The notes under the pieces: model-generated | What the model was told of the DNA's origin: nothing | The model's database searches: none | Seen by the model: only the letters and a program-made list of their open reading frames with translations | Origin: Idiomarina aquatica | Lineage (GTDB): Bacteria; Pseudomonadota; Gammaproteobacteria; Enterobacterales; Alteromonadaceae | Length of the DNA stretch: 64,000 nt | Assembly: GCF_003987185.1 (NCBI RefSeq) | Contig: NZ_PIPS01000001.1 | Coordinates: 310,001 to 374,000, forward strand | Direction of reading: 5' to 3' | Made by a program: the position numbers and the translations under genes | In this document: positions 1 through 64,000 of the stretch, piece by piece | How positions within the stretch are numbered: the stretch's first letter is position 1 | Layout: each line of letters opens with the position of its first letter

Positions 1-1365
1 ATCAGTGAGCTGGTGCGTAAGGAAATCAGCAGTTACAAACAACTGCCGTTGACCTTATTCCAAATTCAAACCAAGTTCCGCGACGAAATTCGCCCGCGTT
101 TCGGGGTCATGCGGGCGCGTGAATTTTTAATGAAAGACGCCTATTCCTTCCATCTGTCACAAGAATCCTTACAACAAGCTTATGACCAGATGTATCAGGC
201 CTATTGCCGCATCTTTGAACGCTTAGGTCTGGATTATCGCCCAGTGATCGCCGATACCGGCTCCATTGGTGGCCACTCGTCACACGAATTCCATGTACTG
301 GCCAGCTCCGGCGAAGACGCCATCGCGTTCTCCGACGGTTCGGATTATGCCGCTAACGTTGAAATGGCGGAAGCGCTGCCACCAACCGGCGAGCGTGCCA
401 AAGCCAGCATGGAGATGCAACGCCACGAGGTCAAAGGGGACGATTTAGCGGCACTGCTGCAACCTTTGTCGGTAGAAACCCAACAGGCCGTAAAGTGCTA
501 TATTGCCGAAGCCAGTGACGACATCGACGCCGAGTATGTGCTGTTGGTGGTGCGAGCCGATCATGAACTGAACACCATCAAGGCCGAGAAACACCCGGCG
601 GTTGCCAGTCCGTTGGTGTTGGTTGACAGCCACAAAGCCCACGGCATTCATCCGGCATTTCTGGGGCCGGTTAACTTTGACGGCGCGGTATTGGTCGATC
701 ACAGCGCCGCTCATTTGGCCGATTTTGCCTGTGGTAGCAGCGAAAACGGTGTCTGGTTGACCGGTGTTAACTGGGATCGTGATGCCAGCATCACCGCAAC
801 CGTGGATATCCGTAACGTGGTAGAAGGTGACCCAAGCCCTTGCGGTAACGGTCAGTTAAAAATTGCCCGTGGTATCGAAGTTGGTCACATCTTCCAGTTG
901 GGTAAAAAATACAGTGACGCAATGAAAGTTGGCGTGCTGTCCGAAACCGGCAAGCACGAAACCCTGACCATGGGTTGTTACGGCATTGGCGTATCACGGA
1001 TTGTTGCCGCCGCTATCGAGCAGCATCACGACGAACGAGGCATCAAATGGCCGAACAACCTGGCACCGTTCCAGGTGGTGTTGATCCCGATGAACATGCA
1101 CAAGTCTGCACGGGTACAGGAAACGGCTGAAAAACTCTATCAAAGCCTGCTTGATGCCGGTGTTGATGTGCTGTTTGATGATCGCAAAGAACGCCCCGGC
1201 GTGATGTTTACCGACATGGAGTTAATTGGCATACCGCATCAGGTGGTCATTGGCGAGCGTAACCTCGATGACGGCATGGTCGAGTACCAGGCGCGTAAAG
1301 ACGGTAACAAGATCAAGCTAAGCATTGACGACGTGGTAAGCCACCTGCAGCAGCAGTTGGCTTAA
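1..1365 (+). CDS. proS: Prolyl-tRNA synthetase, 3' part (5' end outside window)
   Basis: Charges tRNA-Pro in the cytoplasm. The frame is open from base 1, so the gene is cut by the window edge; 454 codons remain and roughly the first 115-120 residues of a bacterial-type ProRS are missing. The class II motif 2 region [19 protein letters not shown] lies near the start. The stretch around [10 protein letters not shown] leads into the inserted editing domain, and the C-terminal part ([15 protein letters not shown] onward) is the anticodon-binding domain. The stop is followed by a bidirectional terminator shared with convergent gpt. The internal ATG at base 13 is not a real start, because conserved sequence continues upstream of it. 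Confidence 0.97.
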
Positions 1366-1388
1366 TCGCCGGGCGCTGCTGTCGAGCT

Positions 1389-1421
1389 AAAAAAACGGAG
1401 CCATAATAGGCTCCGTTTTTT
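1389..1421. terminator. Bidirectional intrinsic terminator between proS and gpt
   Basis: An 8-bp stem ACGGAGCC/GGCTCCGT with a 6-base loop ATAATA is flanked by an A-run on the left and a T-run on the right. It can therefore stop transcription of both proS (plus) and gpt (minus). It lies 23 bases after the proS stop. Confidence 0.85.
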
Positions 1422-1434
1422 GTTGTTTGAACGT

Positions 1435-1479
1435 TGATTATCTAAGCAAGGGTTACCTAAACACGGGTTACCCAAACAC
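1435..1479. repeat. Short tandem repeat, 15-bp unit
   Basis: Two adjacent 15-bp units, 1450-1464 (GGGTTACCTAAACAC) and 1465-1479 (GGGTTACCCAAACAC), differ at one base. A third, degenerate copy with about 10 of 15 matches precedes them at 1435-1449. The array sits between the proS/gpt terminator and the gpt stop codon, in the 3' untranslated part of gpt. No function is evident. Confidence 0.6.
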
Positions 1480-1494
1480 TGACGAAAGTGCAGA

Positions 1495-1980
1495 TTAACT
1501 TTCTTGGCCGGCCAACGGCTCAACGTAGTGCAAATGCATATCCCACGGAAAGTGAATCCAGGTATCCTGCTCCAAATCAGCAACGTAATCGTCAACCAGT
1601 TCCATGCCTGCCGGCTTAGCATAAACCGTAATAAACTTGGCTTTCGGCAGACGTTGACGCAAAAACTTAAGGGTATTACCGGTATCGACCAGATCGTCAA
1701 CCACCAGGAAACCTTCACCGTCTTCCGTAGCGGTTACGTCTTTCAGCAGGTTCAAATCATCTCGTTGTTCGTTATGGTCGTATGAACTGACCGACACACA
1801 ATCGACCGTCCGTAAATTCAGTTCACGGGCAATAATGGCTGCAGGCACCAAACCACCGCGGCTGACGGCGATAACGCCTTGATACTGCTCGGCTGGTAAC
1901 TGACGACGTGCCAGTTCTTTCGTTGCGCGGTGCAGTTCTTCCCAGGAAACAAAGAATTCTTTATTCGAGTGCCATCCCAT
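1495..1980 (-). CDS. gpt: Xanthine-guanine phosphoribosyltransferase
   Basis: Purine salvage enzyme that joins PRPP to guanine, xanthine or hypoxanthine to give the nucleotide. The 161-residue length fits the XGPRT family. The PRPP-binding motif VVDDLVDTGNT is at residues 93-103 and the SRGGL loop at 40-44; the C-terminal DTWIHFPWDM matches the base-binding region of Gpt. The gene lies 7 bases downstream of a purine permease on the same strand, so the two probably form an uptake-and-salvage operon. It ends at the terminator shared with proS. Confidence 0.95.
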   Translation of the reverse strand: MGWHSNKEFFVSWEELHRATKELARRQLPAEQYQGVIAVSRGGLVPAAIIARELNLRTVDCVSVSSYDHNEQRDDLNLLKDVTATEDGEGFLVVDDLVDTGNTLKFLRQRLPKAKFITVYAKPAGMELVDDYVADLEQDTWIHFPWDMHLHYVEPLAGQES

Positions 1981-1987
1981 AATGTTT

Positions 1988-3316
1988 CTATCCTAACCAA
2001 ATGAATTTAGCGATAAACAGTAAGCCCAGAATCACCACGCTGGGATTTAAATCCTGGTAGCGACCGGCCAACAATTTTACCACGACGTAACTGATAAACC
2101 CTAACGCGATGCCGTCGGCAATGGAGTACGTCAACGGCGTCATTAATAACACCACGGCCACCGGTGCGGCCTCGGTAATGTCCTCCCAGGCGACGTCCTT
2201 AAGCGTGAACAGCATCAATACGGCGACATAAATGATGGCACCGGCCGTCGCATACGGAGGAATCATGCCGGCCAGCGGTGCAAAAAACATCGCCAGCAAA
2301 AACAGCACCGCCACCGTTACCGCCGCTAGCCCGGTTTTGCCACCGGAAGCAACACCCGCCGCCGACTCAATGTAGCTGGTCGTGGTTGACGTGCCCATGA
2401 TCGAGCCTGCCACCGTCGCCGTGCTGTCCGCCATCAACGCTTTTTCTAAGCGCGGCATCTCGCCCCCCGGCTTGGCGATGCCGGCGCGTTGAGCAACGGC
2501 CAATAAGGTACCAGAGGTGTCAAATAAGTCGACGAATAGAAAGGCAAAAATCACCGACAACATACCCAGATCAAACGCCGCTGCGATATCCATCTGCATA
2601 AAGGTCGGTGCCAGCGACGGAGGCATGGAAACCAGACCGTTGTAATCCACCAGCCCCAGCGTGACCGCAATCACCGAAATCAGCAAAATACTGATCAGTG
2701 CGGCGCCCTGCACTTGGCGCGCTACCAAGCCAATGATGAGGAAAAACCCGGCTGCGGCTAACAACACCGAGGTATCCCCTAAATCCCCCAGTGCCACCAT
2801 GGTCGCGTCACTGGCGACAATGATGTTGGCATTTTTCAGGCCAATCAGCGCCAGGAATGCGCCAATGCCTGCAGCAATGGCCAACCGCAATGTGGTCGGG
2901 ATGGATTTGATGATCCATTCACGGATACGAAACGCCGACAGCATGAAAAAGATGATGCCGGAGAAAAAGACCGCGCCTAACGCCGTTTGCCAGGTATAAC
3001 CCATGCCAAACACCACGGTGTACGTAAAAAATGCGTTTAATCCCATGCCCGGCGCCAGCGCCACCGGATAATTTGCCCACAGCCCCATCACCAGACAGCC
3101 AATGGCGGCCGCCAGACAGGTCGCGACAAAGACCGCACCATAATCCATCCCGGTCTCGCTTAAAATCGAGGGGTTGACGAAAATGATGTAGGCCATGGTT
3201 AGAAAGGTGGTGATACCACCAATGATTTCTGATTTGACCGAACTGCCCTGTGCGTTAATTTTAAATAGACGCTCAAGCAATCCCGTCGAAGAAGAGGAAG
3301 TTTGCGCTTGCTTCAT
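1988..3316 (-). CDS. NCS2 family purine permease (AzgA/adenine-hypoxanthine type)
   Basis: Inner-membrane nucleobase transporter of 442 residues with about a dozen hydrophobic segments. The N-terminal region with GGITTFLTMAYIIFVNP, and the later stretches ALAPGMGLNAFFTYTV and DTSGTLLAVAQRAG, are typical of the adenine/guanine/hypoxanthine branch of NCS2. Start chosen at 3316 (MKQAQTSSS), because a longer open frame reaching 3550 would run antisense through the ferredoxin gene and has no family similarity. It precedes gpt in a two-gene salvage operon. The exact base transported cannot be told from sequence. Confidence 0.9.
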   Translation of the reverse strand: MKQAQTSSSSTGLLERLFKINAQGSSVKSEIIGGITTFLTMAYIIFVNPSILSETGMDYGAVFVATCLAAAIGCLVMGLWANYPVALAPGMGLNAFFTYTVVFGMGYTWQTALGAVFFSGIIFFMLSAFRIREWIIKSIPTTLRLAIAAGIGAFLALIGLKNANIIVASDATMVALGDLGDTSVLLAAAGFFLIIGLVARQVQGAALISILLISVIAVTLGLVDYNGLVSMPPSLAPTFMQMDIAAAFDLGMLSVIFAFLFVDLFDTSGTLLAVAQRAGIAKPGGEMPRLEKALMADSTATVAGSIMGTSTTTSYIESAAGVASGGKTGLAAVTVAVLFLLAMFFAPLAGMIPPYATAGAIIYVAVLMLFTLKDVAWEDITEAAPVAVVLLMTPLTYSIADGIALGFISYVVVKLLAGRYQDLNPSVVILGLLFIAKFIWLG

Positions 3317-3357
3317 GAACGATTCCCGGAAAATGGCGTTGTCATAAGAAGCGGCGT

Positions 3358-3386
3358 ATTCTATCCTATTCGGCCCAAAGTTTGAA
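3358..3386 (-). promoter_or_regulatory. Predicted sigma70 promoter for the permease-gpt operon
   Basis: On the minus strand TTCAAA (3386-3381) and TAGAAT (3363-3358) are separated by 17 bases; they match the -35 and -10 consensus at 4/6 and 5/6 positions. The start point would lie about 35 bases before the permease ATG. Prediction by eye only. Confidence 0.5.
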
Positions 3387-3400
3387 CGAAAGAGAGAGCT

Positions 3401-3721
3401 ATGCCGACTGTTTATTTTATCGATGCTGATGGCAATCAGTTTGAAGCAGAAGCCGAAGCCGGCACCAACGTCATGGAAGTCGCTGTCGACAATTTTATTG
3501 ATGGTATCGTCGGCGAGTGCGGTGGCGTGCTGTCCTGCGCCACCTGCCACTGTTATGTCGATGAAAAATGGCTCGACAAACTTGAGCCGGCGTCTGAGCA
3601 GGAAGAAGATATGCTCGATATGGCAATAGAACCAAAAGACAACAGCCGTCTAAGCTGCCAGATCGAGCTTACCGAAGCGTTGGACGGGCTGGTCGTGCAC
3701 TTGCCAAAGTCACAGTTCTAA
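3401..3721 (+). CDS. 2Fe-2S ferredoxin (adrenodoxin/putidaredoxin type)
   Basis: Small soluble electron carrier of 106 residues. The cluster ligands are Cys40, Cys46, Cys49 and Cys86, the C-x5-C-x2-C...C spacing of vertebrate-type/Isc-like ferredoxins (motif GECGGVLSCATCHCYV). The body is strongly acidic, as usual for partner docking. It stands alone, divergent from the purine permease, and no isc or P450 gene lies nearby, so the partner is unknown. Its last 4 bases overlap the convergent NAD-kinase-like gene. A purine-rich GAGAGAG precedes the ATG. Confidence 0.92.
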   Translation: MPTVYFIDADGNQFEAEAEAGTNVMEVAVDNFIDGIVGECGGVLSCATCHCYVDEKWLDKLEPASEQEEDMLDMAIEPKDNSRLSCQIELTEALDGLVVHLPKSQF

Positions 3722-4857
3722 GCGACGCCCTGCAACCGCACTAAGACTTCATCATGATAACCGGTGATGACCGCAATCAGTCCCGACCATTCCTGGTCGA
3801 GCGTTTCATCACCGCTATCCAATAACAGTGGCCGCCCCTGTAGCGATTCCAGCTTACTTTTGGTTGCTACCAACCAGACGTTTTCACGCCCAATATGTCG
3901 CAGGATCCGAGGGCTGAGCTGTTGGTTACCACGACCCAGAACATGCCCCTGGCCACCGATGACGGTGATCACCAGTTTCACCTTACCGGGTTCGATGTTA
4001 GCCACTTGCTGATACAACTGTTGCTCAGTTAAGTCACTGCCAAGCAGTTGCTGATCATGCACCAAATCAACGCCGAGTAACGTGTTCTCAAGCCCCATTT
4101 CTTCCATCACCGCGGCCACGGTTGAGCCTGAACCCATCACTAAGTACTCGTCATCGACGCGCTCGATCACTTCGGCGGCGATATCGGCGAGCACCAGCTC
4201 ATCGCTTTCAATACCGCCCATTTTTACCGCCTGCACGTATTCCAGTTCGGCCGGTATCAGCATATCGCCATAGCGTCTGGCCTTTACCGTGCCCTGCCGA
4301 AACAGTGCTTCGTCAATGTCCATCACATCGGCGCGCTTAAGGCTTGAGAGCTCGCCGCGAACAATACGTTCAACCACTCGCCCGGCCGCTTTAGGGCTGA
4401 CCGCATAAACGCCCGAATGAATTTTCACCCCCGCGGGAATGCCAAGCACCAACTGTTCGTCGTCGATCACTTCGTAGACATCCCGCGCGGTGCCATCGCC
4501 ACCGGCAAACAACAGCAGGTCAACGCCCTCCGCCTGGATCGCAGCCACCGCTTGTTGGGTGTCTTGTGCGCTGGTTTCAGTATCCGCCGGAGTAAATACC
4601 GTACGATATGAAAAACCCAACTGGCGCAGTACATCGGCGCCCATAGCGCCACTGCAAGTGACAAATTCGAGCGCCTCCTGCTGTGGCTGCAATAGCGTCA
4701 ACGCCTGCGTCACACGCTGCTGTGCCTTCGGCGTTGCGCCAAGTTTCAGTGCCTGTTCGCGGGTGGCTTTACCGTCGCTGCCCTTAAGAGCGACGGAGCC
4801 GCCAACACCCGCAAAGGGATTGATGATTAAACCGACAACTAAACGGCTTGTGCTCAT
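3718..4857 (-). CDS. ATP-NAD kinase family protein (COG3199-like)
   Basis: A 379-residue protein of the diacylglycerol/NAD kinase fold. The hallmark phosphate-binding motif GGDGTARD is at residues 119-126, and a glycine-rich NPFAGVGG is near residues 13-20. This family is distinct from the essential NadK and its substrate is not settled, so the specific reaction is left open. The ATG overlaps the stop of the entericidin-like gene by one base (TAATG), suggesting translational coupling. It is the last gene of the prmB-aroC-epmC-lipoprotein run. Confidence 0.85.
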   Translation of the reverse strand: MSTSRLVVGLIINPFAGVGGSVALKGSDGKATREQALKLGATPKAQQRVTQALTLLQPQQEALEFVTCSGAMGADVLRQLGFSYRTVFTPADTETSAQDTQQAVAAIQAEGVDLLLFAGGDGTARDVYEVIDDEQLVLGIPAGVKIHSGVYAVSPKAAGRVVERIVRGELSSLKRADVMDIDEALFRQGTVKARRYGDMLIPAELEYVQAVKMGGIESDELVLADIAAEVIERVDDEYLVMGSGSTVAAVMEEMGLENTLLGVDLVHDQQLLGSDLTEQQLYQQVANIEPGKVKLVITVIGGQGHVLGRGNQQLSPRILRHIGRENVWLVATKSKLESLQGRPLLLDSGDETLDQEWSGLIAVITGYHDEVLVRLQGVA

Positions 4858-4988
4858 TACTCGTTATTTTCCTCAGCTTCTTCCTGAATGGCTTCACCGG
4901 CGGCTTCAAGATCCTCGCCGGCCCCCTCAATGGTTGCACAGCCGGCTACACTCAGCGCTAACAACAACATCATGGTTCGACGTAACAT
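4857..4988 (-). CDS. Entericidin-like small lipoprotein (43 aa)
   Basis: The 43-codon frame starts MLRRTMMLLLALSVAGC and has a lipobox SVAGC with the lipidated cysteine at residue 17. The mature part continues ATIEGAGEDLEAAGEAI, which matches the short entericidin A/B pattern of a Cys, a G-x-G-x-D-[IL] block and an acidic amphipathic tail. A good ribosome site AAGGAG lies 8-9 bases before the ATG. The stop overlaps the ATG of the next gene by one base. Entericidins are small envelope lipoproteins linked in E. coli to an antidote/toxin pair; only one copy is seen here, so a toxin role is not implied. Confidence 0.8.
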   Translation of the reverse strand: MLRRTMMLLLALSVAGCATIEGAGEDLEAAGEAIQEEAEENNE

Positions 4989-5000
4989 CGCATCACTCCT

Positions 5001-5552
5001 TCAGTTTTGATTAACGGTCGGTAACCGCGTTAGCTCGGTTAACGACGGCCACGGGTTACCGTAGTAACGACACAAGGCCTGCGCAAATTGTTGAGCGCGT
5101 GTCGGTATATGACTACGGTAATAGGTGATTAATTGATCTTTTACCGCGGCCGTGAACGCGGCACGGTCAACCTCGATACCACTGAGGTTGTCGACACTCA
5201 CCTGAAACGGGACTCCGGCACACAATGAGAATAGCCATTCCAGTGCCTGCGGCTTTCGCTCCACACGTTCAAACTGCCGCTGCTGTTGTTCGTTGCGGCC
5301 ATCCGGTTCATACCAGTAACCGTAATCGAAAATATGCCGGCGTACTTTGCCGGCGATGCACCAATGGCTGATTTCATGCAATGCCGACGCATAAAAGCCA
5401 TGCGCGAACACCACCCGATGATAGCGCTGCTGCTGACCGGCAGGACAATAATAAGGCTCGTCGTCACCGGCCACCAGTATGGTTTTCTCGGTGTCCTTAA
5501 AGCAGCGGTTAAAGACCTCAATCAACTGCTGATAATGATGCGGTTGCTGCAT
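5001..5552 (-). CDS. epmC: Elongation factor P hydroxylase (YfcM)
   Basis: EpmC hydroxylates the beta-lysyl-lysine of elongation factor P, the last step of EF-P modification. The motif FAHGFYASALHEISHWCIAGKVRR matches the conserved YfcM core; its HEISHWC part carries candidate metal ligands. DYGYWYEPDGR and KPQALEWLF are also characteristic. Start at 5552 (MQQPHHYQQLIEVFN) was chosen because it aligns with the E. coli N-terminus and lies one base after the aroC stop; an upstream in-frame ATG at 5588 would overlap aroC. The resulting length is 183 residues. The epmA and epmB genes are not in this window. Confidence 0.93.
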   Translation of the reverse strand: MQQPHHYQQLIEVFNRCFKDTEKTILVAGDDEPYYCPAGQQQRYHRVVFAHGFYASALHEISHWCIAGKVRRHIFDYGYWYEPDGRNEQQQRQFERVERKPQALEWLFSLCAGVPFQVSVDNLSGIEVDRAAFTAAVKDQLITYYRSHIPTRAQQFAQALCRYYGNPWPSLTELTRLPTVNQN

Positions 5553-5553
5553 A

Positions 5554-6636
5554 TCAGATAACAGGAGTATCCACGCTGACATCGGCATTCTGAGCGCGAT
5601 GCCTTAACCAATGATCAACCAGAACCAAAGCCGTCATAGCCTCCACGATCGGTACCGCGCGGATACCCACACAGGGATCGTGCCGGCCTTTGGTGATGAT
5701 CGCCTGCGGCTGGCCAAAACGATCGATGGTTTTACCGGACACACTGATGCTGGATGTCGGTTTAAAGGCGACGTCCGCGGTCAGTGTCTGTCCGGTACTG
5801 ATACCACCAAGCACACCCCCGGCATGGTTGGAGCAAAAACCCTCAGGGGTCATCTCATCACGATGTTCACTGCCACGCTGAGCGACCACCGCAAAACCGT
5901 CACCGATGGCAACCGCTTTGGCCGCGTTGATGCTCATCAGCGCTTTGGCCAAATCCGCATCCAGCCGATCGAATACCGGTTCACCCCAGCCCGGTGGTAG
6001 TCCGGTCGCCTGCAGGTGTATTTTTGCGCCAATCGAGTCGCCTTCTTTGCGCAACCTGCGTATCAGTTGCTCAAAGTCACTGACAACCGTCGCATCGGGA
6101 CAAAAGAAATCATTGTCGTTGACCGTCGTCCAGTCCAGCTGCTGTGCCTTTATATCGCCCATCTGCGTTAGCCCGGCACGGATTTCGATACCCTGCTGAG
6201 CCAACAATTTAGCGGCAATCGCACCGGCTGCCACACGCATTGCGGTCTCGCGCGCGGACGAACGACCGCCGCCACGATAGTCACGAAAACCGTATTTATG
6301 CTGGTAGGTATAGTCGGCGTGCCCTGGTCGAAAAGCGTCTTTTATCTGCGAGTAATCCTGGCTGCGCTGATCGGTATTGCGGATCAGCAGGCCAATCGGC
6401 GTTCCGGTGGTTTTACCCTCGAATACGCCAGAGAGAATTTCCACCTGATCCGGCTCACGCCGTGCCGTCGTGTAACGGTTATTGCCGGGCCGGCGCCGAT
6501 CCAGCGCTTGCTGAATATCAGCCTCGCACAGCGCCAGCCCCGGTGGACAGCCATCAACCACGGCACCGAGCGCCGCTCCATGACTTTCACCAAAGGTGCT
6601 GACGCGAAATAATTCGCCAAAGCTGCTACCCGCCAT
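5554..6636 (-). CDS. aroC: Chorismate synthase
   Basis: Catalyses the last common step of aromatic biosynthesis, 5-enolpyruvylshikimate-3-phosphate to chorismate, using reduced FMN. The signatures [18 protein letters not shown] near the N-terminus, [20 protein letters not shown] in the middle and GISTGQ later are all present. With the start at 6636 ([10 protein letters not shown]) the protein has 360 residues, the usual size. This start overlaps the prmB 3' end by 11 bases. prmB-aroC is a conserved pair in gammaproteobacteria. A longer open frame upstream lies inside prmB and is ignored. Confidence 0.97.
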
Positions 6637-7549
6637 AACGACTCCGATGCGCTTCCAGTTGTTGTTTTGACAGCACAAAGACGCCGTCGCCGCCGCGTTC
6701 AAACTCAACCCAGACAAACGGCGTTTCCGGATACTTTTCGTTTAACGCCGGCATCGAGTTTCCGACTTCACAAAAGAATAAGCCGTGCTCGGTCAGGTGA
6801 TCGGCGGCCTGCAACAGCATTTTATCAACCAGCTCCAGACCATCATCGCCGGCCGCCAGACCCAGTTCTGGTTCGTGGTGGTACTCATCCGGCAGATCAG
6901 CCATATCATCGGCGTCCACGTACGGCGGATTGCTGACGATAAGGTCATAGCGCTCGCCCTGGATGCCATCAAACACATCCGATGCCAATGGGATGACTTG
7001 TTGTTCAAGGCCATGTTCTGCAATATTTTGCTCTGCCACCAACAGCGCATCGGTGGACACATCAGTGGCATCCACCTGTGCTTCCGGGAACGCATACGCA
7101 CAGGCGATGGCAATGCAGCCACTGCCGGTACAGAGATCAAGAATCCGTTGCGGCTGGTGTTGCAACCAGGGTTGGAAGCCCTGTTCAATCAGCTCGGCCA
7201 TCGGTGAACGCGGCACCAGCACCCGTTCATCGACATAAAACGGTAAGCCGGCAAACCATGCCTGATGAATGAGATAAGCGGCGGGTTTACGCAATTCGAT
7301 GCGCTGCTTTAACAACTCCAGATAGGCAGACTTTTCGTCACGGGTTAAGCGACAATGGCGCGCATCGAGCAACTCGTCAGGCGTTAGCTGAGTAACATGA
7401 CCAAGCAACACACGAGCTTCTTCTACTGCGTTGGCATTGCCATGGCCAAAATAAAGTTGTTGCGCGATCATTTGGCTGACGCTCCAGCGTAACAGATCGT
7501 CGATGCTGTGCAGGTCTTGCAGGGCATGGTCTAATATCGTTGGGTTCAA
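6626..7549 (-). CDS. prmB: Ribosomal protein L3 glutamine methyltransferase
   Basis: Uses S-adenosylmethionine to N5-methylate a glutamine of ribosomal protein L3. The SAM-binding motif [12 protein letters not shown] is at residues 138-148 and the catalytic NPPY at 207-210. The 307-residue length and the N-terminal helical domain match PrmB (YfcB). The second paralogue, PrmC, lies at 33046-33882; the assignment of this copy to L3 rests on its place beside aroC and smrB and on its N-terminal sequence. It is first in a run that continues through aroC, epmC and two more genes. Confidence 0.93.
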
Positions 7550-7630
7550 CGGCGTCTCCGGTTAACAGATTATCTGAGTTTCTATGTTAGACTGATAGAG
7601 TAACCGAAAAAGGCATCAGAATCATCCATC

Positions 7631-8194
7631 ATGAGTTCGTTTAAAAAAGCATTAACAGCATCTACGCCCAAGCTGGACGAGGACGACAGCGATTTGTTCA
7701 GGGCTGCGGTTAAAGGTACCCGGACACTGACCAATGACACCGTCGAGCCGTTACCGGCGCGACAAAAAGTGCGCCAGAAGCAACGTCGTCAGCAGCAATT
7801 TCCGGAAGCCGAAGTCAGTCGCGCCAGCAGCGATTTCTTTTCCGATCAGTTTCAGGGCTACGTGGCCGAAGGTACCGTGAAATACGTCGTCGAGGGCGAA
7901 TCACATTATCTGCTGAAACAGTTGCGGCGCGGTGATTTTGCACCGGAAATGTTACTCGACTTGCATGGTTTAACGTTGGCAGCCGCAAAGCAGGAATTGG
8001 CGGCTATGTTTAAGGCCTGCGAAAAACAGCTGATTGAATGTTGCTCAATCATGCACGGCCATGGCAGCGGGAAATTGAAACAACAAATACCGCACTGGCT
8101 GATCCAGTATCCGGGGCTGCGTGCATTTCATCAGGCACCCAAAGAATGGGGTGGCGACGCCGCCATTCTGGTGTTAATCCAGCGGCGCGACTAA
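7631..8194 (+). CDS. smrB: Smr-domain endonuclease / ribosome rescue factor SmrB
   Basis: SmrB cleaves mRNA between collided ribosomes and so feeds stalled complexes to the rescue machinery. The 187-residue protein has a charged N-terminal extension and a C-terminal Smr domain with LDLHGLT (109-115) and HGHGSGKLK (142-150), the two diagnostic motifs. It is divergent from prmB, as in E. coli (yfcN next to yfcB). smpB, the tmRNA partner that acts downstream of SmrB cleavage, lies about 1.4 kb further along. Confidence 0.93.
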   Translation: MSSFKKALTASTPKLDEDDSDLFRAAVKGTRTLTNDTVEPLPARQKVRQKQRRQQQFPEAEVSRASSDFFSDQFQGYVAEGTVKYVVEGESHYLLKQLRRGDFAPEMLLDLHGLTLAAAKQELAAMFKACEKQLIECCSIMHGHGSGKLKQQIPHWLIQYPGLRAFHQAPKEWGGDAAILVLIQRRD

Positions 8195-8201
8195 CGTCCG
8201 T

Positions 8202-8684
8202 TTAGCCGGCGCAGCGCTCGGCCGCCATCAACTGTTCAAAGTGACCGCGTTGGGTGACCGGATCAAACTCCATCACGGCAATCGCGGCAGTGGGGAAGAT
8301 CGGCGGTTGCTTGGCGCGATCAATTTCGTGAACCAGATAACTGACCAACGGCATATGTGAGACCACCAGCACCTGTTGGTAATCGTGCGTTTCAATTTCA
8401 GCAGCCAACGCGGCCAACGCCTGTTTTGGGTTAGTATCCGGTATCAGTTCATACAAGTCTTGTCGCTGACGACAGTTTACCCGCCCCATGGCCACCGTTG
8501 CCGTCTGCTGAGCGCGAATATAAGGACTGATTAAACAGGCATCCAGTTGCCCGGCCTGTTCGGCCAACCACTGTGCCGTGGTCGCAACTTCCCGCTCACC
8601 CTCAGGTGTTAAGCGACGTTCTTCATCGGCTTGTGCGGACAACGGCAATACCGCATGACCGTGACGCATGATGTACAAACGCAT
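8202..8684 (-). CDS. sixA: Phosphohistidine phosphatase SixA
   Basis: Histidine phosphatase of the phosphoglycerate-mutase-like fold, known to act on phosphohistidine in phosphotransfer proteins. The catalytic RHG motif is at residues 7-9 (MRHGHA) and the second histidine lies in VVSHMPL (His110). The 160-residue length fits SixA. It is the last gene of a ratA-rnfH-sixA run on the minus strand, 2 bases after rnfH. Physical closeness to smrB and aroC is shared with enterics. Confidence 0.92.
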   Translation of the reverse strand: MRLYIMRHGHAVLPLSAQADEERRLTPEGEREVATTAQWLAEQAGQLDACLISPYIRAQQTATVAMGRVNCRQRQDLYELIPDTNPKQALAALAAEIETHDYQQVLVVSHMPLVSYLVHEIDRAKQPPIFPTAAIAVMEFDPVTQRGHFEQLMAAERCAG

Positions 8685-8686
8685 GG

Positions 8687-9037
8687 CTACTCCTTACTTC
8701 GTTGGCGACGCTGAGTATCAGGCCGACCACCGGTCACTTTATCGGCACGGCCTTCTTCTTTTGCACGCTCAGCCCGGCGTTTACGAACCGCTTTGGGGTC
8801 GGCGATCAAGGGCCGGTAAATCTCGATACGATCACCGTCTCTGGGGGTCGCATCGAGTTTCGCGGCTTTGTTCCAGATGCCGACTTTCTGCTGACTCAGA
8901 TCGATTTCCGCAAAATGCTCAACAATCCCCGATTGCTCGATGCATTGTTGTACCGTGGTGCCTTCAGGCACCTGCACCGTCAGAATCAATTGTTTTTCCG
9001 GTGTTGCATAAGCCACTTCTATCGTCAGCATGTTCAT
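8687..9037 (-). CDS. rnfH: RnfH family ubiquitin-like protein
   Basis: A 116-residue protein with a beta-grasp (ubiquitin-like) fold. IEVAYATPEKQ at the start, DLSQQKVGIWNKAAKL in the middle and DRIEIYRPLIADPKAVRKRRAE near the end are RnfH signatures. The lysine/arginine-rich tail is typical. It follows ratA by 2 bases, the usual ratA-rnfH arrangement beside smpB. The biological role is not established despite the name. The first ATG (MNMLTIEV) is used; a start two codons later is possible. Confidence 0.92.
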   Translation of the reverse strand: MNMLTIEVAYATPEKQLILTVQVPEGTTVQQCIEQSGIVEHFAEIDLSQQKVGIWNKAAKLDATPRDGDRIEIYRPLIADPKAVRKRRAERAKEEGRADKVTGGRPDTQRRQRSKE

Positions 9038-9039
9038 GA

Positions 9040-9471
9040 TTATCCGTACACCTGTTTGGCTCGCTCAGCAAAGGCATCGACCATACGCGCGGTTACTTCA
9101 CCAAAAATTTTACCAAACGCCATTCCCAGCAAGCGGCTGGAGAATTCAAAATCCAGCTCAAACTGAATTTTACAAGCGTCTTCTGCTAACGGCACAAAAC
9201 GCCAGCCACCACCGAGTTGCTTAAACGGCCCATCAACCAACTGCATTTCAATCCGCTCCGGCGGACGCAGTTGATTGCGCGTGGTAAAACTTTTGCGAAT
9301 ACCGGCTTTACTGATGTCCAGGCTGGCCACTTTATAATCGTCGCCCTGCTCAAGTACTCGTGCACCGACACAACCGGGCACAAATTGTGGGTACGCATCA
9401 ATGTCATTAACTAAGTCAAACATCTGTTGTGCACTGTATGAAACCAGCGCACTTTTTTCGATTCTGGGCAT
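9040..9471 (-). CDS. ratA: START-domain protein RatA (UPF0083/COQ10-like)
   Basis: A 143-residue polyketide-cyclase/START-fold protein. The N-terminus MPRIEKSALVSYSAQQMFDLV and the motif AYPQFVPGC are diagnostic of the RatA/Coq10 group. In E. coli RatA was described as a toxin that blocks 70S assembly, while eukaryotic Coq10 binds ubiquinone, so its natural role is debated. Start 9471 was chosen over an upstream ATG (9543) because family members begin at MPxIxxS. It is divergent from smpB, a widely conserved gene pair. Confidence 0.93.
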   Translation of the reverse strand: MPRIEKSALVSYSAQQMFDLVNDIDAYPQFVPGCVGARVLEQGDDYKVASLDISKAGIRKSFTTRNQLRPPERIEMQLVDGPFKQLGGGWRFVPLAEDACKIQFELDFEFSSRLLGMAFGKIFGEVTARMVDAFAERAKQVYG

Positions 9472-9565
9472 GATCTTCCTACTGCCAAATTCGGTTTGCG
9501 CAATAATAACGCAATCTGCCAGCCTTTCTAGTCCTGAAAGCAATTTTCTTTTACTGAATCATGGG

Positions 9566-9571
9566 TATAAT
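9566..9571 (+). promoter_or_regulatory. Consensus -10 element just upstream of smpB
   Basis: A perfect TATAAT ends 7 bases before the smpB ATG at 9579. A start point the usual distance downstream would fall at about 9578, giving a leaderless or near-leaderless mRNA. No convincing -35 element is visible (9543-9549 is T-rich), and no Shine-Dalgarno precedes either possible ATG. Confidence 0.4.
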
Positions 9572-9578
9572 AGCGCTC

Positions 9579-10058
9579 ATGAGCAAAAAGAAACCACAAC
9601 AATCAAGCAGCACCATTGCGCTTAATAAAAAAGCGCGGCACGAGTATTTCCTTGAGGAAAAATTCGAGGCGGGTATCAGTTTGCAGGGATGGGAAGTTAA
9701 AAGCATTCGTGCAGGCAAGGCCAACATCAGGGACAGTTACGTCATTATTAAAGATGGCGAAGCGTACCTACTTGGCGCTGAAATTCAGCCACTGAATCAA
9801 GCCTCAAGTCACGTTTACTGTGAACCGGACCGCAGCCGCAAATTATTATTGAAGCGTAAAGAGCTGGATAAACTGATCGGAGCCGCCGAGCGTGAAGGCT
9901 ACTCTATTGTAGCCACGGCGATGTATTGGCGTGGCCCTTGGGTCAAGGTCGAATGCTGGCTGGCTAAAGGTAAGAAGTCTCACGACAAACGAGACACCAT
10001 TAAAGAGCGTGACTGGCAGCGGCAGAAGTCGCGCATCATGAAACACTCCGTTCGTTAA
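9579..10058 (+). CDS. smpB: SsrA (tmRNA)-binding protein SmpB
   Basis: Binds tmRNA and brings it to stalled ribosomes for trans-translation. The 159-residue protein has the OB-fold core ([33 protein letters not shown]) and the basic C-terminal tail that probes the empty mRNA channel ([17 protein letters not shown]). Start 9579 (MSKKKPQQ) is preferred to an in-frame ATG at 9561 on family length; neither has a ribosome site. The tmRNA gene, which often lies next to smpB, is not here: the next gene begins one base after the stop on the other strand. Confidence 0.96.
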
Positions 10059-10059
10059 G

Positions 10060-10473
10060 CTAATCTGCCGTTACGATGGGCGCCTGCAATTCGCCATACC
10101 AGTGCCCGTCGACGACGGTTCCTGCCACCTTTGCCAGCAGCCGTTGCTGCCATTGAGGTTGCGCTAGCGGCAAACGGTAGACCACCCGCTCGGCACTGTA
10201 CTCTGTTATCTCAAACGGCCAGATGATCGCGCTGCTGTGCTGTGTCGCGCTGAGTTCCGCCGCCGTTGGCATCCGCCCCAGTCGACGTTGTTCAGCAACA
10301 ATCAGGTGATTTCGGTTGATGATGGCATTGGCAACCACGTCGACATACACGGCCTGAGTTCTGACACGGAGCAGCAGCGCGCTGGATACAGCACTGCTCA
10401 GCAATAATCCAAACAGTGCCAGACTCAGCATGATCATGCCGCGCACACGTCGACCGTCAGGGCAGCGCAACAC
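10060..10473 (-). CDS. Single-pass membrane protein at the end of the Tad operon (unknown)
   Basis: A 137-residue protein not assigned to a named family. A basic N-terminus (CPDGRRVRG) is followed by one hydrophobic helix (IMLSLALFGLLLSSAVSSALLL) and then a hydrophilic, probably periplasmic domain. This is the topology of pseudopilin-like or TadE/TadG-like proteins, but position +5 after the RG lacks the conserved Glu. It overlaps the 3' end of the TPR lipoprotein gene by 17 bases; an internal ATG at 10437 would remove that overlap. It is the last gene of the Tad run and is convergent with smpB. Confidence 0.65.
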   Translation of the reverse strand: MLRCPDGRRVRGMIMLSLALFGLLLSSAVSSALLLRVRTQAVYVDVVANAIINRNHLIVAEQRRLGRMPTAAELSATQHSSAIIWPFEITEYSAERVVYRLPLAQPQWQQRLLAKVAGTVVDGHWYGELQAPIVTAD

Positions 10474-10906
10474 GTTGCAGTTTTAGCAATTGATCCAACA
10501 ATACCGCATCGCCAGCACTCAACTCACCCAGTTCGGCGCGCGCCTGCATCAATGTCGCCGTGGTTTGCCGCAAACGGACCAACGCCAGGTTATGCCAACT
10601 GAGGCGATCATTAGCATCATAGCGCAACGCCTGCTGATACGCCTGTTCGGCAGCCGCCAGCCGCTGTTGCCGAAACTGAATATTACCAAGCAAGCGCCAA
10701 CTTTGTGGTGTATCCAACTGACGCAAATGCAAACGGTTCAATTGCTGCTCGGCGGTCAATAAATCACCTTGTAAATACCACTGCTTAGCCTGTTCATAAA
10801 CCTGTTGCTGCTCCTGCGTCTCGGCCACGGTCGACTGGCAGCCCTGCGCCAGCAATAGCGATGGCAATAGCAAAATAATTCGGATCAGTAGCTTCAAATT
10901 GAGCAT
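10457..10906 (-). CDS. TPR lipoprotein, TadD-like
   Basis: A 149-residue outer-membrane-type lipoprotein: the N-terminus MLNLKLLIRIILLLPSLLL ends in a lipobox LAQGC, followed by TPR-like helices (EQAKQWYLQGDLLTAEQQL, AEQAYQQALRYDANDRLSW). TadD, a TPR lipoprotein needed for assembly of the Tad secretin, is the natural match. Start 10906 is supported by GGAG about 8 bases upstream; the longer frame to 11047 is rejected. The 5' end is overlapped by 113 bases by the reading frame of the preceding DUF192 gene, which seems to be a consequence of a lost stop codon there. Confidence 0.8.
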   Translation of the reverse strand: MLNLKLLIRIILLLPSLLLAQGCQSTVAETQEQQQVYEQAKQWYLQGDLLTAEQQLNRLHLRQLDTPQSWRLLGNIQFRQQRLAAAEQAYQQALRYDANDRLSWHNLALVRLRQTTATLMQARAELGELSAGDAVLLDQLLKLQRVALP

Positions 10907-11246
10907 GTTCTGGCACTCCTTGCCGGTTAAAAATAAGTTGCTGACCAAGCCAGTGTTGCAGCGGCCAGGGACTGAACGAAGCCAGCTCAAGAACACTGTC
11001 ACAGCCTTTAAAATAACGTACCTGCCCAGGGCAGACGTGACGCTCAACCTGACGAATACGCTGTTCCTGATCCAGTCCCAGCACGTCGATCGGCGCTTTC
11101 ATGCCAAAGGTATGAATACTGCGGCAGCGCGGAAACCAAAAAGCCTGATACGCGGCCGGTTCGGGAACCTTAATCAACCCCCACAAACGTTCACCAAAGC
11201 CACTCATTTTGCGCCCCATTGGCCAAATAACCGGATAATCTGTCAT
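10794..11246 (-). CDS. DUF192 family protein with run-on C-terminus
   Basis: DUF192 proteins are small beta-rich proteins of unknown function. The core here is residues about 35-104: FWFPRCRSIHTFGMKAPIDVLGLD, then VRYFKGCDSVLELA and LGQQLIF. Family members normally end just after this last strand, but this frame runs 44 codons further through the tadD start. One extra T in the T5 run at 10929-10933 (minus strand) would give TTT TAA, a stop exactly at the expected end. The ATG overlaps the tadC stop by one base (TAATG). Its role in a pilus operon is unknown. Confidence 0.75.
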   Translation of the reverse strand: MTDYPVIWPMGRKMSGFGERLWGLIKVPEPAAYQAFWFPRCRSIHTFGMKAPIDVLGLDQEQRIRQVERHVCPGQVRYFKGCDSVLELASFSPWPLQHWLGQQLIFNRQGVPEHAQFEATDPNYFAIAIAIAGAGLPVDRGRDAGAATGL

Positions 11247-12037
11247 TACAGTCCACCTTCGCTAAGCTGCAATACAATGGGACCCAAAATGACCAGAAAA
11301 TTAACCGGGAAGAAGCAGGTCATCAGCGGAAAAAGTAACTTTACCGGCGCTTCCTGCGCCCGTTTCTCGGCCTCATTCAGCAATTGCTGGCGCATTTGTA
11401 ACGAGTGAAAACGCAACGTCGTGACCAGACTACTGCCCTGCTGATGGCCCTGAATTAACAGTCCGGTCCATTCATTTAACAACGGTAGCCGGTAGCGTCC
11501 GGCGAGACGATGTAACGCCTCGGCAAACGGAACCCCCTGCCGCAGTTGTTGATTGACTCGAGCAATTTCAGCGGCCAGCCGCCCTCCTTCACAAGCACTG
11601 GCAACCCTCGCCATCGCCGGTATCAGCGGAATACCGGCAGCAATCATCATCGCCAACATATCGCAAAAATCCGGCAGCTCTTTAACCACCGCGCGTTGTT
11701 TTACTTTAAACCGGTTCTGGTTTTTACTGATTTGCAGTAACGGTAACAGGCTGACGGCCATCAACAGCAGAGGTTCGCCGTAATGGGCACTGAGCACCGC
11801 CATCAGCATTAGCAGCGCAGACCAGCCAATAATCACTCGATGGATGTACGGATTTTTCTGTTCACTGTCGAACCATTGCTGCAGCCGTCGACTTAATCGC
11901 GCCGGCAGGCGTTGCCAAAGATACTGACTGCACTGGTCCAGGCGTTCCGGTAGCCGCACCCAGCGCCACAGCCGCCACAATAAATAGAACATCAAAACCA
12001 TACAGATAAAGGTCATGGGAAACAGCAATAACAGCAT
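11246..12037 (-). CDS. tadC: Tad pilus inner-membrane platform protein TadC
   Basis: A 263-residue type II secretion F-domain membrane protein. Hydrophobic segments lie at the N-terminus (MLLLLFPMTFICMVLMFYLL), around residues 75-100, and at the C-terminus. The cytoplasmic domain carries LPDFCDMLAMMIAAGIPLIPAM and the QGVPFAEALHRLA stretch, both typical of TadB/TadC. It follows TadB with a one-base overlap. TadB and TadC together form the platform on which the ATPase acts. Order and coupling with tadA-tadB support the assignment. Confidence 0.9.
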   Translation of the reverse strand: MLLLLFPMTFICMVLMFYLLWRLWRWVRLPERLDQCSQYLWQRLPARLSRRLQQWFDSEQKNPYIHRVIIGWSALLMLMAVLSAHYGEPLLLMAVSLLPLLQISKNQNRFKVKQRAVVKELPDFCDMLAMMIAAGIPLIPAMARVASACEGGRLAAEIARVNQQLRQGVPFAEALHRLAGRYRLPLLNEWTGLLIQGHQQGSSLVTTLRFHSLQMRQQLLNEAEKRAQEAPVKLLFPLMTCFFPVNFLVILGPIVLQLSEGGL

Positions 12038-12888
12038 TAAAAGTCATCCGTATTGAGAATTTTCTTCATCATCCAACCACCAATGCACATTAATACCGCC
12101 GCAGCCACTAACATCAACTGCCCCACCACTGTATCGGTGAGCATAGCGATGTGGTCGGGTTTCATACTGCGCAGTAACAAAAACAACGCAACCGGCATCA
12201 GCACCAATATCCGCGCCTGCATTTTAGCCTGCGACGACAAGGTCGCCTGGCGTTCCCGAATGTGTTCCTGCTGTTGTAGGTTATCGGCCAGCCGCATCAA
12301 TAAATCCGACTGCTGGCCGCCACTGCGAAACCCCAATATCAATGACTGCACGACCATTTTTACCGAGAATATGGGGACCCGTTGTTGCCAGCCCAGCAGC
12401 GCTTGTTCCAAGTCCTGGCCCAGCTTTACCTGACGCAGTACTTCATTGATTTCTTGTCCCAGTGGCGCCGCGATTTCACCTTTCAGGCCGTTAATGGCAT
12501 TCGCCATACTGATACCGCTGCGTAATTGATTACTGAGCGTGACCAGCATCGGTGCCAGTTGTTTTTGCAAAGCCCGGTAGCGGCGCTTTAATAGCCATTT
12601 GTAGCCCATCGGCGGCGCCACCAAGACAACCCCGAAACACACCAACGCGCTGAACCAGTCGCCGACCAGCCAACCTAATAACGGTGACATCACACACAGC
12701 GAAAGATACAGGCGCACCAGTATTTTTACCGGCAGGAACAGGAAAAATTCCTGTAGTGAACGCTGTGCGTTGCTTTCCAACGCGCCTTCTAAGGTTTTTA
12801 AGCGCTGTCGGTTAAACTGAAGCAACAGTGAACACCAAAAGACCGTGCTCAATAACAGACAAAACGCCACCAATACTTGCATCAGCAT
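12037..12888 (-). CDS. tadB: Tad pilus inner-membrane platform protein TadB
   Basis: A 283-residue membrane protein with the type II secretion F domain. Hydrophobic helices are seen at residues 4-24, about 60-95, and 230-275. The central domain has QLAPMLVTLSNQLRSGISM and LGQEINEVLRQVKLGQDLEQAL, matching the TadB cytoplasmic region. It starts one base after the tadA stop and overlaps tadC by one base. TadB is expected to contact TadA and TadC in the pilus motor. Confidence 0.9.
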   Translation of the reverse strand: MLMQVLVAFCLLLSTVFWCSLLLQFNRQRLKTLEGALESNAQRSLQEFFLFLPVKILVRLYLSLCVMSPLLGWLVGDWFSALVCFGVVLVAPPMGYKWLLKRRYRALQKQLAPMLVTLSNQLRSGISMANAINGLKGEIAAPLGQEINEVLRQVKLGQDLEQALLGWQQRVPIFSVKMVVQSLILGFRSGGQQSDLLMRLADNLQQQEHIRERQATLSSQAKMQARILVLMPVALFLLLRSMKPDHIAMLTDTVVGQLMLVAAAVLMCIGGWMMKKILNTDDF

Positions 12889-12889
12889 G

Positions 12890-14104
12890 TCAGTTCACCA
12901 GACAGTCCATTAATTGCGCCTGAACCTGATCATCCTGCTGCTGCGCGAACTGACACAGGGTCTGACAACTTTCTAACTGCCCGGACTGGCGGGTTCGCTC
13001 AAACAAACTGGCCACCTGTAACGTATCACCGTCAAGTCCGGTCACTTCGTTAATGCTCATCACCACCCGTCGGCCATTCGACAAGCGGGCTATCTGTACA
13101 ATAATATCCACCGCACTGGCTACCTGCTGCCGAATGGCGATAACGGGTAACTCTATGCCACCCATCAACACCATCACTTCCAGCCGCCGCAGGGCATCTC
13201 GCGCGGTATTGGCGTGGACGGTACTCAATGATCCGGCGTGCCCGGTATTCATCGCCTGCAACATATCCAATGCTTCCGCACCGCGACACTCACCCACCAC
13301 CAACCGATCCGGGCGCATCCGCAGCGCGTTGATGACCAATTCACGAATGCCCACCGCTCCTTGTCCTTCCTGGTTTTTCGGACGCGCCTCCAGACTGATT
13401 AAATTTTCGTGACCCAATTGCAACTCGGCCGCATCTTCGATGGTGATTACCCGTTCGCCCGCCGGAATGTTACTGGATAACGTGTTGAGTAACGTCGTTT
13501 TACCGGTTCCGGTACCACCGGAAACAATGATGTTTTGCCGACATTGCACCGCCAGTATCAAAAATTTTGCCGCCGCTGCAGACAGTGATCCGGATGCAAT
13601 CAGATCATCCAGCGTCAGCGGTTTGGCCGCAAATTTACGAATCGTAAGACAGCTTCCTTTCAGCGCCAACGGCGGTATCACGGCATTGACCCGGGAACCA
13701 TCTTTGAGTCGCGCATCAACCATCGGCGAGGCATCATCAACATGTCGCCCCAGTGGCAGTACAATCCTGTCAATGGCGCGTCGCAGTGCCTGTTCAGAGC
13801 TGAATTGGATCGGTGCTTGTTGTAGCCTGCCGGACTGCTCAATAAAAATTTGATCAAACCGATTTACCATAATTTCTGACACCGATTCATCGCCTAACAG
13901 CGGTTCCAACGGCCCTAAGCCAATTGCCTCATCCACCACCTCTCTGATTAAATGATGATGCTGTTCACTCGCCGCTGCCTGGGCACTGAGGTAACGTGTC
14001 GCGTGGTCTCGCAAGTCCTCATCACTGAGTTCGTCCATCAATGCATCCCGTTGATCCAAATGCTGACGCAGTTGTTGCTGCAATTGTTGCTTCAGCTCAT
14101 TCAT
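12890..14104 (-). CDS. tadA: Tad pilus ATPase TadA (CpaF)
   Basis: A 404-residue hexameric secretion ATPase that powers Flp pilus extension. Walker A GGTGTGKT is at residues 196-203; RMRPDRLVVGECRGAEALDM is the Walker B/Asp-box region and AGSLSTVHANT the His-box. The N-terminal helical part (IGLGPLEPLLGDESVSEIMVN) is the typical CpaF N-domain. It overlaps the secretin gene by 8 bases. No separate PilT-like retraction ATPase is present, which fits Tad systems. Confidence 0.95.
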   Translation of the reverse strand: MNELKQQLQQQLRQHLDQRDALMDELSDEDLRDHATRYLSAQAAASEQHHHLIREVVDEAIGLGPLEPLLGDESVSEIMVNRFDQIFIEQSGRLQQAPIQFSSEQALRRAIDRIVLPLGRHVDDASPMVDARLKDGSRVNAVIPPLALKGSCLTIRKFAAKPLTLDDLIASGSLSAAAAKFLILAVQCRQNIIVSGGTGTGKTTLLNTLSSNIPAGERVITIEDAAELQLGHENLISLEARPKNQEGQGAVGIRELVINALRMRPDRLVVGECRGAEALDMLQAMNTGHAGSLSTVHANTARDALRRLEVMVLMGGIELPVIAIRQQVASAVDIIVQIARLSNGRRVVMSINEVTGLDGDTLQVASLFERTRQSGQLESCQTLCQFAQQQDDQVQAQLMDCLVN

Positions 14105-15299
14105 CGTTCACCTCCTGTAAACCGACACACCCCGCCTGTTCAAGCCAGTGTTGTTGTTGCTGCTGTCGTTGCCATTGCTGTTGGTGGCGTTGTTCTGCCG
14201 CATCCAGCCGCTCGGTCGTCACCATGATCACGAGTTCGGTCTGTTGCTGCCGCTGTTCCTGCGCCTGAAAGAGTTTGCCCAGTAACGGCACGTCATTGAG
14301 CCCCGGTATTGCCGACTCATTCAAGCTGTGTTCATGGCTCAGTAATCCAGACAGCACTAACGTGGTTCCCTCCGCGGCCAGAAACACAGAGTCGGTACGG
14401 CGGGTCAGAATGCCGGGAACACCGTTAACGGAAACCGCCGGATCCAAATTACTGACTTCGGCACTCAACACGGTTTTAATTTTATCGGTCGCGGTCACTT
14501 CCGGCGCGATATTCAACTTGATGCCGTACTCACGAAATTCGACGTCCTGCATACCTTGCGCCACCACCTGCGGGATCGGAATTTCGCCGCCGGCCAGAAA
14601 GGCAGCACTTTCTCCGCTTTGTGCCGAAAGTGTGGGGCTGGCCAACAGCTTTGCGTGGCCCTGCTGCTGCAATAGATTCAGCGTCGATTCCATTTGCGCT
14701 GACCAGGCAAACATCCCCTTGATCGCTGTCGCCGCTGTTGGACCGCTGGTTGCACTTTGCCATTCAATACCTAACTGGCGTAATTGTTGGCGTTTTATTT
14801 CGAGAATTTTTACGCTCAATCGCAACATCGGCGGATCGGTCAGCGTCACCTCGGTCTGTACCAACAACTGTTGATACTGGCTCGCCAGTACACTGAGCTT
14901 TTCCTCACTCACGGCGGATACCATGCCATCGGCAATGACGAAATTACGGTGTCGGGTGATGCGCAAGTCCGGCTCAACCTGCTGCAACGCCGATAGTTCG
15001 AGCTCAAGCCTTTCATCCAGCGGCCGCTCAATGGTTACCCGCAGTCGTTGGGGCGTATCGTTGATCAACCAAACATCGGTGTAGCCCGGCGCGAGTCCTT
15101 TCATCAGCAGCTGCGTCGGAGTTACCAATCGCACCGCCAATTTGGACTCGTCGCCAACCATTACCTGAGTATTGTCCGGCAGGGTTACTGTTTCAGAACC
15201 ATTCACCAGCAGCGTGATCGTCGATTTGTCGGCGGCCAACGCGGGGGTAGCCGACAGCACGAGCAGAATGAGAACAAACAACTTCAGTTGCAGACGCAT
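14097..15299 (-). CDS. cpaC: Tad pilus secretin CpaC/RcpA
   Basis: Forms the outer-membrane channel for the Flp pilus. A signal peptide ends at about ALA22 (MRLQLKLFVLILLVLSATPA start). An N-terminal pilus-secretin domain follows (residues 25-100), and the C-terminal secretin domain contains LLASPTLSAQSGESAAFLAG, GIKLNIAPEV and TLVLSGLLSHEH. The last 40 residues are very rich in glutamine, which is unusual. The 400-residue length is slightly short for the family. It starts one base after the cpaB stop. Confidence 0.92.
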   Translation of the reverse strand: MRLQLKLFVLILLVLSATPALAADKSTITLLVNGSETVTLPDNTQVMVGDESKLAVRLVTPTQLLMKGLAPGYTDVWLINDTPQRLRVTIERPLDERLELELSALQQVEPDLRITRHRNFVIADGMVSAVSEEKLSVLASQYQQLLVQTEVTLTDPPMLRLSVKILEIKRQQLRQLGIEWQSATSGPTAATAIKGMFAWSAQMESTLNLLQQQGHAKLLASPTLSAQSGESAAFLAGGEIPIPQVVAQGMQDVEFREYGIKLNIAPEVTATDKIKTVLSAEVSNLDPAVSVNGVPGILTRRTDSVFLAAEGTTLVLSGLLSHEHSLNESAIPGLNDVPLLGKLFQAQEQRQQQTELVIMVTTERLDAAEQRHQQQWQRQQQQQHWLEQAGCVGLQEVNDE

Positions 15300-15300
15300 A

Positions 15301-16020
15301 TCAGTGCTCTCCCTGCCAGCTAAGAATGCGCGCCGATGGCGCCACCGGTTGCCAGATAGATAACGATGAGTTCATTTGCTTAGCCCGCACCGATAATGCG
15401 TAATTGTCATTCTGGTAGCGCGTAAATGCTGCGATTTCAGCGGCCGGCACTAACACCGTGATACCGGCAAACGCATGACCGTAGTCACCGTCCGTTGCGC
15501 CCAAATCAAAGATCGATAAGTTGCTGAAGGTGTGCTGTCGAACATCACCCTGCTGGCTGTCTTCGGCGAAGGTGATATCCACTCGGTCACCGACCGCCAG
15601 TAAGCCATTGTGGCGAGCAACGTCGGTTGCCGGTAACGTAACCGCAAAATGGTCAGCCGGGAGCTGCCGGCTTAAACCGGCAAAGTTGTTGCTGATGAGC
15701 ATGGCTTCAGTCATCGGCTCACCCTGTTGAACATCGTACTTGAGCCGTTGCCCCAGCAGTCCGGCAACCTGTTGTTGTGACAACCATTGCGAGCTGATTA
15801 GGTGTTCAGGAAATTCACGTAGCGCCAACGCATCGGCAAATACCTGTTCATCGGCCTGCATCGCGCGTGCAAATACCACCACCGCAATCCCTTCGGGCTC
15901 GGCCTCGGCGAGCCGCCGCTGCGTTTCTTCGGACAGGTACTTTTGTAAAAATAACAAGGTCAGTGCCGTCATCACCAAACTGATGATCAATATCGCCGCC
16001 CATTTTAACTTTCCGGTCAC
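15301..16020 (-). CDS. cpaB: Flp pilus assembly protein CpaB/RcpC
   Basis: A 239-residue periplasmic protein anchored by an N-terminal helix (residues 6-28). A SAF-like region follows: VFADALALREFPEHLISSQWL and GEPMTEAMLISNN. The C-terminal RcpC part includes DRVDITF and the GITVLVPAAEIAAFTRYQ stretch. CpaB supports secretin assembly or peptidoglycan contact. It overlaps the preceding 62-residue gene by 4 bases and is directly before cpaC, the common cpaB-cpaC order. Confidence 0.9.
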   Translation of the reverse strand: MTGKLKWAAILIISLVMTALTLLFLQKYLSEETQRRLAEAEPEGIAVVVFARAMQADEQVFADALALREFPEHLISSQWLSQQQVAGLLGQRLKYDVQQGEPMTEAMLISNNFAGLSRQLPADHFAVTLPATDVARHNGLLAVGDRVDITFAEDSQQGDVRQHTFSNLSIFDLGATDGDYGHAFAGITVLVPAAEIAAFTRYQNDNYALSVRAKQMNSSLSIWQPVAPSARILSWQGEH

Positions 16021-16205
16021 AACCCACTCCCTGGCGCTAAACCAATGTAGTTAAAAATAAAATGATAATGCTCGATAACCCGCACGCCCCACTCACGCAA
16101 CTGCTCGATGAGGTTGAGCTGGCGTTCGCTCAACCATAAAATCGTGCTCAGTGCCAGTCCTACCAGCAACCACTCAACCGTGGCCTGCCCTGTCTGATAC
16201 CTCAT
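16017..16205 (-). CDS. Small TadE-like pseudopilin candidate (62 aa)
   Basis: The N-terminus reads MRYQTGQATVEWLL: a Gly followed by four residues and Glu at +5 (G6|QATVE), then a hydrophobic stretch to about residue 26. This is the prepilin-peptidase-like pattern of TadE/Flp-type proteins. Only about 35 residues follow, so the soluble domain is minimal. It overlaps both neighbours by 4 bases, which supports real translation. It could be a minor pilin. Confidence 0.7.
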   Translation of the reverse strand: MRYQTGQATVEWLLVGLALSTILWLSERQLNLIEQLREWGVRVIEHYHFIFNYIGLAPGSGL

Positions 16206-16714
16206 CGCAATAGCGTCACAAAGGTCCAGTCACCGTGCTGACTAAACACCAGCCGACCATCGTTGTCTTTTAATAGCCATAGGTCATCCTCCTGCTCAAG
16301 GGTCTTAATCTCTGCAATCCGCTGCGCCAGCCGGAACCTTAATTGACGCTGCAAACGCGGCATCGGTTTGTTGGAAAAATACAGGTAAACTTCGCTGCCG
16401 TTACTCTCACTCACACTGAGTAAATCCAGCCCCAAGGGCAGCGGTGAGTCGCGCTCGACAACCGGGTTAACGACCGGCATTAACACCCACTGGCCGCTGC
16501 TGTATTCAAGAAAGGTCCAGCGCCTGCCAGCAATTTCGCAAAGCCAAAAGTTACTCAGTTTCTGTTCAGTGCATTGGGGATACCAGCGCTGCAGTAACGT
16601 CCAGTCCGGTTGCTGCGGCTCAATTAAGCGATACGCCGTGGTTGCCGCGAAAACCCGCACTTCAAGCGGTTGCCACTGCCACTGTTCAAAGCCCGCAGGA
16701 ATGTCCATTCTCAT
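16202..16714 (-). CDS. Hypothetical protein in the Tad operon
   Basis: A 170-residue protein that I do not recognise. It has no signal peptide or membrane helix and is rich in Trp and aromatic residues (QWQWQPLEVRVFAATTAYRL at the start), suggesting a soluble beta-rich cytoplasmic protein. It begins 17 bases after the preceding TadE-like gene and overlaps the next gene by 4 bases, so it is a true member of the operon. The place corresponds roughly to where TadZ or RcpB would be in other loci, but no similarity to either is visible. Confidence 0.7.
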   Translation of the reverse strand: MRMDIPAGFEQWQWQPLEVRVFAATTAYRLIEPQQPDWTLLQRWYPQCTEQKLSNFWLCEIAGRRWTFLEYSSGQWVLMPVVNPVVERDSPLPLGLDLLSVSESNGSEVYLYFSNKPMPRLQRQLRFRLAQRIAEIKTLEQEDDLWLLKDNDGRLVFSQHGDWTFVTLLR

Positions 16715-16731
16715 ACCTCATGTTATTCAGC

Positions 16732-17274
16732 CTAACGATACGGAATTTGTGTGAGTGCCCGTTCCGGCACCACATCAGCATCAACGTGCCCGAAGATTAA
16801 CGAGTCAGAAGCAAGTTCCTTAGCGATTGGTAGCCAGCCCAAACCGTCTTGCACAACGGTAACCACCCGGTTCGATAACAGTGAATTCAACACAAACAAA
16901 GCCGGCCTTGATTGCAGTTGCTCAGCTCGAGTGGGTGACCAGGCATCGGTAATGCGAGCCATCGGGTAATCAGCCGCCTCGGTTTGCTCGTCAGCGGCGA
17001 CAGACGTGCGCAGATTATTGGTGTCAAAGTCCAGCTCAACCAAATTACTGAGTGAACTGAGTACGCGTCCGCTGGCACGGGCAGAAGGATAGTCATCCGT
17101 CGTCTGTGTCACTTCCGGATCCGCCGTTCGAGCCCAAATGGCGTGCCGTTGCGCCGTTAACGCCGCTTCATTATTGTGCGCCGCTGGCATCAGTTGTTGC
17201 TGCAGCATCAACACGACCAGCAGCATCAGCGTTAGGCCGATAACGGCTTCGATCAGGACCTGTCCCTTAGCCAT
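16732..17274 (-). CDS. TadE-like pseudopilin
   Basis: Start 17274 gives MAKGQVLIEAVIGLTLMLLV, a class-III-type prepilin leader with Gly4 before Q and Glu at +5, then a membrane helix to about residue 25. The remaining 155 residues are hydrophilic and probably periplasmic. This matches TadE/TadF minor pseudopilins. The ATG overlaps the stop of the upstream TadG-like gene by 8 bases. A longer frame from 17298 adds eight residues without similarity. Length is 180 residues. Confidence 0.75.
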   Translation of the reverse strand: MAKGQVLIEAVIGLTLMLLVVLMLQQQLMPAAHNNEAALTAQRHAIWARTADPEVTQTTDDYPSARASGRVLSSLSNLVELDFDTNNLRTSVAADEQTEAADYPMARITDAWSPTRAEQLQSRPALFVLNSLLSNRVVTVVQDGLGWLPIAKELASDSLIFGHVDADVVPERALTQIPYR

Positions 17275-18511
17275 TGCGAGCCCACTCCTTGGCGGCAATC
17301 GCCGCTTTATCGACGTTGCTCAACGGCACCAGGTTCGGTTCCCACAGGGCGTTAAATAAATTGTCGCTTTCGAATTGTCGATCGCCCCGCGGAAACAAGG
17401 ATAACGGGCGCGAAAAGCGGACTTCGGCCCGCGCGTGAGCAACCTGCCCCGTTGCCTTATCGCGGATACCGACCACTAACGCATTGGCACCATATTTTTT
17501 ATGATTTCGCAAGGTTAAATAGTGAAACGATGGTATCGCCACTCGATAGCTTTTCATGGATGCCCAGGCCAGGTCGGTCACCTGCTTGTTGAGACTGAAC
17601 GCATCACCATAGACGGTATGATGGCCGCGGCTCGCCCAATAACGGCGATAACTCGCCCTGGCACCCCAGCCAATTGGCGCAACAATGTAATCGCGATGAA
17701 AAACCTTTAAATGGACCGCAACCGAGTCAATGGCATTCCAATTCCAGATGCCATTTGCGAGGGTTTCCAGTTCATTGCCGCCGGCCTTGACGACTTTGGT
17801 ATTCATTATTTCTAACCAGCGATAGCTGCGTGACGTGGTAAAAGGGTCACGACTGCGCAGAACCAGTTGCTTAAAAAAATTGGAGTCGCTGCGTTTACGA
17901 GTAGAACGGGTATTGGTCATACTGACCCACAGCGCCGGAAAAGGCACCATGCTTCCGCCCTGGAACGCATCCCAGTCCAGCTCGGGGTCATGCTTTTCGA
18001 TCACCGCCCGAATCGACAGCCAGGTTTCCGCTATCATAGCCGCTTCCAGTGCCACTAAGGCCAGCGAAATTGCTTTAATAACCGCCGCATGAAACAGCAA
18101 CAACTTTTCGATGATCGGATCAACGACGTCGTCAACCCGTGACATCGCCCGCATCAACGCCATCATGAACCCCTGAACTCCCGGAATCCACATCATTAAC
18201 AGCGCGGTATTGAAGACCGCTTGTTTTGCCATCATTAACCAGCTCGCTAAACCAACCCATTGCGCAACCGCCACTTGATTGGCGATTAATGCCCGGTTCA
18301 GCACCGCCGATACATTGAACTGACGTGCCATCAGCGTTGCACCGCTGTATGCCGCGTTATCGGCAACGGTTTGTAAATACCACTGCCGGCGCGCATGCTC
18401 GCCCATCCGTGATGTCGCCATCAGCATCAACACCATTAAAAACACAGCGGCGGCCATCACCGTCAGTGTCTGACCGCGCTGCTGTTGTTGCCGGGCTCTA
18501 AAGCGGAACAA
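17267..18511 (-). CDS. TadG-like pilus assembly protein
   Basis: A 414-residue protein with the TadG-like N-terminal region: basic RARQQQQRGQ, then a membrane helix TLTVMAAAVFLMVLMLMA, then MGEHARRQWYLQTVADNAAYSGA, the conserved segment that follows the helix in TadG-like proteins. Another hydrophobic stretch is at about residues 95-125 (FNTALLMMWIPGVQGFMMAL). No von Willebrand A domain is obvious, unlike full TadG. The gene starts directly at the end of flp and is followed by the TadE-like gene with an 8-base overlap. Confidence 0.75.
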   Translation of the reverse strand: MFRFRARQQQQRGQTLTVMAAAVFLMVLMLMATSRMGEHARRQWYLQTVADNAAYSGATLMARQFNVSAVLNRALIANQVAVAQWVGLASWLMMAKQAVFNTALLMMWIPGVQGFMMALMRAMSRVDDVVDPIIEKLLLFHAAVIKAISLALVALEAAMIAETWLSIRAVIEKHDPELDWDAFQGGSMVPFPALWVSMTNTRSTRKRSDSNFFKQLVLRSRDPFTTSRSYRWLEIMNTKVVKAGGNELETLANGIWNWNAIDSVAVHLKVFHRDYIVAPIGWGARASYRRYWASRGHHTVYGDAFSLNKQVTDLAWASMKSYRVAIPSFHYLTLRNHKKYGANALVVGIRDKATGQVAHARAEVRFSRPLSLFPRGDRQFESDNLFNALWEPNLVPLSNVDKAAIAAKEWARNG

Positions 18512-18793
18512 CTACTGGTTTCCTTGTTCGGTTGCTTCGTCGTAATTGCCCAGATTAATGTCCTGGTTAGCATTAGTGGCAGCGGAACGCGACGACTGGC
18601 GCGCCCGATTTAACTGCTGACTGGAGGACTGACCGGTCATTTCCTGAGCCAGACCGGCAACCTGGTTACGGATTGATTTACCAAACAACGAGTAGACACC
18701 AATTGCAGCAACCGCAATCAATGCAACAATAATGATGTATTCGGTCATGCCCTGACCGGCAATACGACGAAGAGAGATAGGTTGAGTAAGCAT
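18512..18793 (-). CDS. flp: Flp/type IVb pilin
   Basis: Major pilin candidate, 93 residues. The leader MLTQPISLRRIAG is cut after Gly13 to give QGMTEYIIIVALIAVAAIGV, with Glu at +5 and Tyr at +6, the signature of Flp pilins. The C-terminal half is hydrophilic and Gln/Asn/Ser-rich, longer than in the shortest Flp pilins. The ribosome site AGGAGG lies 6 bases before the ATG, the best in this operon, but is also the 3' arm of a strong inverted repeat. It is the first gene of a 13-gene run in which most junctions touch or overlap. Confidence 0.9.
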   Translation of the reverse strand: MLTQPISLRRIAGQGMTEYIIIVALIAVAAIGVYSLFGKSIRNQVAGLAQEMTGQSSSQQLNRARQSSRSAATNANQDINLGNYDEATEQGNQ

Positions 18794-18796
18794 AAG

Positions 18797-18844
18797 CGGC
18801 CTCCTGATAGGCTACGTTGAGAAAACGCAGAGTATAGGAGGCCG
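18797..18844 (-). promoter_or_regulatory. Inverted repeat that can hide the flp ribosome-binding site
   Basis: On the minus strand CGGCCTCCT (18844-18836) is perfectly complementary to AGGAGGCCG (18805-18797), which contains the flp Shine-Dalgarno AGGAGG. Between them CTGCGT (18830-18825) can pair with ACGTAG (18817-18812) through one G-U wobble, closing a 7-base loop. The wobble works only in the minus-strand RNA, supporting an mRNA structure. A TATACT that could serve as a -10 element lies at 18836-18831, so transcripts starting there would lack the blocking arm. Confidence 0.6.
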
Positions 18845-18855
18845 TTTTAGGGAGC

Positions 18856-18876
18856 GTGATCGATGTCGTCGATCAC
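18856..18876 (-). other. Perfect hairpin immediately after queE
   Basis: GTGATCGA and TCGATCAC form an 8-bp perfect stem with a 5-base loop, starting on the base after the queE stop codon. No T-run follows on either strand, so it is not a standard intrinsic terminator. It may protect the queE 3' end or limit reading into flp. Confidence 0.5.
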
Positions 18877-19548
18877 TTACTCGATATTCAGATATTTATG
18901 CATCTGCACGGACAGGCGCCAGTTACGCTCAATACAGGTTCGCATCGCAAGCTCGGTTGCCCGCGGCCGCTGACTGATGGGCTGAAGGCAGATTTGTACG
19001 TCATCACGCAGCGAATTTTGCGCCAATAGCCTATCCAACGCGTCAATATGTTTCTGCATCGCAATGGGGTGTTTGATTTCATTAGCCCGCGCCATACAAT
19101 CGGGCCGAACCAAATAACCGCCGGGCATATCGAGCTTCGGCGATACCGTTACCCAGGTCGCTGCTGTGACCTGTAGGGTAAAGGTACCGCTGGTCTCGAT
19201 CTGCAACCGCATGCCCTGCGCCTCTAACGTTTCGCCCAGCGGCTGTAGATCGAACATGGCCGGTTCACCGCCGGTAATCACAACATGACGGGCATGGTAA
19301 CCCTGCTGTTGTATCAGCGCCAGAATGTCGTCCGGCGTCATCGCCGCCCATTGTGGCGAAGCCGAGGTTTTCGCCATCATGGTGGCAATACTAACCTCAT
19401 CCTCCGCTCGCGTTTCCCAGGTATGTTGCGTATCACACCAGGGGCAACCGACCGGGCAACCCTGCAGACGGATGAAAATAGAAGGCACACCGGTAAAGGT
19501 TCCCTCGCCTTGTAACGTTTCAAAAATTTCGTTGATGCGGTATGTCAT
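18877..19548 (-). CDS. queE: 7-carboxy-7-deazaguanine synthase
   Basis: Radical SAM enzyme that turns 6-carboxytetrahydropterin into 7-carboxy-7-deazaguanine in queuosine synthesis. The cluster motif CPVGCPWCDT places Cys31, Cys35 and Cys38; the N-terminal NEIFETLQGEGTFTG and the ITGGEP motif are also typical. Length 223 residues. It is divergent from queC, the next enzyme of the pathway, with 49 bases between the starts. No preQ1-type riboswitch is visible in that short gap. Confidence 0.96.
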   Translation of the reverse strand: MTYRINEIFETLQGEGTFTGVPSIFIRLQGCPVGCPWCDTQHTWETRAEDEVSIATMMAKTSASPQWAAMTPDDILALIQQQGYHARHVVITGGEPAMFDLQPLGETLEAQGMRLQIETSGTFTLQVTAATWVTVSPKLDMPGGYLVRPDCMARANEIKHPIAMQKHIDALDRLLAQNSLRDDVQICLQPISQRPRATELAMRTCIERNWRLSVQMHKYLNIE

Positions 19549-19597
19549 AGCTTTGGTTAGAATGAATGGCTGCGCAATTATAACTGAGAGGTAGGAA

Positions 19598-20266
19598 ATG
19601 TCGCAAAAAGTCGTAGTTATTTATTCTGGGGGCATGGATTCTTACACCGTACTGAATAAGGCCATTGAACAGGGTCATGAGGTCTTAGCACTGTCCTTTA
19701 ACTACGGACAGAGACACGTGAAAGAGCTTGATGTTGCTGCCAACGTCTGTAAAAACCTCGGCATAACGCACAAAGTTGTCGACATTACTGCCATCAATGG
19801 CCTGCTCGCGGGCAGCTCGCTAACCGACGATATCGACATTCCCGAGGGTCACTACGAGGAAGCGTCGATGAAGTCAACGGTAGTCCCCAACCGCAACATG
19901 ATTCTGCTGTCACTGGCGATTGGTTACGCGGTATCCGTTGAGGCGACCGCGGTCTACTATGGCGCACATTCGGGCGACCACGCCATTTACCCCGACTGTC
20001 GGCCGGAGTTTGTGCGCCAGATGAATGTCGTCAGTAAACTGGCAAACTACGAACCGGTAGAGGTTGTCGCGCCTTACCTGGACCAGGATAAAAACGACAT
20101 TCTGGCTGACGGCTTGCGCATGGGACTGGACTACAGCAACACCTGGACCTGTTATAACGGCCGCGATAAAGCCTGTGGTAAGTGTGGAGCTTGTATTGAA
20201 CGACTGCAGGCATTCGCAGCGAATCAACAACGCGATCCGCTGCCTTACGAGGTATCAGTCAGCTAA
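19598..20266 (+). CDS. queC: 7-cyano-7-deazaguanine (preQ0) synthase
   Basis: ATP-dependent enzyme that converts 7-carboxy-7-deazaguanine to preQ0. The PP-loop SGGMDS is at residues 10-15 and the zinc site is the C-terminal [16 protein letters not shown] cluster of four cysteines. Length 222 residues. A -10-like TATAAC lies at 19579-19584 and GAGAGGTAGG precedes the ATG. The 3' end overlaps convergent nagZ by 12 bases. Confidence 0.96.
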
Positions 20267-21256
20267 ATACTGTTGCGCACGCTGCCAGCGTGGCGTGCGT
20301 TGCAGTTCCTCCAAATTAGGCCGAGTACCACTCATCAACATCCGTTGAAAGCGCGTCGCACTGTGTGCCCCGGTCGCAGCCAGCGGTTCACTCAGCAATG
20401 CGCTCGCGGCGGCTCTGTCGTTACACACCAAAATCATGTCGCAACCGGCGTTGAGCGCGGCATCCGCCCGTGCTTTCATGGTGCCCGCTACCGTTGCCCC
20501 CTGCATGGACAGATCGTCACTGAAAATCATGCCGTCAAAGCCCAATTGGGTGCGCAATACCTGCTGTAACCAATAGCTGGAAAAACCCGCGGGCTTATCA
20601 TCGAGTTCAGGGTAAATAACGTGTGCCGGCATGACGCCTTGCAGTTTTTTTGCCAGCACCCGAAACGGTGGAATGTCCGTTGCGAAAATGGTGGCTTTAT
20701 CCCGTTCATCAACCGGGATAGCGATATGCGAGTCCGCCTGCACCGAGCCATGGCCGGGAAAATGCTTACCGGTTGCCGCCATGCCTGCTTCATGCATGCC
20801 GGCAATAAACTCAGCCGCCAGCCGTGTTACGTCCTGCGGATTATCGGCAAAAGCGCGATCACCAATCACATCACTGCAGGCGTTAATGTCCAGCACCGGC
20901 GCAAAACTGATGTCAATGCCCACCGCCTGAACTTCCATTGCCATTAGCCAACCTAGCTCGCGCCCCGCCTGTGCCTGCTCTGCCGGATCGGTAAACCGTT
21001 GCGCTATCGATGCCATCGGTGGAATCGCACTAAAGCCGTCGCGAAACCGTTGTACCCGCCCGCCTTCATGATCGACGGCGATCAACAGCGGCTTTTGCGC
21101 CACCTGTCGAGCCTCATGACAAAGACTCTGCAACTGTTCAGGTGACTGAAAGTTGCGGGTAAACAAAATTAACCCATTCACATCCGAATGAGCTAATAAG
21201 GCACGATCGTCGGCACTCAACTCAGTGCCCGCCACATCGATCATTACTTGCGCCAT
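20255..21256 (-). CDS. nagZ: Beta-N-acetylhexosaminidase NagZ
   Basis: Cytoplasmic glycoside hydrolase family 3 enzyme that removes GlcNAc from anhydromuropeptides during peptidoglycan recycling. KHFPGHG (164-170) and the following DSH (175-177) form the family-typical acid/base loop; the nucleophile Asp lies in FSDDLSMQG (245-253). The 333-residue single-domain form is normal for proteobacteria. Product pools of NagZ can affect beta-lactamase induction elsewhere, but no ampC gene is seen here. Confidence 0.95.
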
Positions 21257-21389
21257 GATGAAGTCCTGTTGTTTTTGTTGATGCCGCTAGTGTGCCAGAC
21301 AACGTAAATTTGGCCAGTACACTGTTGAATTTTTTTCAGTTGGTTTACTCTAACCCTTAATTGACAAAAAAATAACATTTGGGTGCCCT

Positions 21390-22730
21390 ATGAACATAAC
21401 ACGCTCAACACTTGCCGTTGCGTTAGCAACCACGCTGGCCGCCTGCGGCGGTTCATCTGACGCCGGTACGACCGGTAGCAACAATAACGATGACGGCTTT
21501 GCAAGCTGTTCAATTCCGGATCAAAACCAACGTTTTTTCGAGTACATGAAAGACGATTATTTTTGGGCCGATCAGTTACCGCAGCAGTTGGATCCTGAAG
21601 CTTTCGATGACGTTTATGCGGTGTTGGAAGAGCTGCGTGTTCCTGAAGACACTTACAGCTACATATTGACCGAGGAAGAGTACGAGTCGCTGTTTGTTAA
21701 TGCCGAATACGCCGGCTTTGGCTTCTCGCAGCAACAGGTCAGTGCCACAGAGATCAAATTGCGGTTGGTCTACCGTGATTCGCCGGCGTGGGAGGCCGGT
21801 ATGCGGCGGGCCGACAGCATCATCGCGATTGATGGAGTACCGACCAGCGAGCTATTGGCCAATGGTACCTACAATGAGGCACTGGGCGAGCCGGAAGTCG
21901 GTGTCACCCGTGATATCAGCTGGCGCAATCCGGCGGGCGAGGAATTTACCGCAACCATCAGCAAAGATCAGGTGGCAACCAATACCGTCATGGGCGCTCA
22001 GGTATGGGACATAAACCAACAACCGGTCGGCTATTTTACCCTCGACAGCTTTATTAACCGCACCGGCGATGATTTAAATGAGGCTTTCAATGATTTCGCG
22101 ACAGCGGGCGTGCGCGAACTGGTCATCGATGTTCGCTATAACGGCGGCGGCCTCATTCGCTATGCCAACCAGACGGCTACGCAAACCGCCGGTACCCATG
22201 TGCAAGGTAAAACCTTTGTTGAATACCGTTTTAACGAGCAAAACCGTAATCAAAATGAAGCCGTCCCCTTCAGTCTGGTCGATGGTATCGAACAGCTCGA
22301 TCTGGACAGTGTCATTGTCTTAACCACCGGTGCCAGTTGCTCATCATCAGAGCTGATCATTAATTCGCTAAAACCTCATATCGATGTCACCGTCATTGGC
22401 AACCGCACCTGTGGTAAACCGGTTGGTCAGGTGCCCGAACAACTGTGTGACAAAGTCACCTTTGCGATTAACTTTGAAACCGTTAACTCTGAGGGCGATG
22501 GGCGCTACTTTGACGGCATTGCGCCGACCTGTCCGGTGCAGGATCGCATCGTTGCCGATTGGGGTAGCTTTGACGACCCACTGACGGCAGCGGCGCGGAA
22601 TTATCTGGAAACCGGGAACTGTCCGGTCAGCTCGTCTGCTCAAGCCTTGCTGCAACCATCGGCGGATGATTTTGTGCCGCAACAGCCGGTGTTTTATAAC
22701 CTCAAACAAAAACGCGCCTCGTTACAATAA
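21390..22730 (+). CDS. S41 family peptidase lipoprotein
   Basis: A 446-residue exported protease. The lipobox TLAAC gives lipidated Cys19, followed by a low-complexity Gly/Ser/Asn linker. A PDZ-like segment covers about residues 110-190 (YAGFGF, SPAWEAGMRRADSIIAIDG). The tail-specific protease domain follows, with VIDVRYNGGG, the serine motif TGASCSSSELI (Ser about 318) and Lys343 (TCGKPVGQ), consistent with a Ser/Lys dyad. Substrate unknown. The last codons overlap a hairpin that serves the convergent fadE gene. Confidence 0.9.
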   Translation: MNITRSTLAVALATTLAACGGSSDAGTTGSNNNDDGFASCSIPDQNQRFFEYMKDDYFWADQLPQQLDPEAFDDVYAVLEELRVPEDTYSYILTEEEYESLFVNAEYAGFGFSQQQVSATEIKLRLVYRDSPAWEAGMRRADSIIAIDGVPTSELLANGTYNEALGEPEVGVTRDISWRNPAGEEFTATISKDQVATNTVMGAQVWDINQQPVGYFTLDSFINRTGDDLNEAFNDFATAGVRELVIDVRYNGGGLIRYANQTATQTAGTHVQGKTFVEYRFNEQNRNQNEAVPFSLVDGIEQLDLDSVIVLTTGASCSSSELIINSLKPHIDVTVIGNRTCGKPVGQVPEQLCDKVTFAINFETVNSEGDGRYFDGIAPTCPVQDRIVADWGSFDDPLTAAARNYLETGNCPVSSSAQALLQPSADDFVPQQPVFYNLKQKRASLQ

Positions 22731-22741
22731 CGAAGCGCGTT
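22706..22741 (-). terminator. Intrinsic terminator for fadE, inside the S41 gene 3' end
   Basis: AACGCGC-x-TCGTTA (22711-22724) pairs with TAACGA-x-GCGCGTT (22728-22741) around a 3-base loop. The central mismatch is A-C on the plus strand but a U-G pair in minus-strand RNA. Only the minus strand has a T-run after the stem (TTTTTGTTT). It lies 25 bases after the fadE stop and overlaps the last codons and the stop of the S41 gene. Confidence 0.75.
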
Positions 22742-22765
22742 GATACTGCCGTAGTTCGGCGTTCA

Positions 22766-25105
22766 TTAATCGCGAACTGCGGCTTTTCTCAGTTCACCCT
22801 TGGTGGTGTAAAACTGGTTGTGCTCAAGAATGCCCGGCGCAAAGCTGTCGACACCGATAGCGGTTAACCGCAGTCGTTCCGTTTTCGCAAGCTCGGCGGC
22901 GGTATCTTTATCCACTAAACCTTTTTCCAGGGCTGTATCCGCCAGTTCCTGACCGTTCAGGTTTGCCGACAATTCACCGCGTTTTTGTGCTTTACGCAGG
23001 GTTTTATAGACATCCTTCATTTTCAACATGGCAAGGAACGCCATTTCCATGTGGCCGGTTGGATCACTTTCTTCTTCTTTCCAGAAACACAGGAAGGTAT
23101 GACGGTCACGGGTAACGCCCGGCTTCATCATATCGGTACTGATGTTCTGTAGTAATTCATCCGACGGCTCGCCAAAATGATTACCCAGCGGGAATACCAA
23201 CGCCCGCATCGCCACGGCAACCACGCGGTTAGGGAAGTTACGCAGGAAGCCATCAAAGGCATAGCCGATTTTATGCAGATGCTGCTGTACCGCATAATGC
23301 ACGTACGGCAAATCAGCCGCCTGACGGCCTTCGTCTTCAAACCGTTTTAATACGGCCGAGGCCATATACAGGTGGCTGAGGATGTCTCCCAAACGCGCCG
23401 AGATCATTTCTTTGCGCTTCAAGTCGCCACCGAGCATTAACATCGACACATCCGAAACCATCGCCAGAGCTCGGCTCATGCGTGTCAGATGCTGATAGTA
23501 GCGAGCAGTTTCGCCACTCACCGGTGTCTCATTAAAGCGCGAACCGGTTAAGCCCATCCAGAGGCTGCCAAAAACGTTGCTGACGGCAAATTTAATGTGC
23601 TTCACCAACAACTTATCGAAATCACGCATACCCTGTTCTTCATCGGGGTTAGCCGCGGCTTTCATTTCTTCCAGCACATAGGGGTGACAACGGGTTGCGC
23701 CCTGGCCGAAGATCATCAGATTACGGGTAAGGATGTTGGCACCTTCTACCGTAATCGATACCGGCGTCGCCATGTAGCTGTGCCCAAGGTAGTTGTGTGG
23801 CCCCAGTTGAATGCCTTTACCGGCATGGATATCCATCGCATGTTCCATCACCTCACGACCCATCTCGGTCATATGGTACTTGGTCATTGCGGTGACCACC
23901 GACGGGCTTTTACCCTGACACAGGGCATTGATGGTAAGCCGGCGCATGGACTCAAGGGTGTAATTGGTACCGCCGATTTTACCCATCGACGCCTGTACCC
24001 CTTCAAACACCCCGATTGGCAAGCCAAACTGCTGACGCACATAAGCGTAGGCGCCGGTCATTCGCTGCGTCACGTGACCAGAAGCCGCTGCCAGAGCCGG
24101 TAATGAGATACCGCGGCCCGCTGACAAACATTCCACCAGCATGCGCCAGCCTTTGCCGGCGTAATCAACACCACCGATGATCCAGTCAAGTGGAATAAAA
24201 ACATCTTTGCCATAGGTCGTGCCGTTCAAAAACGCTTGGTTCAGCGGGAAGTGACGATCACCAATTTCAACCCCATCGTGGTCGGTCGGGATCAGCGCAC
24301 AGGTAATACCCAGCTCTTTTTTATCGCCCAGTAACGCTTCCGGGTCGTACAGTTTAAACGCCAGCCCAAGTACCGTCGCAGCGGGTGCCAGGGTGATATA
24401 ACGCTTGGACCAGTTAAGCCGTATACCGACCACTTCTTCGCCATTATGCTGGCCCTTACAAATGATCCCTTCATCAGGAATAGCACCGGCATCAGAACCG
24501 GCTTCCGGTCCGGTCAGCGCGAAGCAAGGAATATCGGTGCCATCAGCAAGACGCGGCAACCAATACTGCTGTTGTTCTTTCGTACCATAATGGGTCAGTA
24601 GCTCACCCGGCCCCAACGAGTTGGGTACCATAACCGTGACCGCCGCGCTGATTGAGCGCGTCGCAATGCGCGAGACGATATACGAGTTGGCGGCCGGTGA
24701 AAACTCCAGACCACCGAACTCTTTGCCAATGATCATCGCAAAAAACCGTTCCTTGCGCAGGTAATCCCACACCGCTTTCGGCAAATCGCGGTCTTGCTGG
24801 ACGATTTTAAAGTCGTCCAGCATATCCAGTAACGTCGCTAGCTGATTATCGACAAAATCCTGCTCAGCCTGAGTCAGCTTCGGTTCTGGCATATCCAGCA
24901 ATTTCTGCCAATCCGGACGGCCACTGAATAAGTCACCGTCCCACCAGACATCACCGGCTTCCATCGCTTCGCGTTCGGTGTCCGAAAGTGGTGGTAAAAT
25001 CCTTTTAAACAAACCAAATACTGGTTTGGTAATAAGGCTGCGTCGGATTTCTCCAACCGCCAGTACAATCACCAGCAATACAATCAATAAAATGATAATT
25101 TCCAT
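22766..25105 (-). CDS. fadE: Acyl-CoA dehydrogenase FadE
   Basis: FAD enzyme for the first step of fatty-acid beta-oxidation. The 779-residue length with an N-terminal membrane helix (MEIIILLIVLLVIVLAVGEI) and a long C-terminal extension marks the FadE type rather than the short 380-residue dehydrogenases. MVPNSLGPGELLTHYGT and CFALTGPEAGSDAG belong to the flavin and substrate region. GGAG lies 6 bases before the ATG. The gene follows a PsrA-like regulator by 57 bases on the same strand and may share its promoter. Confidence 0.96.
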   Translation of the reverse strand: MEIIILLIVLLVIVLAVGEIRRSLITKPVFGLFKRILPPLSDTEREAMEAGDVWWDGDLFSGRPDWQKLLDMPEPKLTQAEQDFVDNQLATLLDMLDDFKIVQQDRDLPKAVWDYLRKERFFAMIIGKEFGGLEFSPAANSYIVSRIATRSISAAVTVMVPNSLGPGELLTHYGTKEQQQYWLPRLADGTDIPCFALTGPEAGSDAGAIPDEGIICKGQHNGEEVVGIRLNWSKRYITLAPAATVLGLAFKLYDPEALLGDKKELGITCALIPTDHDGVEIGDRHFPLNQAFLNGTTYGKDVFIPLDWIIGGVDYAGKGWRMLVECLSAGRGISLPALAAASGHVTQRMTGAYAYVRQQFGLPIGVFEGVQASMGKIGGTNYTLESMRRLTINALCQGKSPSVVTAMTKYHMTEMGREVMEHAMDIHAGKGIQLGPHNYLGHSYMATPVSITVEGANILTRNLMIFGQGATRCHPYVLEEMKAAANPDEEQGMRDFDKLLVKHIKFAVSNVFGSLWMGLTGSRFNETPVSGETARYYQHLTRMSRALAMVSDVSMLMLGGDLKRKEMISARLGDILSHLYMASAVLKRFEDEGRQAADLPYVHYAVQQHLHKIGYAFDGFLRNFPNRVVAVAMRALVFPLGNHFGEPSDELLQNISTDMMKPGVTRDRHTFLCFWKEEESDPTGHMEMAFLAMLKMKDVYKTLRKAQKRGELSANLNGQELADTALEKGLVDKDTAAELAKTERLRLTAIGVDSFAPGILEHNQFYTTKGELRKAAVRD

Positions 25106-25162
25106 GGTTTTCTCCAGCTAACCATCCATAAACAGAGTGTAGAACAGCAACCCCGGCTTTGC

Positions 25163-25822
25163 TTAGCCATCAAGTTGACTGTCCAGGCCTCCGGCAATAA
25201 AAACAATTAAGTGATCAATAACGGTCTGAATGTCGGCGTCCTCGTCGAACTCCGCTTGTGCAATTTCAATCAGTGCTTGTCCAGACACCTGAGCAAACAC
25301 GGTTGCACCCAGCACAAAGTGAAGGCGCCAGAACATATCTTGTTCGGTCAGTTTGGGGTTGGCTCGATGCAACAGCGCCAGCAAGTGCTGCAGTACATCG
25401 CCGAAGGCCGATTGGGTGTAACGACGAAGGTGACCCTGAGTCTCAGAATACGCAAATCCGAGCAGGCGCAGAAAGTGCTCAGTACCACGCTTGTGCACCT
25501 GGGTTAAGCTTACCAGTGGCGCTTTAAAGCTCTCAAACACCGCCAGGCTGTCGATCGATGGCCGCTCATCCAACTGTTTCAGCTCCGCCTCCAGCGCCGG
25601 CATAAACACGTTCATGTAACGTGCCACCACCGCTTGAATCAAAGCCTTTTTTGAGCCAAAGTGATAGTTGACCGAGGCCAGGTTAACGTTCGCTTCCTGG
25701 GTAATCTGGCGTAATGAGGTTTGTTCGAAACCTTCCCGCGCGAACAACGTTTCCGCCGCATCAAGAATACGTTTCTGGGTAGAGGTTTTTGATTTTCGGG
25801 TTCGGGTGACCGTTTCAGACAT
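25163..25822 (-). CDS. TetR family regulator, PsrA-like
   Basis: A 219-residue repressor with an N-terminal helix-turn-helix at about residues 20-65: TLFAREGFEQTSLRQITQEA and VNLASVNYHFGSKKALIQAV. These and the C-terminal MFWRLHFVLGATVF closely resemble Pseudomonas PsrA, which senses long-chain fatty acids and controls beta-oxidation genes. Being directly upstream of fadE fits that role. A palindrome of PsrA type lies just before its own start. No clear Shine-Dalgarno precedes the ATG. Confidence 0.88.
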   Translation of the reverse strand: MSETVTRTRKSKTSTQKRILDAAETLFAREGFEQTSLRQITQEANVNLASVNYHFGSKKALIQAVVARYMNVFMPALEAELKQLDERPSIDSLAVFESFKAPLVSLTQVHKRGTEHFLRLLGFAYSETQGHLRRYTQSAFGDVLQHLLALLHRANPKLTEQDMFWRLHFVLGATVFAQVSGQALIEIAQAEFDEDADIQTVIDHLIVFIAGGLDSQLDG

Positions 25823-25827
25823 AGGTA

Positions 25828-25854
25828 TAAACGCATATTTTAAACATGCGTTTA
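25828..25854. promoter_or_regulatory. Candidate PsrA-like operator
   Basis: A perfect 9-bp inverted repeat, TAAACGCAT (25828-25836) and ATGCGTTTA (25846-25854), lies just upstream of the TetR gene. Within it AAAC-ATGC-GTTT (25842-25853) has the half-sites and 4-base spacing of the Pseudomonas PsrA box. It is placed for autorepression and, by read-through, for control of fadE. Confidence 0.6.
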
Positions 25855-25868
25855 ATTTAATTCAGTTC

Positions 25869-25896
25869 GTTTCAGCGATCAAGTGTTCGCTGAAAC
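25869..25896. other. 10-bp inverted repeat between ZIP and TetR genes
   Basis: GTTTCAGCGA (25869-25878) and TCGCTGAAAC (25887-25896) form a perfect 10-bp stem with an 8-base loop. It lies between the TetR promoter region and the 3' end of the ZIP gene, upstream of the TetR gene on the minus strand. No T-run follows directly, so it is either a weak terminator for the ZIP gene or a second protein-binding site. Confidence 0.5.
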
Positions 25897-25915
25897 TATT
25901 TATCCGCGTTTTGAC

Positions 25916-26695
25916 TTAACCCAGCCATACATCAAGAAACAGCATCACCACCAACCCCAGCATTAACCCAAAGCTGGCACGGGAATGGTGACCCTCGCGG
26001 TGCGTTTCGGGAATGATTTCATGGCTGATGACAAAAATCATCGCACCGGCAGACACCAATAATCCCCACGGCAGAAACCATTCGGCAATGCCGACAAACC
26101 AGCCGCCGATGACACCGCCGAGGGGTTCTACGGCACCGGTTAATCCTGCCACCACAAACGCCTGCCAACGGCTGTAACCCAGTGCCAGTAACGCTAACGC
26201 GACCGCCAGACCCTCCGGCACGTTTTGTAGACCAATCCCCGAAGCAATCGCAACGGTGGCATCACGATCGCCGCCAGCGGCGGTAATCCCCACGGCCAAC
26301 CCTTCCGGTATGTTATGAATGGTAATGGCAATAATGAACAGCCATAGCCGACTTAAACGCCGCGCCACCGGGCCTTCTGCACCTTTGACAAAATGTTCAT
26401 GCGGGACACTGCGATCAATCGCGCCAATCAGTAACGCGCCGATAATAATACCGGCAACCGCAATGGACGGCGGTACCAGGCCACTGCCATATTGTTGTTC
26501 GGCAATATCCAGTGCCGGTACAATCAGCGAAAAGAATGAGGCCGCCAGCATCACGCCGGCCGCGAACCCTAACAGGGCGTTGGTGTTGCGTTCATCGGGA
26601 CGCCAGCCGATCAGCACCGGTGCCGCGCCAACCGCCGTCATCGCGCCGCTCAACCCACTGACCAGTAATGCCGCCAGCCAACCGTCCATGAGCAC
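25916..26695 (-). CDS. ZIP family metal transporter (GufA-like)
   Basis: A 259-residue inner-membrane protein with about eight hydrophobic helices. Helix 4 has HNIPEGLAVGI and helix 5 has QNVPEGLAVAL, the paired metal-site motifs of the GufA/ZIP11-like branch, in which the second motif starts with Gln rather than His. HEIIPETHREG lies in helix 6 and its following loop. Likely substrates are Zn2+ or other divalent ions, not decidable here. It follows trkH by 9 bases and may be co-transcribed with kdsA-trkH. Confidence 0.88.
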   Translation of the reverse strand: MLMDGWLAALLVSGLSGAMTAVGAAPVLIGWRPDERNTNALLGFAAGVMLAASFFSLIVPALDIAEQQYGSGLVPPSIAVAGIIIGALLIGAIDRSVPHEHFVKGAEGPVARRLSRLWLFIIAITIHNIPEGLAVGITAAGGDRDATVAIASGIGLQNVPEGLAVALALLALGYSRWQAFVVAGLTGAVEPLGGVIGGWFVGIAEWFLPWGLLVSAGAMIFVISHEIIPETHREGHHSRASFGLMLGLVVMLFLDVWLG

Positions 26696-26704
26696 TCCCG
26701 TTAA

Positions 26705-28195
26705 TTAGTGACGCCAGTAATGGCGATGGAATAAAATCAATACTGTCATGATTTCCAGACGTCCGGCAAGCATCGCAAAAATCAGCAGAAATTTCGCGCC
26801 ATCGGGTAACGGGAGAAAGTTGCCGCTGGGGCCGATGATGTCACCCAACGCCGGTCCCACGTTACTGACCGCTGATGCCGCGCCGGAAATGGCCGTCAGA
26901 AAGTCCAGGTCAAACAGTGACAAACCTAAAGCAATGGCTGCCACCAATAAAAAATAGGTGAAACAAAAAGCCACCATCGAACCCAACAACGAATCATTAA
27001 CTCGCCGTTCCTGATACGTTTGTACCTGTACCAGGTTCGGATGGATCAATTGACTGAACTGACGCCGCAGCAGCAACTGTGATAACTGGAACCGAAAGAT
27101 TTTCATGCCGCCGGCGGTCGAGCCGGTACAGCCACCGACAAACATCAGGTAAAAGAACAGCATCAGCGACCAACTGCCCCATTGACCGTAGTCTTCCGTT
27201 GCATAACCGGTGGTGGTGACCACCGATACCACATTAAACGCAGTATGCAGGAAAGCGTCCCCCGCCTCACGGCCTTTGGCAATTTGAATCAGAGCGATGG
27301 CGACAATCGCCAGCGTCAGGAAGATCAGAAACGCGCGCACCTGAGTGTCCTTGACCAGCGGCTCGTAGTCTTGCTTAAGTGCGCGGATATAAAGCACAAA
27401 AGGCAACGCCCCGGCCACCATAAACAGGGTACCGACCACAACCAGAAAGGCGTTATCGGCAAAATGCCCGAATGACGCATCGTAGTTAGAGAATCCAGCG
27501 GTACCAATGGTGGTCATGCCGTGCACGAACGCATCAAAAACGTTCATGCCACCGATTACGTAGAGCGCGATAACCAGCGCGGTCAGGAGCAGGTAAACCT
27601 TACCAATGGCCATCACCATCAGGCTTGAACGTGGCAGGAATTTACCCGACATATCCGAAGATTCCGCCTGGAACAGACGCATACCACCAACCTGCAGGAA
27701 TGGTAGAATGGCCATTGCCATAACGATAATACCGATGCCACCAAGCCATTGCAGCATGCCCCGCCACAACAGCACCGACTTCGGCAGTGTATCCAGACCA
27801 ACAATGACCGTGGCACCCGTGGTGGTGATGGCCGACATCGCTTCAAACCAAGCGTTGGTAAAATCCAGATAAGGCTGGGCGAAGATAAATGGCAGGGTGG
27901 CAAACAAACTGGCGCAAACCCAACACAGCGTGGTCAGCAAAAATACCTGCCGCGCGCGGAGCTTAGCATCACCGGTCTTCTGCGAATAGAGTACCAGCCC
28001 CAACACCAGGCCGATGATCGACAGCGTTAAATAGGTCCACTGATCTTTCTCGCCATGAAACACCGCCAGCACAAAAGGCGCCAGTAACGCCAATGACAAT
28101 ATGGCGATGAGCGCTCCAATGGCTTTTGCCAATAATTTAACCGCCTGCTGTGGGCGCAAGCGGTTGTCAGCAACGGTGGAGGCTTGTTGCATCAT
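26705..28195 (-). CDS. trkH: Trk system potassium uptake protein TrkH
   Basis: Potassium channel-like subunit of the Trk uptake system, 496 residues. The four pore loops are visible: SAITTTGATVI, TTIGTAGFSNY, VVTTTGYATEDYG and SNVGPALGDI, each with the selectivity glycine. VGGCTGSTAGGMKIFR is the usual TrkH segment in the third repeat. The regulatory partner TrkA is not in this window. It starts 6 bases after kdsA. Confidence 0.95.
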   Translation of the reverse strand: MMQQASTVADNRLRPQQAVKLLAKAIGALIAILSLALLAPFVLAVFHGEKDQWTYLTLSIIGLVLGLVLYSQKTGDAKLRARQVFLLTTLCWVCASLFATLPFIFAQPYLDFTNAWFEAMSAITTTGATVIVGLDTLPKSVLLWRGMLQWLGGIGIIVMAMAILPFLQVGGMRLFQAESSDMSGKFLPRSSLMVMAIGKVYLLLTALVIALYVIGGMNVFDAFVHGMTTIGTAGFSNYDASFGHFADNAFLVVVGTLFMVAGALPFVLYIRALKQDYEPLVKDTQVRAFLIFLTLAIVAIALIQIAKGREAGDAFLHTAFNVVSVVTTTGYATEDYGQWGSWSLMLFFYLMFVGGCTGSTAGGMKIFRFQLSQLLLRRQFSQLIHPNLVQVQTYQERRVNDSLLGSMVAFCFTYFLLVAAIALGLSLFDLDFLTAISGAASAVSNVGPALGDIIGPSGNFLPLPDGAKFLLIFAMLAGRLEIMTVLILFHRHYWRH

Positions 28196-28201
28196 GGCCT
28201 G

Positions 28202-29059
<858 letters not shown>

Positions 29060-29064
29060 TTAAT

Positions 29065-30336
29065 TTAGCTACCAACAACACGCAGTATTTGACCTGCAAG
29101 GTAGGCCATGTAAGTGCCTAAAGCATAGCCCATTACCGCCAGCAACACGCCGACCGGGGCCAGCGATGGATGAAACGCCGATGCCACAACCGGCGCAGAA
29201 GCTGCCCCTCCGACATTGGCCTGACTTCCCACCGCCATATAAAACACTGGTGCCTTCAGTAATTTTGCAACAAACAGCATCAGCCCGGCATGCACCAGCA
29301 TCCAGATAGCACCTATCAGGAAGTACTTGGGCGCGTCGACGATGGCAGTGACGTCCATATGCAGACCAATACTGGCCACCAGGATATAGACAAACACCGA
29401 ACCAATTTTTGACGCGCCGGCGGCTTCCAGGCTGCGCGCTCGGGTAAACGACAAGGCGATACCACCGGCCGTGGCCAGCACAATCACCCAGAAGAACAGA
29501 CTATCGAGACTAAACCGGCGCAGGTACGGCAAATGCGTACCAATGGCCGGCGCGATCCAGTCAGCCAACAAATGCGCGGCTCCGGCCACGCCGAAGCCGA
29601 CCGCCAGTATCAACATTAAGTCACGTAATGACGGGTTGCGGACGTGTTCCGCCTGATAGGCTTCAACTTTGGCCTTGATGGCGTCAATGGCTGAGGTATC
29701 GGCACCGGTGCGCGCATCAATTTGTTTGGCGTTAGCGGCCATATACAACAGCACTGCCATCCATAAGTTAGCCACGATAATGTCAACAGTGACCATCGCG
29801 GAAAAGATATCACCACCGACTTCATACACTTCTTTCATCGCCGCCTGGTTAGCTCCACCGCCAATCCAGCTACCGGCAATGGTCGTCATCCCGCGCCATA
29901 CCGCGTCAGGACCAGCTTCCCCCAATAATTCAGGGAACAGTAACGACACCAATAACAGGGCAATGGGTCCACCAATAACGATACCGACGGTACCGGTCAG
30001 GAACAGGATCAACGCCTTCGATCCCAGTCCGAACACAGCCTTCAGGTCAAGGCTAAGCGTCAGTAACACCATACAGGCCGGCAACAGGTAGTCCATGGTG
30101 ATGTCGGTAACGGCGGTGGCGTTGCCATCAACAATGTTGAAGGTATTTAACAGTGACGGCAGGAAGTAACACAGCAACAGCGCCGGCACAAATTTATAAA
30201 ATTTCTCAAACGCCGGATGTTTACTCGAATGGGTATAAAACACCAGACCAAGAATCGCAAGCAATAAGCCCGTGATGACACCATCATTGGTAATTAACGC
30301 AGTCGTCTCAGCAGCGGCAGGTGCAGCAGCTAGCAT
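29065..30336 (-). CDS. DUF819 family membrane protein
   Basis: A 423-residue protein with about ten or more hydrophobic helices. The conserved Gly-rich segment SWIGGGANQAAMKEVYEVGG and the later QANVGGAASAPVVASAF mark the DUF819 (YjcL) family of uncharacterised permeases. No substrate can be inferred. The gene begins 12 bases after sirB1 and ends 8 bases before kdsA, so it seems to be inserted into an otherwise conserved block. Confidence 0.88.
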   Translation of the reverse strand: MLAAAPAAAETTALITNDGVITGLLLAILGLVFYTHSSKHPAFEKFYKFVPALLLCYFLPSLLNTFNIVDGNATAVTDITMDYLLPACMVLLTLSLDLKAVFGLGSKALILFLTGTVGIVIGGPIALLLVSLLFPELLGEAGPDAVWRGMTTIAGSWIGGGANQAAMKEVYEVGGDIFSAMVTVDIIVANLWMAVLLYMAANAKQIDARTGADTSAIDAIKAKVEAYQAEHVRNPSLRDLMLILAVGFGVAGAAHLLADWIAPAIGTHLPYLRRFSLDSLFFWVIVLATAGGIALSFTRARSLEAAGASKIGSVFVYILVASIGLHMDVTAIVDAPKYFLIGAIWMLVHAGLMLFVAKLLKAPVFYMAVGSQANVGGAASAPVVASAFHPSLAPVGVLLAVMGYALGTYMAYLAGQILRVVGS

Positions 30337-30348
30337 AAACTCTCTCCT

Positions 30349-31155
30349 TTAGTGAAACACATCGTGAGGGCCTGAGTAACTCTCAAGTTGTAATTTTAAT
30401 AGTTCGGCACTCGGATCATCGGGGCACTTATCAACAAAGTATTGGTAGTCATCTACGGCCACATGCTGGCAGCCGAGTTCTTCGTACAAATAACCACGGT
30501 CACGGATCTCATACGGATCGTCCGGTAGCAAGGTCAACAGCATTTGCACACAGCGCAGGGCTTTTTCAAACCGCGCTTCTGCCATTAGACAATGCTTTAA
30601 TTCGGTCAGGTAAGCTTCGACCAACGCCTTTTGCGGGGTCGGTTCGGCCCATTCCCAACAAAACTCAGCATCGCCTTCCATCACGTCTTCGAAGCGTTCC
30701 ATGACCTCCTGGTAGCACACCATCTGGCCATTCTGCGGATCGATAAAATGGGTCTTATTGTCGTCATCGTTGAGCTTTAACAGCGGGTACCCGGGAAAAT
30801 CCACCACCTGCAGATCGAGCCCATACTGCAACGCACATTCCCGCAACAACACCGCCAATACCAGCGGGATTCCGGTACGGAACGCGGCGACCTGATCAAT
30901 GGCAATACGGTTGGATTTAATCCAGGTTTCCGGCGCGTCACTGTAGCCTAACTGACGATAAAAATAGGCACTGATCTGACTGACTTTCTGAACCCCGTCA
31001 GCGTCTTCACTAAAACCGCTAAAGTCGTTCAGTTGCTGTCTAAAATCGGTTAAAGAACAGCCGTCATTGAAGTCAAGCTGACGGCTGATTTCCCAGAGTA
31101 TTTCACTGGTTGGCAGAACTTCCTGTTCGCATTGCTGAAGAAACGAATACTGCAT
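30349..31155 (-). CDS. sirB1: SirB1 family protein (transglutaminase-like plus TPR)
   Basis: A 268-residue protein of the YchA/SirB1 family. The middle region (AAFRTGIPLVLAVLLRECALQYGL, VVDFPGYPLLKL, HFIDPQNGQ) is the transglutaminase-like domain; the C-terminal third (EKALRCVQMLLTLLPDDPYEIRDRG) is a TPR-like helical repeat. Its biochemical role is unknown. It lies between sirB2 and kdsA, as in enterics. Confidence 0.9.
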   Translation of the reverse strand: MQYSFLQQCEQEVLPTSEILWEISRQLDFNDGCSLTDFRQQLNDFSGFSEDADGVQKVSQISAYFYRQLGYSDAPETWIKSNRIAIDQVAAFRTGIPLVLAVLLRECALQYGLDLQVVDFPGYPLLKLNDDDNKTHFIDPQNGQMVCYQEVMERFEDVMEGDAEFCWEWAEPTPQKALVEAYLTELKHCLMAEARFEKALRCVQMLLTLLPDDPYEIRDRGYLYEELGCQHVAVDDYQYFVDKCPDDPSAELLKLQLESYSGPHDVFH

Positions 31156-31169
31156 GTTTACCTTTTGTC

Positions 31170-31544
31170 TTAACTTAGGAGCAACGGCATTTTACTGACC
31201 GCGACATGAAACAATGCCGCCAGCCAGGCACAGGCACCAATAAAGCCAATCCAACTTACGGCTTTGCTTGAGCCTTTAAGTGCCAGCAGGCCAAACAGAA
31301 TGTAACCAATAACCCCTAACACTTTCTCGGTCACCCACGGGTCGGCAAAGGGCGCACGGTGGGTCAACACCAGCATCACAATGGCACTGGCCAGTAGCAA
31401 GGTGTCGTTAATGTGCGGGACGATTTTGACCCAGCGTTTTTGTAATAGATCGGAGTCCAGTTGTTTCCAGATAAAACGCAATAAAAACAGCGTCACCGAA
31501 ATGACCACGAACAAAACGTGCATATGTTTAAACGCAACGTACAC
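31170..31544 (-). CDS. sirB2: SirB2 family membrane protein
   Basis: A 124-residue protein with four predicted membrane helices. The start YVAFKHMHVLFVVISVTLFL and the motif VKIVPHINDTLLLASAIVM are the SirB2 (YchQ) signature. Function unknown. It starts 10 bases after the response-regulator gene and precedes sirB1 by 14 bases, keeping the usual sirB2-sirB1 order. Confidence 0.9.
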   Translation of the reverse strand: MYVAFKHMHVLFVVISVTLFLLRFIWKQLDSDLLQKRWVKIVPHINDTLLLASAIVMLVLTHRAPFADPWVTEKVLGVIGYILFGLLALKGSSKAVSWIGFIGACAWLAALFHVAVSKMPLLLS

Positions 31545-31554
31545 AATGCTCTCC

Positions 31555-33033
31555 TTAAAATGAGTGTTTAATTAACTGCGCCAGTTCCGGCACCACGGCG
31601 TCGAGAAACTGCGGCGAGTAGTAGCGTCCTTTCTCGGCCTGCAAACGGGTTTTGATGTCGTTTTCGGACAGGCCCTGTTGTTGCCAGTCGAGCAATTGTT
31701 CCGTCAGCAGCAATACCTGCGTACTGGTGCCGATGGCGGTGCCCTGCTTACCGTCCGGCAGCCCCATACCATCCCAACGTTCGAGGCGTTCGATTAACGC
31801 CCGGTGCGCAACCTGTGTTGCTACATGCTGACCATGCGCCAAAGCCCGCAGTGAACGCGCTACCCGCTGTTGACAGGTGGTTTCGTTGGCGGCAACGGAT
31901 TCCGGCGCGCATTGCAATAACGGCCCGGCCGGTTCATAAAGGAACCAGGCCAGCGCGGTATTTTTTGCCTCATTATCGGGGCTGACCAGTCCGGCGACCT
32001 GATAACTCAATGCCGCCGCCGGCGGTAATTCGTCGACCGCAAAACGGGCACTGCGCAACTCCATCAATTGATCACCCAAGCGCGCTAAGAACTGATCCGA
32101 ATCTTCCAGGCAAACCACATTGTCCTGCGCCAACTGCACATTTTCCGAAAACAGTTGTAAAACATGATGGTCGTCTTCGGTCAATTGCCGTGAAATGCCT
32201 CCGATAAACAGCACCGAGCCATAAGGCCGACAGTGGCTGCGGCAATACAATAAGACGAAGTCATCGCCGTAATAACTGCCGTGATTCGCGACCACGTCAT
32301 CCAATTCTGCCAGTGCTTCGGCCGGTAATACCGACCGCAAGGTCTGCCCTACGGCAACGTTAGCATCCTCGCCATAGGCGGCAACCACTTTATAGGTGCG
32401 CCCCTGCGCATCGGCGGTGGCGTACAGAGTTTGGCGGGCGCCGCCGATCACCCAGCTTAATTGCTGCACCAGGCCATCGACAAAACTATTCATCGGCTGC
32501 AGCGCATAAAGGTTCGACGACGCTGCGATGATTTTTTCCAGTCCGTGGCGGCTTTGGTCAATCGACATAATATCGCGATAAGAGCGCAGCGATGACATCA
32601 CCGCTGTGAACAGTTTCTGCGCCGTTAATTCGGTCTTCGACTTATAGTCGTTAATATCGTAATTGACGATGACGGTGCGTTCCGGTGCCTGGCCGGGCTG
32701 ACCGGTGCGCAGAATAATACGGGTGTAATGATTTTGTGCCTGCTCACGAATATAGCGGGCAACCTTAAGCCCGGCATCGTCCGTTTCCATCACCACGTCC
32801 AGCAGCAAAATGGCCGCGTCGGGATGTTGCTCGATAAGTTCGCAGGCTTCCTGCCCGGAAAATGCACTGTGAAATTCCAGCCCACGGCCAAGAAAGTTAA
32901 AGTCGCTTAAGGCAAGCTTAGTCACTGCGTGAACTTCCGGCTCGTCGTCGACAATAAGAATCTTCCAATTCTCCGTCGGAATATTGGGTGTCTGCTGCCC
33001 AGGTTCATCCGCAAACATAAACTGATTGCTCAT
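31555..33033 (-). CDS. Response regulator with DUF3369 and a degenerate HD-GYP domain
   Basis: A 492-residue signalling protein. Residues about 23-145 are a receiver domain with acidic Asp29/Asp30 (VDDEP), phospho-acceptor Asp79 (ILLLDVVM) and KSKTELT. A DUF3369 domain follows to about residue 310. The C-terminal part keeps remnants of HD-GYP (RLERWDGMGLPDGKQG, RYYSPQFLDAVV), but the His before ERWDG is replaced and no HD pair is evident, so phosphodiesterase activity is unlikely. No cognate kinase is adjacent. It sits between prmC and sirB2, a place where E. coli has no gene. Confidence 0.85.
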   Translation of the reverse strand: MSNQFMFADEPGQQTPNIPTENWKILIVDDEPEVHAVTKLALSDFNFLGRGLEFHSAFSGQEACELIEQHPDAAILLLDVVMETDDAGLKVARYIREQAQNHYTRIILRTGQPGQAPERTVIVNYDINDYKSKTELTAQKLFTAVMSSLRSYRDIMSIDQSRHGLEKIIAASSNLYALQPMNSFVDGLVQQLSWVIGGARQTLYATADAQGRTYKVVAAYGEDANVAVGQTLRSVLPAEALAELDDVVANHGSYYGDDFVLLYCRSHCRPYGSVLFIGGISRQLTEDDHHVLQLFSENVQLAQDNVVCLEDSDQFLARLGDQLMELRSARFAVDELPPAAALSYQVAGLVSPDNEAKNTALAWFLYEPAGPLLQCAPESVAANETTCQQRVARSLRALAHGQHVATQVAHRALIERLERWDGMGLPDGKQGTAIGTSTQVLLLTEQLLDWQQQGLSENDIKTRLQAEKGRYYSPQFLDAVVPELAQLIKHSF

Positions 33034-33045
33034 AATATTCCCTCT

Positions 33046-33882
33046 CTAGCTTGCCTTCTGTCCGCCCGTGACTCGCTCTACGTTACCATAATCTGTCCAG
33101 CGGTTAATATGTTTATAACCCTTTTCCGTCAGTAGCTCAACGACAGCCGGCGCCTGTTGCCAGCCTTGTTCGAGCAGTAACCAGCCGTGCTCACGTAAAT
33201 AGTAGCGTCCCTGCTCAATGATATGCGCAATATCCGCCAGCCCCTGCTGCTCAGCGATCAGCGCACTGTGTGGCTCAAATCGCACGTCGCCCTGCTGTAA
33301 GTGCGGATCGTGGGCATCGATATAAGGTGGATTAGAGACAATCAAATCAAACCCGGCTGTGTTCGGCAAGGCATCAAACCAATGGCTTTGCAGCACCTGA
33401 ATCGGCAGCGCTAAGCGCGCTGCATTGTGTTGCGCCAGCGCCACCGCCGCCGGCTGTTTATCCAGCGCGGTAATTTGCCAGGCGGGCCGTTCCGATTTCA
33501 GCGCCAGCGCAATAGCGCCGGTGCCGGTACCCACATCAAGAACCCGCGCGTCGTCGGGTAACTCCAATGACAACGCAGCCTCTACTAAGGTTTCGGTATC
33601 CGGCCGCGGAATCAGGGTGCTGTCATTCACGGCCAGCGGCAGCGACCAAAATTCCCGTTCACCGGTAAGGTGAGCCACCGGATGACCCTGCTGACGCCTC
33701 GCCACCAACTGCTGCAGTTTCTGCCATTGTTGCTCGGTTAGCCGTCGCTCCGGCCAGGTCATCAGGTAAGTGCGATTTTTCTGTAACACAAAACACAGCA
33801 AAGCCCGGCTGTCTGCAGCTGGGCTTTCGCTGTCGGCTAGTTGTTGTTGGCACCACGCCTGCGCATCAGCAAGGCTTTTCAT
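33046..33882 (-). CDS. prmC: Release factor glutamine methyltransferase PrmC
   Basis: Methylates the GGQ glutamine of class I release factors. The 278-residue protein has SAM motif I VLDVGTGTGAIAL (114-126) and catalytic NPPY at residues 184-187. The N-terminal helical domain and TLIPRPDTETLVE (89-101) are characteristic. It follows prfA, which encodes its substrate RF1, by 3 bases, the classic hemA-prfA-prmC order. Confidence 0.96.
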   Translation of the reverse strand: MKSLADAQAWCQQQLADSESPAADSRALLCFVLQKNRTYLMTWPERRLTEQQWQKLQQLVARRQQGHPVAHLTGEREFWSLPLAVNDSTLIPRPDTETLVEAALSLELPDDARVLDVGTGTGAIALALKSERPAWQITALDKQPAAVALAQHNAARLALPIQVLQSHWFDALPNTAGFDLIVSNPPYIDAHDPHLQQGDVRFEPHSALIAEQQGLADIAHIIEQGRYYLREHGWLLLEQGWQQAPAVVELLTEKGYKHINRWTDYGNVERVTGGQKAS

Positions 33883-33885
33883 CGG

Positions 33886-34977
33886 TTAGTGCTGATCCTG
33901 TGCTAACGCCGCCAATTGATCCGCCTGGTGCTCCGTAATAATCGGATCGAGAATCAAATCGAGGCTACCGGCCAGTACTTCATCCAAGCGGTATAAGGTC
34001 AGATTGATGCGGTGATCGGTGACCCGGCTTTGTGGATAGTTGTAAGTTCGAATACGCTCCGAACGATCACCACTGCCGACCAGGTTACGACGAGTGCTGG
34101 CTTCTTCCTGTTGGCGCTTTTCGTCTTCCATTTTCTGCAGTCGCGACTGCAGTACCGACATCGCTTTGGCGCGGTTTTTGTGCTGCGAGCGCTCTTCCTG
34201 ACATTCAACCACCACGCCGGACGGCAAGTGGGTTATACGAATGGCAGAATCGGTTCGGTTAACGTGCTGACCACCGGCGCCCGAAGCTCGGAAGGTGTCG
34301 ACACGCAAATCCGCCGGGTTAATTTCAATGGCTTCCGCTTCGGGAATTTCCGGCAATACCGCTACCGTACAAGCCGAGGTGTGCACACGCCCCTGTGACT
34401 CGGTTTCCGGAACTCGTTGCACGCGGTGACCACCGGATTCAAACTTCATTTTGCCATAAACGCCATCACCGCTCATGTGGGCAATGACTTCTTTGTAGCC
34501 GCCGTGCTCGCCTTCGTTAGCGGACACAACACTGATTTTCCAGCCACTGGCTTCGGCGAAACGGCTGTACATACGGAACAGGTCGCCGGCAAAAATCGCC
34601 GCCTCATCACCACCGGCACCGGCACGGATCTCCAGGTAGCAAGCCCGATCGTCGTTAGGGTCCTTCGGCAACAACAGCACTTGTAGCTGTTGCTCCAATT
34701 GCTCAACCTGCGCTGCGCCAGTTTTGATTTCTTCCGCCGCCATTTCGCGCATCTCGGCGTCATCATCGTTGGCCATCTCATGCGCTGCAGCAAGGTCGGC
34801 CTGTGCCTGTTTGTATTGCTCGAAACTGTCAACCAGCTCCTCCAACTGCGAATACTCTTTCGACAACGCCCGGAACCGATTCTGATCGGCTATCACATCA
34901 GCTTCGCCCAGTAACGCCTGCACTTCTTGATAACGCTCGAGTAAGCCCTCAAGCTTACGTTCAATGGATGGATTCAT
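33886..34977 (-). CDS. prfA: Peptide chain release factor 1
   Basis: Terminates translation at UAA and UAG. The GGQ motif lies at residues 235-237 within [17 protein letters not shown], and the anticodon-like P-x-T motif is PET at 190-192, the RF1 rather than RF2 (SPF) type. Length 363 residues. It is flanked by hemA (9 bases upstream) and prmC, as in most gammaproteobacteria. Confidence 0.97.
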
Positions 34978-34986
34978 TAACGGTTT

Positions 34987-36258
34987 TTAATCCTTGTTTT
35001 CACTGTGTTCTGTGGTATCCGGCACCAGCTGTTGCAATAACGCCAGTGCCTTCTGATCATTCTGTTCACCGGCTAATTTTAGCAACTGCGTCGGCTGGTG
35101 CGTCAATTGTTGCGTTAAGCGATGGGTCAGCAATTGTATCACCTGCTCCGGTGCTTTGCCCTGCGCCAGCAATTGCAGGGCGCGTTCGGTCTGTTGTTCG
35201 GCAATGGCCTGGGCATGTTGACGGTAGCCACGGATCAGTTCAACACTGTTCAGTGACTTCAGCCATTCACCAAATTCCCGGCTTTGCTGCTGAATGATCA
35301 CCTGCGCCTGACGCGCCGCTTGCTCACGGTTCTTGATGTTCTCACTGATGATGTTCTGCAGGTCATCAACCGTGTATAAATAGGCGTCATCCAGTTCGTT
35401 GACCTGCTCTTCGATATCACGCGGTACGGCCAGATCAATCAATAACATCGGTTTGTGGCGACGCTTTTTCAACGCCTGTTCAATACTGCCTTTGCCGACA
35501 ATTGGCAGCGTACTGGCGGTCGAACTGACGACAATATCGGCGCTCGGCAATAACTCGCCCAGTTCGGATAAGCTGTGCGCGCGACCGCCGACCTTTTCTG
35601 CCAACTCACTGGCGCGCTGTAACGTCCGGTTGGCCACGGTGATATCCACCACACCTTGCTGTTTCAGGTGCTGTGCCACCAGTTCGGAGGTATCACCGGC
35701 ACCAATCAACAGCACACTGGACTTATCCAGCTTAGCAAAAATGTGTTTAGCCAGACTGACCGCGGCATAAGCCACCGATACCGCGTTCTGCCCCACCTCG
35801 GTTTCGTTACGCACGGTTTTGGCTACCCGAAAGGTGTGCTGAAACAGGCGTTCGAGAATTCCGCCCACCGCGGCCTGACGTTTGGCCAGTTGATACGACT
35901 GCTTGACCTGGCCAAGAATCTGCGGCTCGCCCAGCACCAGCGAATCCAGCCCACTGGCTACCGACATCAAATGGCTGATGGCCTGCTCGTCTTCATAGGC
36001 ATAATGGTGCTGCGCCAGCGCATCCGGCGCCAGTCCATGAAAGCCGGACAGCCAACCGAGCAACAGATCGGCCGATACATCACCCTGACAGTAGAGTTCG
36101 GTGCGGTTACAGGTCGATACAATGACGGCCTCTTCCACGCCCTGCAATTGGCGGATGGCCTGCAACGCCGAATCGAGCTGCTCGGTCGTAAAAGCAACTC
36201 GCTCGCGCAGATCGACTGGCGCCGTTTTGTGATTGATACCCAGAGCTGAAATGGTCAT
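34987..36258 (-). CDS. hemA: Glutamyl-tRNA reductase
   Basis: First enzyme of tetrapyrrole synthesis, reducing glutamyl-tRNA to glutamate-1-semialdehyde with NADPH. The nucleophile Cys50 is in STCNRTELY; LVLGEPQILGQVK and the NADPH fold LLIGAGDTSELVAQHL follow. Length 423 residues. The C-terminal tail is Gln/Leu-rich (LTHRLTQQLTHQPTQLLKLA), part of the dimerisation region. It is divergent from lolB and leads the hemA-prfA-prmC operon. Confidence 0.97.
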   Translation of the reverse strand: MTISALGINHKTAPVDLRERVAFTTEQLDSALQAIRQLQGVEEAVIVSTCNRTELYCQGDVSADLLLGWLSGFHGLAPDALAQHHYAYEDEQAISHLMSVASGLDSLVLGEPQILGQVKQSYQLAKRQAAVGGILERLFQHTFRVAKTVRNETEVGQNAVSVAYAAVSLAKHIFAKLDKSSVLLIGAGDTSELVAQHLKQQGVVDITVANRTLQRASELAEKVGGRAHSLSELGELLPSADIVVSSTASTLPIVGKGSIEQALKKRRHKPMLLIDLAVPRDIEEQVNELDDAYLYTVDDLQNIISENIKNREQAARQAQVIIQQQSREFGEWLKSLNSVELIRGYRQHAQAIAEQQTERALQLLAQGKAPEQVIQLLTHRLTQQLTHQPTQLLKLAGEQNDQKALALLQQLVPDTTEHSENKD

Positions 36259-36392
36259 CCGCTGCAGAAACTCGTTATCTCAACGTGGTCAGTTATAAGT
36301 GCGCCGATTGTACGTGAAAGCCTTTATCATTGAAAGTGGCGCCGCTTTCTGTTCCACTGAATAGGAGATTAACTGGTCAGGAATTAGCTCGA

Positions 36393-37064
36393 GTGTTAAC
36401 CGCTTTCTACCGCCGTTCGCTTTACACCGTTACAAGCTTTTGGGCACTAATGCTGGCGGGCTGTTCGATGCCCACACCGGCGCCACAGACGATTCTTGAA
36501 AATACCGATTATGCCGCCGTGACAGAACACCAGCAGCGGTTGGATTCAATTTTTCGATGGCGCTTATCGGCGCGGCTTGCGATCGTGCAAAAAGCCAACG
36601 ATGAACGCGACGGTTTGTATCTTAACTGGGATTGGCAGCGGCAACCCGACCAACACCAAAACCTGCGCTTTTCACACCCGTTAAAAGGTCAATTGGCCAG
36701 CCTGACCATCACACCGCAGGGCGCGCAACTTAACGCCGACGGCGAACAGTATCAGGATCGTTCAGCCGAGCGCCTGCTGCATCGGGTGCTCGGCCTTAAA
36801 CTGCCGGTTAATGCCCTGAGCCAATGGGTATTGGGTAAAGTCACCCCATCGTTGCAACAGCGCGCCTTTATTGCCGGCGGCCGCATCGCCAAGGCCGACG
36901 TGCACACCGCCGCCGGACAAGTTTGGTCACTGCAATGGTTTTACGGCGAGCAATTACTGCCGCAACAAATTCATTTAGAATCCAACCAGTTACGCATTAA
37001 ACTGCAGTTAAATGATTGGCAAATCAGCCCGGAATTAGCACCTAATGACGCCGTACAAGACTGA
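36393..37064 (+). CDS. lolB: Outer-membrane lipoprotein receptor LolB
   Basis: Receives lipoproteins from LolA and inserts them in the outer membrane. The signal sequence ends in lipobox LMLAGC, lipidated Cys24 with the chosen start. The mature region includes RWRLSARLAIV and LYLNWDWQR, as in LolB. Start is uncertain: GTG at 36393 has GGAA about 9 bases upstream and gives 223 residues, close to family size; an in-frame TTG at 36330 would add 21 residues. The 3' end runs into ispE. Confidence 0.9.
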   Translation: MLTAFYRRSLYTVTSFWALMLAGCSMPTPAPQTILENTDYAAVTEHQQRLDSIFRWRLSARLAIVQKANDERDGLYLNWDWQRQPDQHQNLRFSHPLKGQLASLTITPQGAQLNADGEQYQDRSAERLLHRVLGLKLPVNALSQWVLGKVTPSLQQRAFIAGGRIAKADVHTAAGQVWSLQWFYGEQLLPQQIHLESNQLRIKLQLNDWQISPELAPNDAVQD

Positions 37065-37068
37065 CACC

Positions 37069-37911
37069 ATGACGTTGCCGGCACCGGCAAAACTCAACTT
37101 GTTTTTACACATCGTCGGCCGTCGCCACGACGGTTACCATAACCTGCAAACGGTTTTTCAGTTTTTAGACTACGGTGATCAACTGCAGTTTTCCCGGCGC
37201 ACGGATCAGCGCATCCAGTTGCAGGATAGCCACAGTGGCGTTGCCTACGCCGATAACCTCGTGGTTCGGGCCGCCAACGCCTTGCAACAGGCCGCCGCGG
37301 CGAAAGGCCTCGCCACTACTGGGGCTGACATCACGCTGAGTAAGCGCTTACCGCAGGGCGCCGGCCTCGGCGGTGGTTCGTCCGATGCTGCCACCACCCT
37401 GGTTGGCCTAAATCACTTATGGCAGCAGCCGCTGTCGCAGGCCGAGTTATTGCAGCTGGGGCTGACTCTGGGTGCTGATGTGCCCATTTTTATTCATGGC
37501 CACGCGGCTTTTGCTGAAGGGGTCGGCGAACGGTTCATTAACGTCGAACCGGCAACCCCCTGGTACCTGGTGGTAAAACCGAAGGTGTCGATTGCGACCG
37601 CCGCGCTGTTCCAGCATCCGCACCTACAGCGCGACTGTGTCCAACTGAGCGTCGACGACTGGTCACTGGACAACACCGCCAACGTGTTTGAACCGGTGGT
37701 CTGTGCTCTATACCCCGAAGTTGCCAAATTGCGCGAGCGGTTGCTACAATACGCACCGACTCGGCTCACTGGCAGCGGCGCGTGTTTATTTGCACGCTTT
37801 GACACGCAAGATGCTGCACTCAGCGCGCAACAGCAGTTTAGCGACCTGCAAAGTTTTGTTGCGCAAGGCCAGAACCGTTCATCGCTTATCCGGACATTAA
37901 CCCAATATTAG
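37069..37911 (+). CDS. ispE: 4-diphosphocytidyl-2-C-methyl-D-erythritol kinase
   Basis: GHMP kinase of the MEP isoprenoid pathway. PAPAKLNLFLHIVGRR at the start, the ATP loop LPQGAGLGGGSSDAA and the C-terminal TRLTGSGACLFARF are diagnostic. Start 37069 (MTLPAPAK) places the conserved PAPAKLNLFL at its usual distance from the N-terminus and begins 4 bases after the lolB stop; an in-frame ATG at 37045 inside lolB is the alternative. lolB-ispE-prs is a conserved order. Confidence 0.95.
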   Translation: MTLPAPAKLNLFLHIVGRRHDGYHNLQTVFQFLDYGDQLQFSRRTDQRIQLQDSHSGVAYADNLVVRAANALQQAAAAKGLATTGADITLSKRLPQGAGLGGGSSDAATTLVGLNHLWQQPLSQAELLQLGLTLGADVPIFIHGHAAFAEGVGERFINVEPATPWYLVVKPKVSIATAALFQHPHLQRDCVQLSVDDWSLDNTANVFEPVVCALYPEVAKLRERLLQYAPTRLTGSGACLFARFDTQDAALSAQQQFSDLQSFVAQGQNRSSLIRTLTQY

Positions 37912-37923
37912 TCGAGGTTTGTT

Positions 37924-38871
37924 GTGCCTGACATGAAACTCTTTGCTGGTAACGCCACACCAGAACTTGCCCAGAAGATCGCCGATCGCCTGTATATTAA
38001 GCTGGGCGAAGCCTCCGTCGGCCGCTTTAGCGACGGTGAAATCAGTGTCTCTATCAATGAAAACGTCCGTGGCTCGGACGTTTTTTTATTGCAGTCAACC
38101 TGTGCTCCCACTAACGATAACCTGATGGAGCTTATCGTTATGGTTGACGCTCTGCGCCGCGCGTCGGCCGGACGCATCACCGCGGTCATGCCGTACTTTG
38201 GTTATGCCCGTCAGGATCGTCGTGTGCGCTCAGCACGTGTTCCAATCACCGCGAAAGTCGTCGCTGACTTCCTGTCCAGCGTCGGTGTTGACCGCGTGCT
38301 TACCGTTGACCTACACGCCGAGCAGATTCAAGGCTTCTTTGACGTACCGGTTGATAATGTGTTTGGTACACCGGTACTGCTGGAACACATGCGCAAGCAA
38401 CAGTTTGAGAATCCTGCCGTAGTATCACCGGACATCGGCGGTGTGGTGCGCGCCCGCGCATTCGCCAAACTGATGGACGACACCGATTTAGCCATCATTG
38501 ATAAACGCCGCCCATCCGCTAACGTTTCTCAGGTCATGCACATTATCGGTGACGTTAAAGGTCGTGACTGCATCATCGTCGACGACATGATTGATACCGG
38601 CGGTACGCTGTGTAAAGCCGCGGAAGCGCTCAAGCAACACGGTGCCAAGCGCGTGTTTGCCTACGCCACTCACCCGGTATTTTCCGGCAATGCGGTTAAA
38701 AACATCATGGAATCGGACATCGATGAATTCATCGTTACCGACAGCATCCCGCTCAGTGAAGAAATGAAAGCAACCGGTAAAGTCACCCAGTTGACGCTAT
38801 CCGGCATGCTGTCAGAAGCACTGCGTCGGGTCAGTAATGAAGAATCCATTTCGGCGATGTTTGATTACTGA
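37924..38871 (+). CDS. prs: Ribose-phosphate pyrophosphokinase
   Basis: Makes PRPP from ribose-5-phosphate and ATP, for nucleotides, NAD, His and Trp. The 315-residue sequence is strongly conserved: [49 protein letters not shown] and the PRPP loop [14 protein letters not shown]. Translation starts at GTG. It supplies the substrate of gpt (1.5 kb) in the same window. The following gene, rplY, has its own predicted promoter. Confidence 0.98.
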
Positions 38872-38902
38872 GTGAAACCGCTCAGTAAGACCGCATAAGC
38901 CA

Positions 38903-38931
38903 TTGCAATGGTACCGCTGCGGTGGTACTAT
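38903..38931 (+). promoter_or_regulatory. Predicted rplY promoter with GC-rich discriminator
   Basis: TTGCAA (38903-38908) and TACTAT (38926-38931) are 17 bases apart, each matching consensus at 4/6. The next bases, TGCGCGCC, form a GC-rich discriminator typical of promoters inhibited by ppGpp/DksA. The same stretch contains an 11-bp inverted repeat (38905-38915 and 38924-38934), mostly coinciding with the promoter elements. Confidence 0.5.
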
Positions 38932-38944
38932 TGCGCGCCTTCGG

Positions 38945-38967
38945 AAACCGGCTCAAGAGTCGGTTTT
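38945..38967 (+). promoter_or_regulatory. Hairpin in the rplY leader
   Basis: AAACCGGCT (38945-38953) pairs with AGTCGGTTT (38958-38966), with one G-U wobble and a CAAG loop; another T follows. It lies just after the predicted start point and about 70 bases before the rplY ATG. It may be part of an L25 autoregulatory leader or a weak attenuator; a further imperfect stem is possible near 38980-39004. Confidence 0.45.
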
Positions 38968-39037
38968 GAAGTATCTGGGTCGCCACTTGGTCGCGAGTGA
39001 CGACAAATTAACACATTAACAATGAGAGCCCACTATC

Positions 39038-39706
39038 ATGGCTAAATTAGACTTTACAATCAAAGCTACCGTTCGTGCGGACAAGGGGAAAGGTGCGAGC
39101 CGCCGCCTACGTCACGCGGACAAAGTGCCAGCTATCCTTTACGGTGGTAAAGGCGAACCTGTCGCACTGGAACTTGACCACAACAAAGTGAATAACATGG
39201 CCGACTACGAAGCCTTTTATTCACACATCCTGACGTTAGACATCGATGGCAAAAAAGAACAAGCCATCCTGAAAGACATGCAACGTCACCCGTACAAGCC
39301 TAAGTTGACTCACTTAGACTTCCAACGTGTTGAAAAAGGTCACAAGTTGCACACTAACCTGCCTCTGCACTTCTTGAACGAAACCACGGCGAAAGGCGTT
39401 AAAGAAGAAGGCGGTGTTGTTGTTCACCACGTTAACGATGTAGAAATCATGGTATTGCCAAAAGACTTACCAGAGTACCTGGAAGTTGACGTAGCAGACA
39501 TGAGCATCGGCGACACACTGCACCTGTCTGACCTGAAACTGCCAACGGGCGTTGAACTGGTTGAGCTGACGAAAGGCGAAGACCACGACCAGGCGGTTGT
39601 TTCTATCACTGCGCCACGCGTAGAGAAAGAAACAAGCGAAGAAGACAGCGTAGCCGCTGACGCCGTCCCAGCCGAGAAAAGCAAAGACGACGCTGACAAA
39701 GAGTAA
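39038..39706 (+). CDS. rplY: Ribosomal protein L25, long CTC/TL5 form
   Basis: Binds 5S rRNA in the large subunit. At 222 residues it is the two-domain CTC form: the N-terminal 5S-binding domain ([33 protein letters not shown]) plus the TL5 C-terminal beta domain, unlike the short E. coli protein. The last 30 residues are acidic and Ala-rich. A leader of roughly 100 bases with stems precedes it, and only a weak GAGAG lies upstream of the ATG, resembling the atypical ribosome site described for E. coli rplY. Confidence 0.96.
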
Positions 39707-39720
39707 GCTGACGTCCTGCT

Positions 39721-40317
39721 ATGGGAACGAGCATTAAGCTATTAGTGGGCCTGGGAAATCCAGGCCCCGAATACGAAAAAACCCGCCATAACGCGGGTTT
39801 TTGGTTAGTTGAAGCGTTTTGTCGTCGACACGGCATTAGCCTCTCTCCCGATAACAAATCCAAAGCCTGGGTTGGCCGTTATCAGCAAAGTGCGCACGAT
39901 CTGCGTATCGTGCTACCACAAACGTTCATGAATCGCAGTGGCTTTTCAGTGGCACACATTGCCAACTTTTACAAAATTCCTGCCGATGCGATTTTAGTGG
40001 CTTATGACGAGCTCGACTTACCGCCTGGTGTTGCCAAATTCAAGAAAGGCGGCGGTGCAGGTGGTCATAACGGCATTAAAGACATCATAGCGCAGATCGG
40101 CAGTGCCGATTTTATGCGGCTACGCATTGGTATCGGGCATCCCGGTCATAAGTCGCAAGTTACCGGATTTGTGCTCGGCAAAGCGCCCGCGACAGAACAG
40201 CGACTGATCGACGATTGCATCGATGAGGCCAGTCGCAGTATCGATACATTAATGGAACAAGGCTGGACCGAGGCATTACAGCGCCTGCACAGCTACCGTC
40301 CACAACAGAAAGGTTAA
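39721..40317 (+). CDS. pth: Peptidyl-tRNA hydrolase
   Basis: Recycles tRNA from dropped-off peptidyl-tRNA. The 198-residue protein has [21 protein letters not shown] with catalytic His23, plus QTFMNRSG and [10 protein letters not shown], all family signatures. It follows rplY by 14 bases and precedes ychF by 6, so the three are probably co-transcribed. A strong terminator-like hairpin lies inside the coding sequence around codons 19-27. Confidence 0.97.
39776..39802 (+). terminator. Terminator-like hairpin inside pth
   Basis: AAAAACCCGC (39777-39786) pairs with GCGGGTTTTT (39793-39802) around a 6-base loop: a GC-rich stem ending in a T5 tract, with an A-run on the other side. It is 56 bases into pth, over the codons for KTRHNAGF. 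It has every feature of an intrinsic terminator, but its activity while ribosomes translate pth is unknown. Confidence 0.5.
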
Positions 40318-40323
40318 CAGATC

Positions 40324-41415
40324 ATGGGATTTCGCTGTGGTATTGTTGGCTTACCTAACGTAGGTAAATCGACACTTTTTAACGCATTAACCAAAGCCGG
40401 TATCGAAGCCGCTAACTTTCCGTTTTGTACCATCGAACCCAACACCGGTGTGGTGCCTGTGCCTGATCCGCGGCTGGATAAATTGGCCGAAATCGTCAAT
40501 CCGCAACGGCTTTTACCCACCACCATGGAGTTTGTTGACATCGCAGGTTTGGTTAAGGGTGCATCACAGGGCGAAGGTCTGGGTAACCAGTTTTTAGCCA
40601 ATATTCGTGAAACCGATGCCATCGGTCACGTGGTACGCTGCTTCGAAGACGATAACATCGTGCACGTCAGCGGTGGCGTTAACCCGGCCGACGACATCGA
40701 CACCATTAACACCGAATTGGCATTGGCCGACTTAGACTCGGTCGAAAAGTCGTTGCATCGTTTGGGTAAAAAAGCCAAGGGCGGTGACGCTCAAGCCAAA
40801 GCCGAAATCGCCGTACTGGAAAAATTAAAGCCAGCACTGGACGAAGGTGAAATGGCACGTTCGGTGAGCTTAACGAAAGATGAGTTAGCGACCATTCGTT
40901 CGTATAACCTGCTGACGCTCAAGCCCACCATGTACATTGCCAACGTCAATGAAGATGGCTTTGAGAACAACCCGCACCTGGATAAAGTGCGCGAAATCGC
41001 CAGCAAAGAAAACGCGGTCGTGGTGCCGGTTTGTGCCGCCATCGAATCAGAAATTGCGGAACTGGATGACGCCGACAAAGAAGAGTTTCTGTCTGAGATC
41101 GGGCAGGACGAACCAGGACTTAACCGTGTTATCCGTGCCGGTTACGAGTTGTTGAACCTGCAAACCTATTTCACCGCCGGTCCAAAAGAAGTTCGTGCCT
41201 GGACGGTCAAAGTGGGCGCGACCGCACCACAAGCGGCAGGCCGCATCCACACTGACTTCGAGAAAGGCTTTATCCGTGCCGAAGTGGTTGGCTATGAGGA
41301 CTTTGTTGCGCATAATGGCGAACAAGGTGCGAAAGATGCCGGTAAATGGCGTCTCGAAGGTAAAGAATACATCGTTAAAGACGGCGATGTGATTCACTTC
41401 CGCTTTAACGTTTAA
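40324..41415 (+). CDS. ychF: Redox-regulated ATPase YchF
   Basis: Obg-family P-loop protein that prefers ATP over GTP. The 363-residue protein has G1 motif [14 protein letters not shown] near the start, [20 protein letters not shown] (switch/G3), a coiled middle region and a C-terminal TGS domain ending [10 protein letters not shown]. In E. coli YchF has been linked to translation start choice and oxidative stress. pth-ychF is a widely conserved pair, and an intrinsic terminator follows. Confidence 0.97.
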
Positions 41416-41433
41416 GTACCAAGGTTATCGAAC

Positions 41434-41462
41434 AAGCCGCTCCATCATCGAGCGGCTTTTTT
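41434..41462. terminator. Intrinsic terminator after ychF
   Basis: AAGCCGCTC (41434-41442) and GAGCGGCTT (41450-41458) form a 9-bp stem with a 7-base loop, followed by a T6 run on the plus strand. It ends 5 bases before the convergent haemoglobin gene stop and may partly serve both directions. Confidence 0.85.
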
Positions 41463-41466
41463 ATGC

Positions 41467-41871
41467 TCATTCAACAATGTCGTCATACATCGGTGCCAGC
41501 TTTGCCAGCAATTGATTCTGGGCAGCCACCGGTACCTCGTGCTTTTCCATCGCCACGATCAGGTGTTCCACCAACGCATTGAAGTCGGCGTGGGTAACGC
41601 CCATACCTTCATGAGACACACGCATGCTTTCGCCGCTGTACTCACAGGGGCCGCCAACCACGTTGCAGACCTGCTCGGTGATCAGTTGATGCACCCGCAT
41701 AATGTCTACCCCATCAAAGTGATGCACAATGCGTTCGTCACCGCCAACGCGGTACAGCATCTCTTCAACGATAGCCGAAATGCCTTGTTTTTGCCCCAGT
41801 TGGTCGTACAAACTCTGTGCCGATGCCAGTGGTGTCAGCAATAACGCGGCAGTTAACATCAGTGCTTTCAT
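41467..41871 (-). CDS. Exported group 1 truncated haemoglobin
   Basis: A 134-residue 2-on-2 globin with an N-terminal signal peptide (MKALMLTAALLLTPLASA, cut near residue 18), so it should act in the periplasm, unlike ordinary cytoplasmic truncated globins. Family features: LYDQLGQKQGI helix A, B10-type Tyr40 (EEMLYRVGGDERI), and proximal His87 in MRVSHEGMGVT. Cys69 and Cys76 lie in one loop and could form a disulfide. It is the last gene of the cupredoxin/GGDEF-EAL/DUF3034 run, 9 bases after the DUF3034 gene. Confidence 0.88.
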   Translation of the reverse strand: MKALMLTAALLLTPLASAQSLYDQLGQKQGISAIVEEMLYRVGGDERIVHHFDGVDIMRVHQLITEQVCNVVGGPCEYSGESMRVSHEGMGVTHADFNALVEHLIVAMEKHEVPVAAQNQLLAKLAPMYDDIVE

Positions 41872-41880
41872 AGCGTCTCC

Positions 41881-42726
41881 TTAAAATGCGGCCTGCAGTG
41901 ACAGATACCAACCGGTTTGATCATCGAGCCCGGCAATCGAGCCCAAATCGGTGTAGGCACCAACGATCGATACTCGCTTTGATGGAAAATAGGCGACAAA
42001 CACATCACGCCAGTCCTGCTCGTCGGCAAAGGATAAGTTGTCCGGCTTCTGTCGGTATTCAACGCCGACGGCCCAGTAGCGGTTGATAAAAGCCGCTACC
42101 GAAGCCTCGGCCACCCACTCTGCTGAATCGTCAACATCGCCGCCAAAGCCAAGCAAGCCGATTTGGTTAGCACGCGTTCGCCGCGCCGTGACATTGGCTA
42201 CCCAGGTTCGGTGAAAAGGCCCGTCCAGCCAGGCCTTGGCGGCGCTCAGGTAATAATCGGTATCGCTGTCTTCGGTGGCCCCCACCGCGGATGGCAGCGC
42301 AAAGCTCTGGTTGCTTTTGTGTTGTAACCCGACACTCACCTGCGGCAAGTTACCGTAGAGTAAATCGCCGAACAGCCGCGCTTTGACACCCAAAATATTC
42401 TGTTCTAATTCGCCGCCGATGGTCGACAGATCAAAGGTTTGTCTCGCATAGGACACTTCAACACGGTTGTTCCAGGATAAGCTCGCACCCTGTACGCTCA
42501 AGCGAAAGTCATCAACCGCCACTTCGCTGACATTAACCGTTGCCCCCCACTCGCCGACATCCGCGTAACTGCTTAACGTCGCCCAGGGCACAATGCCTCC
42601 ACCGCCGGCACCTTCGATGGTGCTGGCACCGCCGGTGGCGAGTAACTTTGAACCGCTGTCAGCAAAGCTGACACCGGGCACCAGTGTAAACGCCACCAAT
42701 ACCATGCCCGCCCGCCATTTATGCAT
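41881..42726 (-). CDS. DUF3034 family protein, probable outer-membrane beta barrel
   Basis: A 281-residue protein with a signal peptide (MHKWRAGMVLVAFTLVPGVSFA) and the family opening SKLLATGGASTIEGAGGGGIVPWA. The rest alternates hydrophobic and polar residues and ends in an aromatic GWYLSLQAAF, like an outer-membrane barrel. Function unknown. Start 42726 overlaps the GGDEF-EAL stop by 8 bases and has AAGGAGA upstream; a longer frame lies inside the neighbouring gene. Confidence 0.83.
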   Translation of the reverse strand: MHKWRAGMVLVAFTLVPGVSFADSGSKLLATGGASTIEGAGGGGIVPWATLSSYADVGEWGATVNVSEVAVDDFRLSVQGASLSWNNRVEVSYARQTFDLSTIGGELEQNILGVKARLFGDLLYGNLPQVSVGLQHKSNQSFALPSAVGATEDSDTDYYLSAAKAWLDGPFHRTWVANVTARRTRANQIGLLGFGGDVDDSAEWVAEASVAAFINRYWAVGVEYRQKPDNLSFADEQDWRDVFVAYFPSKRVSIVGAYTDLGSIAGLDDQTGWYLSLQAAF

Positions 42727-44995
42727 GAGCCTCTCCTTGTAAACGTTGCGCAAAATCAATTGCTGATATTGGTTTGCTGAAATAAAAACCTTGTAATTCA
42801 TCGCAGCCCTGCTGTTGCAGCCAGCGCCAGCTTGGTTCATCCTCGACCCCTTCGGCCACCACGTACAAACCCAGTTCGTGAGCCAATTGAATGGTCGAGC
42901 GGACAATGGATTGATCCACCGCACTGTCGGCTAACGGTTGGACAAAGGCACGGTCAATTTTAAGTTCGGTCACCGGCAACTGACGCATCTGCGCCAGCGA
43001 TGAATAGCCCGTGCCGTAGTCGTCTATGGATACGCCGTAGCCTTTATTGCGTAACCAGTTAAGACGGGCGATGGCGTTGTCTGGATCACTGACAATGGCA
43101 CTCTCGGTCACTTCCAGTACCAGATTGCGATTCAGTTGCGGGCGCTGCACCTCAAGATCGGCAATCAGCGCCAGAATCTCATCGCTGAGCAGGTCAACCG
43201 CCGACAAGTTCACACTGAGACTAAAGTGTTCACTGTCTACCGGCAGTTGCTCCAGCAGCTCAACCGCCCGTTCACAGACCCAGCGCGTCAATCGTTTTAT
43301 CAACCCTGACTGCTCAGCCAACGGAATGAACTCATCCGGCCCGACAAAACCCAATTGTTGGTTATGCCAGCGCAACAGCAGTTCAGCGCCTATCGTACGG
43401 CCACTGCGACAGTCAATTTTGGGCTGCAACAGCAGCGTCAGTTCATCGCGCGCCACTGCCTGCTGCAGTTGCTCAAGAATATGCAATTGACGCAAATGCT
43501 GTTCATCCAGGCCACTGCTGTAGCAATACAGAAAGGTTTGCTCGTGTTTAGCCTGCTGTGCGCTCACTTGAACCCGCCGCAGCAAGGTATCAAACTCGTC
43601 TCCCTGCTGCGGAAAGCGCACCACCCCACAGTGAAAACTGACCGGGTAGTCGCTTTCACCAACTTTTACCGGCGCTTGCAACTGCTCCAGCAAATCCTCG
43701 ACAAAGGCATCCTGTGCCGACTCGATGGGCTGCTTCAACACCAATGCAAACTCGTCGCCGCCGACCCTCGCCAGCAAACTGACGCCGTTAACGGAGCCGA
43801 GCCGGTTGGCAATCTGCCGCAGCACCTGATCACCCACCTGCTGCCCCAGGGTGTCATTTAAGCGTCGAAATTGATGGATATTAAGCAACAACAGACTTCC
43901 GGATTCCCCGGCCTGCAATTTCGCCTGTAACTGCTTCGCAAAATAGCGTCGGTTCGGCAGCGCGGTCAGTTGATCATGAGTGGCCTGGAAGGAAATTCGT
44001 TGCTCACGCTGCGAAATCGCATCCCGCATTGAATCAAAGGTCGTCGCCAGTTCACCGAATTCATCGCCGCGTTGCTCCAACCGTAATTTACTGTAGTCGC
44101 CGCGCTGCAATTGCTTGGCCGCTCGGGTCAGTTTGTCCAGCGGCCGCGATACACTGCGCGCCATCACCAGCGCCACCAAGGTTGCCAGCAACAATGCCAG
44201 TAGCGCAATGACGACCATTTGTAACTGCAGCCGCTCGAATTCCGCCATCGCCTCCGCCAGCGAGGCCGACAACAGAACATGCACGGTTTCATTATCGGCA
44301 GTAACCAATAGCGCTTCCTGCCCCACCAGTGACTGCTGTTGTAACCAATGTTCCACCGCGGTTGAAGTGGCCAGATTCTGTTGCAATTGCTGTTGCTGCT
44401 CTTCATTCAGGCTGGAAGCCAGTATGCCCTGCGTCGATTCCAGCCACAGACTGATGTCGGCGTTTGCCAGGCTCTGTAATTGCTGCGCTAACGCAGAATC
44501 AACGGCAAACCCCAGAGTTGCCCGCGCAATCAGTTGCGGCGCGTTCACCGGAACAGTAATCAGCTGGAACAATTGGCCTTCGATCAAGGCGAGCTGCTGA
44601 CGGCTGTCGTTTTGCGTGTTCTCAATCGTCGCCGCCGACAACGAATGGGTTGCGGCGATTTCACGCCCATCGGGCGCCCGTAACACCATTAACTCGGTAT
44701 CGATGCGTTCACCATGATTAACCAGCGCCGACACAATGGTGTCGCGATCACCGGTAGCCACCGCCCGTTTGAAGCCAAAATCGTCCGTTAATACTTCGGC
44801 CGCCTGTTTTAACAACGCACTGCGGTTGTCCAACAATTCACGAAACACCCGGTCACTGACGCTCAGCTCCTGCTGAATAGAACGCTGCACTTGTTGCTTT
44901 ACCGCAATGCCGATGGCCGTCAGTGACACCGTAATGGCACCGGCAACCAACAGCAGCAGAATAACGATCAGACGCGTACGAAAGCTGTTAATCAT
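42719..44995 (-). CDS. Membrane-bound GGDEF-EAL protein with periplasmic sensor domain
   Basis: A 758-residue c-di-GMP enzyme candidate. Helices at about 7-30 and 260-280 bracket a periplasmic sensor domain; a HAMP segment follows (278-330), then GGDEF and EAL. The signature GGDEF is intact at 412-416, but the first metal Asp of the usual D-x-D-x-F-K is Asn372 (LNIHQFR), so cyclase activity may be weak. The EAL domain has ELL (538-540) in place of EAL, with EVTE, DDYGTGYSS and EGVED kept, so hydrolysis is plausible. It overlaps the cupredoxin gene by 4 bases. Confidence 0.92.
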   Translation of the reverse strand: MINSFRTRLIVILLLLVAGAITVSLTAIGIAVKQQVQRSIQQELSVSDRVFRELLDNRSALLKQAAEVLTDDFGFKRAVATGDRDTIVSALVNHGERIDTELMVLRAPDGREIAATHSLSAATIENTQNDSRQQLALIEGQLFQLITVPVNAPQLIARATLGFAVDSALAQQLQSLANADISLWLESTQGILASSLNEEQQQQLQQNLATSTAVEHWLQQQSLVGQEALLVTADNETVHVLLSASLAEAMAEFERLQLQMVVIALLALLLATLVALVMARSVSRPLDKLTRAAKQLQRGDYSKLRLEQRGDEFGELATTFDSMRDAISQREQRISFQATHDQLTALPNRRYFAKQLQAKLQAGESGSLLLLNIHQFRRLNDTLGQQVGDQVLRQIANRLGSVNGVSLLARVGGDEFALVLKQPIESAQDAFVEDLLEQLQAPVKVGESDYPVSFHCGVVRFPQQGDEFDTLLRRVQVSAQQAKHEQTFLYCYSSGLDEQHLRQLHILEQLQQAVARDELTLLLQPKIDCRSGRTIGAELLLRWHNQQLGFVGPDEFIPLAEQSGLIKRLTRWVCERAVELLEQLPVDSEHFSLSVNLSAVDLLSDEILALIADLEVQRPQLNRNLVLEVTESAIVSDPDNAIARLNWLRNKGYGVSIDDYGTGYSSLAQMRQLPVTELKIDRAFVQPLADSAVDQSIVRSTIQLAHELGLYVVAEGVEDEPSWRWLQQQGCDELQGFYFSKPISAIDFAQRLQGEAHA

Positions 44996-45669
44996 TGATT
45001 ACCCGTGCGGTTAAAGCGTTGCTGTAAACGCGATTTTGGCGGCTCCGGCGGTGCCGGCGCCGTTACCTCAAGTTGTAATGTCTGCTGCTCAGTGGGATTA
45101 AGTTGCACCGACCGTGCGTGACTGAGATCAGCACCCTGCCACGGATGCCAGAGCGTCGCCGACACCGACGATGCCGCGGACTGAGCCAGACTCAGCCTGA
45201 TCTTGCCGCGCGGATCACTGACAAAGGCGGTGCGGCGGTCACTGATAACAATGTGGGCAATCATTTGGTCGTGAATATTGCAGCCCAGAGTGACCAGCCC
45301 CGGTTGCTCAAACCGCAGCGACGGACGCTCACCGTCCGCGTACAGTTTTAATTCAAACGGCTTTGGCTGTGAAAAGGAGTACACATGGTGGCGAATATTA
45401 TCGCTGTTCGGAAAGGTAATGGTACTGCCCGTCTTTACCGCCGTCATGAACGGCGTAAACTGACGATCAACCTGGTCAATGATGTGCGCCGATGCTTCAC
45501 TGCGAGCCGCTTCTGTTAACAGCCCATCATCAATCATCAACACTGCATTGGCGAGCGGTTGGCCCGTTTTATCGACAATATTAACGGTCATTTCGTTGGC
45601 AGCCGTCGCTGCCGCAACGGCGATACCGGAACAGGCCGTCAACACAATGAAAAAGTGGCGTAAGGTCAA
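44992..45669 (-). CDS. Periplasmic cupredoxin-like protein ('methylamine utilization' type)
   Basis: A 225-residue exported protein, signal peptide to about residue 24. A blue-copper-like pattern is visible: His94/His95 in NSDNIRHHVYSFS, then Cys130, His133 and Met136 in LGCNIHDQM, a plausible type 1 copper site. A Pro-rich tail ends the protein. Homologues are often labelled methylamine utilization proteins without evidence of that role. It is the first gene of the four-gene module and overlaps the GGDEF-EAL start by 4 bases, suggesting it feeds that sensor. Confidence 0.83.
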   Translation of the reverse strand: MTLRHFFIVLTACSGIAVAAATAANEMTVNIVDKTGQPLANAVLMIDDGLLTEAARSEASAHIIDQVDRQFTPFMTAVKTGSTITFPNSDNIRHHVYSFSQPKPFELKLYADGERPSLRFEQPGLVTLGCNIHDQMIAHIVISDRRTAFVSDPRGKIRLSLAQSAASSVSATLWHPWQGADLSHARSVQLNPTEQQTLQLEVTAPAPPEPPKSRLQQRFNRTGNQ

Positions 45670-45821
45670 AAGCTCATCCTTATTTTTTATCTATCGTTCT
45701 AGATTACCCGTTGCGGCCGAATGTGCAAGCGCCGCAAGCGGTGATCTTCACTCCATGAGCGGCGTAGTGTGTTATACCTATAGCGAAACTTTTGCCGTTT
45801 ACCTTAAAGGAGGTGCACGCC

Positions 45822-47210
45822 ATGACGGAAGGATATCGTACTGAACGCGACAGCATGGGCGACGTACAGGTGCCGGAACATGCCCTGTATGCGGCTCAGA
45901 CTCAACGGGCGGTGGACAATTTTAACATCAGTCGGCTTACCCTGCCGAGTGAAATGATAACCGCCATCGCCTACGTTAAGGCCGCCGCCGCTAAAGCCAA
46001 CGTCGAGGTCGGCAGTTTAAGCCAGGCGCAGGCCGATGCCATCGTTGCCGCCGCCCAACAACTGATCGACGGACAGCACCGGGAACATTTTCCGATCGAC
46101 GTTTTTCAGACCGGCTCCGGCACCAGTTCCAATATGAACGTCAACGAGGTGATTGCCAACCTCTGCAAACAGCAAGGTGTCGACGTACACCCGAATGACC
46201 ATGTCAATCAGAGCCAGTCCAGCAATGATGTCATCCCGACCGCCATTCAGCTGGCCAGTGTGTTGAATACCGAGCAGCAGTTGCAACCGGCGCTCAAGCA
46301 TCTTATTGAAAGCATCCGGGCTAAAGCGGTATCGCTGCGTGAGGTGGTCAAAACCGGCCGCACCCACTTAATGGATGCGATGCCGATGACACTGGCACAG
46401 GAGCTGGACAGTTGGGCCGGGCAATTGGATCATAGCGCGCAACAACTGCCACAACTGCTGCAACACAGCCGGGTATTACCGCAGGGCGGTACCGCCATCG
46501 GCACCGGTATCAATGCACCGCAGGGGTTTGCCCAAGCTTTTGCCCGACATCTGAGTGAGTTAACCGGCAGCGAGTTCAGGCACTCGCCAAATCCATTTAC
46601 CGGTATTGCCGGTCAGGAACTGAATTTACAGTTGCATGGGCAGCTCAATACGCTGGCCACCACCTTGCTAAAAATCAGCAACGATTTGCGCTGGATGAAC
46701 AGCGGTCCGTTGGCCGGGTTGGGCGAAATTCAGTTGACCGCTTTGCAACCGGGTAGCAGCATCATGCCGGGCAAAGTCAATCCGGTGATTCCGGAAGCCG
46801 TAGCGATGGTGGCAGCACAGGTGAACGGTAATCACACCACCATCACCACCGCCGCGCAGCAAGGCAACTTCCAACTGAATGTGATGTTACCGGTGATTGC
46901 CTACAACCTGCTGCAGTCGATTGACGTGCTCAGCAACAGTTGTCGGGCGTTGGCCGATAAAGCCATCGCGGACTTTAGCGTTAACCAGGACCGGCTAAAT
47001 GAAGCACTGGCGAAAAACCCCATTTTAGTGACCGCACTGAACCCGGTTATCGGTTACAACAAGGCTGCCGAAATCGCCAAAAAGGCCTATCAAGAAGGCC
47101 GTGCCATCATTGACGTAGCCGAACAAATGACGGACATCGACCGCGCCAGACTCGAGCGTCTGTTAGATCCGAAAAAGCTCACTGAGGGCGGAGTTAATCA
47201 AGGAGAGTAG
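45822..47210 (+). CDS. fumC: Class II fumarate hydratase
   Basis: Iron-independent, oxygen-stable fumarase of the TCA cycle. The signature GSSIMPGKVNP, the QTGSGTSSNMNVNEVIAN region and the SQSSNDVIPTA motif are present. Start 45822 has a strong AAAGGAGGTG ribosome site; an upstream in-frame ATG at 45792 is rejected. Length 462 residues. It is divergent from the cupredoxin gene and followed one base later by an SDR gene. Confidence 0.96.
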   Translation: MTEGYRTERDSMGDVQVPEHALYAAQTQRAVDNFNISRLTLPSEMITAIAYVKAAAAKANVEVGSLSQAQADAIVAAAQQLIDGQHREHFPIDVFQTGSGTSSNMNVNEVIANLCKQQGVDVHPNDHVNQSQSSNDVIPTAIQLASVLNTEQQLQPALKHLIESIRAKAVSLREVVKTGRTHLMDAMPMTLAQELDSWAGQLDHSAQQLPQLLQHSRVLPQGGTAIGTGINAPQGFAQAFARHLSELTGSEFRHSPNPFTGIAGQELNLQLHGQLNTLATTLLKISNDLRWMNSGPLAGLGEIQLTALQPGSSIMPGKVNPVIPEAVAMVAAQVNGNHTTITTAAQQGNFQLNVMLPVIAYNLLQSIDVLSNSCRALADKAIADFSVNQDRLNEALAKNPILVTALNPVIGYNKAAEIAKKAYQEGRAIIDVAEQMTDIDRARLERLLDPKKLTEGGVNQGE

Positions 47211-47211
47211 T

Positions 47212-47874
47212 ATGAAACATGTGGTCATCACCGGCGCCAACCGCGGCATCGGTTTTCAATTTGCCAAACAGTATTGCGACGCCGGCTATAACGTAACGGC
47301 GGTATGCCGCAATAACTCAAAGCAATTGACCGAGCTGGATGTCACCATCATCGAAGGTATTGATGTCACCAAAGCTGCGGACTTGTTGCGCATGCAGGAA
47401 AGCATCGGCGACACCACCGTCGACATTCTTATCAATAACGCCGGTTTACTGAATAAAGACGAACTGGGTGAGATCGACGCAGGCAGCCTGCGCGCGCAGT
47501 ACGAAGTGAATGCCATCGCGCCGCTGCGGGTGACCGAAGCGTTACTCGATAACCTGCACGACGGCAGTAAGGTCGCATTGATCACCAGCCGCATGGGGTC
47601 GATAGCCGATAACGGTTCTGGCAGTCGCTACGGCTACCGCATGTCAAAAGCCGCGCTCAATGCGGCCGGCAAATCACTGGCGCTGGACTTAAAAGACCAG
47701 GGCATTGCGGTCGTATTGCTTCACCCGGGTTATGTACAGACCGATATGGTCGGCCATCGCGGTGATATTTCCGCCAGTGAAGCTGCGCAACGGCTGATCC
47801 AGCGGATTGATGAACTGGATATGGAAAAAAGTGGTCGTTTTTTCCACAGTAACGGTGAAGAATTGCCTTGGTAA
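47212..47874 (+). CDS. Short-chain dehydrogenase/reductase
   Basis: A 220-residue classical SDR. The cofactor motif TGANRGIG is at 7-14, NNAG at 75-78, catalytic Ser126 and YxxxK at Tyr142-Lys146 (YGYRMSK). Overall resemblance is to the C-factor/CsgA-like branch. Substrate unknown. It starts directly after the fumC stop and is probably co-transcribed. Confidence 0.9.
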   Translation: MKHVVITGANRGIGFQFAKQYCDAGYNVTAVCRNNSKQLTELDVTIIEGIDVTKAADLLRMQESIGDTTVDILINNAGLLNKDELGEIDAGSLRAQYEVNAIAPLRVTEALLDNLHDGSKVALITSRMGSIADNGSGSRYGYRMSKAALNAAGKSLALDLKDQGIAVVLLHPGYVQTDMVGHRGDISASEAAQRLIQRIDELDMEKSGRFFHSNGEELPW

Positions 47875-47945
47875 ATGGCTCGGCGCTGCGGATTCGTTCG
47901 TTTATTCATCGTTTTTGCGTTTTTTTGAGCAGTCGCGCCGAAAAC

Positions 47946-47968
47946 CCTCTTTTTTTCATAAAAAGAGG
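47946..47968. other. A/T-rich hairpin before the tRNA promoter
   Basis: CCTCTTTTT (47946-47954) pairs with AAAAAGAGG (47960-47968) around a TTCAT loop. It ends directly at the -35 element of the tRNA promoter. The U-tract lies in the stem, so it is only a weak terminator candidate for fumC-SDR; insulation of the tRNA promoter is possible. Confidence 0.5.
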
Positions 47969-47997
47969 TTGACGGTAGGCAAAGCGATTTGCATAAT
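47969..47997 (+). promoter_or_regulatory. Promoter of the tRNA array
   Basis: TTGACG (47969-47974) and CATAAT (47992-47997) are 17 bases apart, each matching consensus at 5/6. The bases after the -10, ACGCGCCGC, form a GC-rich discriminator, as expected for stringently controlled stable-RNA promoters. The first tRNA starts about 32 bases after the predicted start point. Confidence 0.7.
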
Positions 47998-48035
47998 ACG
48001 CGCCGCACTCACAGAGAGATGCACAACAAAGTTTA

Positions 48036-48112
48036 GGCTACGTAGCTCAGCTGGTTAGAGCACAGCACTCATAATGCTGGGGTCGCAGGTTCGAATCCCG
48101 CCGTAGCCACCA
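48036..48112 (+). tRNA. tRNA-Met (CAT), elongator type
   Basis: A 77-nt cloverleaf with acceptor arms GGCTACG/CGTAGCC and encoded CCA. The anticodon loop CTCATAA gives CAT. The first pair is G-C, as in elongator rather than initiator tRNA-Met, and the sequence closely resembles E. coli metT. First of five tRNA genes. Confidence 0.97.
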
Positions 48113-48131
48113 AACTTTTGTCACTTGTTGT

Positions 48132-48216
48132 GCGGACGTGGTGGAATTGGTAGACACGCTGGATTTAGGTTCCAGTGCCTCACGGCGTGAGAGTTCAAGT
48201 CTCTCCGTCCGCACCA
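48132..48216 (+). tRNA. tRNA-Leu (TAG)
   Basis: An 85-nt class II tRNA with acceptor arms GCGGACG/CGTCCGC, a long variable arm and encoded CCA. The anticodon loop ATTTAGG gives TAG. Position after tRNA-Met matches leuW in E. coli. Confidence 0.96.
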
Positions 48217-48239
48217 ATCTCTCTTGAATAGCTGACAAT

Positions 48240-48314
48240 TGGGGCATAGCCAAGCGGTAAGGCAGCGGGTTTTGATCCCGCGATTCCCAGGTTCGATCCC
48301 TGGTGCCCCAGCCA
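48240..48314 (+). tRNA. tRNA-Gln (TTG), copy 1
   Basis: A 75-nt cloverleaf with arms TGGGGCA/TGCCCCA and encoded CCA. The anticodon stem GCGGG/CCCGC closes loop TTTTGAT, anticodon TTG. Identical to the next copy over the full length. Confidence 0.97.
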
Positions 48315-48361
48315 TCAGCTGTTCGTTGTAGACCTACAATGTGAGTCGGTATTAAGTTGGA

Positions 48362-48436
48362 TGGGGCATAGCCAAGCGGTAAGGCAGCGGGTTTTGATCC
48401 CGCGATTCCCAGGTTCGATCCCTGGTGCCCCAGCCA
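48362..48436 (+). tRNA. tRNA-Gln (TTG), copy 2
   Basis: Identical 75-nt copy of the preceding tRNA-Gln, 47 bases downstream. The spacers are not similar, so the identity reflects gene conversion or a recent duplication of the tRNA itself. E. coli also has tandem tRNA-Gln genes at the matching place. Confidence 0.97.
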
Positions 48437-48451
48437 AGCTTAACTTAATCT

Positions 48452-48538
48452 GCGGTGGTGGCGGAATTGGTAGACGCGCTAGCTTCAGGTGCTAGTGTCC
48501 GAAAGGACGTGAGGGTTCAAGTCCCTCCCTCCGCACCA
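48452..48538 (+). tRNA. tRNA-Leu (CAG)
   Basis: An 87-nt class II tRNA with encoded CCA. The anticodon loop TTCAGGT gives CAG, and the long variable arm is GTCC-GAAA-GGAC. The acceptor arms GCGGTGG/CCTCCGC leave a T-T mismatch at pair 5-68. Last gene of the array. Confidence 0.95.
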
Positions 48539-48590
48539 TTAGGTTATGTTGATAAAACAAAACCCGTGGTGCTCACGCAGAACGACAAAT

Positions 48591-48614
48591 AACCACCTTT
48601 TAGGTGGTTTTTTT
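48591..48614 (+). terminator. Intrinsic terminator of the tRNA array
   Basis: AACCACC (48591-48597) and GGTGGTT (48603-48609) form a 7-bp stem with a TTTTA loop, followed by a T-run to 48614. It lies 52 bases after the last tRNA and before the convergent ubiF-like gene. Confidence 0.85.
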
Positions 48615-48637
48615 GTGCCTGTCTTTTGCCCTTCCCG

Positions 48638-49753
48638 TTATTCCACCTTTTGCATCGCAAAATCAATCACTTGCTGTTTCAGCCAGGTGGACGATAAGCC
48701 ACGAAAAGCCGCCTTTAGGCCAAGCTGACAGAGTGGGTTTTGCGAGCGAAAACCCCAGTGAATCAGGTCCATTGCGCGCATTGTGCGTTGCACATCACGG
48801 GCTCGCTCACGCTGGTAACGCCCAACATCGCCGTCACAGGCCAGGTAACAGCGAACGTCGGCAAAGCCCAGGTTAACGCCCTGCCCTGCCAGCGGATGAA
48901 TGGTATGCGCCGCATCCCCCATCAACACCAGCGTTTCGCCGCGGTGATAACGCAACGCATGTTTACGTTGCAGCGCAAAACTGGCGTAGCGCAACAGTTC
49001 GAAGTCGCCAATATGCGCGGCAAAGGTTTCCTGCAATGCCCGTTGCAACGTATCGGCATTCTGGCTGAGCGCTTTGATGTCACTGTTACTGCGATAATCG
49101 ATCAGGCAAGCTTCGCTATCACCTAAGGGCAACAGCGCATAAGGCCCCTGGGGGCGGAACACTTCCCAGGTGGTCGCGGCAATCGGGCGCTGCAGCTTAA
49201 CGTTGGCGAGCAGACAGCGCTGACCATAGTCCCAACCGCGATAACCGATCGCCGCTGCGCGTGCAACCGCGGATTGGGCGCCATCGGCACCGATCAGCAC
49301 GTCGTAATCGAGCGTTTCGCCACCACTCAGTTGCAGCCGTTGCTGTGTCAGGTGAAATTGCTCTATCCGGGTGGCCGCTGTTAAGCGAATCCGGCTGTCG
49401 GCCTCAGCGCACTGCCATAACGCCGCCTGCAGGCTGTTGTTCTCAACCATCACCCCCAGTTGCTCAAGATCAGCATCCGCCGCGCTAAAACTCAGTTCGT
49501 CGCCCGTTTGGGTAGTCACCGACAGTTGTTGATAAGGTTGCACCTTGTGCCAATCAATGGTTTCACCGACCCCCAGTTCAAGCAGCCATTGCCAGTGGTT
49601 CTGATTAACCGACGAGATGCGCAAGTCCCAGTGCTCGCCCGGTGCAGGCTGCGCCTGTGCGTCCACCACAGTAACCCGGTTGCCGGCACGACTCAGCGCC
49701 AATGCCGCTGCTGCACCGACCATGCCACCGCCGTTAATTACATAATGTTTCAT
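48638..49753 (-). CDS. ubiF: UbiF/UbiH-family FAD monooxygenase
   Basis: Flavoprotein hydroxylase of ubiquinone ring synthesis, 371 residues. The dinucleotide motif GGGMVGAAAALALSRAG is at the N-terminus, DVLIGADGAQSAVAR in the middle and GDAAHTIHPLAGQGVNLG near the end, the UbiH/UbiF/VisC set. UbiF is preferred because the gene lies between the Met-Leu-Gln tRNA array and miaB, just as ubiF does in E. coli; sequence alone does not exclude UbiH or UbiI. Start 49753 has GGAGA upstream; a longer frame to 49843 is rejected. Confidence 0.85.
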   Translation of the reverse strand: MKHYVINGGGMVGAAAALALSRAGNRVTVVDAQAQPAPGEHWDLRISSVNQNHWQWLLELGVGETIDWHKVQPYQQLSVTTQTGDELSFSAADADLEQLGVMVENNSLQAALWQCAEADSRIRLTAATRIEQFHLTQQRLQLSGGETLDYDVLIGADGAQSAVARAAAIGYRGWDYGQRCLLANVKLQRPIAATTWEVFRPQGPYALLPLGDSEACLIDYRSNSDIKALSQNADTLQRALQETFAAHIGDFELLRYASFALQRKHALRYHRGETLVLMGDAAHTIHPLAGQGVNLGFADVRCYLACDGDVGRYQRERARDVQRTMRAMDLIHWGFRSQNPLCQLGLKAAFRGLSSTWLKQQVIDFAMQKVE

Positions 49754-49871
49754 CTGGCTCTCCCCGGTTACTCTGTTACTGCGCATGAACGCCCGTATAA
49801 ATACCACAAATTGACTCGAATTTCCGTTATCATAGTGACTCATTTCTTAAATCAGGCCCGCTTGAACCTTG

Positions 49872-50738
49872 ATGAACAGCGAAGCATCCAGTAAATCGGT
49901 ACTCATCGGCTCACTGCTTTTGTTGTCAGCGGAGGCCAGTTTTGCCGGTGTCAGTGCGCTGGTAAAACACCTGTCGGCAACACAAAACTTCGAGCAATTA
50001 GTGTTCTTTCGTAATGTGCTGGCATTCTTGGTATTACTGCCCTGGTTGTGGCGTAAAGGCCCGGCGGCATTAACGACAAAACGCTGGAAGCTGCATGTGG
50101 TGCGTGGCATTGCCGGCATCACCGCGATGTACCTATTTTTCTACGCCATCGCCACCATTCCACTGGCACAGGCAACGCTGGTCCTGCTGCTGTCGCCGTT
50201 TTTAATTCCGGTGATCGGCTGGCTGTGGTTGCGCGATTATGTTTCGCGCCAGACCTGGCTGGCGATCGCATTAGGCTTTGTCGGGGTGTTTATTTTCCTC
50301 GACCCGATGGGCAGTGACATTTCGCCGGTGGTCGCCGTAGCGTTCATCGCCGCCGCCTTAGCGGCTTTTACCAAAACCGTGATTCGACGTATGTCAGATA
50401 CCGAATCAACCAGCAAAATTGTGTTCTATTTTTCCGGCTTTGCCACCATCGCCTCGGCCATTCCCTTATTCTGGTTATGGCAACCTATCCCGCCACAAAA
50501 CTGGCTCGGACTGGCGCTGATGGGCGGTTTGGCGGTTTACGGTCAATTGGCCATGACGAAGGCGTTTTCCATCGCGCCGGCGGCAAAAATCGGTGTGTTT
50601 ACCTACAGTTCTGTGATATTTGCCGCTATGCTTGGCTACTGGTTCTTTGATGAGGCTGTCTACTGGCATATGTTGTGGGGAACCCTGATCATTATGACCG
50701 CAGGTTATTTTGCCATTCGCAGCCGGCGTAAAAGTTGA
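49872..50738 (+). CDS. DMT superfamily transporter (EamA domain)
   Basis: A 288-residue inner-membrane protein with about ten hydrophobic helices in two EamA repeats (first repeat to about residue 140, second to the end). VVRGIAGITAMYLFFYAIA and PLAQATLVLLLSPFLIPV are typical. Substrate unknown. It is divergent from the ubiF-like gene and lies between it and miaB, where E. coli has no gene. Start ATG 49872 is used; a TTG directly before it is the alternative. Confidence 0.88.
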   Translation: MNSEASSKSVLIGSLLLLSAEASFAGVSALVKHLSATQNFEQLVFFRNVLAFLVLLPWLWRKGPAALTTKRWKLHVVRGIAGITAMYLFFYAIATIPLAQATLVLLLSPFLIPVIGWLWLRDYVSRQTWLAIALGFVGVFIFLDPMGSDISPVVAVAFIAAALAAFTKTVIRRMSDTESTSKIVFYFSGFATIASAIPLFWLWQPIPPQNWLGLALMGGLAVYGQLAMTKAFSIAPAAKIGVFTYSSVIFAAMLGYWFFDEAVYWHMLWGTLIIMTAGYFAIRSRRKS

Positions 50739-50824
50739 CCGATATCGGTTGGCTTTCCACCCTTATACGCGGTAAAATATGCGCCCTTTTTAAGGCCACA
50801 CGTCAGAGAAAGAATTGAGAGACC

Positions 50825-52264
50825 ATGAGTAAAAAACTGTATGTAAAAACCTGGGGTTGTCAGATGAACGAGTACGATTCAGCCAAAATGGCGGATCTAC
50901 TGAATGCAACCCATGGCTATGAACTCACGGATGAAGCGGAGCAAGCGGACTTAATCCTGTTGAATACCTGTTCTATCCGCGAAAAAGCTCAGGAAAAGGT
51001 CTTTCATCAACTGGGCCGTTGGAAAAACCTTAAACAAGACAATCCCGATTTGCTGATCGGTGTCGGCGGCTGTGTTGCCTCTCAGGAAGGCGACGCCATT
51101 CGCACCCGCGCGCCCTTCGTTGATCTGGTGTTTGGTCCGCAAACCTTGCATCGACTCCCGGAGATGATCAAACAAGTTGGCGAGCATCATCAGCCCATGG
51201 TGGACATCTCCTTCCCGGAAATTGAAAAGTTTGACCGCTTACCGGAGCCTAAAGCCGATGGCGCCAGTGCCTTTGTGTCGATCATGGAAGGTTGCTCTAA
51301 ATACTGCTCGTTCTGTGTTGTTCCTTATACCCGTGGCGAAGAAGTCAGCCGACCGGTGGACGATGTTATTTACGAAATTGCGCAACTCGCCGAACAAGGC
51401 GTGCGTGAAGTCAACTTGTTGGGACAAAACGTCAACGCCTACCGTGGCGAAAACTTTGATGGGTCAGTATGCCGTTTCGCCGAATTACTGCATCTGGTTG
51501 CCGCCATTGACGGTATCGACCGCATTCGCTACACCACCTCGCACCCGGTGGAATTTACCGATGACATCGTCGAGGCTTACAAAACCATTCCGGAATTAGT
51601 AAGCCACCTGCACTTACCGGTGCAAAGCGGTTCCGATCGCATTTTGACGATGATGAAACGCGGCCATACAGCGCTGGAGTACAAATCGAAAATCCGCGCA
51701 CTGAAAAAGGCGCGTCCGGATCTGGCCATGTCGTCTGACTTTATTATTGGTTTCCCGGGTGAAACCGACGCCGATTTTGAAGCCACCATGGATCTGATCC
51801 AGGCGGTTGATTTTGATATGAGCTTTAGCTTTATCTACAGTGCACGTCCGGGTACACCCGCCGCGGATTTGCCGGATGACGTCAGCGAAGAGACCAAAAA
51901 GCAACGCTTGCAGTTATTGCAACAACGTCTTAATCAGCAGTCGATGGCGCACGCACGCCGCATGCTGAACACAGAGCAGCGTATTTTGGTGACCGGCCCA
52001 TCGAAAAAGAACCCAATGGAGCTTTCCGGACGTACTGAAAACAACCGGGTTGTAAACTTCGTTGGTCAGCCCCATATGATTGGGCAGTTCGTTGATGTAA
52101 AAATTACTGAAGTATTACCGAACTCACTGCGCGGCGAATTGCTGCGTGAAGAAGCTGACATGGGTCTGCGCGTCGATACGGCACCAGAAACCATCTTACA
52201 GCGCGGTCGGGCCAACGAACCGGATGAACTTGGCGTTGCCCGGGTAACCCCGAAAGCGTCATAG
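50825..52264 (+). CDS. miaB: tRNA-2-methylthio-N6-dimethylallyladenosine synthase
   Basis: Radical SAM methylthiotransferase that completes ms2i6A37 in tRNAs reading UNN codons. N-terminal cluster Cys12 ([12 protein letters not shown]), Cys49 (NTCSIREKA) and Cys83 (GGCVASQEG); radical SAM Cys157, Cys161, Cys164 (GCSKYCSFC); C-terminal TRAM domain. Length 479 residues. It heads the miaB-ybeZ-ybeY-corC-lnt run. Confidence 0.97.
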
Positions 52265-52292
52265 CTTATGCACACAATGAAACGAGGATAGA

Positions 52293-53297
52293 TTGAGTCC
52301 ACGAACTGAAACACTCGAGTTTGAATTAGAGCCGGCGGATTTGCGTCGGCTTTCCGATCTCTGCGGTCCCTTTGACGACAACCTCAAACACATTGAGCGT
52401 CGTCTTGGTGTCGAAATCACCCACCGGGGGCACCATTTTCGCCTCATCGGCTCCAGCCTGACGGTGTCTGCGGTGCAGAACATTCTGCGCGATCTTTACG
52501 TCGAAACAGCCACCGTTAAAGGCCAGGCCGGCAGCATCGAACCGCAACAGGTTCACCTCGCTATTCAGCAGGCCAAAGTGCTGGAGCAGGACAGCGGTGA
52601 CCCGGCATCGGAAAAGATGACCCACATTAAAACCAAGCGCGGGCTGATCAAGCCGCGTAACCACAGCCAGGCCGATTACGTCCGTGCGATTTTGGCGCAC
52701 GATGTCAACTTTGGTATTGGTCCCGCCGGGACCGGTAAAACCTATCTTGCCGTTGCCTGTGCTGTCGATGCGCTGGAACGCCAGGAGGTGCGGCGAATAC
52801 TGCTGACACGCCCGGCAGTCGAAGCCGGCGAAAAACTGGGTTTTTTACCCGGTGACCTGGCACAAAAAGTCGACCCTTACCTGCGCCCACTGTACGATGC
52901 GCTGTTTGAGATGCTTGGCTTTGAGAAAGTCGAGAAGCTGATCGAACGCAACGTCATCGAAGTAGCCCCCCTTGCCTATATGCGCGGTCGCACCTTAAAT
53001 GATGCGTTTATTATTCTTGACGAAAGTCAGAATACCACCATGGAACAAATGAAAATGTTCCTGACCCGTATTGGATTTAACTCGCGCGCGGTGATCACCG
53101 GCGACATTACCCAAATCGACTTGCCCCGCGGCCAACGCTCCGGCTTACGTCACGCCATCGAAGTGCTGAGTAAGGTGGAAGACATCAGCTTTACCTTCTT
53201 CCAGGCCGGTGACGTAGTGCGGCATCCGGTCGTGCAGCGTATTGTCCAGGCTTACGACGATTTTGACAGTCAGAGAACCCATGACGATAACGCTTGA
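52293..53297 (+). CDS. ybeZ: PhoH-like ATPase YbeZ
   Basis: A 334-residue P-loop protein of the PhoH family. An N-terminal KH-like region (residues 1-75) precedes the ATPase domain with Walker A GPAGTGKT at 143-150 and Walker B AFIILDESQNTT. The start is TTG at 52293, supported by GAGG a few bases upstream. YbeZ is functionally tied to the RNase YbeY, whose gene overlaps its 3' end by 17 bases. Confidence 0.95.
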   Translation: MSPRTETLEFELEPADLRRLSDLCGPFDDNLKHIERRLGVEITHRGHHFRLIGSSLTVSAVQNILRDLYVETATVKGQAGSIEPQQVHLAIQQAKVLEQDSGDPASEKMTHIKTKRGLIKPRNHSQADYVRAILAHDVNFGIGPAGTGKTYLAVACAVDALERQEVRRILLTRPAVEAGEKLGFLPGDLAQKVDPYLRPLYDALFEMLGFEKVEKLIERNVIEVAPLAYMRGRTLNDAFIILDESQNTTMEQMKMFLTRIGFNSRAVITGDITQIDLPRGQRSGLRHAIEVLSKVEDISFTFFQAGDVVRHPVVQRIVQAYDDFDSQRTHDDNA

Positions 53298-53769
53298 TTA
53301 CCAGATAAACGTAACGACGACCACCGAACTGCCCAGTGCCGAGCAAATGCAGCACTGGGTCAGCGCCGCTGTCAGCGCCGCCTCTACTGAGCTCGACGCG
53401 GCCGAACTGACCATTCGTATTGTCGATAGAGACGAAGGTCTGCAACTCAATAAGGCCTATCGTGGCCGTGACTATGCCACCAACGTGTTATCGTTTCCCT
53501 TTGACGCACCGGTGCAATTACCTATCCCGTTACTGGGTGATTTGGTTATTTGCGCCGATGTAGTTGCTGAAGAAGCGCAGCAACAACACAAAGCACTGTT
53601 GGATCACTGGACGCATATGGTGATCCACGGTACGCTTCACCTACTGGGGTATGATCATATACAAGACGATGAAGCTGAGCAGATGGAACAATTGGAAAGA
53701 GACATTCTTGCTTCGCTGAACATCGCTGATCCATACCAAGTATCAACTAACACGGAGCAAAACGCTTGA
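53281..53769 (+). CDS. ybeY: Endoribonuclease YbeY
   Basis: Metal-dependent RNase for 16S rRNA 3' maturation and ribosome quality control. The zinc site HGTLHLLGYDH places His116, His120 and His126. Length 162 residues. Start 53281 (MTITLDYQ) lies within the end of ybeZ; the longer frame to 53242 is rejected as the extra residues lack similarity. The stop overlaps corC by one base (TGATG). Confidence 0.96.
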   Translation: MTITLDYQINVTTTTELPSAEQMQHWVSAAVSAASTELDAAELTIRIVDRDEGLQLNKAYRGRDYATNVLSFPFDAPVQLPIPLLGDLVICADVVAEEAQQQHKALLDHWTHMVIHGTLHLLGYDHIQDDEAEQMEQLERDILASLNIADPYQVSTNTEQNA

Positions 53770-54653
53770 TGAGCGACGACAACCCCCACTCAGCCAACGG
53801 CTCTTCTCAAAAGTCTTGGGCGGCGCGGCTGCTACAGGTCTTCACCGGGGAGCCGAAAAGCAGAGAAGAACTTGTCGATTTAATTCAGGACGCAGAGGAA
53901 CGCGACCTGATCGATAACGATACCAAGGAAATGATTGAGGGCGTCCTTGATGTCGCCGAACTGAAAGTTCGCGATATTATGATTCCACGCTCGCAAATGG
54001 TCACCATCGACATCAATCAAACCGTTGAAGACTTTCTCCCTATTGTGATCGAGTCACAGCACAGCCGCTACCCGGTTGTTACCGACAATAAAGATCACGT
54101 TGAAGGCATTTTACTGGCGAAAGATCTGCTCAGTTATGGCTTTAATTTTAATGAAGAGAGCTTTTCACTCCCCGAAGTTATGCGCCCTGCGGTGATTGTA
54201 CCGGAGAGCAAACGGGTTGATGTGTTGCTCAAAGAGTTTCGCTCGAACCGCTACCATATGGCGATCGTCGTCGATGAATACGGCGGCGTCTCGGGGTTGG
54301 TCACCATTGAGGACATTCTCGAAGAAATTGTCGGTGAAATCGAAGATGAAACCGACCACAATGAAGACGAGAAAGCCAACATCAAACGCCTCAGCGCCAG
54401 CCGCTATTCGATTAAGGCGCTGACTCCTATCGAAGACTTTAATGACTACTTCGGCAGCGACTTCAGTGACGAAGAAAACGACACCGTCGGTGGCTTGGTC
54501 GCACACGGGTTTGGGCACTTGCCACAGCCGGGTGAAGAAATCACCTTAGCAGGCTTTGTGTTCCGGGTGACCAGTGCCGACAAACGACGTATCCAGCAAC
54601 TGCAAGTTACCCTGCCGGAAACGCAAAAGCACGACGAGGATAAAGCTGAGTGA
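53769..54653 (+). CDS. corC: CBS and CorC_HlyC domain protein CorC/YbeX
   Basis: A 294-residue soluble protein with two CBS domains (about residues 65-190: [36 protein letters not shown]) and a C-terminal CorC_HlyC domain. YbeX is linked to magnesium handling and, in recent work on E. coli, to ribosome maturation, which fits its place after ybeY. Start ATG 53769 overlaps the ybeY stop; the stop overlaps the lnt GTG. Confidence 0.94.
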
Positions 54654-56218
54654 TCCGCTCGTTGCCCGGTAAACTGCAGCAAACGGCGTGGCTGCGCCAT
54701 TTGCTGCTACTGATACTGGGCGCATCCTTGTGCTTTGCCTATGCCCCGTTCAAGCTCGCGATATTACCGTTCTGGATACTGCCGCTAACGCTGGCATTAC
54801 TCTGGAACCTATCCCCCAAGCAGGCGTTTGCCGGAGGCTTTGCGTTTGGCTTTGGTTGGTTTGCTGCCGGTCTCAGCTGGATCTACGTCAGTATTGACCA
54901 GTACGGTGGCATGCCTGACATTGCCAATGTCCTGGTACTGGCGTTGCTGGTTGCCTATCTGGCACTGTACCCGGCGCTGGCATTTTCGGTCTGGCGCAAA
55001 CTCTGTCAGCGCTCTGAATTATGGCGTTTTAGCCTGCCGCTGATTTGGCTTCTCTGTGAAGCGCTGCGCGGCTGGTTATTTACCGGTTTCCCCTGGCTTG
55101 GACTTGGTTACACCCAAACCGATGCCTTACTGGGCGGGCTGGCTCCGTCAGTGGGTCAATATGGCATTACCGTGGCGCTGTGGTTTATCGCGCTGGCGAT
55201 AGTCACCGGGCTGCGCTACCGACGTGCCCACAATGCCCTACTGGTGGTCGTGTTGATTGTGTTAGCCTGGCTGTCGCCGCTACTGCAACCGTTGCAGCGT
55301 GCGGCTGACAGCACCTCGGTGTTGTTGGTACAGGGTAATGTCCAGCAATCGTTAAAATGGCGAGCCGACCAACAATGGCCGAATATTTTACGCTACCTTG
55401 ATTTAACCCGCCCGCAATATCAGCATGACATCATCGTCTGGCCGGAATCGGCCATCACCGCCCTCGAACCTTATGCCGATGATGTGCTGTACAATATTGA
55501 TCAGGCAGCCAGTGTCAACGGCGCAGCGCTGGTCACCGGCATCATCGACTATCAACAATTGAACGATGATTTTTACAACAGTGTCATTGTACTCGGTCAG
55601 GAACACGCCGAGCAGGCGCTGGAACAGCCTTATCAATATGGTCACAGTAACCGCTATCAAAAGCATCAGTTGCTGCCGATTGGCGAGTATGTACCGTTTG
55701 AATCTCTACTGCGACCACTGGCGCCGTTGTTTAACCTGCCGATGTCGTCGTTCAGTCGCGGCGCTTACCAACAGCCGAATCTGATGGCTAACGGCCACCA
55801 GTTAAATACCGCCATTTGCTACGAAATTGCCTTTAGCGAACAGGTGCGCGATAACACGCATGCCGGTACCGACTACCTGTTAACCATCAGTAATGACACC
55901 TGGTTTGGTGATTCACACGGCCCCTGGCAGCACATGCAAATCGCGCAAATGCGGGCCAAGGAACTGGGTCGGCCACTGTTACGGGCGACCAATAACGGTG
56001 TTTCGGCGCTAACCGATGAATTCGGCCGCATTCTCGCTATGGCACCGCAGTTCTCCGCCACCACAGTATCGGCTGAAGTACCGCAAGTCAGTGGGCAAAC
56101 GCTGTTTGCACGTTTAGGTCACAGCGGCAGTTTGCTGTTTGCCCTCATCGGACTTTTGCCTTTGCTCAATCGTGCGCGCAACAGGCGTGGTCAGCACGGG
56201 CAAAAATCAGTACAATAA
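54650..56218 (+). CDS. lnt: Apolipoprotein N-acyltransferase
   Basis: Adds the third acyl chain to lipoproteins in the inner membrane. A run of about seven helices (LLLLILGASLCFAYAPFKLA onward) is followed by a periplasmic nitrilase domain with the Glu-Lys-Cys triad in WPESAITALE, KHQLLPIGEYVPFE and NTAICYEIAFS. The start is GTG at 54650, overlapping the corC stop (GTGA). Length 522 residues. Its products include LolB, LptE and the other lipoproteins in this window. Confidence 0.96.
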   Translation: MIRSLPGKLQQTAWLRHLLLLILGASLCFAYAPFKLAILPFWILPLTLALLWNLSPKQAFAGGFAFGFGWFAAGLSWIYVSIDQYGGMPDIANVLVLALLVAYLALYPALAFSVWRKLCQRSELWRFSLPLIWLLCEALRGWLFTGFPWLGLGYTQTDALLGGLAPSVGQYGITVALWFIALAIVTGLRYRRAHNALLVVVLIVLAWLSPLLQPLQRAADSTSVLLVQGNVQQSLKWRADQQWPNILRYLDLTRPQYQHDIIVWPESAITALEPYADDVLYNIDQAASVNGAALVTGIIDYQQLNDDFYNSVIVLGQEHAEQALEQPYQYGHSNRYQKHQLLPIGEYVPFESLLRPLAPLFNLPMSSFSRGAYQQPNLMANGHQLNTAICYEIAFSEQVRDNTHAGTDYLLTISNDTWFGDSHGPWQHMQIAQMRAKELGRPLLRATNNGVSALTDEFGRILAMAPQFSATTVSAEVPQVSGQTLFARLGHSGSLLFALIGLLPLLNRARNRRGQHGQKSVQ

Positions 56219-56250
56219 ACACGGTTTTTATTTTTACAGGAATGTACCTC

Positions 56251-56448
56251 ATGGAAAACATCTTAGATGCGTTATTGTTTGCTGTATTAGTAGCTGCCGG
56301 CGGCTTAGGTTTAAGCAGTTGGCTTATGTTTTTCATCCCCGCGGATGTGAACGATCGTGAAGCCGTTCAACGTCAGCGTTTCGAAAACATTTTCTTCGGC
56401 CTGGCCGGCATCGTCATTATGCTGGTGATGTGGTACGCCATCAGTTAA
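56251..56448 (+). CDS. Small two-helix membrane protein, unknown
   Basis: A 65-residue protein beginning MENILDALLFAVLVAAGG, with two hydrophobic segments (about 5-28 and 46-63) separated by a charged loop (IPADVNDREAVQRQRFEN). I do not recognise a family. The start at 56251 has AGGA about 10 bases upstream; an ATG at 56242 is too close to it. It lies between lnt and leuS on the same strand with short gaps, so it is likely expressed with one or both. Confidence 0.7.
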   Translation: MENILDALLFAVLVAAGGLGLSSWLMFFIPADVNDREAVQRQRFENIFFGLAGIVIMLVMWYAIS

Positions 56449-56470
56449 CGCCCTGCTCCACTTTTGCTAA

Positions 56471-59065
<2,595 letters not shown>

Positions 59066-59066
59066 G

Positions 59067-59576
59067 ATGATGTCATTGCGAGGTATGAAAACCGCGTTGC
59101 TTAGCCTGACCGTCATGGTCGGGCTAAGCGCGTGCGGCTTTCAATTACGTGACCACTATCAGGTGCCACAGACACTGCAGCAAATGCATCTGCAGGCCGT
59201 CAGTTCGATGGGACTGGAGGAAAGCCTTAAGCAGCGTTTGCTGACAGCGGGTATTCAGTTGGTCGATCACAATCAAGCGGGGGTGGCGCAGTTGCGGATC
59301 GTCTCTGACCGTCTGGATCGCCGCACACTGAGCCTGTTTGAAAGCGGCCAGGTGGCGGAATATGAACTGCTTTACCGCGTAGACTATCAGGTCATTCGCG
59401 ACGGCGAAGTGGTCATCGAGGACAATGTTGAAGTCGCCCGCGACTATCAGGATGACCCCAACTTCGCGTTGGCAAAGACCCGTGAACGGGAATTATTGGT
59501 CGCCGAAATGCGCGACGATGCAGCGCGTCGTCTGGTGCGTAAAATGATCACTGCTTTCGCTGATAACGAGCAATGA
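59067..59576 (+). CDS. lptE: LPS-assembly lipoprotein LptE
   Basis: Plugs the LptD barrel that delivers lipopolysaccharide to the outer surface. Lipobox VGLSAC in the N-terminal signal, then GFQLRDHYQVPQTLQQMHL, the usual LptE opening. 169 residues. The start is uncertain: ATG at 59067 lies one base after the leuS stop (coupling), while ATG 59085 gives MKTALLSLTVMVGLSAC, a compact signal peptide. The stop overlaps holA (ATGA). Confidence 0.92.
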   Translation: MMSLRGMKTALLSLTVMVGLSACGFQLRDHYQVPQTLQQMHLQAVSSMGLEESLKQRLLTAGIQLVDHNQAGVAQLRIVSDRLDRRTLSLFESGQVAEYELLYRVDYQVIRDGEVVIEDNVEVARDYQDDPNFALAKTRERELLVAEMRDDAARRLVRKMITAFADNEQ

Positions 59577-60634
59577 AAACCCTCTTTCCTGAACAGCTGC
59601 AACAACACCTCAACGGGCAGCCACTGCCTGCGATAATACTGCTGTTTGGAGAAGAACTGCTGTTACGGCAGGATGCCCTCAGTGAGCTACGCCAGTACCT
59701 AAAACAACGCTTTGGCGATGAACTGGAACGGCAGCGACTGATACAACAACATGACTTTGACTGGCAACAGTTGCAAGACAGCGGTCAGTCGTTAAGTCTG
59801 TTCAGCCAGTTTCGCGTATTGGAACTGGAACTGCATGATAACAAGCCCGGCCGGGAAGGATCAGACGCGCTGACCCAATACGCCCAGCAGCCCCCTGCCG
59901 AACAACTGCTGGTGGTTATCGGCGACCGGCTAAAAAAAGAACAGCAAAACAGCCGCTGGTTTAAAGCACTGAGTCAACATGCCTGGCTGGTGCGCACACC
60001 AACCCCGGATCGCGCCCGCCTACCACGCTTCATTCATCAGCGCGCGCAGCGCTACGGGCTGCAACTGAGCAGTGATGCACTGGATCTATTGGCGCACTGG
60101 TTTGAAGGCAGTTTAGCAAGCCTTGATCAGGAATTGCAGAAATGGTCCTTGCTGCATACCCAAGAAACGCTGGATGTTGCGGCGGTAAAACAGTTTATGC
60201 AGGACGTCAGTCATTTTGACGCGTTTTCGCTGCAGGACAGTTTACTGCAAAACGACTGGCAGCAGGCCGCACACCGACTGGCGCGATTGTTAGAAGAAGA
60301 CGTCGACCGGCATCAGCTGTTGTGGGTCATGCAACGCGAAGTACAGGCACTGTCACAAGTAAAAACCGCGCAACAGAGCCAACTCGACAGCGCCACCATT
60401 TTTCGCCAGCAGATGATCTGGCCATCGCAACAACCGGCCTATCAACAACGCGCGCAGCGATTACCCTGGACGGCACTGCAACAGGCTCAACGGTTGATTC
60501 AGCGGCTTGAACTGGCACTGAAAAATGACACTGGCGAGCCGGTCGACACCCTGTTTATGCATTGCCTGGGACTCCTCTGTGAGGGGCCCCATCAACCACG
60601 TCTTATCGAACAACTGGCGGTCATGGCACAATGA
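59573..60634 (+). CDS. holA: DNA polymerase III delta subunit
   Basis: Clamp-loader wrench subunit that opens the beta clamp. 353 residues with the delta N-terminal AAA+ fold (LPAIILLFGEELLLRQDALSEL), a middle helical lid and a C-terminal collar domain (LLQNDWQQAAHRLARLLEED). Delta lacks a working Walker A, as here. It overlaps lptE and nadD by 4 bases each. Confidence 0.94.
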   Translation: MKTLFPEQLQQHLNGQPLPAIILLFGEELLLRQDALSELRQYLKQRFGDELERQRLIQQHDFDWQQLQDSGQSLSLFSQFRVLELELHDNKPGREGSDALTQYAQQPPAEQLLVVIGDRLKKEQQNSRWFKALSQHAWLVRTPTPDRARLPRFIHQRAQRYGLQLSSDALDLLAHWFEGSLASLDQELQKWSLLHTQETLDVAAVKQFMQDVSHFDAFSLQDSLLQNDWQQAAHRLARLLEEDVDRHQLLWVMQREVQALSQVKTAQQSQLDSATIFRQQMIWPSQQPAYQQRAQRLPWTALQQAQRLIQRLELALKNDTGEPVDTLFMHCLGLLCEGPHQPRLIEQLAVMAQ

Positions 60635-61260
60635 TCCGGGCACTGTTTGGCGGTACTTTCGATCCGATCCACTGCGGTCACATCAATACCGCTTTAGCCC
60701 TGCTCAGGGAGCTGAACATTGACCGTCTGCACTTGATGCCTAATGCGGTACCGCCGCACCGGCCGCAGCCGCAGGCAAGTTCAGCGCAGCGGCTGGCGAT
60801 GGTTGAGCTGGCCTGCCAAGCGCATCCGCAGTTATGTGCCGAAGCCTTCGAATTAAATGCCGAGCCGCCATCCTATACGGTAAAAACATTGCAGGGCTTT
60901 AAACAGCGCTACCCGGATGACATCTTGTTATTTGTGATGGGGATGGACTCGCTGGTCTCACTGGATCAGTGGTATCAGTGGCAACAGCTCACTGAGCTGG
61001 CTCATCTGGTGGTTATGCCACGTCCCGGTTACCAACTGCAGCAAGCATCACCGTCGCTGTTAGCCTTTATTAATGAACGCCTGTGTCAGCAGCCGCAAGC
61101 TCTGCGAGATAAGCCACAGGGCGCCATTTACCTGGCCAATACTCCTCGCTACGACGTTTCTGCCACCGCCATTCGTGAGCACCCACAACGCGCCGCCGAA
61201 CGCGGCGATTTGCCGGCTGCGGTTGCTGACTACATTGAACAACACCAACTGTATCGTTAA
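60631..61260 (+). CDS. nadD: Nicotinate-nucleotide adenylyltransferase
   Basis: Converts nicotinate mononucleotide to deamido-NAD. ALFGGTFDPIHCGH at the N-terminus carries the H-x-G-H nucleotidyltransferase motif, and the ISTxxR-like site is VSATAIREH near the C-terminus. Length 209 residues. The ATG overlaps the holA stop. A possible terminator lies in the 100 bases before rsfS. Confidence 0.96.
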   Translation: MIRALFGGTFDPIHCGHINTALALLRELNIDRLHLMPNAVPPHRPQPQASSAQRLAMVELACQAHPQLCAEAFELNAEPPSYTVKTLQGFKQRYPDDILLFVMGMDSLVSLDQWYQWQQLTELAHLVVMPRPGYQLQQASPSLLAFINERLCQQPQALRDKPQGAIYLANTPRYDVSATAIREHPQRAAERGDLPAAVADYIEQHQLYR

Positions 61261-61284
61261 CGCTTAGCAACGAAGACCAGCGGC

Positions 61285-61317
61285 CGCGCCAGTTACTTGG
61301 TACAACGGCGCGCTTTT
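61285..61317 (+). terminator. Possible weak terminator after nadD
   Basis: CGCGCC (61285-61290) and GGCGCG (61307-61312) can form a 6-bp GC stem with a 16-base loop, followed by CTTTT. The long loop and short T-run make it weak; it could also separate rsfS-rlmH-mrdA from the leuS run. Confidence 0.35.
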
Positions 61318-61360
61318 CTGTTAAACTGAGCGTTACGTTAAACCTAAGGAGACAGCAAGA

Positions 61361-61681
61361 TTGCAAGCCGAACAACTGCGCCAATTTGTGATCGATAAAG
61401 CGGAAGATATGAAAGCCCGCGATATCGAAGTATTAGATGTAAAAGGTAAAACCGATGTAGCGGACTTTATGGTGATCTGCTCGGGGAACTCGAAAACGCA
61501 CGTGCGCAGTATTGCCGAGCACGTTGCAACCGAAGCCAAACATGCCGGATTACCGCCATTAGGCATCGAAGGTGGCGAACAGTCCGAGTGGGTACTGGTC
61601 GATCTCGGTGATGTGGTTTTACACGTAATGCAAGAATCGATTCGGGACTTTTACCAACTGGAAAAACTCTGGAGCCAGTAA
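61361..61681 (+). CDS. rsfS: Ribosomal silencing factor RsfS
   Basis: Binds L14 and blocks subunit joining in poor nutrition. 106 residues of the Iojap fold: DIEVLDVKGKTDVADFMVIC, GNSKTHVRSIAEHV, and DLGDVVLHVM. The start is TTG at 61361 with AAGGAG about 9 bases upstream. rlmH follows directly. Confidence 0.95.
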   Translation: MQAEQLRQFVIDKAEDMKARDIEVLDVKGKTDVADFMVICSGNSKTHVRSIAEHVATEAKHAGLPPLGIEGGEQSEWVLVDLGDVVLHVMQESIRDFYQLEKLWSQ

Positions 61682-62152
61682 GTGCAGATTCAATTGCTGG
61701 CGGTAGGTAACAAGATGCCGGCCTGGGTGACCGAAGGCTATAAAGAGTATGAGCGCCGTTTTCCCAACGAGTGCTCACTGAGCTTACAGGAAATCACCCC
61801 GCAGAAACGCGGCAAAAAGGCCGACACCAAGCGTTTGACCGATATCGAAGGCGAGGCACTGTTAAACGCGGTGCCGCGCGGCAACCGTATTGTTACGCTG
61901 GAAGTTAAGGGCAAAGCCTGGACCACCCAACATTTGGCTCAACAATTACAGGCTTGGCAAATGGATGGTCGCGATGTATCGTTGCTGATAGGTGGCCCGG
62001 AAGGGTTATCGGATGCTTGTTTGCAGGCCGCTGATCAACGTTGGTCATTATCGGCGTTGACATTACCTCATCCGCTGGTGAGAGTCATCGTCGCTGAAAG
62101 CTTGTACCGGGCCTGGAGCTTAAATACTAACCATCCCTACCATCGGGAATAA
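61682..62152 (+). CDS. rlmH: 23S rRNA pseudouridine1915 N3-methyltransferase
   Basis: SPOUT methyltransferase that modifies pseudouridine 1915 in 70S ribosomes. 156 residues; [14 protein letters not shown] is the knotted SAM site and the C-terminus ends in HPYHRE, the conserved tail. The start is GTG at 61682, next to the rsfS stop. It is 18 bases before mrdA. Confidence 0.96.
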
Positions 62153-62170
62153 TCGGAACAGCAAGCCCTA

Positions 62171-64000
62171 ATGCGAACGCGCACACCGATTCGAGATACA
62201 GAAGGTGAATCTAATCTCTTTGCCCGCCGGGTGTTCGTGGCTATCGCGATCATTACGGCGGTGTTTATGTTGTTGATCGGTAACCTCTATCACCTGCAGG
62301 TAGAGGAACACACCGAACTGCAAACGCGCTCGAACGATAATCGCATTAAACTGCTGCCACTGGCGCCCAACCGGGGTCTAATTTATGACCGTAACGGCGT
62401 TCTGCTGGCGGAAAACATCCCCATTTTCAGTCTCGATGTTATCCCCGAAGAAATTGACGACCTTGACCAGACCATTGCCGAGTTACAACAGATATTGACC
62501 ATCGATGATGATGACCTCGAGCAGTTTCGGCGCAATTTAAAAGGTCAGCGCCGGTTCAATAACGTCACCCTGCTGGACAATCTCAATGAGCAACAGGTTG
62601 CCACCTTCGCCACTCATCAGCACCGTTTTCCCGGTGTCAGCATCGAAGCGCGACTGGTACGACACTACCCTTACGATGATTTGTTGACGCACGTGGTTGG
62701 CTACGTCGCGAAGATTAACCGTCGTGACGTTGAACGCCTGAAGCAAGACGGTGAACTGGCCAATTATGCGGCCAGCCGCACCATTGGTAAGCTCGGTATC
62801 GAGAAGTATTATGAAAGCGAACTGCACGGCGAAGTTGGCTACCAACGCGTTGAAGTCAACAACCGTGGACGGGCGGTGCGCACACTCAGCACCGAGGCAC
62901 CGACGCCCGGTCAGGATGTGGTGCTGGAACTGGATATTGAACTGCAAAAAAAGGCGACTGAAATTCTCGGAGATCGACGCGGTTCCATCATCCTGATGGA
63001 TGCCAAAACCGGCGGCCTGTTAGCCATGGCCAGTACCCCAAGTTACAACGCCAACTGGTTTGTGAATGGCATCAGTGTAAAACGTTATCAGTCGCTGTTG
63101 CGCTCCAAAGACAGTCCGCTACTGAATCGTGCAACTCAGGGTGGTTATCCGCCAGCCTCGACGATTAAGCCACACATCGGTCTGCTGGGCCTCGAAGAAG
63201 GCACCATTACCCCGACCAGCCGTATCTGGGATCCGGGTTGGTTCGAGATTAAAGGCGTCGACCGCCGCTACCGAGACTGGCTGTCGTGGGGACACGGCTG
63301 GGTCAATATCAACAGCGCCATCGCCGAGAGTTGCGATACGTTTTATTATGATCTGGCGTTAAAACTTGGCGTCGACAAGATTTCCGGCTTTATGACCCAA
63401 TTTGGCTTTGGTGAAAAAACCGGCATCGATATCCATGAAGAAATTCCGGCTCTGATGCCGTCCCGCGGTTGGAAAAGAGCTCGTTACAATCAACCCTGGT
63501 ACGCCGGTGAAACACTGTCTGTCGGTATCGGCCAAAGTTACTGGACGGCAACACCGATGCAATTGATCGCGGCAACCGCCGCTATTGCCAACGAGGGTGA
63601 ACAAGTGATACCCCGCCTATTACGCGGCTTTGGCAATATTACCGATTTGGACCCGGCTGAACCCGGCTATAAACGCCCGGTGGTGATTTCTGACAACAAC
63701 CACTGGCAGGTCATTAAAGACGCGATGCAGGACGTTAATATGGGGGCCAAGGGCTCGGCACGACGAGCGTTTGAAGACGCTCCCTACAGTTCGGCCGGCA
63801 AAACCGGAACCGCGCAGGTCGTTAACCTGGGCGAAGACGAAGAATACGTGGCTGAAGAGATCGCCGAACAATACCGGGATAACGCCATGTACGTAGGCTA
63901 TGCCCCGGCAGATGATCCGCAGGTGGTGATTGCCGTGGCGATGGAAAACGTGATTGGCGGTGGTGGCAGTGTTGCCGCACCGGCGGCACGGGAAATGCTG
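62171..64000 (+). CDS. mrdA: Penicillin-binding protein 2, 3' end outside window
   Basis: Transpeptidase of the elongasome, needed for rod shape. 610 codons are visible without a stop. An N-terminal membrane helix (VAIAIITAVFMLLIGNLY) precedes the pedestal domain with PNRGLIYDRNG. The catalytic SxxK starts at Ser330 (PPASTIKP), with Ala before the Ser, and KTGTA is at 544-548. The expected partner gene mrdB (rodA) would lie beyond the window. Confidence 0.96.
   Translation, partial: MRTRTPIRDTEGESNLFARRVFVAIAIITAVFMLLIGNLYHLQVEEHTELQTRSNDNRIKLLPLAPNRGLIYDRNGVLLAENIPIFSLDVIPEEIDDLDQTIAELQQILTIDDDDLEQFRRNLKGQRRFNNVTLLDNLNEQQVATFATHQHRFPGVSIEARLVRHYPYDDLLTHVVGYVAKINRRDVERLKQDGELANYAASRTIGKLGIEKYYESELHGEVGYQRVEVNNRGRAVRTLSTEAPTPGQDVVLELDIELQKKATEILGDRRGSIILMDAKTGGLLAMASTPSYNANWFVNGISVKRYQSLLRSKDSPLLNRATQGGYPPASTIKPHIGLLGLEEGTITPTSRIWDPGWFEIKGVDRRYRDWLSWGHGWVNINSAIAESCDTFYYDLALKLGVDKISGFMTQFGFGEKTGIDIHEEIPALMPSRGWKRARYNQPWYAGETLSVGIGQSYWTATPMQLIAATAAIANEGEQVIPRLLRGFGNITDLDPAEPGYKRPVVISDNNHWQVIKDAMQDVNMGAKGSARRAFEDAPYSSAGKTGTAQVVNLGEDEEYVAEEIAEQYRDNAMYVGYAPADDPQVVIAVAMENVIGGGGSVAAPAAREML

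Follow-up and report, generated by a model that had tools for sequence, protein, structure and literature searches.

Several described c-di-GMP systems couple a membrane-bound enzyme to events outside the cytoplasm. In YfiBNR and HmsCDE, as set out in the available parts of PMC5550408 and PMC4655355, a membrane c-di-GMP enzyme has periplasmic and, in the case of YfiB, outer-membrane partners, and the disulfides of HmsC respond to periplasmic redox state (HmsCD also appears in the part of PMC8846402 at hand). The same portion of PMC8846402 covers three further arrangements: membrane-bound CSS-motif EAL proteins, in which two periplasmic cysteines are proposed to form a redox switch; the Cache-type c-di-GMP enzyme STM1987, for which sensing needs the periplasmic binding protein ArtI; and globin-coupled diguanylate cyclases, which link a globin to a c-di-GMP enzyme.

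The locus described here lies in a window of 64,000 nucleotides of Idiomarina aquatica DNA, on the minus strand of which genes for a cupredoxin (CUP), a c-di-GMP protein (DGC), a DUF3034 protein and a globin (GLB) follow one another head to tail (Table 1). Its enzyme, like those of YfiBNR and HmsCDE, has predicted periplasmic and outer-membrane partners, a likeness of layout only; unlike in those systems, a cupredoxin and a globin would be the periplasmic components, a predicted barrel takes the place of the outer-membrane lipoprotein, and DGC keeps an EAL phosphodiesterase site. DGC also differs from the CSS-motif proteins in that its sensor domain is dCache_3-like, carries an invariant DFGF motif and gives no CSS-motif match in Pfam. 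Compared with STM1987 and ArtI, the partner of DGC would be a cupredoxin encoded next door and not an amino-acid-binding protein, and whereas the globin of globin-coupled diguanylate cyclases is the enzyme's own sensor domain, GLB is a separate, putatively exported protein. The preliminary description of this DNA knew of no function for the four-gene set, and our literature search likewise found no description of such a module: nothing joined cupredoxin, c-di-GMP phosphodiesterase, operon and hemoglobin, or methylamine utilization protein, EAL and c-di-GMP, and titles and abstract openings on cupredoxins and c-di-GMP held no module of this kind.

Gene layout and the four products

The preliminary description had proposed a single run of genes separated by overlaps or gaps of fewer than 10 bases, and the junctions bear this out: CUP and DGC overlap by 4 bases, DGC and DUF3034 by 8, and DUF3034 and GLB are 9 bases apart. 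A longer open frame for DUF3034, starting at 42924, was not accepted because it extends back into DGC. Inspection by eye of the CUP, DUF3034 and GLB N-termini revealed hydrophobic, signal-like stretches, in keeping with the export signals proposed earlier for these three products; in relatives, export-like N-termini were judged by a hydrophobicity count. A stem-loop falls in the gap where GLB and a ychF-like gene converge, and is a weak call by itself, as the scan found three terminator-like sites in the region, fewer than the 5.8 that shuffled sequence gives on average. Aside from the beginning of the divergent fumarase-like coding sequence, an upstream alignment of the window with 11 close relatives (12 rows) is conserved mainly at a short GATCA.

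Table 1. Features of the locus, in window coordinates.
Feature	Coordinates	Strand	Description
CUP	44992..45669	-	exported cupredoxin (predicted), 225 aa, TTG start
DGC	42719..44995	-	inner-membrane dCache_3-HAMP-GGDEF-EAL protein, 758 aa, probable c-di-GMP phosphodiesterase
DUF3034	41881..42726	-	exported, predicted 12-stranded outer-membrane barrel, 281 aa, ATG at 42726
GLB	41467..41871	-	exported group 1 truncated globin (predicted), 134 aa
Stem-loop	41434..41458	reported on + only	9 pairs, terminator-like (terminator scan)

The CUP protein carries a set of type-1 copper ligands, of which H94, C130 and H133 are present in all 76 rows of the alignment (one row being a duplicate) and M136 in 75. 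No Pfam family scored above its cut-off, and assignment to amicyanin (TIGR02657 of NCBIfam) was rejected at 13.4 bits against a cut-off of 110.2. The structure model (pLDDT 94.3) has the cupredoxin domain of NirK, pseudoazurin and amicyanin as its Foldseek neighbors, the last two matching roughly half of the model (about 100 of 200 residues). CUP thus combines the cupredoxin fold with the His, Cys, His and Met ligands, and the blue-copper-like protein of the preliminary description is upheld; the ligands suggest that it would be occupied by copper. Among cupredoxins, a CxxHxxM site such as this one is typical of electron carriers.

Pfam identifies EAL (1.7e-70), GGDEF (1.6e-33), HAMP (4.2e-14) and dCache_3 (PF14827, 1.5e-6) domains in DGC, the last by a narrow pass (28.5 bits against a cut-off of 25.7), which accords with the membrane c-di-GMP protein with a periplasmic sensor that had been proposed; among the best 25 of 46 NCBIfam matches, no equivalog exceeded its cut-off. 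DGC retains those EAL residues that we take to bind metal and substrate. Because 11 positions of the EAL domain are identical in 70/70 sequences, and the GGDEF motif is intact in just 29 of the 70 (the window protein among them) and so is not kept across the family, DGC is probably a c-di-GMP phosphodiesterase. As to the c-di-GMP output suggested earlier, breakdown is more likely than synthesis. Deletion of cdgD, which is orf02758 of Pseudoalteromonas marina ECSMB14103 and can be compared with DGC by domain makeup alone (GGDEF-EAL-dCache_3), lowers c-di-GMP, the opposite of what a phosphodiesterase would do (available part of PMC11190208).

DUF3034 spans its Pfam family completely (PF11231; 6.6e-108, 360.5 bits against 25, model positions 1-255 of 255) and has no NCBIfam match. 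Its structure model (pLDDT 86.6) shows 12 strands and most resembles FapF (Z 19.8), KdgM (18.1) and NanC (17.3); the protein shares a 12-stranded barrel fold with these in the model comparison, but none of the three is among its seven sequence matches at E up to 1. A signal-like N-terminus, the 12 modeled strands and a C-terminal aromatic residue (Phe) together point to an outer-membrane type of barrel, as the preliminary description had supposed. Two papers name DUF3034, one in a figure legend beside DUF3037, where it looks like a misprint (PMC12548924), and one in a table, as the label of a membrane protein from an actinobacterium (PMC4255298); the available portions of both hold no functional description.

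GLB matches Bac_globin in Pfam (4.4e-14, 53.1 bits against 21) and HbN best in the PDB (2e-24), with no match in NCBIfam. The residues marked in it are C69, C76, M83 and the proximal H87. This last, the haem histidine at F8, occurs in 97/97 GLB-type globins and the CD1 phenylalanine, F52, in 95, features that with the Bac_globin match identify GLB as a group 1 truncated haemoglobin. Together with an export-like N-terminus, the conserved histidine also agrees with the periplasmic globin proposed earlier and suggests that the protein would bind haem. In group 1 globins, the polar distal residues that stabilize O2 are Tyr B10 with Gln E7 or E11. Such polar residues are absent from GLB, in which the distal pocket is apolar (L/I/V/M at B10 in 96/97, L/F/V/I at E7 in 97/97, L/I/F/M at E11 in 97/97); their absence bears on O2 binding and not on fold family, and the pocket would be better suited to NO or CO than to a stable complex with O2. 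GLB shares fold family and haem histidine with HbN and GlbN and, unlike them, is apparently exported and has neither Tyr B10 nor Gln E11. For controls we used 13 weaker globin matches from the host family, which are not a random sample: Tyr and Gln occur at B10 and E11 in four of these, and since the other nine also lack them, the apolar pocket is not unique to the module. The distinguishing mark of GLB is instead its cysteine pair, as C69 and C76 are both present in 97/97 GLB-type globins and in 0/13 controls. Literature on truncated hemoglobins, signal peptides and the periplasm includes PMC11102522 and PMC11976967, the latter describing, in its available part, cable bacteria with truncated-globin domains fused to periplasmic multihaem cytochromes, for which an oxygen-reducing role is proposed; the corresponding parts of PMC3770913 and PMC6450195, on truncated hemoglobin and c-di-GMP, make no mention of export.

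Two separable gene pairs

Among 103 stretches, counting one duplicated pair, 61 have the four genes contiguous and in this order, so that the arrangement reflects more than chance. Outside the host family, all four genes lie within one ±7 kb stretch at 30/44 loci; within it, GLB (scored as present at 125 bits or more) is found at most 1 kb from DUF3034 in 137 of 138 DUF3034 genomes and in none of the 108 genomes that lack DUF3034. These counts go against rare adjacency elsewhere, an outcome that would have refuted the preliminary description. CUP occurs somewhere in 136/138 host-family genomes with DUF3034 versus 64/108 without it. A DGC sensor match of at least 109 bits, a cut chosen after viewing the list and at which there is no clear gap, is present in 121/138 versus 16/108, leaving 17 DUF3034 genomes without one.

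The module nonetheless consists of two separable pairs, CUP-DGC and DUF3034-GLB, each also found alone, so that the four-gene unit proposed earlier holds as a conserved arrangement and not as an indivisible one; only the DUF3034-GLB pair is strictly inseparable in the host family. In a different class of the phylum, six DUF3034 loci were found, and in every one the two pairs are divergently oriented. Among the 103 stretches, 19 carry DUF3034-GLB with no CUP-DGC at the locus, four carry DUF3034 without the other three genes (two on contigs under 9 kb) and one more, L080, has DUF3034 and lacks GLB. Conversely, CUP stands without GLB at the 37 loci away from DUF3034. At 13 of these, the neighbor of CUP-DGC is a barrel-like protein of another kind, and at nine no barrel is recognized; the former arrangement makes a transducer, a cupredoxin and a barrel a repeated theme; the barrel nature of this second family (BB2) was read by eye, and of four members scanned with Pfam, one matched PF13505 below cut-off and three matched nothing. 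Of 16 family genomes that lack DUF3034 and have a high-scoring DGC relative, 14 carry none of CUP, DUF3034 or GLB in the fetched stretch, and two further family genomes that do have DUF3034 hold such a relative unlinked. This indicates that DGC is not in every case dependent on the other three.

Possible envelope sensing and its alternatives

Our tentative preference is that the operon is an envelope-spanning metalloprotein sensor controlling c-di-GMP hydrolysis, a possible reading to which gene linkage, export-like N-termini, conserved metal-site residues, the conserved EAL site and the barrel model all contribute. The dCache_3-type domain of DGC would read the periplasm and signal through HAMP to the EAL phosphodiesterase, with the GGDEF domain regulatory or residual in most relatives. 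Exported CUP would be the periplasmic partner of this sensor domain, carrying copper or an electron and setting DGC by its copper or redox state; the DUF3034 barrel would sit in the outer membrane with haem-binding GLB, perhaps a lipoprotein in many relatives, at its periplasmic side. If barrel and globin dealt with a gas or a redox-active compound, this could alter the state of CUP and, through it, c-di-GMP. We infer that CUP docks to the sensor, which way the response runs and what the signal is (NO, redox or copper). Counting against this preference are the DGC relatives and DUF3034 loci that lack the partner genes, the 17 DUF3034 genomes with no DGC sensor match at the chosen cut, the genomes with no CUP match, the effect of cdgD deletion and an upstream scan, described below, in which no NO, copper, iron or redox regulator site was enriched. 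Doubtful is a full relay, in which barrel-docked GLB would pass a gas or electron signal to CUP, which would set the sensor domain of the phosphodiesterase, and exchangeable barrels (DUF3034-GLB or BB2) would feed different inputs to the same CUP-DGC core.

Partial correlations of protein distances over 58 thinned loci, which are modest and carry no significance test, are strongest for DUF3034-GLB (0.49); for CUP they are 0.25 with the DGC sensor, 0.14 with GLB, 0.11 with DUF3034 and 0.08 with the EAL domain, and the value of 0.34 for DUF3034 and EAL is one that the envelope-sensor picture does not predict. That CUP tracks the DGC sensor above GLB, although the resampling ranges of 0.25 and 0.14 overlap, argues against GLB and CUP forming an enzyme pair, in which GLB would consume NO or peroxide with electrons donated by CUP, and DGC would merely adjust biofilm under the same stress through a ligand of its own. 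Such a pair would fit the metal sites kept in both proteins, the globin-cytochrome fusions of cable bacteria (PMC11976967, available part) and a redoxin gene next to CUP at five loci of one genus (identified by eye, with Pfam confirmation for one), but at 22 of the 37 loci away from DUF3034 CUP-DGC occurs without GLB, and we regard this explanation as unlikely.

The almost invariant copper ligands, and the occurrence of CUP without GLB away from DUF3034, would also suit copper or haem handling, with a barrel that admits or exports metal or haem, CUP carrying copper, DGC reporting copper load and GLB protecting or buffering haem or copper chemistry. The copper transporter PcoB is indeed among the structural neighbors of the DUF3034 model, but its Z of 12.4 is far below the 19.8 of FapF. 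Across 76 loci compared with 5 shuffles, no clear enrichment upstream of CUP was seen for FNR/DNR, NsrR, Fur, sigma-E, CueR, LexA or one further pattern, each scanned with a consensus that we take to represent its site. Given the lack of CueR-like enrichment, a recurrent companion that is a globin, a copper site of the electron-carrier type and, in an unsystematic look at neighbors, no copper pump or multicopper oxidase, this role seems distinctly unlikely. Mere co-expression under a shared condition such as low oxygen, with DUF3034-GLB serving uptake or a stress response that has no link to c-di-GMP, draws on the stretches with DUF3034-GLB alone, the orphan DGC relatives, the absence of a clear regulatory site in the same scan and three of 21 searched genomes (most lacking an adjacent CUP-DGC pair) that have DUF3034-GLB and no CUP match at 1e-10, but is improbable in view of the two pairs staying together even where their layout differs, as at the divergent loci, and of CUP being present in the other 18 genomes and beside a DGC at 14 of the 17 places away from DUF3034 that were fetched (16 genomes).

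We know of no established input for many periplasmic c-di-GMP sensors. The module connects a widespread group of these sensors with two metal proteins and a predicted barrel of the outer membrane, and thereby offers candidate ligands (NO, CO, O2, copper and redox state), although sequence could not tell metal from gas hypotheses; DUF3034, for its part, gains a strict partner in GLB and a predicted fold. Should the relay prove true, it would be, as far as our literature search shows, the first c-di-GMP system to read an extracytoplasmic haem or copper protein. If the envelope-spanning sensor that we favor is correct, haem or copper chemistry outside the cytoplasm would guide bacteria between attached and free life.

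The operon and its spread

The preliminary description had placed four genes in a single tight run, and their spacing confirms this: the gene for the exported cupredoxin (CUP) overlaps that for the membrane dCache_3-HAMP-GGDEF-EAL protein (DGC) by 4 bases, DGC overlaps the predicted outer-membrane barrel gene DUF3034 by 8, and 9 bases separate the latter from the gene for the exported group 1 truncated globin (GLB). By eye, the operon lies in a housekeeping stretch, with a ychF-like neighbour on one side and a fumarase-like gene, divergently oriented, on the other, and an ATG near the start of CUP (45669) is out of frame. Pfam matches over the window proteins comprised DUF3034, Bac_globin, HAMP, GGDEF and EAL, together with a narrow dCache_3 match in DGC; CUP matched no Pfam family above the cut-off.

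Coordinates of the four operon genes in the window
Gene	Position	Strand	Start codon
CUP	45669..44992	-	TTG
DGC	44995..42719	-	
DUF3034	42726..41881	-	
GLB	41871..41467	-	

DUF3034 was found in 138 of 246 genomes drawn from the host's family, in 18 of 369 from its class and in 39 of 398 from its phylum, overlapping draws that together hold 183 different DUF3034 genomes; the host is Idiomarina-like, the window DUF3034 protein being 85% identical to its I. seosinensis counterpart and 83% to that of I. aquatica. The open frames of 103 stretches were searched with profiles built on each of the four window proteins. These stretches comprised 100 neighbourhoods (56 of the 138 in the family, and 44 from the 45 beyond it, omitting a fragment in genome G207), the window itself and two loci from named Idiomarina; L020 and L120 are identical, and L174 holds a remnant too small for the profile. 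GLB was present in 97 stretches and CUP in 76, with the contiguous order CUP-DGC-DUF3034-GLB in 61. The proposal that these genes form a module was borne out beyond the family, where all four parts occur in 30 of 44 stretches and GLB in 39; among these stretches, some parts are broken in L077, and DGC lies 1.7 kb off on the opposite strand in L097. The genes form two divergent pairs, CUP-DGC and DUF3034-GLB, in six loci, which are all that the search recovered from another class of the phylum. That linkage survives such rearrangement is evidence for shared function.

Several loci depart from this pattern. DUF3034 is broken or fragmentary in L077 (as is DGC), L173, G545:C1:36114-36251 and G678:C3:72638-73313, indicating that the module is sometimes decaying or that the assembly is faulty there. 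Translations inspected by eye place DUF3034 near sigma-54-type regulator genes, with no globin in the stretch, in L076, L086 and L087; in L076 it also adjoins a flavoprotein resembling sulfide:quinone oxidoreductase. In L080 (8083-12543), yet another porin-like gene follows a divergent CUP and the gene for a large signalling protein of the membrane; DUF3034 there is divergent, and no globin was found in the stretch.

Conserved features of the four proteins

In CUP, H94, C130 and H133 are kept in 76 of 76 sequences and M136 in 75; its model (pLDDT 94.3) lies nearest the NirK cupredoxin domain, pseudoazurin and amicyanin. The DUF3034 model has 12 strands (pLDDT 86.6) and most resembles FapF (Z 19.8, 2.8 A over 213), followed by KdgM and NanC; five of its 17 invariant columns fall in a poorly modelled N-terminal segment, rich in glycine, that precedes strand 1. 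GLB keeps C69, C76, G80, M83 and H87 in 97 of 97 sequences, and its distal pocket is apolar at B10 (96/97), E7 (97/97) and E11 (97/97). The two cysteines never occur together in 13 other truncated globins encoded in the host's family, four of which combine Tyr B10 with Gln E11. A hydrophobic stretch precedes the mature part in 75/76 CUP, 95/102 DUF3034 and 90/97 GLB sequences, several exceptions having reading frames that are extended or truncated. A lipobox-like motif occurs in 46 of 97 GLB sequences, the window protein having no cysteine at that place; in four divergently arranged loci (L101, L106, L112, L117), a long N-terminal stretch of VDPY...NAGA pattern precedes the globin.

The DGC sensor domain bears an invariant DFGF motif and 10 invariant columns across 25 sequences. 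Eleven EAL positions are identical in 70 of 70 sequences, and the GGDEF motif is intact in 29 of 70. This combination argues that DGC is a phosphodiesterase whose GGDEF domain would be free of constraint to synthesise.

A putative envelope-spanning sensor

The preliminary description had envisaged that redox state or a gas (O2, NO) is sensed outside the membrane and converted into a c-di-GMP change. Building on the observed gene linkage, the conserved metal and EAL sites and the barrel model, we propose that the operon would act as an envelope-spanning sensor controlling c-di-GMP hydrolysis, with CUP predicted to dock onto the DGC sensor domain, and with a presumed globin ligand and direction of response. 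Partial correlations of protein distances across 58 thinned loci with all four proteins, a weak test, fit CUP-sensor and DUF3034-GLB working pairs: DUF3034-GLB ranks first (0.49, range 0.36-0.60), ahead of the two halves of DGC (0.37), and the best partner of CUP is the sensor (0.25, 0.13-0.37; EAL domain, 0.08), exceeding the EAL domain in 273 of 300 resamplings. This pairing does not predict the DUF3034-EAL value of 0.34.

In haem proteins, apolar residues in the distal pocket promote binding of NO or CO rather than formation of a stable O2 complex. The GLB pocket thus makes NO the first candidate signal, itself a rather unlikely one; copper or general redox state may be the signal instead. 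Against the proposed mechanism stand the existence of orphan DGC relatives and the finding that none of the regulator sites sought upstream of CUP was clearly enriched. A passage of PMC11190208 reports that deleting a GGDEF-EAL-dCache_3 gene lowered c-di-GMP in Pseudoalteromonas marina, a possible counter-example should that gene be related to DGC. YfiBNR and HmsCDE (PMC5550408, PMC4655355, PMC8846402) have a similar layout, but their component parts differ; cupredoxin, copper and outer membrane do not occur in the main text of the review PMC8846402. No description of the four-part set was found in the literature, with thin coverage of subscription papers. In the Figure 5 legend of a retron paper (PMC12548924), "DUF3034" is apparently a misprint for DUF3037.

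Strict and alternative partners

Strong GLB matches (at least 125 bits; next match, 89 bits) are confined, across the 246 genomes of the family, to 137 DUF3034 carriers, the two genes lying at most 1 kb apart in each; the one remaining DUF3034 genome, G545, holds a 26-bit remnant. CUP is found in 200, including 136 of the 138 DUF3034 genomes. A DGC sensor match of at least 109 bits, a cut chosen after viewing the list and marked by no clear gap, occurs in 137, of which 121 carry DUF3034 (119 at most 5 kb apart). In the 16 others, CUP adjoins DGC in two (L184, L218), and no other module part was found in the fetched stretch of 14.

We also examined 37 CUP loci lacking DUF3034, chosen non-randomly from listed matches and from genomes in which DUF3034-GLB stands (nearly) alone. 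CUP and DGC accompany BB2, a second family of outer-membrane-barrel-like appearance, in 13 and occur without it in nine; CUP lies beside BB2 in 10 (five divergent, with a redoxin gene near), and beside neither in five. In one of these 10, L191 (4691-8212), CUP is placed directly between BB2 and a gene for a chemoreceptor; the cupredoxin-barrel pair may feed chemotaxis as well.

The CUP tree, in which 35 of 73 inner branches are weak, groups by partner: for 39 DUF3034-linked rows, a chosen subset, it requires 6 changes versus 25.7 in shuffles. In genus g314, DUF3034 loci (L153, L171) were seen without CUP; the CUP gene is found at loci apart from DUF3034 (L176-L180), with redoxin and divergently oriented BB2 genes as neighbours. 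These CUP sequences fall within a starred nine-row tree set holding three DUF3034-linked rows, and CUP thus seems to have been relocated rather than lost. Together, the arrangements in the 37 loci point to a wider theme of cupredoxin, membrane signal protein and barrel-like protein, in which DUF3034-globin is one of two alternative partners and BB2 the other.
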